From Dromiciops gliroides (lineage: Eukaryota > Chordata > Mammalia > Microbiotheria > Microbiotheriidae): 64,000 bases of DNA. Shown here piece after piece: positions 1 through 64,000 of the stretch. Below the pieces are notes generated by a model. The model made no database searches, was not told the origin of the DNA, and saw only the letters and a list, made by a program, of their open reading frames with translations. The stretch is from positions 265,188,441 to 265,252,440 of the forward strand of contig NC_057862.1 in the NCBI RefSeq assembly GCF_019393635.1, written 5' to 3'. Within the stretch, counting starts at the first letter, position 1; every line of letters starts with the position of its first letter. Made by a program: the position numbers and the translations under genes.

Positions 1-349
1 TGCTGTTATGACAGCCACTTATATTGCAGAAAATCTAGGCTAAAAATATTAAATCCTGATGAATTCCCCAGTTATGACCTTTGTGTCAGAAGCTACCTTT
101 TGGCAAGAAGGCCCTGAATTATTTTGAAGACATTTTACCTCTTACTGACTTGAATGCAAGAATGTGTTGGAGTCAGTTCAAAGTGACTCAGTTGAGCCAA
201 TTGTTAAATTTTCAATGTGAGCATTTACACCTAAGAAATTGGCAAATGCTAAAATTAGAGCTTAATTTACCATATTACTGATTTATAGACTTAAGAAAAT
301 GATGAAGAAAATATTAATAATGCAGATTAAATTTTAAAGAGTACATACT
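1..349. repeat. Unclassified dispersed repeat (190-345); remainder unassigned
   Basis: Bases 190-345 resemble 37138-37272: both read GAGCCAATT, then TTAAATTTTCA, TGTGAGCATTT and later AATGCAGATTAAATTT. I cannot name the family. Nothing is recognised in 1-189. Confidence 0.5.
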
Positions 350-448
350 GGGGGGGAGGAGTTAAGCAAAGATGGTGGAGAAAAAGGCAGGTACTCACAA
401 GAGTTCTCCCCAGACCCCTCCAAACAACTTTAAATAAGGCCTCAAAAC
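350..448 (+). mobile_element. L1 5'-UTR start fragment
   Basis: GGAGGAGTTAAG, then an AGATGGTGGAG box and a run of CCCCTCCAAACAACTTTAAA resemble the first bases of marsupial L1 5'-UTRs. It stops abruptly where sequence of the opposite L1 orientation begins. Confidence 0.6.
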
Positions 449-965
449 ATGTTCGCTCAGCATCAGTCCACCTAGGTCTTTACAGGTTTTTCTGAAATCT
501 ACATGCTCATCACTTCTTATAGCACAATAGTATTCCATTACATTCATATACCACAACTTCTTCAGCCATTCCCCAATTGATGGGCATCCCTTTGGTTTCC
601 TATTCTTTGCCACCACAAAAAGAGCTGCTATAAGTAGTTTTGGACATGTGGGTCCTTTTCCCTTTTTTATGATCTCTTTGGGATACAGACCTAGTATTAC
701 TAAGTCATTACTGGGTATTACTGGGTCAGAGGGTATACACAGTTTAATAGCCCTTTTATAAGTTTGTAGCCCTTTCCAAATTGCTCTCCAGAATGGCTGA
801 ATCAGTTCACAACTCCACCAATAAGGCATTAGTGTTCCAATTTTTCCACAGCTTCTCCAACATTTATTATTTTTCCTTTTTTGTCATGTTAGCCAATCTG
901 ATTGGTGTGAGGTGGTGCCTCAAGAGTTGTTTTAATTTGCATTTCTCTAATCAATAGTGATTTAG
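449..965 (-). mobile_element. Inverted L1 ORF2 C-terminal segment
   Basis: The minus strand encodes the end of L1 ORF2, with readable pieces such as SIGEWLKKLWYMNVMEYYCAIRSDE and a [15 protein letters not shown]-like stretch. It runs head-to-head with the plus-strand L1 3' end that follows. Confidence 0.8.
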
Positions 966-1560
966 ATTACATGAGCTGATGCAAAGTGAAATGTACTAAA
1001 TACGAAGTAACATTTTAAGATGATCAGCTGTGAATGACAGCTATTTTCAGCAATACAATGATCCAGGACAACTCTGAAGGACTTATGAAAAATGTAATCC
1101 ATCTCCAGAGAAAGAACTGATGGTGTTTGAATACAGATTGAAGCATAATTATTTTTAGTTTCTTTTTCTTAAGTTTTTTGTCTGTTTTCTTTCACAACCT
1201 GACTAATATGGAAATGTTTTGCATGACTACACATGTGTAAACTTATATTGAATTGTTTGCATTCATGGAGGGGGGCAAGGGAGGGAAGAAGAGAATTTGG
1301 AACACAAAGTTTTTTGTTTTTTGTTTTTTGTTTTTTTTTGCGGGGCAATGAGGGCTAAGTGACTTGCCCAGGGTCACACAGCTAGTAAGTGTCAAGTGTC
1401 TGAGGCTGGCTTTGAACTCGGGTCCTCCTGAAACCAGAGCTAGTGCTTTACCCACTGCGCCACCTAGCTGCCCCCCCGGAACACAAAGTTTTAAAAATGG
1501 ATTTTGAAAATTGTTTTTACATGTAATTAGGGAAAAATAAAGTTCTAAATAAAGGGGAAA
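966..1560 (+). mobile_element. L1 3' end
   Basis: Starts at the same point of L1 where the inverted segment ends (CTGATGC...GTGAA), then runs through the 3'-UTR to an A-rich end near 1550. Interrupted by a minus-strand SINE. Confidence 0.8.
1315..1477 (-). mobile_element. WSINE1-like SINE
   Basis: Flanked by GGAACACAAAGTTTT on both sides; inserted in the L1 3'-UTR. The tRNA/CORE body reads on the minus strand with the tail at the left. Confidence 0.92.
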
Positions 1561-1935
1561 CAGGGGGGGAAAGAAGTTAGAGATATAAATTTTCCCCTAA
1601 GTACCACATAAGCTACATCCTATAAATTTTGATTTGATATGTTCATATGTATGATAAAAATAGTGATTTAGAGCATTTTTTCACATGACAATAGATAACT
1701 TTGATTTCTTCATCTGAAAACTGTTCATATCCCTTGACCATTTCTCAATTGTGGAATGACTTGTATTTTTATAAATTTGATTTAGTTCCCTGTATATTTT
1801 AGAAAGAGGCCTTTTTCAGAAACTCTGGCTGTAAAAATTGTTTCCCAGCTTTCTGCTTTCCTTATAATCTTGGCTTCATTGCTTATGTTTGTACAAAACA
1901 TTTTTAATTTAATGTAATCAAAATTATCCATTTAT

Positions 1936-2092
1936 GGGGCAGCTAGGTGGCACAGTGGATAGAGCACCGACTGTGGAGTCAGGAGGATCTGAGTTCAAAT
2001 TCGGCCTCACACACTTAACACTTACTAGCTGTGTGACCCTGGGCAAGTCACTTAACCCCAATTGCCTCACTAAAAAAAAAAAAAAAAGAAAA
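1936..2092 (+). mobile_element. WSINE1-like SINE
   Basis: Full head (GGGGCAGCTAGG) to an A-tail with one G. ATCCATTT occurs on both flanks as the likely target duplication. Confidence 0.92.
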
Positions 2093-2435
2093 AGATCCAT
2101 TTTGTTTTTCCATAATGTTCTCTATCTCTTGTTTGATCATAATTTCTTCTCTTCTCCATAGATCTTAGAGGTAAACTACTCCTTCCTCTCCTAATTTATC
2201 TATGGTATCACCCTTATTTTGGTATATGATATAAGATGTAAGTCTATGCCTAGTTTATGCCATACTATCTTCCAGTTTTCCCAGCTGTTTTTGTCAAATA
2301 GTTCTTATCCTGGAAGCTGGAGTCTTTGGGTTTATCAAACAGTAGATTACTATAGTCATTTACTACTGTGTCTCCTGTGCCTAATCTATTTCATTGATCC
2401 ACCACTCTATTTCTTAGCCAATACCATATAGTTTT

Positions 2436-2600
2436 GGGGGGTTTTTTGTTTTGGTTTTTTGGGGGGCAGGGCAATGGGGGTTAAGTGACTTGCCCAGGGT
2501 CACACAGCTAGTAAGTGTCAAGTGTCTGAGGCTGAATTTGAACTCAGGTACTCCTGAATCCAGGGCCAGCACTTAAACCACTGAGCCATCTAGCTGCCCC
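2436..2600 (-). mobile_element. WSINE1-like SINE
   Basis: Perfect 17-bp duplication CAATACCATATAGTTTT on both sides, inside L1 ORF2. Confidence 0.93.
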
Positions 2601-2749
2601 CAATACCATATAGTTTTGATGACTGCCCCTTTATGGTATAGTTTTAGATTTGGTATGGCTAGCCCACCTTCCTGTGCATTTTTTTCATTAGTTCTCTTGA
2701 TATTCTTGACCTTTTATTCTTCTAGATGAATAATAACAAAATTCCCTTT

Positions 2750-3215
2750 CAAGGCTGCTTTCCAACTTTAATGTCTACCTGTTCCACCTAACTCTCACCT
2801 GTGGCTCCAAAGAAGCTGTAGCATGCATAGTGTCCACACCCTAGTAAACCATTTCAGCGGAAGGGCTAAACCGGATTAAGGGTAACCAGGGGATCTCAAA
2901 CCTGTCAGTGAGTTACAGGGATGTCTACCCCAAGCATATGAAAACTTCCCCTGGTGGAATGGGCAGGTGAAAACAATTTGTTCCAATGGCCATAAAGGCA
3001 ACTAAAGTAGGCACTGTGGAGCATTTAGAGCTTGGTTAGACATCAAAGAGTTCAAGGTCATCCATTACGTTTTGAGCCATCACCAATCAGTTGTCTTGAC
3101 TCTGTCTTGCCACTGACTATGATGACACTGGAAGAGAGTGAGGCCATTGACTTTGTGCAACTCTGCCTCACTTAAATACAATTTATGCAAAAGTCAAAAG
3201 GCATTACCCATACCA
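2750..3215 (+). mobile_element. RTE-tailed SINE, about 450 bp (WALLSI/RTESINE type)
   Basis: Shares the blocks GTCTTGCCACTG, GGAAGAGAGTGAGG and CTGCCTCACTTAAAT with the other RTE-tailed SINEs here, but has a longer head (CTGTTCCACCTAACTCTCACC). The 3' tail is worn. Confidence 0.65.
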
Positions 3216-3307
3216 TTTTACCATTTTTACCTATCTCAAAGTCCTATCGCAGTTTCTCACTGGAAGCAGCAGTGGGATTTAGCAGCCCCCTGGATGTCTG
3301 ACTAGCC

Positions 3308-3455
3308 TTTTTTTTTTTTTAGTGAGGCAACTGGGGTTAAGTGACTTGCCCAGGGTCACACAGCTAGTAAGTGTTAAGTGTCTGAGGCCCATTTGAACTC
3401 AGGTACTCCTGACTCCAGGGCCAGTGCTCTATCCACTGTGCCACCTAGCTGCCCC
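3308..3455 (-). mobile_element. WSINE1-like SINE
   Basis: Complete body between a T-run at 3308 and the head at 3455. It abuts the tail of an L1, so a target duplication is hard to read. Confidence 0.9.
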
Positions 3456-3456
3456 T

Positions 3457-4747
3457 TTTTAAAAAAATAATAAACATTTTTATTTATAGTTTTGAGTTCC
3501 AAATTTTATCCCTTCTTCCCTCCTCTCCCCTCTCCCTGAGGCAATAAGCAATCAGATTGGGTTATACAACATTACCATATTAGTCATTTTGTATAAAAAA
3601 ACAAATACAGGGGCAGCGAGGTGGCACAGTGGATAGAGTACCAGCTCTGGATTCAGAAGGACCTGAGTTCAAATCCAGACTCAGATACTTAACACTAGCT
3701 GTGTGACCCTGGGCAAGTCACTTAACCCCCAGTTGCCTCACTTTTAAAAAAAGAAATGAAAAGAAAAAAAAGAAAACAAATACAAAATGAAAGAAAGTGA
3801 AAAATAGCATGCTTCAGTCTGTGCTCCATCAATATCAGTTCTTTCTTTGGAGGTGGATAGCATGCTTCATCATTAGTCCTTTGGAATTGTCTTGGATCAT
3901 TTTATTGTTGAGAATACTTAAGTCATTCATGGTGCTTCATCAAAAAATATTACTGTCTCTGCACAATGTTTTCTTGGTTCTACTCACTTCACTATACATC
4001 AGTTCATAAAAGTCTTTCCAGGCCTTTCTGAAATATCCTGCTTGTCATTTCTTACAGCACAATAATATTCCTTCACTATCATATATCACAGCTTGTTTAA
4101 CCATTCCCCAATTGATGGGTATTCCTTTGATTTCCAATTCTTAGGCACCACAAAAAGAGCTGCTATAAGCATTTTTGTACAAATAGGTCTTTCTCTCTTT
4201 TTGGGAGATGTCTTTGGGATATAAACCTAGCAGTGGTATTGCTATGCCCTTTGGGCATAGTTCCAAATTGCTCTCCAGAATGGTTGAATCTTTTCACAAT
4301 TCCACCAACCTTGGATTAGCGTCCTAGCTTTCCCACATCCCCTCCAACATCCAATATTTCCTTTTTTGTTATATTTGCCACTCTTATAGGTGTGAGGTGA
4401 TACCTCACAGTTGTTTTAATTTGCATTTCTCTGATTGATAGTGATCTAGAGTATTTTTTCATATTATTCATGATTATGAATAGCTTTGATTTCTTTGTCT
4501 AAAAACTGCCTGTTCATATTATTTGACATTTATCAATTGGAGAATTACTTGTATTTTTAGAAATTTTACTCAGTTCTCTATATAATTGAGAAATGAGGCC
4601 TTTCTCAGAGATACTTGTTTCAAAAATTCTTTCCCAGTTTTCTATTTCCCCTGTAATCTTGATTACATTAGTCTTATTTGTGCAAATACTTTTTAATTTT
4701 ATATAATCAAAAATGATCTATTTTACATTTTGTTTTGCTGAGCAGTC
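3457..4747 (-). mobile_element. L1 3'-UTR and ORF2 C-terminal part
   Basis: Minus-strand 3'-UTR (poly-A side at 3457) then ORF2. The plus strand shows CCATTCCCCAATTGATGGG and CAAAAAGAGCTGCTATAAGC, the complement of the conserved ORF2 C-terminal coding region. Same arrangement as 50290-51665. Confidence 0.85.
3611..3774 (+). mobile_element. WSINE1-like SINE
   Basis: Flanked by AAACAAATACA on each side; inserted in an L1 3'-UTR. Confidence 0.9.
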
Positions 4748-4897
4748 TTTTTTTTTTTTTTTTGCAGGCAAAGGGGGTTAAGTGACTTGCCCAGGGTCAC
4801 ACAGCTAGTAAGTGTCAAGTGTCTGAAGCCAGATTTGAACTCAGGTACTCCTGAATCCAGAGCCAGTGCTTTAACCACTGCGCCATCTAGCCGCCCC
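4748..4897 (-). mobile_element. WSINE1-like SINE
   Basis: Left flank TGCTGAGCAGTCTTT and right flank TGCTGAGCACTCTTT form a target duplication with one mismatch. Confidence 0.9.
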
Positions 4898-4919
4898 TGC
4901 TGAGCACTCTTTTAAGGGC

Positions 4920-6290
4920 CACACTGCTCACCTCCTGTTATAAAGAAGGGACTAGAAAAGGTGCCCTAAAGGTGTCTGCTTGCCCCACCTGCAGCATTAC
5001 CAGGGCAGGCGGGGATCCCATCATGTAGTAGAAACACACAAAAAATGTACAAAAGCTTCTACAAAGAGAATTCATTTACTATCGCTACATGAAATGTATA
5101 CACACTCAAACAACACAAAATCCAGTAGACCTGAAAGAAGAACAGCTCTTGTTGTGAGAAAACTCCTATGCTTTTTAGTATGTTTTTTTCAGCCATGTAA
5201 TCAAACACTTTCAATGAGGGCAAAAACAGCATCAAGGTCAGCTACTGCATTGATGGTAAATTCTTCAATTTGAAAAGGCTACAAATCAAAACTAAACTGG
5301 AGGGAGTGTTGGTGCATGCTTTTTTGTTTGCATGTGATTGTGTTCTCAATGCAGCCTCTGAAGCTGAGATGCAACAAAGTATGGGTTGATTCTCTGATGC
5401 CTGTTCTAATTTTGGCCTCAACAATTAACACCAAGAAAACACAGGTGCTCTATCAGCCAGCACCACACCATCCATATGTAGAACCATCTGTTACAGCAAA
5501 TGGAGAAGTTTTGAATACTGTGGATAAGTGCACTTACCTTAGTAGTAACCTTTCCAGGAATATACACATTGATAATGAGGTTGATGCACACATTGCCAGA
5601 GCTAGCTCAGCATTTGGAGGCTTCAAAGGAAAGTGTGGGAGAGAAGAGGTATTAGACTGACTATTGAACTGATGGTCTACAGAGCCATTGTTCTAACCTC
5701 ATTGTTGTATGCCTGTGAAACCTGGACAGTATACCAGATTCAGCCAGGAAACTGAATCACTCCCATTTGAATTGTCTTAGGAAGATTCTGAAGATGACCT
5801 GGCAGGATAAAATACCAGACACTGAGGTCCTTTCTCCAACAGAACTGCCAAGCATTCAAACTTTTCTGTGGAGAGTGCAACTCTGAGGGGCTGGTCATAT
5901 TATTCAAACACCAAATATATGCTTGACTAAAAGATGATATTATGGAGAACACTCACATGGTGGTCAGAAGAAGTGATATAGGACACTCTCAAGGTCTCTC
6001 TTAAGAACTTTGGAATCGATTTCATGATTTTCACTGTCACAGGACTGCCCAGTATGCCGTGCCCTCATCAGAGAAGGTCCTGTGCTCTATGAGCAAAGCA
6101 GAATTAAAGTAGCTCAAAAGAAATGCAAGATGTGCAAATTTAGAGAATCTAACACAAATGTTCACATGGCCTATTTGTGCCTGACCTGTGGTAGAGCATT
6201 CCAAGCTCATATTAGTCCGATCAGCCACAGTAGTGATGTCATTTTGGTCCTCTTCAATAATGAAGGACAACAACCAACCAAAAAACCAAC
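4920..6290 (+). mobile_element. RTE-clade LINE, internally deleted
   Basis: Starts with the endonuclease N-terminal region (NTKSSRPERRTALVVRKLL at about 5115-5170) and then jumps directly to the reverse-transcriptase region (VNSSI; later YQPAPHHPYVEPSVTANGE and NTVDKCTYL). Remnants of the conserved RTE C-terminus follow, ending in a Cys-x2-Cys-type tail (YLCLTCGRAF) near 6180. The 3' tail CTTCAATAATGAAGGACAACAAC matches the tails of the RTE-tailed SINEs. Most of the endonuclease and the front of the RT are missing, with several frameshifts and stops, so it is dead. Confidence 0.85.
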
Positions 6291-6965
6291 TTGTATCTAG
6301 GTCACAGTCTTAGGTCTCAGGGCACAAAGAAGCACTATCACACCAGAACTTGTAGCCACAAGGGGAACTGGGATACTGGTCACAGTTCCAGGATGGAAAA
6401 GAGTGCTTGTGGTCATTCACAGACCAGAGCACAGGTCAGGAGAGTAAGGAACACATCTCTCCCTAGATTATACCACCTTGGAAGAACCAAAAACTTTCAG
6501 TTCCCCAGATTTATCTTTAAAAACATCTGCACGGTCTTGTGGTAAAAAAAAAAAAAAAACTGCACAAAAAACCTGAAGCTTGGACTAGTGACCCCTCCAC
6601 TTCAGAAGCAGAGCCCCAATTTAGCATAAACTTCAAAGTCAATAAATAGGCTGGAAAAAAATCATAAAACAGCAGAAAATGATCCTTATTTTAGGTTACT
6701 TTGGGGATAGGGAAGATCAAAACACAAACTCAGAAAGACAACAAAGTCAAAACTGCTACATCCAAAGCCTCAAAGAAGATTAAGAAGAATTGGTCTCAGG
6801 CCATGGAAGAAGTAAAAAAGAATTTTAAAAATCAAGTAAGAGAGGTGGAGGAAAAATTGGGAAGAGAAATGAGAGTGATATGAGAAAATCATTGAGAAAA
6901 GTCAACAACTTGTTAAAGGAGGCATAAAAAATGCTGAAGAAAATTAACATCTTAAAAAACTAGGT

Positions 6966-7120
6966 GGGGGCGGCTAGGCGGCGCAGTGGATAAAGCACCA
7001 GCCCTGAATTCAGGAGGACCTGAGTTCAAATCCAGATTCAGACACTTGACACTTGCTAGCTGTGTGACCCTGGGCAAGTCGCTTAACCCTCATTGCCCTG
7101 CCAAAAAGAAAAGAAAAGAA
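6966..7120 (+). mobile_element. WSINE1-like SINE inserted in an older SINE
   Basis: Flanked by AAAAACTAGGTGG on both sides. The right copy continues into the body of a second SINE, so this copy landed in the head of the older one. Confidence 0.88.
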
Positions 7121-7250
7121 AAAAACTAGGTGGCACAGTGGATTCAAGAGGACCTGAGTTCAAACCTAGCCTCAGACTCTTGACACTTACTAGCTGTGTG
7201 ACCCTGGACAAGTCACTTAACCCTCATTGCCCTGCCCCCCCAAAAAAACT
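7121..7250 (+). mobile_element. Older WSINE1-like SINE, internally shortened
   Basis: Head CTAGGTGGCACAGTGGATTC goes directly to AAGAGGACCTGAG, so part of the tRNA-like half is missing; the tail ends near 7248. Confidence 0.85.
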
Positions 7251-7394
7251 ATTTAGAACTATAACTGGATTACACTAATAACAAAAGAAAAAGAAAAATG
7301 AGCAAGCAAAGGAGAAAGAACCCAATCCTGGATAGCTACTATGAGGATAGAGAGATCTGGGTTCATATTCACAGGAAGACAATAGAGCTAAAAT

Positions 7395-7465
7395 ACTACT
7401 CCTTTTTCTTTTCTTTTCTTTTTTTTTTGGTGAGGCACCCTCATTGCCCACCCCCCAAAAAAAGA
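7395..7465. repeat. Scraps of SINE ends
   Basis: A T-run with GGTGAGGCA (minus-strand SINE tail) is joined to CCCTCATTGCCCACC plus A-run (plus-strand SINE tail). The SINE body between them is missing. Confidence 0.5.
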
Positions 7466-8465
7466 AATATAAAATTATTACAAGCCCCAAAAAGTTATTG
7501 GAAGAACTTAAAAAGGACTTTAAAAAATCACATAAGAGAGCAAGGAAAAATTAGGAAAAAATAAGAGAAATCTAAGAAAATAAAGAAAATTATCAAAAGA
7601 AAGTCAATCAACTGCAAATAGAGAATCAAAAACTTAAGGAAAAAAAAATTCCTTAAAAACTAGAAATGGGCAAGGCAAAGATATTCTAAGCCCTGGGGTT
7701 ACAACCAAGGGAAACTTACTCAGCAAAGTAAAATTCTGAATGAAAAAAAAATGGACATTTGACAAACTTAAAGACTTTCAGGTATTAGTGACAAAAACAG
7801 TAGAACTTAAAGGAAAATTCAAAATCCAGGAAAAATATAAGGTAAACATTAAAGAACTTTAAAAACCATAAAAAGACATTTAAAAATATTCAAGGGCCTC
7901 AATAAGGTAAAATAAGATGGCAAGGGGATGAGTCTCAAGGAGAGGATAAGGAATAGGAGGGCAAGGTAGAAGGGTAGGTAGAAGTAAAACAGGAAGGAGG
8001 GCTAGGGTAAATAGGGTGAGAAGGATAGTGAGGAAAAACAAGCAGGAGGAATAGCTTCATATGTAAATGGGATCAATTTGCCCATAACATGAAAATGAAT
8101 AGCAGATTCAAAATTTGAATTCAACAATATGTTGCTTTCAGGAAAGAAATAAAAAAAATAAAATAAAAGTCATGAGTAGAATTTATTATGTAAAAAACCA
8201 GGGGCAATAATCATGATCTCGGACAAAGTTAAAGCTAAAATCAAAAGAGAAAAATAGGGAAACTACACAATGTGTCAGCAATTCGATAATGTTTTAGACC
8301 CTTTAAAATAACTAGACAGTATAAAATACCTGAGTATACCTTCCAAAACAGACAAGGGAACTATATGAACATAAACATAAAACACTTTTTATACAAAGTT
8401 AATTCTAAATAAATGAAGTAATATTTATTTTCCATGGATAGGTAAAGGCAATAAAATTTTTGTGT

Positions 8466-8593
8466 TGTTATATTTTGTTTTGCGGAGCAATGAGGGTTAA
8501 GTAATTTGCCCAGGGTCAAGTCTCTGAGGTCAGATTTGAACTCAGTTCCTCCTGAATCCAGGCTTTATCCACTACGCCACCTATCTGCCCCCA
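8466..8593 (-). mobile_element. WSINE1-like SINE, two internal deletions
   Basis: Recognisable body missing the CACAGCTAGTAAGTG block and part of the tRNA-like half. Sits in L1 ORF2-like sequence. Confidence 0.85.
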
Positions 8594-8599
8594 ATATAA

Positions 8600-9625
8600 T
8601 TTTTAAAATAACAGTTTTACCTAGCTAACGTATTTATTCAATGGCATCCCAATTAAATTACTAAAAAAAAATTATCTTACTGAGTTAGGAAAAAAATAAC
8701 TACGGATTAGAGAGATGCAAATTAAAACAACTCTGAGGTACCACCTAACACCTATCAGATTGGCTAATATGACAAAAAAGGAAAATAATAAATGTTGGAG
8801 AAGCTGTGGAAAAATTGGAACACTAATGCATTGTTGGTGGAGCTGTGAACTAATCCAACCAGTCTGGAGAGCAATTTGGAATTATGCCCAAAGGGCTATA
8901 AAGCTGTGTGTACCCTTTGACCCAGCAATACCACTTTTGGGTCTTTTCCCCAAAGAGATCATAAAAAAGGGAAAAGGACCCACATGTACAAAAATATTTA
9001 TAGCTGCTCTTTTTGTGGTGGCAAGGAATTGGAAATTGAGGGGCAGCCCATCAATTGGGGAATGGCTGAACAAGTTGTGGTATATGAATGTAACGGAATT
9101 CTATTGTGCTGTAAGAAATGATGAGCAGGTGGAGTTCAGAGAAACCTTGAAGGACTTGCATGAACTGATTATGAGTGAGATGAGCAGGACCAGAAGAACA
9201 TTATACACAGTATCATCAACATTATGTGTTGATCAACTGTGATAGACAAGATTCTTCTCAACAATCCAATGGAACAAGAAAGTTCCAAAGGACTCATGAT
9301 GGAAAAGGCTCTCCAAATCCAGAAAAAAAAAAAAAAAGGAACTGTGGCATATGGATGCTGATTGGACCATACTATTTCTTTTGTTTTTGCTGCTGTTGGT
9401 TTTCTGATTTGAGGTTTTTCCTTTGTGCTCTGATTCTTCTCATGTAACATGACTAATGCAGAAATATGTTTAATGCTATTATGTATATATCAGATTGCCT
9501 GCTGTCTAGGGGAGGGGGGAAGGGAGGGAGAAAAATTTGAAATTGGAAATCTTATATAAACAAATGTTGAAAACTATTTCTACATGTAACTGGAAAATAA
9601 TAAAATACTTTTATTTTTTAAAAAA
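8600..9625 (+). mobile_element. L1 ORF2 C-terminus and 3'-UTR
   Basis: A 175-codon open frame (8715-9242) is the L1 ORF2 C-terminal region: [67 protein letters not shown]. The 3'-UTR follows to an AATAAAATAC end near 9610. It is the longest surviving piece of L1 ORF2 in the window. The stretch before 8700 is ORF2-like but not contiguous with it. Confidence 0.93.
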
Positions 9626-9639
9626 TAAGAAGAAGATGG

Positions 9640-9990
9640 TTCATTTGGAAGAACAAAAAGACCAGGAACTTCAAAGAAACCAGGGGGAAAAGATGTAAAG
9701 GAAGCTAATTCAATAGTATCAGACCTTAAACAGTATTATAGACCTTATAGTCTTTGCAGTATAGTAGACCTTAAACAGTATTATAAGGTGAGAACATTGT
9801 TGAAATATAAAATGGATAATTTTGATTATTTTAAATTAAAATTTTCTTATATAAAAACCTATGCAGCCAAAAATAGAAAGAATGCAGAAAATTGGGGGGA
9901 AACTTTCATAAACAATCTTTCAGATAAAATATTGTGTTAGAATATTACTAGGTTGAAATAATAAACTGATGTTAGTAAAGTAAAAAAAAC
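9640..9990 (+). mobile_element. L1 ORF2 fragments
   Basis: Readable pieces (HLEEQKDQELQRNQ frame, later FLYKNLCSQK) fit L1 ORF2 segments upstream of the C-terminus. AT-rich and decayed. Confidence 0.5.
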
Positions 9991-9995
9991 CAGAA

Positions 9996-10056
9996 TATTA
10001 CTGGTGTGACCATGGGCAAGTCACTTAACCCCCATTGCCTAAAAAAAAAAAAAAAG
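9996..10056 (+). mobile_element. SINE 3' end fragment
   Basis: Only GTGTGACCATGGGCAAGTCA to the A-tail remains. Confidence 0.75.
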
Positions 10057-10151
10057 ATAGAGATAGATCAATCTCCAAATTTGCATTATGCTCAGAATTT
10101 TCCCTAATATATCAATTATGTTGGAACAAATTTGTGTTAAAACAAGTGTTA

Positions 10152-10470
10152 GGGGGCAGCTAGATGGCGCAGTGGATAGAGCACCGGCCCTGGAGTCAGG
10201 AGTACCTGAGTTCAAATCTGGCCTCACGGGCAGCTAGGTGGCGCAGTGGATAGAGCACCGGCCCTGAAGTCAGGAGTACCTGAGTTCAAATCCGGCCTCA
10301 GACACTTAAAACTTACTAGCTGTGTGACCCTGGGCAAGTCACTTAACCCCAATTGCCTCACTAAAAACAAAACAAAACAAAACAAAATCTGGCCTCAGAC
10401 ACTTAACACTTACTAGCTGTGTGACCCTGGGCAAGTCACTTAACCCCAATTGGCTTACTAAAAAACAAAA
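10152..10470 (+). mobile_element. WSINE1-like SINE, host of a second SINE
   Basis: Head and tRNA-like half at 10152-10226, CORE half and tail from about 10376. The inserted copy lies between. Confidence 0.93.
10227..10375 (+). mobile_element. WSINE1-like SINE nested in a SINE
   Basis: Complete copy with an (AAAAC)n tail. The host sequence AAATCTGGCCTCA is duplicated on both sides. Confidence 0.94.
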
Positions 10471-10479
10471 ACAAAAACA

Positions 10480-10970
10480 AGTGTTATAGCAGAACTGACT
10501 GTGAATTTGTTCTAATACCCATGAAATAAATCTTGTAAAAGCTAATCTGACTGTTAAGTGATTAAATGGAACTAAAGTGCAGAGAACCTCCTACAATTGG
10601 GGAAACACCATCAATGGTGGCCAGAGCCAATGGCAAAGAGTTTATACCCCTCCAAGCCCCCTTAATGGTACTGAAAAGCTCTGGGGGGAGAAGTGAAATG
10701 TAACATACCTGGTCTTCAGGTAATGGGGTCCAGAGTATATATGCAATCAAACTTTATTGATTGAAGCATACAAATGATACCCTTCTCTAAGAACCAGGTG
10801 TGCTTCCCTCTGAAGTGGTCATTTGGCAAGACTCCATCAGTCAGTACTGCCCTTCAAGCCAACAACACCTGCTTTAATCTCACATGTGGGAAATGCAGAA
10901 GCCAATCCTAGTTGAACTCTAGGAACAAGCTGAATGGGACCTCAAGTGAATTTTTAATATTTTTAGCTAT
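10480..10970 (-). other. Unassigned; weak resemblance to an LTR
   Basis: AATAAA on the minus strand near 10752, followed by a U5-like stretch (CTCTGGACCCCATTACCTG), is the only hint. No ends, partner or internal region found. Confidence 0.2.
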
Positions 10971-11044
10971 GGATATTTGGAGGTTGTTTACCACATTATT
11001 TTGTTTGTAGTTTACTTCAAAATTATTGTATGTGTCAAAAGTGA

Positions 11045-11965
11045 CACCTGAAAAAAAGGGAATGGCTGAACAAGTTGTGGCACATGAATGTATTGTAATA
11101 CTATTGTGCTATAAGAAATGATGAGTATTACAAAACAGAGAACAAAAGAAAAGCAACAAGGAAGCAAAGAAAAGCTGGCAGATTTTAAAAGTGTGTAGTA
11201 TTTTCTTGAAGTATGTTTCCTTGAAATGGAAATCTATTGTTTTATATTGAATTCTCTCTTATGTTCTGCTTATGTACATGGAAACTTTTTTTTTTTCTGT
11301 TCTCATTTTCTATTTAAGTTTAACATTTGGGGGCAGCTAGGTGGCGCAGTGGATAAAGCATGGGGCCTGGAGGCGGGAGGACCTGAGTTCAAATCCAGCC
11401 TCAGACACTTAACACTTGCTAACTGTGTGACCCTAGGCAAGTCACCTAACCCCAATTGCCTTACCAAAAAAAAATTTAAAAACTTAAAAAAAAAAAGAAA
11501 TGATGAGCATACAGATTTAGAAAAACCTGGAAAGACTTACATGAACTGATGCTGAGTAAAGTGAGTAGAACAGGAGAAAACAGCAATATTATACAAAGAT
11601 CAAATATGATAGACTTAGCACTTTTTGCAATACAATGATACAAAACAATTCCCAAAGACTCATGATGGAAAATGCTATCCATCCACATCTAGAGAAAGAA
11701 CCATGGAGTTTGAATGCAGATGGAGGCATACTGTGTTCACTTTTTTTTTCTTTCTTGTGCTTTTTTTTCCTTTTGTTCTGATACTTCTTTCACAACATGA
11801 TTAATGTGGAAACAAGTTTAACATGATTGTACATGTATAACCTATATCAGATTGCTTGCTGTTTTGGAAAGGGGAGGGAGAAAAATTTGGAATTCAAAAT
11901 CTTACAAAAATGCATGTTGAAAACTATCTTTTCATGTCATTGAAAAAAATAAAATATTATTAAGG
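11045..11965 (+). mobile_element. L1 3' end, interrupted
   Basis: GGAATGGCTGAACAAGTTGTGG at the left, and from 11492 the terminal ORF2 and 3'-UTR through AATAAAATATT near 11955. Bases 11125-11330 are not L1-like. Confidence 0.8.
11330..11475 (+). mobile_element. WSINE1-like SINE
   Basis: Complete head and CORE; tail of A with T interruptions. No clear target duplication. Confidence 0.9.
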
Positions 11966-13052
11966 GAGAAGAAGTGAGACTTGAACCCAGGTCTTCCTAG
12001 TTCTTTATCCAACATAATATTGGGGTTTTCTTTCTTTTTTTTTTATTCTATCCACAATGTCAAACTGCCTCCAGTACTTTCAATTGTGCATGAGCATTTG
12101 AAACTCTGTGCACCAAGTGTCTACAGTAACAATTATACCCCACCTCTTTGTTTCTACTAGGATACTGGAGAACTGGGGAGGTGTGGACTAACTCTGACAC
12201 TCTCACAATACTTGACAAGACTTTCAACAGCAAGTAAATAACAGTGCACACCTTGGATAGCTTGGGTTAACTTTTCCCCAAGTAGATTGATTTGGGACCC
12301 AGCTGTGGACCCAAAAAAAACTTGCACAAAGATAGTAAAAACATTAAAAAGTTTTTAGGACTTTGGTAGGTTTGCTCCAAAGACCCCAGGGAACTATTCA
12401 GGTTATGACTTTTATATTTTTAATCTTTCTCAACTAATTTTAATGACCTGAGGGCATTAGAATTTTTTTTTTAAGTAAAAAACCCTCAAGCTCTGAGTAA
12501 TCCATTGAATCCAAGGCAGAAGGGAACTGTAATTCCACACTTTTCAGACTGAGCCCTGGCCAGAGTTCTATCTCACCCTTTGGTTTCCCCAGGCTAGATG
12601 AGGTAACTCAGAGTGAGGTTGGGTCTCACAGAGCCTTCCCAGATCTGACTCCTTAGTATGAGGGAGATCGAGTGAAGAAACAGTTCCCAACAGTTATAGG
12701 TGGTTGCCACAGAAGAAGGAGACAGGTGGAGTACTTTCTGGTGCTCAGATTCCCCCTTCCTTCTTTCCCAAATTTTAATCCCACTTATCTCATAGACAAC
12801 ACTGCCAATCTGGCTGGCAGATGGCCAAAGCAGAGGTGACTCTTCTGTGAAATTCAACCCCTTCATGCTAGGGTGGGAAACTGGGGACATTTAGAGTTTC
12901 TCTTTAATACCAATACTAGAAACTCTAGGATACCTAGCTCAGGGCAGGGCACCCAGGATAGTGGGAAGAGACTAGAGACTGAACCCCAGGACACTAGGCT
13001 CCTGGCTTGGACCAGCCTGGACTAATTCAGGCTCCTCGTCTATCCATTATAC
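11966..13052. other. No recognised feature
   Basis: Starts with a short MIR-like scrap (GACTTGAACCCAGGTCTTCC). A 63-codon and a 98-codon minus-strand frame (12060-12251, 12594-12890) have no family match I can name and no splice context. Free of young SINEs. Confidence 0.4.
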
Positions 13053-13430
13053 TGTCACCACAAAACTGGGTCCTTTTTCAAAGAATTACTAGCACACACA
13101 ATCCAATCCAAATTTAAGTAAAAGTTTTTATTATTCAGCACACAGAGGTATGGCTGGGAGAAGTCTAAACTTCAACTCCCCGAACAAAGAAGAAGGTGAT
13201 AGTTTTATAGAGAGAAGCGGGTAAGGGGAGAGACTTAGGACTGAAAAGTTACAGCTGTTTGAGGAATGATATTTGGGTAATGGGATACATGAATAATAAA
13301 AATTCTACATTTCTAACTTGAGATTATTGCCACTACCTGGTCCTAATCACATAGCAAACATGACTGGCTCCCAACTAAGGTCATGCTATAAATTTCAAGG
13401 TATACAGCTTTTGGGGTATCCTTGACATGT
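13053..13430 (-). mobile_element. Probable LTR of an endogenous retrovirus
   Basis: On the minus strand a TATAAAA near 13210 is followed by AATAAA near 13122 and a GGTGACA end at 13053, the expected order for U3-R-U5. The other end is uncertain (13427 or as far as about 13660). Old and broken. Confidence 0.4.
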
Positions 13431-14450
13431 CTGCTTTGTTATCTGTTTGACTAACCACTATCTGGTTAATTAACTACTTTGCTTTTCCAAAGAAAGAATA
13501 ATCTCTAACTAACCCCAGCAAGTCGATCAACCAAATTTCTCCATGGTCAGTGTCCCCCTCAGGGTCAGAGTATCCCTAACTGGTCCCAGGCCTATTAGGC
13601 TGCTAGTACAATACTATTGTTATTATATCTTGACTGGTCTTTTCAAATCTTTTCCTTGACAAAGTAACATTCATATCTATCTATCTAATCAGCAAAATGT
13701 TTTCTTTTTTCCCATCCCACCTTTAAGTTTAATAGGTATTTACTAACATTTTCTCCATCACTTTCTTAAATAATCAGCAAAATCAATTAAGCCCTGATTT
13801 ACAGGAGTTGCCAATTTCTCACATTGAGAATTTAACATTCTTTCAGTGTGAGCAGGCTCCAGCACACCCCTTCTGAGAGAAAATAAAATATCTACCTCCC
13901 AGTTACAAGGAGGATAAAATTTTGCCTTTATCTTGCACCAAGGAGAGGAAATAAAAATTATTGCTCCCTGTTCTTGGCTGAGAAAATATGAGTCATGCTA
14001 TGGGGGATTACGAGTGGCAGAAAGAGGGAAAGAAATGGTACCAATGTCTTTATTTCCTCTTTAAGCAGCCCTTGGTGGCTGGGGATTTGTATGCATATTT
14101 AGGATTATGATTTTTATTTCCTTTTAATTTTCTTTCTAAAAAAATTATTGGTAGCATTTTGAACTGTATGCTTATATTGTGAGATTGGAATCAGCATTCT
14201 TGAAGGTTTCATGCAGTTATTAACTTGAGGAAGATTCAAGGAAGGGGAGTTAAATTAAAACAGTGAGAAAACTCCTCAGTGTACCTGGTGCCTTTGTGTC
14301 ATGAAAGATCCCTGATACAAAAGTTACCTTCCTGATGCATATATTTCTCTTCACCATCCTTTTTCTTATAGATACCCACTGCCCACTGATAGGATAAAGT
14401 ATAAGCTTCTTAATTTTTCATTCAAGGCCTTTCACAATCAAGTTACAATC
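13431..14450. other. No recognised feature
   Basis: AT-rich, possibly retroviral or unique. No repeat body, splice context or long frame recognised. Confidence 0.4.
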
Positions 14451-14597
14451 AGGGGGAGCTAGGTGGTACAGTGGATAAAGCACCAGCCCTGTATTCAAGA
14501 GGACCTGAGTTCAAATCTAGACTCAGACACCTGACATGTACTAGCTGTGTGACCCTGGGCAACTCACTTAACCCTCACTGCCCCACAAACAAACAAA
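14451..14597 (+). mobile_element. WSINE1-like SINE
   Basis: CAATCAAGTTACAA occurs on both flanks. Confidence 0.92.
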
Positions 14598-14867
14598 AAC
14601 AATCAAGTTACAACCTGAGTTGACTTTAATTGAATTAGCCTGAGTGGGGAAAAAAAGGTCTTCTTCCTGGGATTAAATGCCCATCTAATGCTTTTTTTCA
14701 CTAGATTTTGAGGGATAGGAGCTTTGATGAGGAGGAAGAGTTTTGTATAACTTTCAGAGAGCTTTTGTATTCTATTTGGGGGGGGAGGAAGATTAAGGGA
14801 CACATTTAAATTGTATGTAGTGAGTGGGTCTTTCCATTACCTCAGCAAAAACAGGTGTGAAGTTGTG

Positions 14868-14985
14868 CTGTAATAGAAACAGCACTAAATACTGTCAGGA
14901 GACCTGCCTTCAAATCTGAATTTTGTTACTAAATCTTTGAGTTCAGACAAGTTATTTATCCCTTTGGGCCTCATTTTCATTAAAT
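14868..14985 (+). mobile_element. MIR fragment
   Basis: GTAATAGAAACAGCACTAAA, TCAGGAGACCTGCC and GGGCCTCATTTTCATT follow the MIR order at high divergence. Confidence 0.65.
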
Positions 14986-15594
14986 TAGCAGGGTTAATAA
15001 AAATGTTTATTAATTTTTAAAAATTAGCAGGGTTAAATTAGATAATATCAGCTAGCAGATTTAAGCACCATTGCTTAGGAAATCTCCATAACTGGCTTGG
15101 AAACTGGAAAGTTGATCTACTGGAAGGAACAGTAAACAAATTGTTTTCCTACCTATCTCTCAGAGAAAACATAACAGAGAAAGTCATTTTCATAAGCCTC
15201 TCCTACCAGAAGAAACAGATCAGAGACATACAGAAAAACATAGTACCAGTTTATTTGTTCCATGAACAAGCAGGCATGTACATGCAGATTCAAAGACTTC
15301 TCTGCTCACTGGTTAGAGCTTAGTTTAGGTCTCTATTAAATCAAACAGATACAGATTGATTAACTTTTGCTTTTCCTAGCTCATTAGTATAGGGTATTAT
15401 AAGTTCCATTAGCATAATATAAATCAGTTTGAAGCAAACACTATAACAAAAACATATTAAATGAATTTGATAGTTCAAACTTGAGAACAGACAATATGAC
15501 AAGAGCAATGGGGTTGTTATGACAAGGATACCCAGATATTTTTAAAGAATGGCTCCAGCAGATAAAGGTATTCCTTAGAAAGTCATAAAATTGG

Positions 15595-15749
15595 CGGTGG
15601 GGGGGGGGCAGGTAGGTGGCACAGTGGATAGAGCACCTGCCCTGGAGTCAGGAGGAACTGACTTCAGACATTTGACACATACTACCTGTGTGACCCTGGG
15701 CAAGTCACTTAACCCCAATTGCCTCACCAAAAAAATTTTTTTTTAAAAG
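15595..15749 (+). mobile_element. WSINE1-like SINE
   Basis: CATAAAATT on both flanks; a G-run precedes the head, and the A-tail carries a T-run. Confidence 0.88.
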
Positions 15750-16048
15750 CCATAAAATTTACCAATTATCCTGGGGAAAGAAGACAGTATATAGGGGCTT
15801 ATCTGCTAGCTATAAACTTCCCAGACATTTGAAGAGATAAACAATATGTAACACCCAAATAACTCTGGGGTTTGCCTGACACCCACCTGTATATTGCCTA
15901 GGTTCAGTTTGGAGTTCAGTTGGAGGACATTTTGATCTTATTAATCCAAGGTTTCACAAAATTTTTTTGGATAATAAGGCAGCTCCATCAAATTCAGGTG
16001 GTTTGTATATTCATTATAATAGAACCATTCTCCAAATCTACCCTAGAG

Positions 16049-16206
16049 AGGCAGCTAGGTGGCGCAGTGGATAGAACACCAGCCCTGGAGTCAGGAGGAC
16101 CTGAGTTCAAATGTGACCTCAGACACTTAACACTTGCTAGCTGTGTGACCCTGGGCAAGTCACTTAACCCCACTTACCCCACCAAAAAAAAAAAAGAGAG
16201 AGAGAT
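16049..16206 (+). mobile_element. WSINE1-like SINE
   Basis: Flanked by CAAATCTACCCTAGA at 16033-16047 and 16207-16221. Confidence 0.94.
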
Positions 16207-16435
16207 CAAATCTACCCTAGAAACAAAACCCAAGTACTGTTAACAACTGACAAACAGGTTAAAGACACAGAGATATTGATTCAGGGATGCATGTATCTGT
16301 TTGAGTGGATAAACCCTTTGACACAGAATTTCAAAGGGAAAATGTTTCCCAGAAGCAGATAACTTTATGAATTAGGCAGTTATACCCAAGATGACAGAAT
16401 TATAAATCTTCAACATACATTAACAGAATGTTAGG

Positions 16436-16583
16436 GCAGCTAGGTGGTGCAGTGGATAAAGCACCAACCCTGGATTCAGGAGTACCTGAGTTCAAACCCA
16501 GCCTCAGACACTTGACACTAGCTGTGTGACCCTGGGCGAGTCACTTAACCCCCATTGCCCCCGCAAAAAAAAAAAAAAAAAAA
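16436..16583 (+). mobile_element. WSINE1-like SINE
   Basis: AACAGAATGTT flanks both sides; the (A)n tail is over 20 bases. Confidence 0.93.
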
Positions 16584-17718
16584 AACAGAATGTTGCACAT
16601 AGGTGTTTGCCCACACCCTTAATATTAGTCAGCACCTGAATTACATTGTGGATTTAAGGAAAGGTCTGAATTAGACTAAACATGAAGAGATATCTGACTG
16701 GGCCATTTGGAATTTGTTGCCAGAAACAGGCTGGGTCACAAAGTTAGTTTTGGAAATTCTGTGTTTTATAATAATTGTGATTGTATTGATTTACTTTACT
16801 TTTACATACAATGCTTCACAATTCTTGTATCTGACTATGAAATGCTTTAAAGAAAACTTAAATTAAGGTTATCTATAGAGAAGTTTGATATGATGTACAA
16901 GAATGTGGTCATTATATGATTTACGTCCAAAGGGGAATTGTCATAAGAGAATTTCTAGCTTCATTTTTGTTGAAATTGAGTATTTGGGAGAACAAAACTG
17001 ACTCCATTTTGTAATATATTCACCATTTTCCTGTGTACAACACCAGCATGAACTGTAGGACCAACTGTATTAGGTAGTTTTCTTCAGTGTCTTTCTTTGC
17101 TTCCCTAATTGGTACAAAATTTAATTGCTGAAAAGGGAAGATTTGTCTCCCTTATCTAGCTCAGCAGGTAGTTCCTTTTGATTTAGTGAAACTAGCTATG
17201 CTAACAAAGACACTTTCCTTATCTATCTCCTGTGTTAAGGGGTACCCTGAACTTGTCTTTTTGAGTTGCCATATTTTCCAGAAACACTGGACCCAGAGCA
17301 TGCAGAGGATCACGAATGTGTCAAGGATGAAGCTCCCCCTAAGTTGACATAATTTGTCATTGGACCCTAAGCTGGACTCCCCATGTGTTCTTGGGACGCA
17401 AGATAGGCACCAGCCAGTCTGTGCCAGATGGGATAATGCTTGTGTAGTTGGGGTCCTTTGTAGATAAGCAGACCCTCCTATCTAGCAGTTCCCAAGGACA
17501 ACAAGGAGGACCAATTTTGTAGGAGATTTTTAATAGAGGAAGAGGATCTCTACAAGTGACCTGAGTCTAAGAAGACAGCTGGAAACTGCTCTGAGATCAT
17601 ACCTGGACCAGAGAGCTACATCAGATGGTATCACAATAATTAGATAGTTCTATGAGATGGGACTTCTCAGACTTAAATGGACATTTTTTCTATGTTTATT
17701 TTTTCTCTTTGCATTGTG

Positions 17719-17835
17719 AGATGGGTGACTTGGCACAGCCCTACCTCACATCCAATTCATTGCAAGTCATGACATCATCTCCAACATGGTGGTCCTCTTC
17801 AAGAACAAAGGACAAACAGCAACCAATATTCCATA
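17719..17835 (+). mobile_element. RTE-tailed SINE, 3' half
   Basis: GAGATGGGTGACTTGGCACA, CCAATTCATTGCAAGTCATG and the tail CCTCTTCAAGAACAAAGGAC are shared with the full copies at 18345 and 58846. Confidence 0.8.
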
Positions 17836-18047
17836 ACAGCAGTCCCAATGGGGATGGAATTGGCCAGCTCCCCTTGGGCAACATAGCTTCTTTCTGCTCT
17901 CCTCCCCTCTCTTCCCCTTCTTTCCCTCTCCTCTCTTGTCCTCTCCATATAGGGAATCATACCCTTACCTGTCTGAGCTTTCCCAAAAAAAGTTTGTTTG
18001 CAGAAACTCCACAAGATGTCTTGAGGTTTACTTGCTAGATTTCTTCT

Positions 18048-18191
18048 TTTGTTTTTTGTTGAGGCAACTGTCACTTAGACTTGCCCAGGGTCACACAGCT
18101 GGTAAGTATCAAGTGTCTGAGGCAGGATTTGAACTCACGTCCTCCTGAATCTAGGGACGGTGCTTTATCCACTGTGCCACCTAGCTGGCCC
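18048..18191 (-). mobile_element. WSINE1-like SINE
   Basis: TGCTAGATTTCTTCT at 18033-18047 and 18192-18206. Confidence 0.92.
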
Positions 18192-18344
18192 TGCTAGATT
18201 TCTTCTAAGGACCACTCCTTAAACCCAAATAACTTGGCTCTCTTAGATTGGCTAACAATACCTCCTAGTCCAGGCCTCATTTGGCCTCTTGACAGCTCAG
18301 AGTGGGTGTAAAGACCCTGAAGGTCTTCCCCTCCATCCTCCATT

Positions 18345-18690
18345 TACCTATTTATTTATTTTATTTTTGATTAGGTAAAAAAGGCATTTCTTTGCCTCAT
18401 TTCTTACTTAGCCTTAATCACTCAGTGGGCAAACTGAGATCTGTTAAAGGCCATAGCTTAAAAGGCCAAGGTATCAGAGTCATCTCCAATCGTCCTGATC
18501 TATATCTTGCTACTGGACCCAGATGGCTCCAGAGGAGAGAGAGTGAAGTTGGTAACCTTGCAAAGCCCTGCCTCACTTAAATCCAATTCATTGCAAGTCA
18601 TGACGTCAAACCCAAACACACCCCACACACCCCCAATGTCATGGTCCTTTTCAAAAATGAAGGGCAAACAACAAGTGAAAAGAATGAGAC
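18345..18690 (+). mobile_element. RTE-tailed SINE, near full length
   Basis: Begins with a short TTTA-rich head, then CATTTCTTTGCCTCATTTCTT, ATCACTCAGTGGG, CCAATCGTCCTGATCTATATC and the RTE-like tail. It aligns along its length with 58846-59165. Confidence 0.8.
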
Positions 18691-19267
18691 TTTTGTCATC
18701 ACCTTGCTCCTTCCCATGGGGAGTGGTCTTATCTTTTTTCCCACCTTTGCTGTCACTCCTCCCATGTCACATTCCCTTCCTTGTATGACCTCCTCCCTTT
18801 TTCCTATTATAAAAATGTAAACTTGTTAAGACCGGGTTCCACATACATATTCATTTCTTGTAATAAGTCTGGTTTTCACAGAAGTCTTATGTCATTGTGA
18901 CACCTGCAGCTAAAAGATATATATTCCCCTTAACAAACATACTTTATTTTTTGTTTAAGGAGCAGCCATCTTTTTTTCTTTGCCTCATGTAATGTATAAA
19001 TACTACTTATTGAATTGTGAAGGGCACACATTCCTGCTATGAGTATATTCCGTATCAGCAGGAAAAGTCATTTCTAAAGCCATGTAACAGTATCCTAGGT
19101 CCTCATTTCTTCACTAACAGTGCCTTTGTTCTGGCATTTACTCAAGTTGGCTTCTATTGAAAACAGTGAAGAGCATCAATTTGCAACCTCAGGAATGATA
19201 AAGTTCATACAACTGAACTGGACCTTGGACTTGGCCTTTAAAAGGGGGAGGAAGAGGAGAAAGGAAG

Positions 19268-19400
19268 GATAAGCAAATAAGCATTTATATAGTGCCTATA
19301 GTGTCAGGCATTATGCTAAGCACTTTTACAAATATCTTATTTGATCCTCACAACAACTCTGGTAGGTACTATTATGATCCCCAATGAAGGGGGAAGCCCA
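19268..19400 (-). mobile_element. MIR fragment
   Basis: GTGTCAGGCATTATGCTAAG and TTTGATCCTCACAACAACTC are the reverse complement of the MIR 3' half. Confidence 0.75.
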
Positions 19401-19559
19401 AGATAATGGTCACACAATGACTGCCAGAATCTCAGGATCATAGAAGCAAAGAATTTTATTGGAGGGTTGGAAGAAACCTCAGTGGCCATCTCATCTAACC
19501 CACACCTGGAAAAGAAACATGACATCTGGCAATCTAGCTTTTGCTTGTTTTTCATGTCC

Positions 19560-19960
19560 ACTTCTTCTTCAAAGTGGGATACACTTTGGAGTTTTCTTGG
19601 TTTGCTATTTCTTTTTCCAACTTATTTTACAGATAAGGAAACTGAAGTAAACAAGGTTAAGAGACTTACTCAGGGGGCAGCTAGGTGGCACAGTGGATAG
19701 AGCACCGGCCCAGGAGTAAGGAGTACCTGGGTTCAAATCCAGCCTCAGACACTTAACACTTACTAGCTGTGTGACCCTGGGCAAGTCACTTAACCCCAAT
19801 TGCCTCACTAAAAAAAAAAAAAATTAAAAAGAAAAATAAATTTAAAAAAGAGACTTACTCAGGGTCACATGGCTAGTGTCTGAGGCCAGATTTTAACTCA
19901 GAAAGAGAAGTTTTCCTGACTCCAGGCCTGGCACGCTATCCTCTGTGCCCAGCTTTTGCT
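19560..19960 (-). mobile_element. CORE-SINE (Mar1-like), split by a SINE
   Basis: GTTTGCTATTTCTTTTTCC, then CAGATAAGGAAACTGAAG and, beyond the SINE, GGGTCACATGGCTAGTGTC. The same order is seen in the element at 31007-31360. Confidence 0.7.
19675..19847 (+). mobile_element. WSINE1-like SINE
   Basis: Perfect 16-bp duplication AAGAGACTTACTCAGG (19659-19674, 19848-19863), preceded by TT as expected for the L1 endonuclease. Confidence 0.95.
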
Positions 19961-20290
19961 TAAAGCCTTCCAATAACTGGAAGCTGATTCCCTCCAAAGG
20001 TGGCTTGATCTACATGGGAAGGCTTTCCTGACATCAAGGATATGTTTTTCTATTTGCAGTTTTGTACCCATTGCTCCTAGTCCTGACATCTGGAGCCAAG
20101 AATAACAAGTCCAATCTTTCTTGCATATTTCAGCCCTTCAAATAATTGAAGGCAGTAATCATGACCTTTCTTCCCCATCCCCTGACCCCATTTTCTTTTC
20201 TCTAAGTTTACCATCCCCTTCAACTGATCTTCATTTAGCATGGATTCAAAGAGAGTTCATTTTGTGTCCCAGTGCCTAGTAGGGCACCTG
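19925..20290 (-). mobile_element. L3/CR1-type LINE 3' region
   Basis: TACCCATTGCTCCTAGTCCT, TCTGGAGCCAAGAATAACAAG, CCTTCAAATAATTGAAG and CCCTTCAACTGATCTTCAT follow the known order of the L3/CR1 3' region in reverse complement. Old. Confidence 0.75.
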
Positions 20291-20859
20291 ACAATAAGGA
20301 GGCTTTTTGATTATTAATTACTTAATTAATAAAAAATAATTAAAAGAATAAATTCTTGTCGATTATTAATTACTTCTAATGAGCTTACTCTTGTACAGTG
20401 CTCCTTTTTTCCCTTGTAAATAAATCTTAGAACAAGAATACTCATGATTTCCAGTAGGCAGACAACAGGGAAAAGAAAAAGAGGCAGTGTTAATCCTAGA
20501 TTTAGTGACAGAAGAATGGAAAGGTAATTAGGTTACAGATGAAACCAATCTCTCATTTCATACTTTCTCTGGAAATTGAGGTAATGAATTCAAGCATTCA
20601 GAGATCAGGAAAGGTTTAGGAGGTACTGGAAAATGAACCCTTGGGACCTAGGATAAAGGTTTCATGGACATTTGGTACCAGAGGAGCTGGTACACAAAAG
20701 AAGCAGATTGAAATCAGGTAGGCCTAAGGCATAGAGATTTATCCCTCACAAGAGCCCTGAGTTTCTTTGGGTTTCCAGGGCCATAAAAGTGGTGTGGCTG
20801 AAGTTCTCCTCCCTTACCCCTCCCCTGGGTGGGGACTCAGTAGATAGTACAATAAATAA
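20291..20859. other. No recognised feature
   Basis: Gene-downstream spacer. GATTATTAATTACTT is repeated near 20308 and 20360. No transposon identified. Confidence 0.45.
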
Positions 20860-20974
20860 GTCAGTGTGTGTTTAGGGTTTATTGGGGACATGACTGATTA
20901 CAAGGAGTCAAGTCCAGCTGACATTTGCCTGTAGATTCAAGGGAAACAGCACAGATGAGGAGGCTTCCCAGAAC
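20860..20974 (-). other. CRIP1: CRIP1 3'-UTR exon and polyadenylation signal
   Basis: After the stop codon, exon 4 runs six more bases and meets a GT donor (exon end 21261). A pyrimidine tract ending in TTACAG precedes a new exon starting at 20974. AATAAA lies at 20883-20878 on the minus strand, so the transcript probably ends near 20860. A 3'-UTR-only fifth exon agrees with what I recall of mammalian CRIP1. The exact cleavage site is inferred. Confidence 0.75.
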
Positions 20975-21266
20975 CTGTAAAGAAAGAGAGAGAGGCATTG
21001 AGGCCTGTCCTGAAACCTGAAATCCCTAAACCCGGGGTACCAAGTCTGCCCTGCCCAAACCCACCCTCTAAACCCTGCGCCTAAACATGTATCTACCCTT
21101 AGTCCACCCCAAACAGCCTTCAGGTCCCCAGCTTGTCCTCTAAACTAGGCCCTCTAAGGCCAGAAATAATAGTAAAGGGCTCAAAGACCTGAATTTAACT
21201 TGTATCTTATTTGCATATTGCCTATTTACTTGGGCAAACTTGGCAGGGGTGAGCTGGTACCTGGGT

Positions 21267-24200
21267 TTACTTGAAGGTATGACTTTCAGCTCCTCCTCTT
21301 CCAAAGCCTGAGGGGAAAAAAGTCAGAAATTGGGGGCTGGAAGATGGCTTAGAGAAGAAAAGAGGAGAGGAAGGAAGTGGGGCAGGGGAATAGAAGATGG
21401 GGACAATGTGGGGAGAACAGTCAGAAGGCAACATAGAGTATCTCACCTTTGGGCCCAAACATGGCTGCATAGCAGGGATGGTTACAATAGGGCTTTCCTT
21501 CATGCTGCAGACCAAACAGGCAAGGGGAAAACTGATGTTAAGCATAGCCTCTTGGAGTGCAACTTTGAGGCTTAGAGCAATCCTCCCTAGTCATAGTATT
21601 TTTACCCACCCATGGCTTCCTTACTTCTGAGTCCCCTCACATTCTCTCTATACCCTGGGGCTTCCTCACCTCTGCATGGCCTCCTGATGTCAGTGTCTTT
21701 CCACATTTTTCACATTTCAGGCAGGGGCGATGCCAGTCCTTCCCCAAAGATGTCACCCGTTCAGCTGGGAAAATACAGGGAGAGTGACGCCAGGTCCCTC
21801 CCAAGATCCCCTTACCAGATTACAGACACACATGGTTTCTCATTCACTCTGATCTTCTCTGCAGCTCTCAAAGCCTGTTATAGATGCTCCCTCTTCCTAC
21901 CCTAAGACCTGCAGATCCCTCTCCTCATTTCCTTTGATAGGATAATGAAGATATATGCACATGGTGGTAAAACCAATGATCCAAATCATCACCAACTGAT
22001 GTTCCACTAACTCCTCAAATTCAATATGTTCCAAAATCAATTTTCCCTTGAAACTTGCTCCTCTCAACTTCCTTGTCCCTGTCTCACCACCATTCCCAGT
22101 CCCATTCTCACCACCATAATTCATAACCTCTGGTATCTTTGTCTCACTATTATATTAGTGAACAATTGATTCCAGGCCCTCAGTCCACCCAGGTATTCTG
22201 CTGGAGTAATCTTCCTATTTCATGTCCCACCAGGTCACTCTTCTCCTCTGACCTCCTTCCTTCTCTGTTCCTTTTCCTCTGGCAGAGTCCAGAAATGGCT
22301 TTAAGATCCTGAAAGAGGATGCCTCCCTCCTATGAACAGTGAATAGGGGAAAGGAAGGAAAGATGGTTGCTACAGGACTATAAGTGAAGAGAGGAAAAGC
22401 TGAGAGTTGTGGGAAAGGGAGACAGGGAGGAGGAACACACATTGGACGCGATGAAAATGGACATCTAGAGGTGGGGAACAGTCAACAGATTGACTGAGAA
22501 CCAAGTTTCCTGTTTCCTGTCTGTCTTTCTGTTTCCACTTAGCACAGAGTCCAATTCTGGCTTGCCTCTTCTTTGGTGAAGGGTCTGGGGATTGTTCTCA
22601 TTCACTAATGTTTCCATTTTGTTTTCAAATAGGCTCCACCCTCTGCCTCTCTAGAAATTCTAGTCAGAGCCCAAAGAGTTTGCAGGAAAGTTGAGTACAC
22701 TCTGGAAAAGAGAAAATAATGCCAGAGAGAGACACACAGACAGAGAGAAAAAGAGACAGACAGACAGACAGACTCTATCAGAGTGACATAGACATATACT
22801 GAAACTGACAAAAAGAGAAACACAATAAAGAACTAGATAGGTGGAATCTGGAGATACAGGAAATGACAAAGATGGAGGGAGATGCAGAGACAAAAGCTGG
22901 GCTGACAGTGACAGAAGCCAAGCGAGGAAGTGTCTTTTTCTGCAGCAAATAGTAAGGCCCCTGACTCATCCTGGCTCCCCAACCAACCATGTCTCCTACT
23001 AGATGGGACTCAGGGGTGGGGGAAGAAATCTCTTTCTTCTGACTAGCCTGGTTAGTTCCCATCCTTCTGCCCTGGTCCTCAACACCCAACTTCATCTATC
23101 CACCTGGCCATTGAGATTGGTTGAGAAGAGATAGAGGTGGGCAGAGGGGATATACTGTATTGTAGAAACCTCCAGAGATTCCAGTGTGGTAGGAAAGGAG
23201 GTCCCAGATCCAAAAAGCAAAGAAAGATGTGGCACAGAGAATGGACCTTCCCATACCTGTTAGAGGAACCTTATCAGCAGTCTCCAAACAACTGAGGGGC
23301 TTCCAGTATGAAAACAAATGGAGCACATACAAGCTGCAAGGAGACTGACTATCCATCATATACCAGCAGGTATTCCCATTCACATAGACACCTGCTCACT
23401 CATAACACAAAGTTTGTAAGGTCCTTTCCAAATCTGAAGGTCTACATACACATGCACATTCTTTCACACAGGTATCATGGTCACGGAGAAATACACTCAC
23501 TTAGGCTCATGAGTGGAGTGAGACTCATACTCAACTGCCACACCCAGATTTCTAACTTTTCTTTGTTCAGAAAAACCTCCCCGGAGAAATTAAAGGCATT
23601 TCCGCCCCTTTCACACCAGGTTCCCTATTTGCTCCAATCCCCACATCTACCTAGGGTTCGGGTCTGGAGGTTAGAAGCGGGCGGGGGGGGGGGGGGAGGA
23701 GGGGGTAGAAGGATGGGGAAATGGGAGCAGGGAGTGGAGGTTCTCAACACCCAGAGCTGGTATAGCTTAGCCACGGCATGCAGTTGAAGCCTTAGCCGGG
23801 TAGAAACCCTGACAGTCGTGAGTAACCTCTAACATGGCCGCTTGTCAACCAGGGAGGAGGCAGGTGAAATGGAGAGGGAAACCTAGAAGTCTTCTTGTGA
23901 CGCTGGCCTGGAGGGTGAGGCGGGGAAAAGGCCGGAGGATCACAAAAGGATCACTCCTGGCAGGCGCCCTGGCAGAGGAAAGGGCAGGAAGTGTGGTGTA
24001 CTGCGGACAGTGTCCACGTCCGAATCTGGTTCCTTGGGGATGGTCCAGAACTCTAAAGAGCCCAAGGAGAATGTCCACTGTCCGGAGTCCCAGAAAAGGT
24101 AGGCGGTGTATCCAAGATCCCATGGGAGAGGAGTGATGACTGGGATGGATGGGGAGGGAGTGTCTCCTGGAGACTGGGGAAAAGGATTGCCCCAAAACTC

Positions 24201-24350
24201 TCGGGTGGGGTGACAGGAAAGTACAGGGAATTTGGGGGGAAAAGGAGAGAGGGAGAGGGTCAAGGGTCGGAATATGGGGTTAGGTAGATGTAGGGTTCGG
24301 GTTTGCTCACCAAAATAAACTTCTTTCTCGCACTTGGGACACTTCGGCAT
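21267..24350 (-). CDS. CRIP1: Cysteine-rich protein 1 (single LIM domain), four coding exons
   Basis: Coding exons on the minus strand are 24350-24311, 21764-21670, 21504-21447 and 21307-21267, totalling 234 nt: 77 codons plus TAA. Introns start GT and end AG, and the phases (1, 0, 1) match. The protein starts [13 protein letters not shown] and ends [13 protein letters not shown]. From memory it differs from human CRIP1 mainly at residue 8 (Glu for Asn). LIM zinc ligands are visible: C4, C7, H25, C28, then C31, C34, C52, C56, followed by the Gly-rich tail typical of CRIP/CRP proteins. The family gives small zinc-binding proteins, abundant in gut and immune cells, with adaptor or scaffold roles. 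The ATG has A at -3. Intron 1 (about 2.5 kb) is the longest. All exons are open, so the gene looks functional. CRIP2 and CRIP3 are two-LIM proteins and fit less well. Confidence 0.96.
21765..24310 (-). other. CRIP1 intron 1, no young transposon
   Basis: The intron contains no WSINE-type SINE or L1. It has a GACA/GAGA-rich simple stretch at about 22715-22780 and a G-run at 23680-23706. On the plus strand an ATG with a strong start context lies at 23834, followed by a 100-codon open frame that I do not recognise. The right part (23.6-24.3 kb) is G+C-rich with several CpGs and may hold regulatory sequence. Confidence 0.6.
23680..23706 (+). repeat. Poly-G run in CRIP1 intron 1
   Basis: About fourteen consecutive G follow GCGGGC, then AGGAGGGGG. 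This could form a G-quadruplex on the plus strand; structure is inferred only. Confidence 0.7.
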
Positions 24351-24540
24351 GTTGGCAAGACGGAACGAAAAGGCTCGGGTAACGGAACTTTGGTGAAACT
24401 GAGCACAGCTCTTGCTAGGTCCTTTCTTTTCACTACCCCAAGAACCCACACCCTCTACTAACTTCCCCGCCTCCACCCTTCCCCCACCCAGCTACGGTGA
24501 CCGCGCCCCACCCAACCCTGCAGCAGTATTTCCCTTTCTA
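24351..24540 (-). promoter_or_regulatory. CRIP1 5'-UTR and GC-rich, TATA-less promoter region
   Basis: The bases upstream of the ATG are richer in G+C than their surroundings. They hold a GC-box-like GAGGCGGGG near 24465-24475 and a GGGGCGCGG stretch near 24505. No TATA box is seen. The reading frame stays open upstream of the ATG, but only through a GTG near 24476, so the annotated ATG is kept as the start. The transcription start is not resolved. Confidence 0.55.
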
Positions 24541-24627
24541 GGTTTCCCTTCCCCCAATCTGGCCATTTCATCCCTACTCTTCTTCTAATACATATCGCCC
24601 TATCCCTCGCCCATTTCTGTTCACAGA

Positions 24628-24790
24628 ATCATAGGAGCATAGATTTCAAACTATAAATTAACTTTTGGATCCATCGAGTCCAACACCTCATTTTACCAGT
24701 GATGAAAGCAAAGCCTCCAGGGTTTAAGTAACTTGCTCTAGGTCGTCCAAGTTGAAGTGGCACAGTCAGGATTCAAACCAGTCTATTTTA
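24628..24790 (-). mobile_element. Old CORE-SINE/MIR-like fragment
   Basis: CACCTCATTTTACCAGTGATG, then GTAACTTGCTCTAGG and GTCAGGATTCAAACC, read like a worn MIR reverse complement. Confidence 0.55.
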
Positions 24791-24959
24791 TCATTCCCCG
24801 ACTTTCTCTTATCCCTTTCCCCTCCTATTTCCCTATTGAGTAAGTTATATTTCTGTACACAACTGAGTGTATATATATATTCCTTCCTTTTTGAACTAAT
24901 TTGATGAGTGAGATTCAAGCATTGCCTACCACCCCCTCCATTTTCCCCTTCATTGTAAA

Positions 24960-26400
24960 AGCTCTCCTTGTATGACTCTTTCATGTGAGAAAATTTGCCC
25001 CCTTCTACTTCCCCCTCTCCCCTTCACCCAGTATATTTCTCTTTCTCACCCCTTCATTTTTTTTAGATCATTCCAACATAATCTACTCACACCCATGCCC
25101 TCCTTCTATGTAGACTCCTTTTAACTGCCCTAATAATGATAAAGTTTTTAGGATTTACATGTATCATCTCCCCACAGTTTAATTTTATTGAGTCCTTTAT
25201 TACTCTTTCATGTTTACTTTTTTATGCATCTCTTCAGTCTTGTGTTTGAATGTCAAATTTTCTATTAAGCATTGGTCTTTTCATCAGGAATACTTGAAAG
25301 TCCTTTATGTTATTAAATATCCATTTTTCCCTCTGAAGGATTATTTTTCTGGGTAGGTGATTATTGGTTGTAATCCTAGTTCCTTTGCCTTCCAGATTTT
25401 CATATTCCAAGCCCTCCACTCCTTTAACACAGAAGCCACTAAATCTGTGATCCTGACTGTGGCTCCATGATATTTGAATTATTTCTGGCTGCCTGAAGTA
25501 TTTTTCTTTGATCTTCAAATTCTGGAATTTGGCTATTATATTTCTGGGAGTTTTCATTTTGGGATTTCTTTCAGGAGGCGATTGGTGGATCCTTTCAATT
25601 TTTATTTTACCTTCTGGATCTAAGATAGAAGGACAGTTTTCTTTGATAATTTCTTGAAAGATGATTTCTAGGGTTTTTTTTTTAATAGTGGCTTTCAGGT
25701 AATCCAATAATTCTTTTTTTTTTTTTGCAGGGCAATGGGGGTTAAATGACTTGCCCAGGGTCACACAGCAAGTAAGTGTCAAGTGTCTGAGGAAGGATTT
25801 GAACTCAGGAACTCCTGAATCCAGGGCCAGTGCTTTATCCACTGCGCCACCTAGCCGCCCCCAATCCAATAATTCTTAAATTATCTCTCCTCAATATATT
25901 TTTCAGGTCAGTTGTTTTCAAATAATATAGTTCCCATATTCTTCTATTTCTTCATTCTTTTGGTTTTACTTTATAGTTTCTTCATGTCTCAAAGCTTCCA
26001 CTTGCCCAATTCTAATTTTTAAGGAATTATTTTCTTCATTGAGTTTTTCCCATCTCCCCCCATTTTGCCAATTCTGTTTTTTAAGGAGTTCTCTTCAGTG
26101 GATTTTTGTGCCTCTTTTACCATTTGGCCAACTCTGTTTTTTAAGATGTTATTTTCTTCAGTGTTTTTTGTGCCTGTTAATTCCCTTTTCATAATTTTCT
26201 CGTATCACTCTCATTTCTTTTCCTAATGTTCCCCCTCCCACTGATCTCTTTTTTAACTCTTTCAGGAATTCTTATTGGATCTAATTAGCATTTTTTGAGA
26301 CTTTTTTGGGGGGGGTAGCTGTTTTCACATTGTTGTCTTCTTCTGAATCTTGGCCTTCCTTGCCATCATAATAGTTTTTTATGGTCAAATTCTTTTTTGT
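24960..26400 (-). mobile_element. L1 ORF1 and spacer region, SINE-interrupted
   Basis: The minus strand encodes ORF1 pieces: ENCPSILDPEGKIKIERIHQ and NPKMKTPRNIIAKFQNLKIK, which match the ORF1 C-terminal domain at 49400-49550. The pyrimidine-rich part left of 25230 is the spacer between ORF1 and ORF2; the right part is the coiled-coil N-terminus. Frames are broken. Confidence 0.85.
25716..25862 (-). mobile_element. WSINE1-like SINE
   Basis: AATCCAATAATTCTT at 25701-25715 and 25863-25877; sits in L1 ORF1. Confidence 0.94.
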
Positions 26401-26439
26401 TGTTGTTTGCTCATTTTTCCAGCCTATTTCTTAATTTTC

Positions 26440-26755
26440 AACTTTATGTTAAAATTAGGCTCTGCCCCTGGGCACTGTCCCTGAAGGTGGGAGGAACTGA
26501 GTTCAAATCTCACCTCAGATACTTACTATTTGTGTGTCACTGGACAAGTCATATAACCCCAATTGCCCTAAAAATCCAGGGCCATCTCCAGTCATCTTTA
26601 TGTATATCTTGCTGTTGGTCTCAGATGACTCTGGAGGAGAATGAGATTGGTGACCTTGCACAGCCCTCCCTCACTTAAATCCAATTCATTGCAAGTCATG
26701 ACCCTAATGTCACAGTGCTCATCAAGAATGAAGGACAAAAACAACAACAAGGCTG
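26440..26755 (+). mobile_element. SINE with CORE head and RTE-like tail
   Basis: GGAACTGAGTTCAAATCTCAC and GTCACTGGACAAGTCATATAA (tRNA/CORE part) run directly into GGGCCATCTCCAGTCATC and the RTE-like tail ending AAGGACAAAAACAACAACAA. It shows the head and tail modules together. Confidence 0.8.
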
Positions 26756-26774
26756 TGCACAAATAGAGGTAGGA

Positions 26775-26927
26775 CAGGGGTGGCTAGGTGACGCAGTGGA
26801 TAAAGCACTAGCCCTGGATTCAGGAGTACCTGAGTTCAAATCCGGCCTCAGACACTTGACACTTACTAGCTATGTGACCCTGGGCAAGTCACTTAACCCC
26901 ACTGCCCCACAAAAAAAAAAAAAAAAA
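26775..26927 (+). mobile_element. WSINE1-like SINE
   Basis: CAAATAGAGGTAGGA at 26760-26774 and 26928-26942. Confidence 0.94.
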
Positions 26928-26958
26928 CAAATAGAGGTAGGATGCCAGTGTCCTAGGC

Positions 26959-26959
<1 letters not shown>

Positions 26960-27012
<53 letters not shown>
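26960..27012 (+). repeat. (GT)n microsatellite
   Basis: About 23 GT units with one AT interruption near the end. Confidence 0.98.
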
Positions 27013-27029
27013 CTGATGTTTTCAGAGCT

Positions 27030-27480
27030 GGTTCTTGGAATCTGCAAGTTTTTGGTGCTTCCAAGGTGGTGTGATCCTTGGAGAGGTATGGTTACTGCTC
27101 TCCTGGTTTATACTCTGGTCTTTTCCCATCAAGGGCTCCTGCTCCCCTGCAGCTGAAAGTGCTAGTACTTTGCTTTGGAACTATGACTAGGGCATCTGCG
27201 CCTTTCTAACAGACCACCAGCATTCCTCTCCACCCTGAAACTCTGACCCAGAACTGTGTATGGCAAGAGTTGCCATTCAATACCAGCTGTGCCAGTGCCA
27301 GCAAAGAGTCCCCTGCAATCTCTGACCAGTTATTGAACTCCCCTACTGTTTTGGGGCTAAAAACTCCCAAAGCTGCTGCTGCTGCTGCTGGAGCTGCTTT
27401 TGCCACTGTCATGTGTGAGGGCTCAGGCTTCCACCCTAGTGTTACAGACTTCTGACAACCTTTTAAGTTTTCTTAAGCAT
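27030..27480 (-). mobile_element. Probable L1 5'-UTR
   Basis: Continues the minus-strand L1 of 24960-26400 past two later insertions. Its composition resembles the L1 5'-UTR at 63630-64000. A CTG-rich stretch lies near 27373-27392. Confidence 0.5.
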
Positions 27481-27544
27481 GAAAAATGTCTCACCCCAAT
27501 TTTTTGTTGATCCAAAATTTGAGTTAGGAAGCTATGGTATATGA

Positions 27545-28510
27545 TTATGATGGAATAGTATTGTTATAAGGAATGACATGTCAAGTATTACTTTGAATTA
27601 AAACTAAAACATACATCACAACAAAAAAGAAAAAGAAATTAAATGAAATGACAAGTAGGATGATTTCAGAAATGTCTGGAAAGACTTGTGTGAACTAATA
27701 TATGTGAGCAGAACCAGGAGAATGTTGTACATGGTGACAGCAATATTGTTTGATGAAGAACTATGAATGACAATGATTCTCAGCAATATAATGATCCAAG
27801 ATAATCCCAAAGTACCCTAAAAGAGATTGAAAAACAAAAGTTGAATTCAAAATTGGGGTGATGCCCATCAATTGGGGAAATGACTGAACAAATTGTGGAT
27901 TTGGATGGAACATTATTGTGCTGTAAGAAATGATGAGCAGGATGCTATCAGAAGCACTTATAAAAAATGCAATTCACCTACAGAGAAAGAACTGCTGCTA
28001 TCTGAATACAGATTGAAGTATAATTTTTTTGTTGGTTCTAATGTGGAAATGTTTTGCATGACTGCACATGTATAACTTATATTGAACTGCTTGAGTTCTT
28101 AAGAAAGGGTAAGGAAGGAGGGAGGAAGAGAATTTAGAACACAAAGTTTTAAAAAATCAATGTGAAAACTTGTTTTTACATGTAACTTGGGGAAAATTCT
28201 AAATAAATAAAAAATTTAATTAAAAAAATAAATAAGATAATCCCAAAGCACTAATGATGACACATACTATCCACCTCCAGAGAAAGAGCTTATATTGATT
28301 AAATACAGACTGAAGCATGCTATTTTTCACTTTCTTTCATTTTTTCTCTTTTATTCAGGTTTTCTTGTACAAAGTGACTAATGTGTCAATGTTTTACATA
28401 ATTGCATATATATAACCTATATCTGATTGCTTACCACCTCAGGAGAGGGAGGAGAATAGAATTTGAACTCAAAACTTTAAATAAAAATGTTTATTACTTT
28501 TTTTTTAATT
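27545..28510 (+). mobile_element. L1 3' end split by a second L1
   Basis: The outer element is 27545-27812 plus 28249-28510: terminal ORF2 sequence, then 3'-UTR with an A-rich end. The two halves join cleanly once the insert is removed. Confidence 0.85.
27813..28233 (+). mobile_element. 5'-truncated L1 inserted in L1
   Basis: Runs from GATGCCCATCAATTGGGG to an (A/T)-rich tail. AAGATAATCCCAAAG is repeated at 27798-27812 and 28234-28248 as a perfect target duplication. The first 45 bases are not obviously L1. Confidence 0.88.
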
Positions 28511-28673
28511 GAGTTGGGGCATTATTTTAAAGTTGTTTGGAGGGCAATGTTGGGAGAGTTTAATGGAGTGTCTACCCCTAATTCACCCTCTTGACTTTTC
28601 CCACCATCAGACATAACTCAGATACTTTTATCCATTCCACCTCCCTTAAGAATGTCCAGAATTGGGGCAGTTA

Positions 28674-28799
28674 GATAAAACACTGGTCCTGGAGTCAGGA
28701 GTACCTGAGTTCAAATCCGGCCTCAGACACTTAACACTTACTAGCTGTGTGACCCTGGGCAAGTCACTTAACCCCAATTGCCTCACTAAAAAAAAAAAA
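28674..28799 (+). mobile_element. WSINE1-like SINE, internally shortened
   Basis: The head lacks GGTGGCGCAGTGG. AGAATT on each side may be the duplication. Confidence 0.88.
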
Positions 28800-28875
28800 A
28801 GAATTTTGTCATTATAGTTTCACTTCTTCAAGAACTTGGGGTTTCTTCAGGATAGGTGAATTATACCCCAACACA

Positions 28876-29790
28876 ACTTGGGAAACTGAGTCACTGAGTC
28901 TTGTAATTCTTTGGGATGCCTCATGATCAATCTGATCAATTAAATCCATCCCTACTTCAACAACCATATTATGTGGTTACCCCTCTAGTAATGAACTTCT
29001 CTGCTTCTGTACACACTCTGTGCCTTAAGACCATTTCATTAGTTGTTGCAACTGATGGAAGAGGCTAAAAGGGATTAGCAGAATCTGTCAACTGAAGCTA
29101 AAAGGGTTAACGGATAACCTAAGACTTCATTAATAGTAGCTAAACTAACTAAACTAACTGTAACTAAGAGGGTTCAAGTTCCTATCAACCAACAATATCA
29201 ACAGAAGCTTAGGGAAGGTAACCAGGGAGCATTAACCATTAATAGCCATTAATATTCTTAGATGACAGGAAACAGAAACTGCACCTAGAAACCAGATCTT
29301 AAAGTAAAGAGATATCCTAAACAGAGAGACCCTTGGGGTCTGACAAATTTAAACATGTTTTTATCAACATGTGCAGACGGACTAAATGTGTCCTTAGGTT
29401 CACTTTATGATGTTTAAACCCCCAAAACACACCCCTAGGGAAAATGGGACCTGCCATGGAGGATATCTTAGGATCCCAGAATGTCAAAATTAGGATAGGA
29501 ATCTCCCTAAGGAGGAGATTAAGATAATGAGGAGATAACCTACTTTTCCTCACCATAAATATAACCATTTTTTCTCTCCCTATTGGAGACACCTTATTCC
29601 TTTGGGTGCTTCTCCCTGTGGCTTCACAGTATTCTAATAAAACTTGGGAAACTGAGTCACTGAGTCTTGTAATTCTTTGGGATGTCTCATGATCAATCTG
29701 ATCAATTAAATCCATCCCTACTTCAGCAACCACACTATGTTATATCCTTGTGGCTAACCCTCTAATAATGAACTTCTCTGCTTCTATAAA
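28876..29790 (+). mobile_element. Endogenous-retrovirus LTR with a flanking direct repeat
   Basis: 29020-29720 matches the solo LTR at 43590-44364 (CCCCCAAAACACACC, ATAAATATAAC, AATAAAACTTGGGAAACTGAG). About 140 bp at 28876-29017 recurs at 29645-29790, including bases past the expected LTR end. Broken and old, with no internal genes. Confidence 0.7.
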
Positions 29791-29889
29791 GCTAGTCCCT
29801 GGGTGACACAGGCTAGAGTCTCACTTAAAGTCTTTCCAACTTCCTAGTTGAAAGAGCCCTGGGTTTCCATTTTTGCTGTCACTTACTTA

Positions 29890-31006
29890 GCTATATGTAA
29901 GACATCCTCTTATCTGAGGACTTTGTCTGAGGACCTTCATTGAAAAAAAAAATGAGTCCATTTGCCAGGAGTTCACTCTTCTCTTTTCTTCCTTAACTTA
30001 TATAACTCAAATGGCTTTTCTCAATATCTCTTCCTTCACTCCTGCAATACATGCAATAATACCCTTCTCATTACCAAAGCAAACACCTTGACACACACCA
30101 CTTTCTCACTAATCTTCAAACTATTCTTATCTACTGGCTATATTTCTGCTGCTTACAAACATGCTTATGTCTCCCCCATTCTTAAAAATCCCCCACTTAA
30201 TCTTACCATCCCAAATAGTTATCAATCTGTATCTCTTCTTTTTTTGGTAACTAACCTCCTTGAGAAAGCTGCCTACAATCTGTGCTTCCACTCTTCTCAC
30301 TCTCTCCTAAGCCCTTGTCATTCAACTGAAATTTCTTTCCAAAGTTACCAGTGATCTCTTAATTGTGAAATCTAATGGACTTTTATCAGTCTGCCTCCTT
30401 CTTGACTTCTCTGCAGCCGTTGACCTTGTCAATCATGCTCTTTTCCAAAATACTCTCTCCTCTTTAGAGTTTCCTGACAATGTTCTTACTGGTTTTCCTT
30501 CTGATGGTTCCTTCTCAGTCTCCTTTGCTGTATCTTCATCCAAGTCACACCTAACAGTAGATGTTCCCCTTGGATCTGACTCAGGCAATCTTCTTTTTTC
30601 CCTCTATACTGTCTTACTTAGAGACCTCATATGTATCTAGCTAGCCCTAACCTCTTTCCTGACTTCCAGATCTGCATCACTGACTGCCTATCTTAAACTT
30701 AACATCCCAAAGATATCTCAACCTCATCTAAAACAGTACTCGTTATATTTCCTCTCCAAACTCTCCTCTCTTCTAAACTAGCCTATTACTATTGAAGGCA
30801 CTACTACCACCCTCCCAGTTACCTAGGTTCATAAACATAGTATCATAGTATCTACTAATTTCTTTTGAAATTACCTTCTATTTCCATTGTATATCTTATA
30901 TATACATAATTATTCATCTCCTCCATCGGAATGTGAGCTTCTTGAGTGAAGCAATTATATATATTTTTTTCTTTGTTGTATTTTCTGTTCTGAGAACAGT
31001 GTGGCA
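29890..31006 (+). mobile_element. L2 LINE, reverse-transcriptase region to 3' end
   Basis: Two frames read as L2 RT: AAYKHAYVSPILKNPPLNLT and KSNGLLSVCLLLDFSAAVDL. The 3' end carries GAATGTGAGCTTCTTGAGTG and AACAGTGTGGCAC, as in L2. Frames are broken between them. Confidence 0.85.
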
Positions 31007-31360
31007 CATTTTTTTATTGTTCTTGTTCAGTCATTTTTCAGTCATGTCTGACTCTTCTTGACCTCATTTGGGGTTTTCTTGTTTGTTTTTTTGTTTTGGT
31101 GGGGCAATGAGGGTTAAGTGACTTGCCCAGGGTCACACAGCTAGTAAGTGTCAAGTGTCTGAGGCCAGATTTGAACTCAGGTCCTCCTGAATCCAGGGCC
31201 AGTGCTTTATCCACTGTGCCACTTGGCTGCCCCCCATTTGGGGTTTTCTTGACAAAGATATTGAACTGATTTGCCATTTTTTCTCCAGCTCATCTTACAG
31301 ATAAGGAAACTGAGGCAAAGTGACTTCCCAGTGTCACATAGCTAGTAAATGTCTTCTGAG
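31007..31360 (-). mobile_element. Mar1-like CORE-SINE with BovB-like 3' end, split by a SINE
   Basis: TTCAGTCATGTCTGACTCTTC is the reverse complement of the BovB-like terminus. Beyond the inserted SINE come TTGCCATTTTTTCTCCAG, CAGATAAGGAAACTGAGGC and the CORE. Confidence 0.8.
31081..31234 (-). mobile_element. WSINE1-like SINE
   Basis: CATTTGGGGTTTTCTT at 31065-31080 and 31235-31250. Confidence 0.95.
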
Positions 31361-31365
31361 GCCAG

Positions 31366-31480
31366 AAGACATAGTTTATGGGCAATTTAATAATTTTATT
31401 GATAAGGCCCGAAGGTTATTAATAAAAGGATGGTCATTTGGCTGTCTCTCTTAGACAAAGACAATCATGATGGTGGACTC
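31366..31480 (-). mobile_element. LTR fragment
   Basis: Matches the U5 side of the LTR at 40485-40848 (ACATAGTTT, ATTAATAAAAGGATGGTCA). Only this fragment remains. Confidence 0.65.
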
Positions 31481-31538
31481 ATAGTTTATATACCCTTCAA
31501 AATGGTAGGTGGCCCATCAAGCAGCATGAAATCAACCC

Positions 31539-31583
31539 CAGGCAAGTCACTTAACCTTCATTGCCCCCCCCCAAAAAAAAAAG
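31539..31583 (+). mobile_element. SINE 3' end fragment
   Basis: GGCAAGTCACTTAACC to the A-tail. Confidence 0.75.
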
Positions 31584-31599
31584 TAAATTCAGTACTGAG

Positions 31600-33282
31600 G
31601 AAGCCAGAGGAACCAGGAATCTCTCTTGAAGCAGGAGAGACTTTGGTTCTAGGTCCCTATGAACTTTGGAGTGAAGGGGAACCTAGGAATCCAGACTGGA
31701 GTTGGGGAAAGTGAAGGGAATTATTTGTTAATGACTGAAGCTTTCACTTCCACCCCACTACCTTTCTTCCTGCCCCTACAGGCAATGTGAAAAAGGGTCA
31801 GATTTATTCATCTTTCAACAAGTAGCTATTTAAGTGCCTATTCTATGCTAGTTGTCTTGCCTCTATAGAAGAAAATCACAGGACCAGACTAAATTAAAAT
31901 AAAATAAAAGTAATTAGAGCAGCTGCTAGAAAGAACTGAGACATAGATAACACCCATAAGTCTAGTCCAGCAGTCCCATCCTCAACTTGGACTTGGACTT
32001 GGACTTTACCCTACCCCACCCCCCCTACCCCACCCTGTCTGCTGCAGGGAGAAAAGAGTAGGAAGTGACTCTGCACAATCCAGAGCTGCTACTACTCCTC
32101 CCTTCCATCAGTGTTTGCCAATGTTGTTTCTGTAGTCATAGCTACCAACTACCCAATTCCTCACACATACTAGTGCTGACCCTTACACAAAGAGACATAT
32201 TTCAGGACAAAGTTCCAACTTTACCCATCATCTCCTGAGTCCCAAGATCCAAAGGTGGTAGACAAATTAAAGAAATCGGGTAGTGGGTCTAAAAGAAAAG
32301 TTAAAAAAAAACAAAACCAAAAAATCTCAGACTTTTGGGTCTGTATATATTATGTAACTTAGTTGGTGTCACTATTGCAGCCTCCTCATGCCCGCTAATC
32401 TTCATCCTCACCCCACCCTCAATCTGTGACTATAATTGTTTCACCAATGCCTGGGTGAGGGATGCTTTTTAACCACATTTTTTCTTAGTCTCCATCCATG
32501 GCTCTGGCTGGAAAAAAAAAAAAAAAGCTGTAGGAGAAAGCCTCGGAAGAGGCCAACAACTTCTATACCTATGTAATTTATGTTTCCCTGAATATATCTT
32601 TACTTATCAACCTGTGTTCCTATACATACCATCTGTGTACCCCCCCTGCAGCTATCCCTGAATTCCTACACTGTGTTGAAAGACTATGGAAGAAGGGGAG
32701 AGGGCTGCAGGTCTTGGCCATGGCCCTGGATAGGTTAGGAATTCTCCTGTTTGAGACTATCTGACACCAGGAAAGGGACTTCACAGAAAGGAAATTTTGA
32801 ACGAGGACTGCAGGGGAGGAACTAGTCTAGAAAGAGAAGTGGAAAGCAATCTCCTTACAAAGACTGACCTCTAGTTTGATCTGTTCCTTTCCACTTCCCC
32901 CTCCCCATTTGGCACCTCCTTTCAGTTTCCCCCTTCATACTTTTCATTTTTCCCTTTTCCCCAGAGGTATTTCTGAGTCATTATTAAGCAGAGTCCTTAA
33001 TATTTCCCAAGGCCTATTTTCTGCTATTCCATCCCCAGGGTCCCCTCTCTGGTCTCCCCACCCCCATCCCTACCAGGCTGGGTTCCTTGATTTAACCACC
33101 CCCCTGGTTTACTCAGAAGGGTGGGAAGAGAAATCCAGCATGATTTTTCTACCAGCATGATCACAGAACACAAGATTCTCAGATCCAAAAAAACTCTCTT
33201 CAGCAGAGGAACCTAGTTCACAGCCTCACTGGTTCTTGTTTGGACATCTCCAGTGGTGAGGAGATCATTACCACATCGTAAT
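31600..33282. other. No recognised feature; low in young repeats
   Basis: Mixed composition with a short L2/MIR-like scrap near 31810-31860 and a TTGGAC triple repeat near 31990. I found no exon with splice sites. One of the few stretches over 1.5 kb without a SINE. Confidence 0.45.
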
Positions 33283-33289
33283 GTTTTTT

Positions 33290-33437
33290 GGGGTTTTTTT
33301 TGGTGAGGCAATTGGGGTTAAATGACTTGCCCAGAGTCACACAGCTGGTAAGTGTTAAGTGTCTGAGGCCGGATTTGAACTCAGGTACTCCTGAATCCAG
33401 GGCCAGTGCTTTATCCACTGAGCCATCTAGCTGCCCT
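33290..33437 (-). mobile_element. WSINE1-like SINE
   Basis: GTAATGT on both flanks; the T-run side carries extra G. Confidence 0.9.
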
Positions 33438-33619
33438 AGTAATGTATTTTTTTTAAGTTTTTCAGCTAACTTGGTAAGGAAATCTAGGCTCTCATCCCTC
33501 AGCCTTGGTAGGCTCATATGGCCCTGCTTTTAGAAAACCTGGTCTAAAAGAGACATAGCTTTGTCTTTAGAAGACTGGGGTCTGAGAAGATACTTGTCTC
33601 ACCATGTTCTTTTCTCCAG

Positions 33620-34090
33620 TCCCTGTTTTTATAAACTTATATGTTAATATCCCTCAAATTACCTTGCTTCCCAATTCATCATTATCTGAACTTTCACACC
33701 ATTAAGGCTGCATACAGAAATTCTCATCATTGTCCACACATATTTTTATCCCTGCAACTCATAATTCTGAAATTTCTCTATCTTTCCACCTCCCCCTGTG
33801 CTTTGTTCTTCCTAAATCTTTTCTCCATCCTCCTCACAATCTCTAGTCACTCCATCTGGCCTGCTTTCAAAGGCCATCACCCCTGCTTTCCTACCCTATC
33901 TTGACCTTATAATTAACCAGTTCAACTTTCATCATCCTCTACTCTTGAGTCCCTTGCCCTTTGACCTATTGCCACTCATCCCTTTCCAAGTCCCAATTCT
34001 GGATTCCTCCACCGTGTTACTTCTCCATACTCTCCCTCACTCTACATACCAAATCATTTCAAAATCATCCACTACTCTCCCTTCTTTTAT
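33620..34090 (+). mobile_element. Probable L2 LINE, region upstream of RT
   Basis: Pyrimidine-rich coding-like sequence (CTGCATACAGAAATTCTCATC, CTTGAGTCCCTTGCCCTTTG) resembling the reverse complement of the L2 part at 53.4-53.8 kb. Weak. Confidence 0.45.
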
Positions 34091-34106
34091 TTCAAGCTTA
34101 AAAGAA

Positions 34107-35225
34107 GAGGTTTCAGACTTCTGATAAAGATGGTCATAAAGAAGCCCAGTTTTCCTGCATACACCCCAGAAAATATCTGAAAGGAATACCAGTAGGACCA
34201 ATATTAAAGCAAACTGGAAATAAATGGAAACCGGCTGTTCCATCCAAAAAGATGACTAAAAGGTGACTGTTGGGTGGGGTGGGGGGGAACATGTGGAAAG
34301 CCAGCCTAGTAAATGAATCTAGAGTTGCTAGAGACAGGGAAAGGAGCTGCACCATGGAAGGCAGTATGAACTCAAGTAATGACACAGAAGCCTGGCTATG
34401 TAGATGAGCTAAGTCAAGGAAACTAGTGTAAGCTTTACATGGATGGACCTGAAGCCAGACAGAATCTCTAAACACAGGGTTATCAAGCCAGCAGCAGTTC
34501 CAATAATAGGAGACAGTAGGACAGGTCCCAACCCTCCTCATATGTCAGAAAAGAAGTGGAGAGAAGACTAGTCTTACACTCTTCAGAGCACCAGAGTCAC
34601 AGCAGGAGACAAGACCAACTCAGTGCCTGGGCACCAGTGCCAGGGGATATGTGCAAAAAAGCTGAAGTTAGTGTGACAAGCCTGCAGGGGCTTGTCAGAG
34701 CCACAGTATGGCATAGAACTAACTTTCCATTGAGGATATTGCAAAGAGAAAAAGACTCTGTTTCATGGCCAGAAGCTAAAATGGACCACCAGGAGACTGA
34801 GATGGAAGACATGGACTAAAGAAGAAGGTGAGGTCACTTCATCTAGATCAATAGTGACAGTGGCATCTAGACTAAGGCCTACTACCCCATTCAAGAATGT
34901 CAGAGAAGATTGACTCTAACATGAAATCCCAACCAAGAACTGAGATGAGATGAGAAGAAAACACAACAAAATGAAGAAATCATATGGTTTAAGAAAAGCC
35001 AAAGAAACAAAACCACAAGTACAAGCAGAATCTCAGAGGAAAAAAACACAAGGACCATAAGAATGACTGGAAAAAAATGAAGTAAAAGATCAAAAAAGGA
35101 AATCACAAATGACATGAGAGTCTAAGAGGAAAATACTGAAAGGAGAACAAATTACTTCAAACAGAAGGTGGCAAACACCCAAGTAGTAGACTTCCTGGAA
35201 AAAAAACAAACCCAGAATGAAGCAA
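34107..35225 (+). mobile_element. L1-type 5'-UTR and start of an A-rich ORF1
   Basis: GACTTCTGATAAAGATGGTC at the left end and ATGAAATCCCAACCAAGAAC near 34920 match the plan of a marsupial L1 subfamily: leader, then an A-rich coiled-coil ORF1. No 3' part is present. Confidence 0.55.
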
Positions 35226-35905
35226 ATACTCCCAAACCCAATTAATTTAACTTAACAAGATACCTAATGCTCACTCATATACTATTATCAGGTAAGAATG
35301 CCTCTTTATTGAATCAATCAATCACTAGACACCTGTATTGAATCCATTAATTAATCAAAGGCCTAAGCTTGGTGTTGGAAAAGTACCCAATTTAGGAATG
35401 ACATCCTTCTAGTCTTTGAAATAAATGAGATGTATATCGGAACTGGTTGAAGAGAGTCATTCAGCCCTAAGGGGCTTAGGTAAAATAGAAAGCCTGTCTA
35501 GAATCCAGTATTCTAATATCAGGACAGCTTAGTGGTGAAGCAGCTCCAGCCAAATCCTTGAGAGGGAATTCACTGGGGAGGAGGAAAGAAGGAAGTCTCT
35601 GTTCTCTCTCTTCTGCCCGCCCCCCCCCCCCCCTTCCATGCCACAAGAGGAGGTTCTTTTGAACTACTAAAGATAGGAAGATTTAGTGATAAGAGTATTG
35701 CTGGGACAGTAGACACATAGAAGAAAGGCAGCATCAGCACTCTACCTGACCACTGGAACCCAACAAAGAGCTGTAATTCAAAGGAACAACTTAACGTAAG
35801 GATTCTAGAAAGGGAGAAAAAGACTTCCATACTTGCATTGTGAATTAGCTGTTGTAGCAATAATATCTTAACCCTTCCCATGAAGAATAGACTATTTTTT
35901 CCTTT
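35226..35905. other. No recognised feature
   Basis: Contains a C-run near 35620-35633. No repeat or exon identified. Confidence 0.4.
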
Positions 35906-35920
35906 AAAAGTATTAAGACA

Positions 35921-36061
35921 GGGTTAGCTAGATGGTGCAGTGGTAAAGCAGCGGCCCTGGATTCAGGAGTACCTGAGTTCAAATCCGGCCTCAGACACTT
36001 AACACTAGCTGTGTGACCCTGGGCAAGTCACTTAACCCCAATTGCCTCACTTAAAAAAAAA
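35921..36061 (+). mobile_element. WSINE1-like SINE
   Basis: AAGTATTAAGACA at 35908-35920 and 36062-36074. Confidence 0.94.
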
Positions 36062-36594
36062 AAGTATTAAGACATTTCTCAAGTCTTAGTTTGCCCAGGG
36101 GACTAAGGGCTCTGATTAATGTCATTTCCTCATTTCCTAAGTAAAAAGCAGCCATGCTTTATTTTTATTTTATTTTTCTGGGGGTTGGGGGTTCTCAGAG
36201 GTTTGGCTGATAGATCTAGATGGGAGTTGCTAGTAAGACTTTTCCTTGTTGAATACCCTTCTCCTCTTGTTCTTACAGTGTCTCATTTTATTCCAATATA
36301 AAGCCTAAACTACCCAGGGGCTGGCCTGAGTCAGAACCAGACTAGAACAGTACCCTTATGAGTCCTTTGTGTTTTAAGTCTTTCTTTTGTAATGGAGGAA
36401 ATAAATATCTGTCTTCCTGATCTACTTTGTTCACTGAAAGGGAAGCTAATAATCTCTTTTGGGAGATTCTAGACATGAGCCATAACTAAGCCTTAAATGT
36501 TCTCTGGGACTGAGGAAATGGAGAGAGACAGGACAAGGGCAGGGAACATAAAGAGCAAGACGTAACAAGAAAAAAAATCCCAAGGTCTTTCTTT

Positions 36595-36763
36595 CTTTCT
36601 TTCTTTCTTTTTTTTTTTGTGAGGTAATGAGGGTTAAGTGACTTGCCCAGGGTCACACAGCTAGTAAGTGTCAAGTGTCTGAGGCCAAATTTGAACTCAG
36701 GTCCTCCTGAATTCAGGGCCAGTGCTCTATCCACTGTGCCACCTAGCTGCCCGCCCCCCCCCC
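36595..36763 (-). mobile_element. WSINE1-like SINE with (CTTT)n at the tail
   Basis: AAGGTCTTTCTTT flanks both ends. A C-run sits at the head end. Confidence 0.92.
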
Positions 36764-36924
36764 AAGGTCTTTCTTTAGGGCCAGGCATCCCCAAGAGTCA
36801 ATCCTGTTCAAACAATTCTAGTGAGAGATCAGGTTCCTTAATGGTAGCAGCTCTTGATACATATATTTTTCCTATATAATTGTTTACAGACTTCTTCCAA
36901 AACACACATATCACACACACACAT

Positions 36925-37035
36925 AGAATGCAAACCACTTTAAGGCAGAGACTGTTTCATTTTCGTCTTTCTAATCCTAGCATCTAGCACAATGTCTGGC
37001 ACGTAGTAGGCACTTAATCAATAACTACTGAATGA
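36925..37035 (+). mobile_element. L2 3' end
   Basis: CTTTAAGGCAGAGACTGTTTC, CATCTAGCACAATGTCTGGC and GTAGTAGGCACTTAATCA. Confidence 0.75.
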
Positions 37036-37137
37036 AGAAATGAGACTTGGACACTGCCCATAAGAAAGCCCCTTCTCAAAGATGGGTATAATTAAGAACA
37101 AGAAGGTAATTGCAAAGGGATGCTGAAATTGGCTCCT

Positions 37138-37272
37138 ACTAGTTCTGAGCCAATTATTAAATTTTCATTGTGAGCATTTTCGTTTCAGAAATCAGGATAT
37201 GCTACAAATCAGGGCTTTATTTATTTAGGAGAAAATGTTGGTCATGCAGATTAAATTTAAAAGTATATTGTA
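37138..37272 (+). repeat. Second copy of the unclassified repeat at 190-345
   Basis: GAGCCAATTATTAAATTTTC, then ATTGTGAGCATTTTC and CATGCAGATTAAATTTAAA. A SINE and other sequence follow on the right. Confidence 0.5.
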
Positions 37273-37317
37273 TGTACATCTTTCCCCCCCTCCCCCACCT
37301 GCAGAGAACCGATTGTT

Positions 37318-37466
37318 TTTTGTTGTTGTTTTGTGGGGCAACAGGGTTAGGTGACTTGCCCAGGGTCACACAGCCAGTAAATGTCAAGTGTCTGAGGTCT
37401 GATTTGAACTCAGGTCCTCCTGAATCCAGGGCCGGTGCTTTATCCACTGCACCACCTAGCTGCCCC
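37318..37466 (-). mobile_element. WSINE1-like SINE
   Basis: CAGAGAACCGATTGTT at the left and CAGAGAACTGATTGTT at 37485, with 18 extra T-rich bases between the head and the right duplication. Confidence 0.9.
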
Positions 37467-37837
37467 CTTGTATTTTTGTTTTTTCAGAGAACTGATTGTT
37501 AAACACACCACTGGACTTCAGTCCATCTAGTCTGTTTGGATGAGGAATCAGAGGCCTACCATTTGGTTTACCTCAGATCGTATAAGAAGTGAACATAAGA
37601 GGAAGAATTTGAACCTAGACCTTGTTACTGGGTTATTGAAATTTATACTTTAATACAGGAGAAAGACTGTGGCAAACAGTACTGGGGGAATAAAGAACAT
37701 TAAAAACCACTGGCTCCTTCTTGTATGTTTGTTTATCTCTGTCTCCAGGAAGTGAGAAATTATTTGAGGCACTACATCTCTCTCCTTCCTGCCGGGTTCA
37801 AATCCCAAAGCACCAAATTATCAGAAACTTGGGTGGC

Positions 37838-37880
37838 CAGGAGGGGGGAGAGGGGGAGAGGGGGGGGAGGGGGGGGACGA
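37838..37880 (+). repeat. G-rich tract
   Basis: Runs of 5-8 G separated by single A or AGA; possible G-quadruplex. Confidence 0.85.
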
Positions 37881-38169
37881 TGGTGAGGGGAGCAGAGAAA
37901 ATTGAAGGGAGGCTAGATCAAGTCAAGCTTAGTACTGGCAGATACACTTAGCTTCCCACAGCATTCGAGAACAGAAATTTCTGACGTCTTCCCAAGTTCC
38001 CTGCCAAGTCAATAGATACTGATTTTACAGTATTTTTACAGAGAAGGGCCAACCTCATGGTAGCAGCTTATCCAAGTCCAAGCCTCTTCTGAGACCCTGA
38101 GAAGCCTTAGAACCCTATTTTTCCCTTCAGTGCAGTATAATCTGACTTACTCCCCACGTAATCACCAAA

Positions 38170-38391
38170 ACAATTGAGGACACTTGCCATAAACTCCCCT
38201 CTCTCTCCTCCTCCTCTTTTCACACCACTTGGACATTTTCCCCCACCCCATCTTCTACAGTCTTGTTTCAGATAAAGATTTCATCCTCTACATGCACCCT
38301 TGATCCCATCCCCTCCTATCTTCTCCAAAAGATTGTCACCACTTCTGGCTCTCTCTCTCTGTCTCTCTCTGTAGCTCGCTCTCTCTGTAGC

Positions 38392-38485
<94 letters not shown>

Positions 38486-38720
38486 TAAATATCCCACTAT
38501 CTAGTGGCTTCATTCCTGCTACCTAAAAACACACCTACGTCTTCCTTATCCTAAATAAACAAAAAGCAAAATAATCACTTGATCATACCATTCCTTTTAG
38601 CTGTTGTCCTATATCTGTTTCTCCCTTCACACCTAAACAACTTGAGAAAGATGTTTACAACTCAGTGCCTCTACTAACTCCTCTCCTTATCTTCTAAATC
38701 TCATAATCTGCTTCACAAGA
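38170..38720 (+). mobile_element. L2 LINE RT-region fragment carrying a (CT)n expansion
   Basis: TTGATCCCATCCCCTCCTATC and AAAGATTGTCACC precede the CT tract. GTGGCTTCATTCCTGCTACC, AAACACACCTACGTCTTCC and TGTCCTATATCTGTTTCTCC follow, as in L2 RT at 30.1 kb. Confidence 0.75.
38343..38483 (+). repeat. (CT)n microsatellite
   Basis: About 89 uninterrupted bases of CT from 38395, preceded by imperfect CT/GT units. Confidence 0.98.
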
Positions 38721-38935
38721 CCAAAAAGTTTCTTGGGAGGGGGGAATTACTTTTATTTTTTGCATCCAAATATGGCTAGTTTGATCATTTGAAAGGTTAT
38801 TTGTTTCTTACATGTGGGTACTCCCTCCCCTGATACAGATTGATCTTGTGAATTGCTTTAGCTGAAACCTTTTTTTTTAAACTTCTAAATAGTATTTTTT
38901 TTTCCAATTACATGTAGAGACAATTTTAAATTTTT

Positions 38936-38998
38936 TTTTTTTGGTGAGGCAATTGGGGTTAAGTGACTTGCCCAGGGTCACACAGCTAGTAAGTATTT
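38936..38998 (-). mobile_element. SINE tail-end fragment
   Basis: GGTGAGGCAATTGGGGTTAA to the CACAGCTAGTAAGTA block; the head half is missing. Confidence 0.85.
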
Positions 38999-39908
38999 TA
39001 ACATTCTTTTTTGGTAAATTTTTTTATTCATTTAAAACTTAAATACAAGATGAGAAAAGGGGAAAAACATTACCATGTACACAGCAGAACATGAGAGGAT
39101 TTAATATAAAACAATAAATTTCCATTTCAAGAAAAACCTACACAATAAATACTACATTGTTTTCAAAGATACCCAGCTTTTTTTTTTTTTTGCTTCCATG
39201 TAGGTTTTCTTTTGTTTTTGTTTTTTTTTTGTTGTTGTTGTGCACTTTTTACTTTTTTTCTCCTCTCCTCAAGAAGGCTATACTTATATATAGATATGTA
39301 TGCATATAATATATACATTAATACACATATATGTAAGATCATACTATGCATTTCTACTTGTAATCTCTCTCTCTGAAGGTGGATAGCATCTTCCTTCATA
39401 GGTTTAGACCTATGAAGTCTTTCCATGTTTTTCAAAATCCACCACAGAATTATTCCAATGCAATCACATTCTATATGAGGGTTGTGTATGAGGGGTTGTG
39501 TATGAATGTTCCCCCCCCCCAATTTTCTGCATTCCTTCTATTCTTAGGTACATTGGTTTTATTTATACAAGAAAATTTTAATTTAAAATAATCAATTATC
39601 CATTTTATACTTCAACAATGCTCTCATCTTATAATATAGCTTAAGGTCTGATGCTGCTGAATCTCTTTCCTTTACATCTTTTTTCCCTGGTTTCTCTGAA
39701 GTTCCTGGCCTTTTGTTCTTCCAAATAATCTTTGCTATCATTTTTCCTAACTCAGTAAGAAAATTCTTTAGTAATTTAATTGGAATGGCATTGAATAGAT
39801 TAGTTAGTTAGGTCAAATTGTCAATATTACTCCAAGTACTTAGATCTGATCTTATTTGTATAAAAAAGGTTTTTTATGTTTATGGTCATATAGTTGCTAT
39901 ATTTGTTT

Positions 39909-40027
39909 GTTTTTGCGGGGCAATAAGGGTTAAGTGACTTGCCCAGGGTCACACAAATGTCTGAGACCAGATTTGAACTCAGGTCCTCCTGAATCCAGGA
40001 CCCATGGTTTGCTACCTAGCTGCCCCT
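39909..40027 (-). mobile_element. WSINE1-like SINE with internal deletions
   Basis: TTGCTATATTTGTTT at 39894-39908 and 40030-40044. Confidence 0.9.
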
Positions 40028-40484
40028 AATTGCTATATTTGTTTTGGCAAGTATACTCTCAGATATTATATATTATTGAGTTATTTTAAAAGGTCTAAAG
40101 CAATATTGAATAATATTACTGTGGTTTCCCTATTTTCTCTTTTGATTAAGTCTATTTTAGCTTTCACTTTGAGGTCATGAGTACTACTCCTGCTTTAAAA
40201 AAAACAAACATAAAAACTCTTACTCCTGCCCTTTATTTTATCTTTCTGTGTATCCTTCATTTTTACTATGTTTCCTGAAAACTATATATTGTTGAATCCA
40301 AATTTTGAATCTGCTATCCATTTCCATTTTATGGTAAATTCATTCCATTCACATTCTAAGCTATAATAACTTGTGTATTTTCCTCCTGTCTCAGTATCCT
40401 TTTCTCCCTATTTACCCTACTATACTCTCTCACTCTTCAGCTTTACTTCTACCTGCTACCTTGCCCTCCTTTTCCTTAACCTAC

Positions 40485-42640
40485 TGTGATGATTTAAAAT
40501 ATGAGAGACATAGTTTCTGAGTAATATAATAATTTTGTTAATAAGCCAGTGGATTATTAATAAAAGGATGGTCAATGAATGTGTCTCTAAGGCCAAAGAC
40601 CCCTAATTGCATCTAATTGGTTGACATGATTGGACATGTGTTATGTTAAAATGACTGTGACTTAGGTCACTCAAATTTTAAAAAAAGACATCAGAGAAAG
40701 AATGGAAAACCCACCCAAGCTGATCAGAGCTATCCAGGTATGGATTAGTACAGGCTAAATCTCATCAGAAAAAAATCCGAAGGATTTAGAAAGAAGGGTA
40801 GAGCACTAACCATCCCAAGATATCAATTATTAATAATTATTTCTCACAATCCCCCATTTGATTCTTTGAAGGACATGGACCTCTCAATGCATCACTAACT
40901 GACATTACAAACACTTCATCAAGGGCTCTTAACTATGGGACTTATGATGAGTAACACTGTGAAGGGGAAAAGGCAAGAAATTGAGTGATGCATTAACAAA
41001 ACCAAAGGGTGCCTTTGCAACCCCCCTAAGGTGCAGTAGACCTTATAGATAATATATACAAAGGAAAAAGTAAACAATGAAAAAGTGTCCATTTAAGTCT
41101 CAGAAGTCCCATCTCATACAGTTGTCTGATTTTTGGAATACCATCTGATGCAGCTCTCTATTCCAGGTATGTTCTCAGAGCCGAATACAGCTCACTGTAT
41201 TCTTAGATGCAGGTTATTTGTAGAGATCCTCTTCCTTAAAAATCTCCTATAAAATTGGTCTTAACACAACTTTAAATTACTTTGCCAATAACCAGGTCAG
41301 ATAATGAAAATAAAACCTTATGTCTGTATCATTAGAGAATGAAATTTGGAAACTTCTAGACCAGAGGCTTTTTACAATTTTATGCTGTCCAGTTGTTAGG
41401 TTGATATATATATATATATGAAATTCATATACAAACAGAAAATTGGAACCCAATTTTTCATTTGTCATCATTCAATCACCCATTAGGAGGATGAGATTCC
41501 ACTAAGGAATCTCAAAATCCTTTTTACAAGAAGATGGATTCCAATACAAAAATGAATTACATATAAATTGCCAGATTAACTTAAGTTGTAACAAAAGGTT
41601 CAGAAATGATATACAAAATAGATTGAGTAATTAATTTTACAACAGTATATATCAAGTAAGTCATAGAAACATTTTCAACTTCTAGCCATGTTCAAATGAA
41701 TAACCCCTAACAAAAGAAAATGTCTCTTTAAGACAAGATAGACTAGACTACAAGCTATGCTGATATTCCTTTCCTTAACACAAAACTGAGACAATTGTGA
41801 TATTAACTAAATAATAAAATCATATCTTGGTTTCAAAAATCTTTGTATCAATTATCCCCATACCATTATGAGAAATTAAAAGACCTTACACAAAAATATA
41901 TAACTAGATATCAATACTAAATACTTAATTGTTAGATTGGAGAAAGGATCAAAATTTCATGCCTGTTATACCTGTATATCACCACAAACAGATGTAGTTC
42001 AGCATTAACCTAAGAGATAAGGATCCAATATTGTGTTCATCAAATGACATCTGACATGATACCATAAAAGCATAAGGGCATTAAATAAATTTCTCCCTAA
42101 CTTCATGATAATTCCAGGCAAATTGTATTGAGCCAAACCCAAAGTCAACCAGGGGCATATTTTCCATTCCAAGAAATGTCATGTTGGAGAAATTAAGTCA
42201 GGAGAATCCTACCTCAGCTTTTGCCAATAGTCATTCTCTCAGACTTTCCCATGAGAACTCCACCTGCAATTTATGTATGTAAACCCCCATAGGGTTACTG
42301 GCATTATGGCTCATTAGCTCAATAGCATTCGTTGATGATCATACCTAGAGTCAGACTCAGAATAATATCAGTTAACAATCCCATAATGTCTTAAATAGTA
42401 AGTTCCAATAATCAGTGTTTTAGGTGAATTCACTTCTCAAGGATCACATATTGTAGATAAGTATTGACTATAATCTCACACTGGTAACAATAAGAGGACA
42501 GAAAAATCACATCTATCTCATCTTGATATAACTAGTACCTATGTTAAGTAGATGATTTTTCATCCCTAAATTTACTATTACACAAATGATTTGGCTTTTA
42601 AATGTTTAACAACAAACAACAAAAGAATTGGGATGGGATG
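40485..42640 (-). mobile_element. Endogenous retrovirus, one LTR and 3' internal part, broken
   Basis: The LTR spans 40485-40848 (364 bp, ends TGTGA...TCACA). A polypurine tract (AAATGGGGGATTG) adjoins it on the internal side, so this is the 3' end on the minus strand. Internal sequence runs to about 42640 and shares a block with 17490-17718. No second LTR of this type was seen, and no long frame survives. It looks old with many breaks; the retroviral class is not assigned. Confidence 0.65.
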
Positions 42641-42705
42641 TGTAAATCTATTTTTTTCAATGCAAGAAACATTTATTTTATTTTTTCCAGTTACATGTAA
42701 GGGTA

Positions 42706-43070
42706 GTGTGATGGTTAAAAATCTAATGAGTGGTCACCTTAAATTAGAAACGTATAGCACCAATCTTTGGGCATTAAGTATTTAAAAAGTATATTAGGGG
42801 TTAGTAAAGAGAACACGTGGAGAAAGAAATAAAAGACCCTCGCTACCTGTACCTGCAGCCACTCCTCTCACCACCTCCAATGGAAAAGCGTAATCTCCTG
42901 GAAAACTATGATCCCCCATTCTCTTGAAATGAAGGCCTGCCCAGGCCTGGTCCCTACACACACAGCTCCAAGCTGATTGGCTGGTAGCAATGATTGACAT
43001 GACTTACAGGCATTTCTATGAAGAAATGTAATCACATGCTTTTTCCTCAGGGTGGCGCTCTGGTTCTCAC
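42706..43070 (-). mobile_element. Solo LTR (TGTGA...TCACA), about 365 bp
   Basis: The ends are perfect 5-bp inverted repeats and L1 3'-UTR sequence continues on both sides. On the minus strand its 3' part resembles the LTR at 57389-57915 (TTTACTAA, AATGCCCAAA, TGGTGCTATA). The target duplication is not clear. Confidence 0.75.
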
Positions 43071-43090
43071 AGTTTTCAACATTCATTTTC

Positions 43091-43392
43091 TTTCTTTCTT
43101 TTCTTTCTTTCTTTCTTTCTTTCTTTTTAAATAAAAGTATTTTATTATTTTCCAGTTACATGTAGAAATAGTTTTCAACATTTGTTTATATAAGATTTCC
43201 AATTTCAAATTTTTCTTCCTCCCTCCCCTCCCTCCCCCCCTCCCCTAGACATCAGGCAATCTGATATAGGTTATATATACATAATAACATTAAACATATT
43301 TCTTCATTAGTCATGTTATACGAGAAGGATCAGAGCACAAAGGAAAAACCTCAAGTCAGAAAACCAATAGCATCAAAAACAAAAGAAATAGT
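43091..43392 (-). mobile_element. L1 3'-UTR part of a U6-L1 chimera
   Basis: The minus strand runs from the TACTATTTCTTTTG point of the L1 3'-UTR to AATAAAATAC and an (AAAG)n tail. It matches the 3'-UTR of the copy ending at 9625. Confidence 0.92.
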
Positions 43393-43442
43393 AAAACTAT
43401 GGAACGCTTCAGGAATTTGCATGTCATCCTTGTGCAGGGGCC

Positions 43443-43473
<31 letters not shown>

Positions 43474-43500
43474 CGTATATGTGCTGCCAAAGCGAGCACT
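43393..43500 (-). pseudogene. U6 snRNA retrocopy, 5' part of a U6-L1 chimera
   Basis: The minus strand carries a full-length U6: GTGCTCGCTTTGGCAGCAC at the 5' end, then the ACATAC-like box (here ACATATACG), GAACGATACAGAGAAGATTA and CATGGCCCCTGC, ending at GTTCCATAG. About five or six differences from the mammalian U6 consensus are seen by eye. It is joined at its U-rich 3' end to an L1 3'-UTR in the same orientation, so it is a retrocopy. There is no sign of a U6 promoter; upstream is L1 sequence. Confidence 0.93.
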
Positions 43501-43589
43501 CAACATTCATTTTCATAAGATTTTGAGTTCCAAATTGTTCTCCCTCCCTTCCTTTCCTCCCCCTTCCACAAGACAGCAACCAATCTTGA

Positions 43590-44364
43590 TGTAGGATGCA
43601 AAAAGGGGTTAATAGAAAAATCTAAGACCCAAGCTTTAATTCAGATATTAGCTCCAAAAGGGAGTTAGAGCCCAGTTAATGGATAACTTACAAGTCAGGA
43701 TGCTAGGTTATCCTACCCACAGTGATCAGTACCCATAATGGCACCATAAAGGGTCAGGTCATATAACAATTAGACTAAATGACAGCCTATAGAAATTTTT
43801 TTTTTTTTTTAGTGAGGCAATTGGGGTTAAGTGACTTGCCCAGGGTCACACAGCTAGTAAGTGTCTGAGGCCGGATTTGAACTCAGGACCTCCTGAATCC
43901 AGGGCCGGTGCTCTATCCACTGCGCCATCTAGCTGCCCCTGACAGCCTATAGAAATTCTAAAAGAAAAACGAAGGTATTTTGAAACTAGCCATGGGAATC
44001 AGAAAGAGACATGTAGAAAAGGCCAAATTTGTCCCCAGATTCACCTTATGACATGTAAACCCCCAAAACACACCTCCAAAGAAAAAGGTACCTGCCTCAG
44101 GGGTTGGCTTAGGACCCCAGAAACTCCAAATTAGGATAAACCCTCCCCTGTACCTCCCCAAGGTAGAGATTATTATAATGAGACTGACAATCAATTTATC
44201 TATACTATAAATATAACTGTCTTTCCTTTCCTTATTTGAGAGATACCTTTCCACTTTTCTGATCACTCACAGCATTGCAATAAAACTTGGGAAACTGAGT
44301 CACTTAGTCTTGTAATTGTTTTGGGATGACTCATGATCAATTTGACCCCAAATTCCATCCCACA
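43590..44364 (+). mobile_element. Solo LTR, with a SINE inside
   Basis: Ends TGTAGGAT and CCCACA; TATAAATATAAC near 44205 and AATAAAACTTGG near 44278 give orientation. Without the SINE it is about 630 bp. L1 flanks read AATCTTGA and AATCTGA, a likely short target duplication. Same family as 29020-29720. Confidence 0.8.
43798..43939 (-). mobile_element. WSINE1-like SINE
   Basis: TGACAGCCTATAGAAATT at 43780-43797 and 43940-43957, inside the solo LTR. Confidence 0.95.
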
Positions 44365-45347
44365 TCAATCTGATATAGGTTATATATGTACAATCCACAA
44401 GTGCTCTTTTTAATCAGTTCTTTCTTTGGGAGTGGATAGTATGCTTCATCATTAGTCCCTTGAAATTGTCTTAGATCATTGTATTGCTGAGAGTAGTTAA
44501 GTAATTCACAATTGCTCATAGAACAAATATTGCTGTCACTATGCACAATGTCCTCTCAGTTCTGCTCACTTCACTAATCATCAGTTCATATGAGTCTTTC
44601 CAGGTTTTTCTAGGATTGGGATGTCATTTCCTATAGCACAATACCATTCCACTACAATCATATAACACAGCTTCTTCAGTCATTTCTCAATTGATGGACA
44701 TTCCCTTGATTCCCAATTCTTAGCCACCACAAAGAGTTGCTATAAATATTTTTTGTACAATTTTTCCCCCTTTTCTCTTTTTCATGATTACTATTGTTAA
44801 CTGTTTACCTCCATCCTATTCCCTTCCCCATGATATTTACTCTAGTATCTATTTCCTTTCACCTATCCCTCTTCAAAACGGATTTGCTTCTGTCTGTCCC
44901 CTCCCCTAATCTGCCCTCCCTTCTTTTTCCCCCTCCTTATCCCCTTCCACTCCTATTTTCCTGCAGGATTAAATAAATTACTCCACCCAGTTCAGTGTGT
45001 TTGTTATTACCTCCTTGAGCCAATTCTGATGAGATTAAAGTCTTTGAGCCAATTCTGATGAGTGTTAGACTCATTTACTGCCCAGATTAAATAGATTATT
45101 CCCCCCAATTGGGTTGTGTGTGTTAATTCCTCCTGGAGCCCACTCTGATGAGATTAAGGTGTTTGAGCCTATTCTGATAAATGTAAAGTTCACTTACTTC
45201 CCTACTCCTCCCCCATCTCTTCCCCCACTCCATAAAACCTTTCCTATTTCTTTCATGTGGGATTTCACCCCATGCTACCCATGAAGACCCTTCCCCCTCC
45301 CCCAGTGCATTCTTCTCACCCCTCAATTTTACCCTAAAGATGTCATC

Positions 45348-45455
45348 ATGGGGCAGCTAGGTGGAAAAAGCATCCACCATGACTCAGGGGGACCCAAGCA
45401 AAAACCCAGCCTCAGACAAAAGACAGTCACCCACTGCATGACCCCAAGTATATCC
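45348..45455 (+). mobile_element. Degenerate SINE
   Basis: GGGGCAGCTAGGTGG, then GACTCAGGGGGACC, CAGCCTCAGACA and GCATGACCCC keep the order of the SINE with heavy damage. Confidence 0.6.
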
Positions 45456-46450
45456 TCCAACTCCATTTTTTTATGGTTATCTAGGTTCTTTTATTTGAAA
45501 ATCAAATTTTCCATTCAGTTCAGGTCTTTTCATCACAAATATCTGAAAGTCTTCTTTTTCATTAAAGTCCCATTTTTTTCCACTGAAAGATTATGCTGAG
45601 TTTTGCTGGGTAGGTGATTCTTGGTTGTAATCCCAATTCCTTTGCCCTCTGGAATATCATATTCCTTTAATGTAGAAGCTGCTTAGATTTTGTGCTTCCT
45701 GACTGGGGCTCCACAGTACTTGAATTCTTTCTTTTTGGCAGCTTGCAATATTTTCTCCTTGACCTGGGAGCTCTGGAATTTGGCTATAATATTCCTGGAA
45801 ATTTTCCTTTTGGGATCTCTTTCAGGAGGTGATCAGTGGATTCTTTCAATTTCTATTTTACTTTCTGCTTCTGGACTATCAGGGCAATTTTCTCTAACAA
45901 TTTCTTGGAACATGATGTCTAAGTTCTTTCCTTGATCATGGCTTTCAGGTAGACCAATAATTTTCAAATGATCTCTCCTGGATCTATTTTCAAAGTCAGT
46001 TGTTTTTCCAAGAAGATATTTTACATTGCCCTCTATTTTTTATTCATTTGGATTTGCTTTATTGTGTCTTGGTTTCTCATAAAGTCACTAGCTTCCATTT
46101 GTTCAATCCTAATTCTTAGGCAATTATTTTCATCAGAGAGCTTTTGTACCTCCTTTTCCATTTGGCTTTTCAAGCTGTTGCCTTTTTTCTCATGTCTTTC
46201 CTGCATCACACCCTCATTTCTCTTTCCATTTTTTCCTCTACCTCTCTAACTTTATCTTCAAAGTCCTTTTTGAGCACCTCTATGGCCTGAAACCAATTCA
46301 TATTTTTCTTGGAAGCTTTAGATATAGGGGCCCTGACATCTTCTTCTGAGGGTGCACCTCGATCTTCCTTGTCACTGAAAAAACTTTCTATGGTCCTCAC
46401 CTTTCTCTGTCTGCTCATCTTGCCTTTCTTTTGCTTGACTGTTAGCTCCT

Positions 46451-46954
46451 TAAAGTAGGGGCACTGTTTCCAGGCTAATATCTTTATCTTTCTTTTGTAT
46501 TTAATTATATCACTAGAAATCAAGAAAACTAACATTCCAGAATACCACATAGTGAACATGTGACAGCTTACTTAAACCCCTAGAAAATGATTGACATATA
46601 TATATATTCCTATCTAAAGGTATTTCATATTACCCCTTAAAGCAAAATTAATCTTTTAAGAGTGGAGAAGTTTAATAAGAAGTTGCTTCAAAATGCATAT
46701 AACCACCACAAATGATAGGCAGATAACCTTAGATGAAATTCATTCTACCTTATTAAGTAGCCTTTAAAATTTCACTCCCATTTCATAACAAAGAAAAACT
46801 CTTGTACAGAGTTGATAATAATTTATTATTTATTATTAATTATTGTAGATGATCTTAAGAATATTTATATCTTTACAAAGGAAATTTTACAAGATATTTT
46901 CTTTGTACAGTTGCCAATTTTCACTTTTTAAAATACCTATGTAAGCATTTGATT
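46451..46954. other. No recognised feature, AT-rich
   Basis: TTATTATTTATTATTAATTA near 46830. Possibly an old L2/MIR scrap near 46445-46490. Confidence 0.4.
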
Positions 46955-46969
46955 AAAACAATAATTGCA

Positions 46970-47109
46970 GGGCAGCTAGGTGGCACAGTGGATAGAGCAC
47001 CAGCCCTGGATTCAGGAGGACCTGAGTTCAAATCCGGCCTCAGACACTTAACACTTACTAGCTGTGTGACCCTGGGAAAGTCACTTAACCCCAGTTGCCC
47101 TGAAAAAAA
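46970..47109 (+). mobile_element. WSINE1-like SINE
   Basis: AAAACAATAATTGCA at 46955-46969 and right after the A-tail. Confidence 0.94.
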
Positions 47110-47522
47110 AAAACAATAATTGCAAATAGCTTAGTTAACAATCTCATAATTTTCATAAGTGATAACCAAATGATTTTAGGTGTGCTTCCTCTTAAATATG
47201 GGCAAAAGTTAGAAGTTTATAAGTTCTTAATTACAGTACTCCATAACATGTGATCAGCAAGGCTGATAGAATGACCTAACAGCTTCCTAAGCCATTCATT
47301 CCCTTTCCTTCTGTCTCCTGTTGTTTTTTTAATGGTATACTTTTGTTTTTTAGATATTTGAAATACAAATTTATTATTATCTAAACAAAAAAGGAATGGG
47401 AATAACAGTAACAAACAAAATTCAGCACTGAATGATGGTCATGGGACAGCAGCAGTCATATTTGAAATTCAAGGGGATATAATTGTGGTCTAAAACAGCT
47501 AAATACACAGGCCCAAAATATG

Positions 47523-47563
47523 AATTTTATATATATATATATATATATATACATATATATTAT
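47523..47563 (+). repeat. (TA)n microsatellite
   Basis: About 20 TA units with two interruptions. 47125-47520 on its left shows nothing recognisable. Confidence 0.9.
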
Positions 47564-47569
47564 AGGTTT

Positions 47570-48397
47570 TCTTTTTTTTATAATTTTATTTTCCAAAATA
47601 TATGTAAAAAAAACTTTTGACATCAATTTTTAAAACCTTTGTGTTCCAACTTCTCTTCCTCTTTCCCTTTCTACCCCCACCCACAAGAACTCAAGCAATT
47701 CAAAATAAGTTATACATGAGTAGTCATGGAAAAATTCCCACATTAGCTAGGTTGTGAGAGAAAACAGTAAAAAAACAAAACTTCAGATTAAGTAATTGTC
47801 AAAGAAAAAAAAATTTAAATGTGTTTCCATCTATTTTCAGATACCATCAATTCTTTCTCTGTAGATGGATTGCAATTTTCATAAGTCCTTCAGGGTTATA
47901 TTGGATCATTGCCTTGCTGAAAATAACCACATGCTTCCCAACAGATCATCTTACACTATTCTGTTATTTTGTATACAGTACATTTCACTCTGCTTCAGTT
48001 CATGTAGGTCTTTCCAGGGTTTTCTGATAGTATCCTGTTCATCATAACCTGTATATAGTACCTTAAACTTGACAAAGAATTTTCTTCATAAAAGCCCAGC
48101 AAAGTAGGTACCATATGTTTTGCCATTATAATCAATCATCATAACTATTTCCCTCCATCCTATTCCCTTTCCATGATATATAGTCTATTTTCTATCTTCT
48201 TTTACCCTCTTCCTCTTCAAAAGTGTTTTAGTTCTGACTGTCCCCTCCCCCACTTTGCACTCTCTTTTTTTCCCCTTATCCTCTTCCCCTCCTACTTTCC
48301 TGTAGGGTTAAATAGATAACTCCTCTCAACTGGGTGTGAATATTATTCCCTCCTTGAATCCACTCCAATGAGATCAGGGTCCCTGAGCTAGTTCTGT
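47570..48397 (-). mobile_element. L1 3' end joined to ORF1-ORF2 spacer, ORF2 absent
   Basis: 3'-UTR and the last ORF2 bases at 47570-48060, then from about 48140 the same pyrimidine-rich spacer as 44800-45000 (CCTCCATCCTATTCCCTTTC). A further L1 3'-UTR scrap lies at 48398-48460. Confidence 0.7.
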
Positions 48398-48469
48398 GTT
48401 CTAAATTTTTCTTCCTCCCTCCCTCCTCAACCTTCCCTATGAAATCAAGCAATTTAATATGTCATACTT

Positions 48470-49745
48470 ACCATCAGGTGAGAGGGCTGAACAGCTGGCC
48501 TGGGGGGAGGGGTGGAAAACACATGGGTGTCTATGGGACCTGAGGAGAAGTTCGGATATCCCACCCTAGCAGGGAACCAGGAAGAAATCTTGAGTGGCAG
48601 GAAGCCCAGGTTGGGGAAGGGTGCAGGCTCATCAAAGCCAGAAACCACCACAGCACTCTGCTGGCTGGTTAACTAACAAGTTGGCTTGAGGTTACCTTCA
48701 GACCAGAGAACAGGCCAGGCAAGAGGAAAAACCTGCCCTCCCTCAAACCAAAACACCTGGGACCCTCTAAAGCTTGACACAGTGTAGCTTTCAAGTAGGG
48801 CCCCACTGTAAGAGGGAGCTAAAAGTCAAGTAAAAAATGGCAAGATGAGCAAGCAAAGAAAGTTGAGAACTACCAAAAGTTTCTTTAGTGACAAGGAAGA
48901 TCGAGGTGCACCCTCAGATGAGGATAACAACCTCAGGGCCCCTACATCCAAAGCTTCCAAGAAAAATATGAATTGGTCTCAGGCCATGGAAGCACTCAAA
49001 ATGGACTTTGAAGAGAAAGTAGGAAAGATAGAAGGAAGATTTAGAGAGGTGGAAGAAAGAATGGAAAGAGAAATGAGAGCAATGCAGGAGAGCTATGAGA
49101 AAAAAGTCAACAGCTTGAAAAGCCAAATGGAAAAAGAGATAAAAAAGCTGTCTGATGAAAATTATTGCCTAAGAACTAGGATTGAACCAATGGAAGCTAG
49201 TGACTTTATGAGAAACCAAGACACAGTAAAGCAAATCCAAATGAATTAAAAAAATAGAGGGCAATATGAAATATCTCCTTGGAAAAACAACTGACCTGGA
49301 AAATAGATCCAGGAGAGGTAATTTGAAAATCATTGGACTACCTGAAAGCCATTACCAAAATAAGAGTTTAGACACCATCCTCCAAGAGATTGTGAGGGAA
49401 AATTGCCCTGATATTCTTGAAGCAGAAGGTAAAATAGAAATTGAAAGAATCCACCGATCACCTCCTGAAAGAGATCCCAAAAGGAAAACTCCCAGGAATA
49501 TTATCGCCAAATTCCAGAGCTCCCAGGTCAAGGAGAAAATATTGCAAGCTGCCAAAAAGAAAGAATTCAAGTACTGTGGAGCCCCAGTCAGGATAGCACA
49601 AAATCTAGCAGCTTCTACATTAAAGGACCAGAGGGCATGGAATATGATATTCCAGAGGGCAAAGGAACTGGGGCTATAGCCAAGAATCACATACCCAGCA
49701 AAACTGAACATAATCTTTCAGGGGAAAAAACAAGAATTCAGTGAA
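48470..49745 (+). mobile_element. L1 5'-UTR and nearly complete ORF1
   Basis: The 5'-UTR leads to ORF1 at 48845. The first open segment has 134 codons (48845-49249): MSKQRKLRTTKSFFSDKED, a charged coiled coil with EVEERMEREMRAMQE, then KEIKKLSDENYCLRTRIEPM. After one frame break, 137 codons follow (49266-49679) holding the RRM-like core GNLKIIGLPE and the C-terminal domain (IERIHRSPPERDPKRKTPRN, AKELGL). L1 ORF1p is an RNA-binding trimeric chaperone. One break makes this copy non-coding. The L1 stops near 49745 without ORF2. Confidence 0.92.
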
Positions 49746-50289
49746 AGACAAGCGATCTTTGGTTAAAACAATCCTTTCTCTTTTCATGGTCAGAAATGTC
49801 AAGGAAGGGTTAATAAGCAGTTGATGTCAAGTGCAAACCTTTGCCTATTTTTTTTTCTTTCTTCACTCTGAGCTGCCTTCCTTCATTGCCCTAGAACAAT
49901 GGAGCTATCAATCTTATTTTTAAAAGATTTTATATAATAATCACAATAACAAATATCTTTACCATATCCAATATTTATGTAGTGTCAGATTTAATAAGGC
50001 TTTCCTAGAAATTTATCCTAAAAGGTGATGGACCTAGTTGGAAACTGAAGTCAAAAGCTGAAAGTTGTTCTTAGGACAATTTAGTCCAATGATTAGAGAT
50101 TGATTTTTTTTAAAAAATAGGAATAAAAATCTTTTTTCTTTGTAATTTCTACCTTTTAACTAAAACCAAATCACTGTACTTTTACTGAGCATGTGGCCAG
50201 ATCTTAAAGTTTTAAAATACAGATGAAGATATTTTAAAAGGTTCCTTACTATGCCAACTTCAGAGAAAACTATTATTACTGTCTTCTAT
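49746..50289. other. No recognised feature
   Basis: AT-rich sequence between two L1 pieces of opposite orientation. Confidence 0.4.
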
Positions 50290-51178
50290 ATTTTTTCTTT
50301 CTTAAATAATAAACATCTCTATTTATAGTTTTGAGTTCCAAATTTCATCCCTCCTTCCCTCCCTGAGGCAGTAAGCAATGGGTTATACATGGGGAATTAT
50401 GTAAAACATTAACTTATTAGTCATTTTGTCAAGAAAACTTGAATAAAAGGAAAAATGAAAGAAAGTGAAAAATAGCATGTGTTCCATCAATATCAGTTCT
50501 TTCTTTGGAGATGGAGAGTCCTTTGGGACTATTTGGATCATTGTATTGCTGAGAATAGTTAAGTCATTCACAGTTCTTCATCAAACAATATTGCTATCTC
50601 TGTGAACAATGTTCTCTTGGTTCTGCTCACTTCACTATACATCAGTTCATACAAGTCTTTCCAGGCCTTTCTGAAATCATCTTGCTTGTCATTTCTTATA
50701 TATTCCATCACCATCACCACAGTTTGTTTAGCTATTCTCCAATTGATGGGCATTCCTTTGATTTCCATCCAATTCTTAGCCACTACAAAAAGAGGTGCTA
50801 GAAATATTTTTGTACAAATAGGTCTTTTTCTCTTTTTGGGAGACGTCTTTGGGATATAAACCTAGCAGTGGTATTGCTATGCCCTTTGGGCATAGTTCCA
50901 AATTGCTCTCCAGAATGATTGGATCTTTTCACAACTCCACCAACTTTAGATTAGCATCCCAGCTTTCCCACATCCCCTCCAACAACCAATATTTTCCTTT
51001 TTTGTTATATTTGCCACTCTGATAGATAGTGATCTAGAGCATTTTTTCATATGATTATAGATAGCTTTAATTTATTTGTCTGAAAACTGCCTTTTCATAT
51101 CCTTTGACCATTTATCAATTGGGGAATGATTTGTATTTTTATAAATTTGACTCAGTTCTCTATATAATTAAGAATGAG

Positions 51179-51347
51179 GGGGCAGCTAGGTGGTGCAGTG
51201 AATAAAGCACCGGCCCTGGATTCAGGAGGACTTGAGTTCAAATCCAGCCTTAGACACTTGACACTAACTAGCTGTGTGACCCTGGACAAGTCACTTAACC
51301 CTCATTGCCCCACTAAAAAAACCCCAAAAAAACCCAACAACAACACA
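51179..51347 (+). mobile_element. WSINE1-like SINE, first of a tandem pair
   Basis: AAGAATGAG at 51170-51178 on the left and 51348-51356 on the right; tail with CCC and AACAAC interruptions. Confidence 0.94.
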
Positions 51348-51356
51348 AAGAATGAG

Positions 51357-51508
51357 GGGGCAGCTAGGTGGCACAGTGGATAGAGCACCGACCCTAGATT
51401 CAGGAGGACCTGAGTTCAAATCTGGCCTCAGACACTTGACACTTACTAGCTGTGTGACCCTGGGCAAGTCACATAACCCCAATTGCCTCACAAAAAAGAA
51501 AAAGAAAA
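51357..51508 (+). mobile_element. WSINE1-like SINE, second of a tandem pair
   Basis: AAGAATGAG at 51348-51356 and again at 51509-51517. Its tail (AAAAAAGAAAAAG) differs from its neighbour's. Confidence 0.94.
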
Positions 51509-52482
51509 AAGAATGAGGCCTTTTTGAGAGATACTTGTTTCAAAAATTCTTTCCCAGTTTTTCTGCTTCCTTTGTAATCTTGGTTATATTAGTTTTGTTT
51601 GTGCAAAAACTTTTATATAATTTTATATAATCAAAGTTATCTATTTTACATTTTGTATTGCTCTCTATTGGTGCTAAATTCTTCCTCTCTCCATAAATTC
51701 GACAGGCAATATGGAACCACTGATGTTTATTGAGGGGTGTGTAGGTGTCTCTGTATGTGTGTGTGTGTGTGTGAATTAGTGCTTGAATGAAAGGTGGATT
51801 GGAGTGGGGAGAAACTTGAAGCAGTTATTACATACCCACCAGCAGGCTATTGTAATAGTCCAGGTGTGAGATGAGTGGAGAAAAAGGGGTGTATTCAAGA
51901 GATGTTACAGAGGTGAAATTGACAAACCTTGGATATGGAGGATGAGAGTGAGGAATACAGGATGACTCCTAGGTTGGGAGCCTCAGAGACTAAGAAGCCT
52001 TCTACAATAATAAGGAATGTAGGAGAGGAGAAGGTTTAAGGTTTCAGTTTTAGATGTCTACTGGACACCCAATTTGAAAGGCTGTTGGAGATAAGAGATT
52101 GGAGAGACTGGGTCAGAAAAGGTAAATTTGAGAATCAGCATAATTAATTAAATTATTAACTATTAATTAATTAAATCCTTGACCTCTGATGAGATCACCA
52201 AATGAAGTAGAATAGAGGGAGGAAAAAAAAGAATAGAGGGAAAAGAAAAGACCCAGGACAGAACCCTGAAGCATACCTACAATTAGAAGGCATGATCTGG
52301 AAGGGGATCCAGGAAAAGAGATCTCTATCTCTTTTCATCAGGAATGGTCAGATAGATAGGAAGACAGAGTAATGTCCTGAAAACCTAGAGAAGAGACAGT
52401 ATAAAAGAGAATAATCCAGTGTCAAAGACTACAAGAATGAGGGTTGAGAAAAGGTCATTGGATTTGTTGAAGGGGAAGGGGA

Positions 52483-52607
52483 AGGCAATGGGAATTGTGA
52501 CTTGCCCAAGGTCACAAAGCTAGTAAGTGTCTGAAGCTGGATTTGAACTCAGGTCTTCCTGACTCCTGGACCCGTGTTCTGTCCCACTTAGCTGTCCCCC
52601 TTTTTTT
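52483..52607 (-). mobile_element. Old CORE-SINE, worn
   Basis: GTGACTTGCCCAAGGTCACA, GGATTTGAACTCAGG and CACTTAGCTGTCCCC. Confidence 0.8.
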
Positions 52608-52732
52608 TGGTGGGGGGGAAGGGAGAGCAAATGGGATTAAGTGACAGCTAGAGAAAAGGTCATTGGATTTGGCAACTGAGAGCTTTAATAATTTTGGAGA
52701 GAGCTGTTTCAGTGGTCAAAAGTCATTGTAAA

Positions 52733-52881
52733 TGGGGGCACAGTGGATAAAGCACTGGCCCTGGATTCAGAAGAACCTGAGTTCAAATCCAGCCTCAGAC
52801 ATTTGACACTTACTAGCTGTATGACCCTGGGCAAGTCACTTAACCCTCATTGCCCTGCAAAAAAACCCCAAAAAGCAAAAA
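52733..52881 (+). mobile_element. WSINE1-like SINE, head shortened
   Basis: CAAAAGTCATTGTAA at 52717-52731 and 52882-52896. The head begins at GGGGGCACAGTGG. Confidence 0.93.
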
Positions 52882-54734
52882 CAAAAGTCATTGTAAGGGA
52901 TTAAGAAGAGAGTGAGGGGAGGGAAAGTGTAGGCAGCTGTTAGATATGGCCTTTTTGAGGGGTTTATTTAAACAGAGGAGAAGAGATACATGACAATAAT
53001 TAACAAAGATGGAAAGATGAAGTGAGGGTTTTTTCAGGATAGGGGAGACACGGGTATCTTTGTAGGCAGTAGGAACTGAGAATATAAGTGAAAATGTTGG
53101 GGTGACAAAAGGGAAAATCTGTTGGTGGAGACAGGAGGAATGGAATCTCTTGAACAAGTAGAAGGTTAGACTTGGTAAAGAGTAAGACTACTTCATCATG
53201 TAAGACAGGGATGAAGGAGGAAAAAGTGGCAGAAGGCACCTGAGTGAAAGACAAAGAGCTTCATGGCAAATGTTCTCAATGTTTTCTGTAAAATATGAGG
53301 CAAAATTCTCAGCAGAGAGAGTGGGCGGAGGGGAATCATGAGAGGTTTGAGAAGGGATGAAAAGATTTTGAAGAATTGCTGTAGAGAGTGGGATAGTGAG
53401 TTGATAATGAAGGTATGAAAGGATTGCCTGGCAGCAGTGAGGACCCAGTTGAGTTGTGACATAAATTTGTAGTGGACCCAGTCAGAATGGTTGCATGATT
53501 TTTTCCACCTTTATTCAGCTACATGTATGTAGGAGCAAAGGTGGTGAATGGTGTGAGTAATCCAAGGCTGAGGCTTGGCTGGGCATAATCAGCAATGTAA
53601 TACGTGGGCTAGGGAATCAAGAGAGGAGGACAGTATAAAGTTGAATTATTTCACCAAGGAATCAAGATAGGGAGAAGAGGAGAGAATGGCTAGTGCCAGG
53701 GAGATGGCCTGGGAGAGAATTGAGGGGCAAAGGAACTGGAGGTCATCATACAGGTGAAGAATAGGGTTTTATAAGGGAAGGCCCAGGGAGAAGTGAAAAA
53801 GCCAATAGATTAGGGAATTTCAGGATTCTTGAACATGGAGATGGTACATTTGTGTGTGATGGCAAGATCAAGATGTGACTATCTTTGTGTATAGCTGAGG
53901 TGAGGTGGAAGAGTAACCCATGGGAGATGAGTAGGTTAAGGAATTGAGTAGCTAGGGTATCTAAGGGAGAATAAATATATGTCATTGTCCCCTAGGACAA
54001 AGGCAGGAGTTGGGAAGGAAAGAATAATTTTAAATCAGCTATCATACTCACTGAGGAAGTGACCTGGGGGTTTGTAGACAACAACTATTAGGATTTTTAT
54101 TGGGTGGTAAATATGAATAGCATGCATCTCAATGGGAGAAAGGTTACCAAGGGATGAAGGAAGGGGGAGAACCTAGAAGTAGTGATGGAGAACAAGGAGT
54201 ATTGCCATTCCCCCATCTTGACCGAGCCTAAGAGAGTGCAGCCAGTACTGAAAAGGATGGCCAAAGGATGTCATCAGGGAGAAGCCATGTTTCAGTAAGA
54301 GGTGGTAGATGTAAGGAGTGGGAAAGGAAAAGATTTAGGATGAAGGGAAGTTTGTTGTCTATGGAACAGGCATTCCAAAGGGTACAGTGGAAGGGCTGGG
54401 TAAGTTGGGATAAAATTTGGGGTGGGAGGGTTGAGGGATATGGGAATGAGGAATTAAGTGGTAGGGAATATGGAATAGGGTTTAGATAATGATCAACAGG
54501 AGTTTAGATGGGATGTGAAGGGTATGACAAAGTGTGAGAATATATGCATATCATTATTGAGTTGAAGGCTACCCTCAAAGGATAAGTACAGCAGGAGGTC
54601 TGAAGTCAAAGGGAGAATGCCATGTGCTAGTACAGATGGAAATGGTTGCTTTAGGGCAGATGGAAGGTGTCTGGCTTGGCCCCAAACAGCCTTTCCTCTG
54701 GGATATGGTGTACCCATCATGTTTTTGGTGCCAT

Positions 54735-54965
54735 AGAGAAGCATTGTAGCATATGGATAGGGAGCTAGCCTGAAAGACAGGAAGACCTGGGTTCAAGTCC
54801 TACCTCTTAAACATACTGGCCATGTGACACTGCACAAATCACTTGACTTTTCAGTACTATAAACAACTCCCTAAGACAGGTTGCAGACAAGATACAAATC
54901 TGCATTGATTGATAGTTTCCTCTTCTGAGAATATCTCATATCAATAATTTCACAGGTTCTCATCC
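54735..54965 (+). mobile_element. Old CORE-SINE (Mon1/Ther-like)
   Basis: GCATTGTAGCATATGGATAG, ACCTGGGTTCAAGTCC, CATGTGACACTGCACAAATC and a 3' part with CTGCATTGATTGATAGTTTC. The tail differs from MIR and from the RTE-tailed SINEs. Confidence 0.7.
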
Positions 54966-55556
54966 CTTGCCTTAAGGTTTCATTGCATTAATATACAACA
55001 ATTAGGTCTTATTTATAGCTTATTTTCAATATTTTACTACTATTTGAAAAAGCGAGTACAATTATTTTTTTACTATTAGGTCCTTTGTTTTTCCTTTCTC
55101 ATTTTCTCTTTAGGATAAAGTCCTAGCAATGGAACGACTTAAACAAAGTCTTGCTTTTCACAGCTGGAAGACTGGAAAGAAGCATTATGGGAGATGGGAG
55201 TTACATGGGATAGGGGAACCCAAGTACTTTTGATTACTAGAGACAGTAAAAATGGCACTCTATATTTTTACCCAAGGGAAAGGAAAGGAAAACCTTAGAT
55301 ACAGTTTAGTTCTACCTTTTGGCAAGTTTTTTTTTTTAACTACTAATACATCAAAACCACCCCCAAACAGAAGAGAACCTGGAATTTTTGGACCAGATCT
55401 CAAACCCAGGTTCTTTCTGTATCTCTGTATACCAACCAAAACAGTGTTCCTCCTTTCTGATGCTCCCTGTTTGCAAACAAGGCAACACACAGACCAACAG
55501 GAGTTAGTTTGATTGGATTTAACTAGCTGACAGAAGAAATTCAAGCTACTGAAACA
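54966..55556. other. No clear feature
   Basis: Part near 55070-55135 is weakly L1 ORF2-like on the minus strand; the rest is not recognised. Confidence 0.35.
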
Positions 55557-55576
55557 GAAATTAGAAAAGTAACTTT

Positions 55577-55737
55577 AGGGGCAGCTAGATGGTGCAGTGG
55601 ATAGAGCACCGGCCCTGGAGTCAGGAGGACCTGAGTTCAAATCTGGCCTCAGACACTTAACCCTTACTAGCTGTGTGACCCTGGGCAAGTCACTTAACCC
55701 CAATTGCCTAAAAAAAAAAAAAAAGAAACAAAAATAA
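55577..55737 (+). mobile_element. WSINE1-like SINE
   Basis: Perfect 19-bp duplication at 55558-55576 and 55738-55756 (AAATTAGAAAAGTAACTTT), the longest in the window. Confidence 0.96.
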
Positions 55738-55756
55738 AAATTAGAAAAGTAACTTT

Positions 55757-57388
55757 GCCCTGCTCTGGCAGAAAAGAGGAAAGAAGTGGAGACCATACTT
55801 CACAATCTGGTGCATATTCTCACAATAGAAAATCAGCATCCCTGTCCCTAGCTGTAGTCTCCAGGGATAAAGTGGCACCCATTACCTAATCCCAAATCTC
55901 CTGCTCCAGGGTCCATTCCATTTCTTTGTTCACAAAAAATATTAACACCACCACAGCCAGATACTCCTTCTGTTGTCTCAGTATTTGGTTAAAAAAAATG
56001 CCAGTGTGGATTGTTTGTCTAACCATTTACACTCCTGCAGCTGTGCCCAGGTCAGAGATAATGTCTCATTTGGGACAAGGAGAGGAAGGAGAACAGACCT
56101 CCTCTCCCAGAAACCCACACAATCAGGATCATTGCCCACAACTCTTCCTAACCACAGGAGTGTGTCTCAAAATAAACAGTCATCAAAAAAAGCACAAATA
56201 TTCAAACTTATAAACAAGATTAATACACAAAACCATAAACTGCTATTTAAAATTTGCTTTTTTAAAATGTGTGTTAATTTTTACAAAGCCTCCATCTCTC
56301 TGAACTTTTTTTTTGCCATTTTCTACATATTTTTTCTAGATTTTCTAGGTATTATTATTAGTGTAGTGAAAACTGCAAAATTTCCTCTTCCCAGTGAAGT
56401 AAGCTGGGAGGAATGCTATATTTTCCCTGCCCATAACACTCCACCTCATGTTGTTTTCCAAACCCAGCAATCCAGTGATGGGAATGGGAAGGGCATGGAT
56501 TTTTTTTTCACCAGTCTCATGATCTTGAGAAGTTAGTGGGAGGAGGAAAAGAGAAACAGGAAGTAGCAAAATTAAAAGGTTCAGAAGTGGGAGCATCTGA
56601 GACTAAAAGTGTGATGTGACACATGGCCAGGCTGAGGAGAGAGGTTTGCAGAGCTGTGGAAGAGTTCCATGTTGGATACTTGGGTTGCATCAGTCAAAAA
56701 TCAGTCCCAAGGTGTGCATCTGGGAGCCCTAGGACTAGGAGTGGTGGAAAAGTCAGGGGAGGAACAAATAACCAAGACCTCCCCATCAGCTTGCTTAGCT
56801 CATGTAGCAGCTGCAATGTCCAGGGATGGACTCTGGGGAGCTTACTTCTTGGGAAATCATGAAGTGACTTGGAGAAACTGTGGAACAAGTGTAGATATTG
56901 TGATTGGTTCTATTTAGCCAACTGCGTGGTTGGGAGGAGCCTTTCTCAATTGGCCATATATCTGGAATGGTTTTCAAAAATATCTGAGTCAGCCTTGGCT
57001 GGCTCTTTTTGGCTTCACTTCCACAGAATTCAGTGAGAAATCATACTATAAAGGGAGAGGGCTCTCCTTATGGCTCCTAAGTCCCTACTTGGACTCTGGG
57101 TTTAATCTTTTCCATTTTAGGTAGAAGGAATGGAATCTTTGCAACCTTATGAGTTTAAAGAGGGTAGTTCAGGGCCCTGACATTCTAGACTGAATTTTTC
57201 AGCCAATCAAACATAGATGCCCCAAGGGACAAAGAGAGACCCTCTAGACTTATGCCAGTGAAGGCCAAGACAAGGAATTGTCTGGCATCAGTGTTGCCTT
57301 TGGATGTGAACTTGGTAGGACCAATGTTATGTAGAAACTGAGATAAATTTTGAGTCTATTCACCCAGAGACTGAGGTGGTTGAGAAAG
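55757..57388. other. No recognised feature; possible retroviral flank
   Basis: Free of young SINEs. The right part could be internal sequence of the element whose LTR follows, but no retroviral motif is readable. Confidence 0.35.
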
Positions 57389-57915
57389 TGTGAGAAAAAA
57401 ATGGGTTTTGGGGATCCTAGAGACCCCCCACCCCCACCCCAGGGCCTAACTACCTGACCTTTTAAGACCGTCCCAGAGTCAGTCAAGTTGGACCTTGAAC
57501 TGTGAATAGAGACAATAGAGATTAAAACCACACCTACCTGAAAGCCTTTCCCCTTAGAGGATCTGTCCTCTGGACTCTGACCTCAGCACACACTGCTCAT
57601 GGACCACCCTCAAGTCCAGGAAACCAATAGATTGGAATGATGCTAGCCAATTTGCTTGAAGCAGTGTGTAAGGGCTGCCTATCCTCTGGACTGCAGAGAG
57701 CTTACACTCTCTCAGCTCTCTTGGCCTGGGACGCTGAAGGAGGAAGGGACACTGCCCACTCTCTCTCCCCTCTATCCTAGGCATGTAGAACTTCTGAACT
57801 TTCAGAACCATGTGCTCTCTCTTTACTAATATTTAATATGCTTTAATAAATGCGTAATGCCCAAAACTGGTGCTATAGCTTCTAATTTCTAAGTAACAAT
57901 ATATGAGAAACCACA
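57389..57915 (+). mobile_element. Probable endogenous-retrovirus LTR
   Basis: Starts TGTGAGAAA and ends ACCACA, with AATAAA near 57845. The last 130 bp resemble the minus strand of the solo LTR at 42706-43070. No target duplication or partner LTR was found; old. Confidence 0.55.
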
Positions 57916-58274
57916 GCTAAATTCCCTAAAACTTAGGACAGAGATAGGGACGCCCCTAAAATTTCAAAGGACACAAAAGTATGTACAGATGTTGAGAGGA
58001 GGGGGAGAATGTTTGAATATTTGTTCTTGCTAAATCTTTAAAGTAAATATCCTTTTGTAAAAGATAATCAATTTTAAAATTCAATTTCATTTTATTTTCA
58101 GTTCTGAATTCCCTTCTACCTCCAACCAGATGGATTGAGCAAGCCCCCCCCCCAAAAAAAATCCTTACAAAATTCTTTATAGTGAATTTCAAGGAAAACA
58201 AATTACTGCATTAGCCATTTCAAAAAAACATTACATAGAATTCAATCTGCACTCTGACTCCATCATCACCTCTG

Positions 58275-58495
58275 GACTGTGTCTAGAGTCAGGAAAACAT
58301 GAGTTCAAATTTGGCCTCACACACTAGCTGCAAGTAGATATAAATCACTTAATCTCTGTTTGCCTCAGTTTTAACAGTAAAATAGGGGTAACAATAGCAC
58401 TTACATCTTGGAGTTGTTGTTAGGAGCAAATGAGATAATATTTATAAAACATTAGCGCAGTGCCTGGCACATAGGAGGTGCTAGGGGCTCAGCAT
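58275..58495 (+). mobile_element. MIR, nearly full length
   Basis: TAGAGTCAGGAAAACATGAG, CACACACTAGCTGC, TTTGCCTCAGTTTT, GAGTTGTTGTTAGGAGC and CAGTGCCTGGCACATAGG in MIR order. Confidence 0.9.
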
Positions 58496-58549
58496 GGGCA
58501 TAAATGATGATTGTTTCTATTTTGGCCAGAAACACTGAGGGTCTCCTCT

Positions 58550-58845
58550 ACTCCCCATTCACTTATTCATTCATTCATTTATTTATCTATTTATTTATTT
58601 AGTCATTCACTCATTTATTTATTTATTTATTCACTCAGTCACCCAGCCATTTATTTATTTGCTCATCCATTTATGTATCTATTCACACATTTATTTATTT
58701 ATTTAACTACTCCATTCATTCATTCATTTAATCTAATTACTTATCTGTTCATTCATTTATTTATTCATTCATTCATTATCTATTTTTTATTTATTTCTAT
58801 CTATTTATTTTTCATTCATTCATTTGTTTGTTTATTTTTTATTTT
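58550..58845 (+). repeat. Degenerate (TTTA/TTCA)n tract
   Basis: About 295 bases of TTTA, TTCA and TCTA units. It gives a 126-codon low-complexity frame that is not a gene. Confidence 0.95.
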
Positions 58846-59165
58846 TGGCCAAGTAAAAGAGGCCTTTCTTTGCCTCATTTTTTTTACCTAGCTTTAATCA
58901 CTGAATGGGTGTTGTTTCAGGCAAACTGAGACCTGTGAAAGGCCTTAGCTTAAAAGGCCAAGGTCTCCTACTGCATCCAGGACTGTCACCTGTCATCCTG
59001 CTTATATCTTGCCACCGGACGCAGATGGTGCTGGAGGAGAGAGTGAGGCTGGTGATTTTGCACAGCCCTGCCTCACTTAAATCCAATTCCCTGAAAGTCA
59101 TGATATCACCTTCCCATGTCATGATCCTCTTTGAAAACGAAGGACAAAACAACAACAGCAACATT
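58846..59165 (+). mobile_element. RTE-tailed SINE, full length
   Basis: CTTTCTTTGCCTCATTTTT, ATCACTGAATGGGTG, GTCATCCTGCTTATATC, CTTAAATCCAATTCCC and a clean tail ATGATCCTCTTTGAAAACG with ACAACAACAGCAAC. Confidence 0.88.
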
Positions 59166-59645
59166 TATTTCTACCCTCCTATCAAGATGTGAATAGCATG
59201 TTTCATCATGAATCTTCTGGAATGATGGTCGATCATTGTATTGATCAGGGTTCCTACACCTTTCAAAGTTGTTTGTCTATACAGTGTTATTATTGTAGAA
59301 ATCGTTCTCCTGAATGATCAAAGGATATGAACAGGCTGTTTTCAGATAAAGAAATGAAAGCTTTCTACAGCCATATGAAAAAATGTTCTCAATCGCTACT
59401 GTTTGGAGAAATTCAAATTAAACTACTCTGAGGACACCTATTAGATTGTCTAATATGACAAAAAGGGAAAATGATAAATGTTGGAGGAGACTTGGGAAAA
59501 CTGGAACACTAATGCACTATTGGTGGAGGTAAGAACTGATCCACCCATTCTGGAGAGCGATTTGGAACCATGCCCAAAAGGCTATAAAACTGCATACCCT
59601 TTTACTCAGCAATAACACTACTAGGTGTATATCACAAAGAGATCT
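59166..59645. mobile_element. L1 fragments in opposite orientations
   Basis: 59166-59300 is minus-strand L1 3'-UTR (GATCATTGTATTGATCAG). 59300-59645 is plus-strand ORF2 C-terminal sequence (GATCAAAGGATATGAACAGG, ATTCTGGAGAGCGATTTGG). Confidence 0.75.
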
Positions 59646-59649
59646 TTTA

Positions 59650-59798
59650 ATTTGGGGGTGGGGGTGGGGCAATGAAGGTTAAGTGACTTGCCCACAGTCA
59701 CACAGCTAGTAAGAGTCATGTGTCTGAGGTCACATTTGAACTAAGGTCCTCCTGAATACAGGGCCGTTGCTCTATCCACTGCGCCATCTAGCTGCCCC
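59650..59798 (-). mobile_element. WSINE1-like SINE
   Basis: Complete body with a G-rich left end (GGGGGTGGGGGTGGGGC); no clear duplication. Confidence 0.88.
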
Positions 59799-60039
59799 AG
59801 GATATTTGCTTTTTAAAAAAAACTAAAAAATCTTTAAATAGAATTGAGTAGCTAGTCACAAGCACCTAACCAATCAACTGAAAAGCAGCATTGCCCCTCA
59901 AATCACTCAGTGACTACATTAGAGGGTAATCACTAACATGGGTAGGTTTTGCTCATCAAAGGGCATTAATTTATAAGCCCTTAGAGTTCTACTGATCTTT
60001 GGAGAAGATGACTAGCCAAAGTTTTATATAGATCGCATG

Positions 60040-60112
60040 ATGATAGTTTTAGAGCTGGAAGGGATCTCAGAGGCCAGAGGTCTAACACCCTCATTTTACA
60101 AATGAGGAATTA
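60040..60112 (-). mobile_element. Old SINE/LINE scrap
   Basis: GAGCTGGAAGGGATCTCAGA and CTCATTTTACAAATGAGGAA; MIR- or CR1-like. Confidence 0.5.
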
Positions 60113-60128
60113 AAGAGTAAGTATTAAC

Positions 60129-60276
60129 GGGGCAGCTAGGTGGTGCAGTGGATAGAGCACCGGCCCTGGATTCAGGAGGACCTGAGTTCACATCCGGCCT
60201 CAGACACTTTACACACTTACTAGCTGTGTGACCCTGGGCAAGTCACTTAACCCCAATTGCCTTACAAAAAAAAAAT
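60129..60276 (+). mobile_element. WSINE1-like SINE
   Basis: AGAGTAAGTATTA at 60114-60126 and 60277-60289. Confidence 0.94.
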
Positions 60277-61695
60277 AGAGTAAGTATTAAATAAAGCTTA
60301 AATGTGCTCAAATATTATAAAATTAAAACATTTCTCATCTCTGTTGAACTCTCACTATGCCTTAAGTCTCTAAGTTCTCTCCCATTCTCAAACTAGCCAG
60401 TCTGATAAGATGTAGACAACTTAATTCTTTTTCAAAAAATTGTAATGTTCCTTTTTGATATTTTATTTTTCTCAGTTACACATAAAAACATTTTCAACAT
60501 TCATTTTTTAAAAAATTTAATTCATTTTAAACTTAAATACCAAACAAGAAAAAAGAACATATGCGCATACACAGCAGAACATGAGAGGATTCAATATAAA
60601 AGAATAAATTTCTGTTTCACAAAAACCTATGCACTAAATCTTACATACTGTTTTCCAAGCAACCCAGCTTTTCTGCACTTCCTTTTAGGTTTTCCTTTGT
60701 TCTCTGCTATGTACTTTTTTTCTCCTTCCCTCCCTCCAACCTCACGACCACTCTAGAGAAGACTGACATTAAATGTGAATATATATATAGATGTATATAA
60801 ACATGCACACATATATACATATACACATATACATATATGCATATTTCTATTTGTCATGTCTTTCTCTAGAGGTGGATAACATCTTCCTTCACAGGTCTTT
60901 CATGTTTTTTTAAATCAACCTGCTCATCATTTCTTATATCATAGCAGTATTCCATCACAATCATATCTCCAATTTTCTGCTTTCCTTCTCATCGTGACTA
61001 CATTGATTTTATTTGTACAAGAAAATTTTAATTTAAAATAATTGAAATTATCCATGTTATGCTTCAATAATGTTCTTGCCTTATAATATAGTTTAAATGT
61101 CTGGATTCTTCTTCCTTTACATTAACAATGAATATTTCTCCAATTATTTAAATCTGACTTTATTTGTATAAGGTGTTTTCTGTTTATGTTCATGTAATTT
61201 ATATGTCTATTTTGGCAGGTATTTCATACTTTCTAGTTAGTTTAAATGGTCTAAAATAACACTGAATGATATTGGTGACACAGTGTAGTTTCACTGTTAA
61301 TTGAATCTATTTTAGCTTTAACTTTGAGATCATGATTATTATCTCTGCTTTTTTTTTTTCACAATAAATTCTACTCCAGCCTTTTATTTTATCTCAGCAT
61401 GTATCTCTCCTTTTTATTGTTTCCTGACTTCAGATTTTTAATCCATTCTGCTATCCTTTTCGGTTTTTTTATCCTTTTCTATGTTATTCATCCCATTCAC
61501 ATTTCTAAGTTACAATTACTTATTATCCCTCCATCCTGTTTTTTTTTCACAATCCTTTTCCCCATTTACCCTATTCCTTCTCACTTGTCTAATTTACTTC
61601 TACCCATTATCTTGCCCTCCTAATTCCTTAGTCTACCCATCCCTCTGAGTCCCTCCCTTATCATCTACCCCCACCCTCTACCTTAATCTACCTAG

Positions 61696-61702
<7 letters not shown>

Positions 61703-61742
<40 letters not shown>

Positions 61743-61889
61743 TTTTTTTTTTTGGTGAGGCAATTGGGGTTAAGTGACTTGCTCAGGGTCACACAGCTAG
61801 TGAGTTGTCGAGTGTTTGAGGCTGGATTTGAACACAGGTCCTCCTGACTCCAGGGCTGATGCTCTACCCATGCGCCACCTAGCTGCCCC
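61703..61889 (-). mobile_element. WSINE1-like SINE with (CTTT)n tail
   Basis: ATCTACCTAGCTTTCT at the left and at 61890-61905. The T-side tail has expanded to (CTTT)n. Confidence 0.93.
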
Positions 61890-62316
61890 ATCTACCTAGC
61901 TTTCTAAGAGTTTCTCCCTTATTCCCTCTCCCTCCTATTGCTTAGTCTATACACCCTTCTAAAAGTCCCTCCCTTATACTCTTATTTCTTTCTAAATTTA
62001 GAAGACATTTATACTCTTTTATATATATATATATATTGTTCCCCCTTTAAGCCATTTCTGATGTGAGTACCTGCCCTGCCCCCCCTCAATTTGCTTCTTC
62101 TCTATTAATTCTTCCTTTCATCACTCATTGTATGAGATTACTCCTTTTTAATCTCTCCCAACTGTGTTGTTTTTTTATCACCCCATCACCCTTTGGCCTC
62201 AGCCCAAGCCTTTCTTTCAACCTACCCAAATAATGATGATAGTCATAAGGGTATTGATAACATTTACATTTATAAGAAGTAAACAAACCTTATTGAGTCC
62301 CTTATAATTGGTCTTT

Positions 62317-62496
62317 TTTTTTACAGTTTTTTTGTTGGGTTTTGTTTTTTGTTTTTTTTTTTTGCTGGGCAATGGGGGTTAAGTGACTTGCCCAGGGTCA
62401 CACTGCTAGTAAGTCAAGTGTCTGAGGCCGGATTTGAACTCAGGTACTCCTGAATCCAAAGCCGGTGCTTTATCCACTGCGCCACCTAGCCACCCC
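62317..62496 (-). mobile_element. WSINE1-like SINE
   Basis: CTTATAATTGGTCTTT and CTTATACTTGGTCTTT flank it (one mismatch). Confidence 0.92.
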
Positions 62497-63288
62497 TTAT
62501 ACTTGGTCTTTAATGTTTACCTTATATTTCCCCTAGATGTCAAATTTTCCCTTAAATTCTGCTTTTTGTCACAAATACCTGAAAGTCTTTCAGTTTGTCA
62601 AATGTTCATTTTTTTTCCCATTCAGATTTATACTTAACTTGATTAAATTACCCTTCGTTGTAATCCCAGCTCTTTTGCTCTATGAAATATAGTAATCCAA
62701 GACCTGTGGTCCTTCAACATAGTAGTTGTCGGGTCTTATGTAATCTTTATTGTAGCTACTGATACTGAAATTTTTTTGTGTGTGTTGTTGCTTGCAATAT
62801 TTTGTCCTTAACTTGGGAGCTTTTAAACTTGGCTAGAATATTCCTGTAAATTTTTCTCCTGGGATTGCTTTCAGATGGTGATAATTTCTACTTTTGCTTT
62901 GCCTTCTTGTTCTAGAATTTGAGTCCTTTTCCTTGATAATATCTTGTAATATTGTTTCAAGAGTCTTTTTTTCATTGTAACTTTTAAGTAGTTCAGTTAT
63001 TCTTATTTTATATAATTTCTCCTTAGATCAGTTGTTTTTCTGGTGAGATATTTCACATTCTCTTCTATTTTTTCATTCTTTTGATTTTGTTTTTATCATT
63101 TCTTGGTGTCTTAGAATATCATTAGCTTCCCTTTGCCTATTTCTAATTTTCAGGGAATTATTTTCTTTCTTAAGTTTTTGAGTCTCCATTTCCAGTTGGT
63201 TGACTTTCTTTTCATAATTTTCTTAACTTTCTTGGATTTCTCTTATTTTTTTTTCTAATTTTTCCTTGATCTCTCTTATTTGATTTTT

Positions 63289-63444
63289 TGTTTTTGTTTT
63301 TGTTTTTTTTGCAGGGCAATGAGGGTTAAGTGACTTGCCCAGGGTCACACAGCTAGTAAGTGTCAAGTGTCTGAGGTCAGATTTGAACTCAGGTCCTCCT
63401 GAATCCAGGGCCAGTGCTTTACCACTGCGCCATCTAGCTGCCCC
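63289..63444 (-). mobile_element. WSINE1-like SINE
   Basis: TCTCTTATTTGATTTTT at 63272-63288 and 63445-63461, in L1 ORF1. Confidence 0.95.
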
Positions 63445-64000
63445 TCTCTTATTTGATTTTTAAAGTCCTTTTTAAGTTCTTCCAAGAACTTTTTTGGGGC
63501 CTATGACCATTTGACATTTCTCATTGAAAAAGGAGTAGCTTTTTTTGCTTTATTATCTTTCTCTGAATATGAACCCAGATCTTCTCTATCCATTATTGAG
63601 TTCTTTCTCCTTTGCTTGCTCATTTTTATTTTTATTTTGTTTTTAGCAGGTCATTATTATAATCAAGTTCTTTCTAGTTCTGAGGTGTGGGGAATGATGC
63701 CCCAAGCCTTAGATCCTTCTTACTGTTATTTTCTTAGGTTTGTCCCAGGACTGAGCCTTTCCACCTCTGCCATGCTGTGCTGAAAAAGGTTCTTGCTCCT
63801 TGTGGTCCCTCTGGTGGCTGCAAAATTCAACTGTTCTCTCTTCCCTGGAACCAGAACCAGAGACTCTGCTCTCCTGCAAGTGCCCAAAACCAATAGGGTC
63901 CTTGTCCCTCTGCTACTGCACTCACTACGTGTCTGCTAGCTTCTTCTCCCTCCTCAGCCTGGAAGAGATTGGTCAGCACATCTGTGCTTGGTATCCCTTG

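Follow-up and report, generated by a model that had tools for sequence, protein, structure and literature searches.

General features of the locus

The window, by which we mean the whole stretch of 64,000 nucleotides analysed here, belongs to contig NC_057862.1 of Dromiciops gliroides. Its minus strand carries a chimeric insertion composed, in this order, of one copy of a 15-bp direct repeat, a U6 snRNA retrocopy, part of an L1 3'-UTR, an A-rich tail and the second copy of the repeat (table 1). The L1 part is 5'-truncated, lies directly 3' of U6 and has the same orientation. The insertion target is an older L1 3'-UTR fragment, again in the same orientation, which contains both flanks; this point is absent from the first-pass annotation.

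Table 1. Features of the chimeric insertion and of the L1 fragment that received it. TSD, target-site duplication.
Feature	Position	Strand	Remarks
TSD copy, U6 (5') side, 15 bp	43500–43514		Identical to 43076–43090; adjoins U6 nucleotide 1 at 43499
U6 snRNA retrocopy, full-length, 107 nt, TTTT at the join	43393–43499	-	RF00026
5'-truncated L1 3'-UTR, directly joined to U6	43129–43392	-	Sister copy at 9370–9631
(AAAG)n A-rich tail of the chimera	43091–43128	-	TRF, period 4, 43087–43126
TSD copy, tail (3') side, 15 bp	43076–43090		Identical to 43500–43514
Host L1 3'-UTR fragment, upstream part, insertion target	43515–43595	-	Similarity to the inserted L1; joined-flank alignment to the copy at 11871
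Host L1 3'-UTR fragment, 3' end	42674–42706	-	Joined-flank alignment
365-bp block with TGTGA...TCACA ends, inside the host L1	42707–43071		Host L1 gapless here once the block is removed

The U6 part

The first-pass annotation had described a full-length U6 on the minus strand, and this is borne out by cmscan, which aligns the copy with the complete model of RF00026 (positions 1–105 of 105; 109.3 bits, E = 1.3e-27). This is the sole match in the window at Rfam gathering scores, and the window hence contains one U6. Compared with human U6, 101 of 107 positions are identical and six differ. Four of these six are CpG positions, leaving two differences at 93 non-CpG positions. Four terminal T are retained. 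The human form ends in five T, the first of which is replaced by G in the present copy.

The full length and the TTTT stop would also be expected of a U6 gene, active or relic, standing beside an unrelated L1. However, U6 is immediately preceded by the 3'-UTR of the host L1, and the six changes in 107 positions relative to human U6 also speak against a gene; we give this explanation practically no credence. The copy is presumably a dead retrocopy without function. It might, instead of being a one-off product, belong to a repeat family headed by U6, a kind of U6-L1 SINE, that expanded in this marsupial lineage. The single U6 in the window says nothing either way about such a family, which we regard as very unlikely.

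The L1 part and the join

Within the window, the inserted L1 sequence has its closest copy at 9370–9631; in the BLAST alignment 247 of 280 columns are identical and 21 are gapped. This sister copy starts 128 bases beyond the end of an ORF (8700–9242) encoding a match to the C-terminal part of human L1 ORF2p (PDB 8sxt, residues 1099–1270, E = 7.8e-59). A Pfam scan of this ORF returned no family. The identity of the inserted part as an L1 3'-UTR is fixed by the position of its sister copy behind the L1 ORF2 C-terminus. The 5'-truncated L1 3'-UTR in the orientation of U6 and the (AAAG)n tail, both claimed in the first-pass annotation, are thus confirmed by the match to the sister copy and by TRF. 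The join had been placed in the U-rich 3' end of U6, and the U6 TTTT does sit there.

Where the sister copy has GACCATACTATTTC, the chimera has CCATAGTTTTACTATTTC at the join. Homology to L1 starts at TACTATTTC or ACTATTTC, so that the overlap with the U-run of U6 amounts to a single T. An overlap of one nucleotide is compatible with either template switching or ligation and cannot discriminate between the two. The break in the L1 sequence falls on a UpA step and would be in keeping with an origin by RNA cleavage, a single case being no proof. No A-tail lies between U6 and L1.

Target-site duplication

The direct repeat TCAACATTCATTTTC is perfect over 15 bp and ends exactly at U6 nucleotide 1 on one side and at the tail on the other. 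A perfect duplication of 14 bp had been reported in the first-pass annotation; it is indeed perfect, but 15 bp long, the T at 43076 and 43500 having been omitted. If the boundary C is assigned to the tail, the duplication becomes 14 bp, shifted by one base from the one reported.

Within the window, the repeat is the only identical run of at least 12 bp at the spacing of 424. When all 300 spacings from 300 to 599 are considered, the window has 11 runs of at least 14 bp, this repeat included; six of the other 10 were judged by eye to be SINE sequence. The exact 15-mer has no further occurrence on either strand of the window, and near-matches occur at 60494 (one mismatch) and at 11906 (two mismatches, within an L1 copy).

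We also searched for exact repeats of 7–20 bp around U6 alone or L1 alone, at up to 25 bases from the joins, and found none. This indicates that U6 and L1 entered together. Two separate insertions, either of L1 and then of U6 at its 5' edge, or of U6 and then of L1 at the U-run, would be conceivable since separate U6 and L1 retrocopies are both frequent in mammals, and Doucet et al. (2015, PMC4476161) record adjacent, maybe independent insertions of U6atac and Alu without a TSD. Separate events should, however, each leave a duplication and a tail, and the locus has neither an exact 7–20 bp inner duplication within that distance of the joins nor an A-tail separating U6 from L1. A two-event origin is therefore rejected as highly improbable.

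The pre-insertion site would have been nicked at CATTTT/CATAAG or CATTTTC/ATAAG; TTTT is present and the exact position is ambiguous by one base. The site resembles the L1 target motif, quoted as TTTT/A by Doucet et al. (2015, PMC4476161), but the nick is followed by C, or falls after TTTTC, where the consensus has A.

The host L1 and the rebuilt empty site

The upstream host sequence (43500–43595) is 77 per cent identical to the inserted L1 over 97 columns. When the flanks were joined by script and the 365-bp block was removed, the rebuilt site, which carries the 15 bp once, agreed with the L1 copy at 11871 in 72 of 84 positions, both joins being gapless. In BLAST the rebuilt site matched the same copy at 80 of 94 columns; the three gapped columns are not at the joins. 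When wider pieces were compared globally, 92 positions matched, 18 did not and 29 columns were gapped, again clear of the joins, and an ungapped fit extended past the 3' end of the host L1 was poorer (77 of 104 positions). With only the chimera removed, the flanks agree with the 11871 copy in 55 of 63 columns and with the 9370 copy in 70 of 92. The rebuilt flanks can be regarded as an internal empty-site control, paralogous and not orthologous. The joint entry of U6 and L1, as proposed in the first-pass annotation, is supported by this site together with the single TSD bracketing the whole and the lack of exact inner repeats.

The 15-bp repeat sits in an L1 3'-UTR and the inserted L1 has a related stretch; the repeat could accordingly be seen as shared L1 sequence, brought into place by recombination between L1 copies and not by target-site duplication. 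Yet the two 15-bp copies are identical to each other, whereas the inserted L1's own version, TCAACATTTGTTTAT, is different. Recombination also fits poorly with repeat boundaries that coincide precisely with U6 nucleotide 1 and the tail. Finally, the flanks form one continuous L1 once they are joined, and L1–L1 recombination as the source of the repeat is rejected on this ground; we consider its probability negligible.

The 365-bp block interrupts the same host L1 3'-UTR and has no clear target duplication. A 73-column stretch of it matches 57818–57888 at 82 per cent. It is possibly a solo LTR, and is separate from the chimera. We had considered that the host L1 might be 3'-truncated; this was rejected, its 3' end being found beyond the block.

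Divergence and relative age

In a global alignment over all sites, CpG included, the L1 part differs from its sister copy at 10 of 245 positions, with 22 gap columns; in the BLAST alignment 12 of 259 positions differ. If both copies share one source, the divergence of L1 would be about 2 per cent per copy. The non-CpG divergence of U6 is indistinguishable from the halved L1 count (Fisher p = 1.0). When all U6 sites are taken (6/107), U6 appears more diverged than the halved L1 (5/245, Fisher p = 0.10), but its excess over the full pairwise L1 count is not clear (10/245, Fisher p = 0.58). The extra divergence of U6 over all sites is ascribed to CpG decay. Judged from these counts, the divergences of the two parts are compatible.

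A further comparison was provided by a SINE with 43 matches in the 64 kb, of which the 38 longer copies, covering at least 111 query positions, were aligned and five were left out. Their median non-CpG divergence from the majority sequence is 6.5 per cent (range 2.2 to 18.6 per cent), figures that are rough, the majority sequence ignoring subfamilies. Measured against this median, the chimera looks, roughly, younger than most SINE copies.

Other features of the window

We take this SINE to be WSINE1, a CORE-SINE of Australian marsupials. For 27 of the 38 copies a simple pattern sufficed to read a diagnostic stretch, which in 21 of these 27 is 7 nt longer than in the copy at 43796. This fits the 7-nt insert described for WSINE1 types 1a and 1b (PMC3403934). 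The same source gives about 200,000 copies for the whole Tasmanian devil genome, a figure against which the density of the SINE in the 64-kb window seems high. Two (CTTT)n arrays (36586–36618 and 61696–61751) lie at the tail ends of SINE copies (36604 and 61741), resembling the (AAAG)n stretch that ends the chimera. A further 280 bp or so of degenerate TTAT/TTCA tandem repeats occupies 58563–58844.

Of the 20 stop-to-stop ORFs listed, 12 were scanned with Pfam. A family above the cut-off was found in one of the 12, an L1 RBD-like domain at 49245–49679 (PF02994, E = 2.8e-16); one other ORF had three matches, all below the cut-offs. In the region 48812–49679 a pair of ORFs, each in its own frame, share a few bases, and the RBD-like domain is in the second. 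Because of this match to PF02994, the region probably represents a remnant of L1 ORF1 in which the frame is broken. A tRNA scan of the window gave no genes, and an L1 3'-UTR pattern had no matches in a viral contig collection, as expected for viruses.

Formation of the chimera

There is little doubt in our view that one L1 retrotransposition event put the U6-L1 chimera into the older L1 3'-UTR. The anatomy of the insertion, its duplication, the rebuilt empty site and the absence of exact 7–20 bp inner duplications can all be read in the sequence itself, and from them the enzymes and steps of the insertion are deduced. The plus strand would have been nicked by the L1 endonuclease at CATTTT/CATAAG, or a single base further on. 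Reverse transcription, primed on the tail of the L1 RNA, would have copied about 264 nt of the L1 3'-UTR and then crossed the entire U6, from the 3' U-run to nucleotide 1. Joining of the second strand would finally have produced the 15-bp duplication. As to how the two RNAs were joined, we lean slightly towards U6 having been ligated to a broken L1 RNA ahead of reverse transcription; joining by template switching is also quite possible.

Comparison with known U6/L1 chimeras

U6/L1 chimeras were described as template-switching products by Doucet et al. (2015, PMC4476161), whose survey covered 48 vertebrate genomes and found such chimeras in Metatheria. Their table 2 of repeat-associated U6 copies lists two for wallaby, five for opossum and none for Tasmanian devil; for opossum, their text mentions a U6 copy associated with an RTE and another associated with an RTE-type SINE. 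In human, 180 U6/L1 chimeras were counted by Law and Burns (2026, PMC13174262), typically a sense full-length U6 on a truncated L1, with both RNA ligation and template switching left open. Ligation of U6 and LINE-1 RNA is described in a 2026 review (PMC13247085), which cites Moldovan et al. 2019.

The first-pass annotation had presented the locus as the known product, now seen in a marsupial. It is a U6/L1 chimera, but marsupial cases are already in print (PMC4476161). The locus is thus a genuine and ordinary member of a kind already reported for marsupials, and matters little alone; it does offer a clean case of L1 capturing U6 with a built-in empty-site control. The 97.5 per cent U6-identity filter of the survey (Doucet et al. 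2015, PMC4476161) would exclude a copy with 101 of 107 identical positions like the present one. As U6 identity here is below that cut-off, the marsupial-inclusive survey may undercount older chimeras.

Like the chimeras described in human and other placentals (PMC4476161, PMC13174262), the insertion has a sense full-length U6 whose 3' end is joined to a 5'-truncated L1, an A-rich tail, a TSD and a TTTT that makes its target a candidate L1-endonuclease site. Unlike them, it presumably involves an L1 of another lineage, and it has an (AAAG)n tail and an older L1 as its target.
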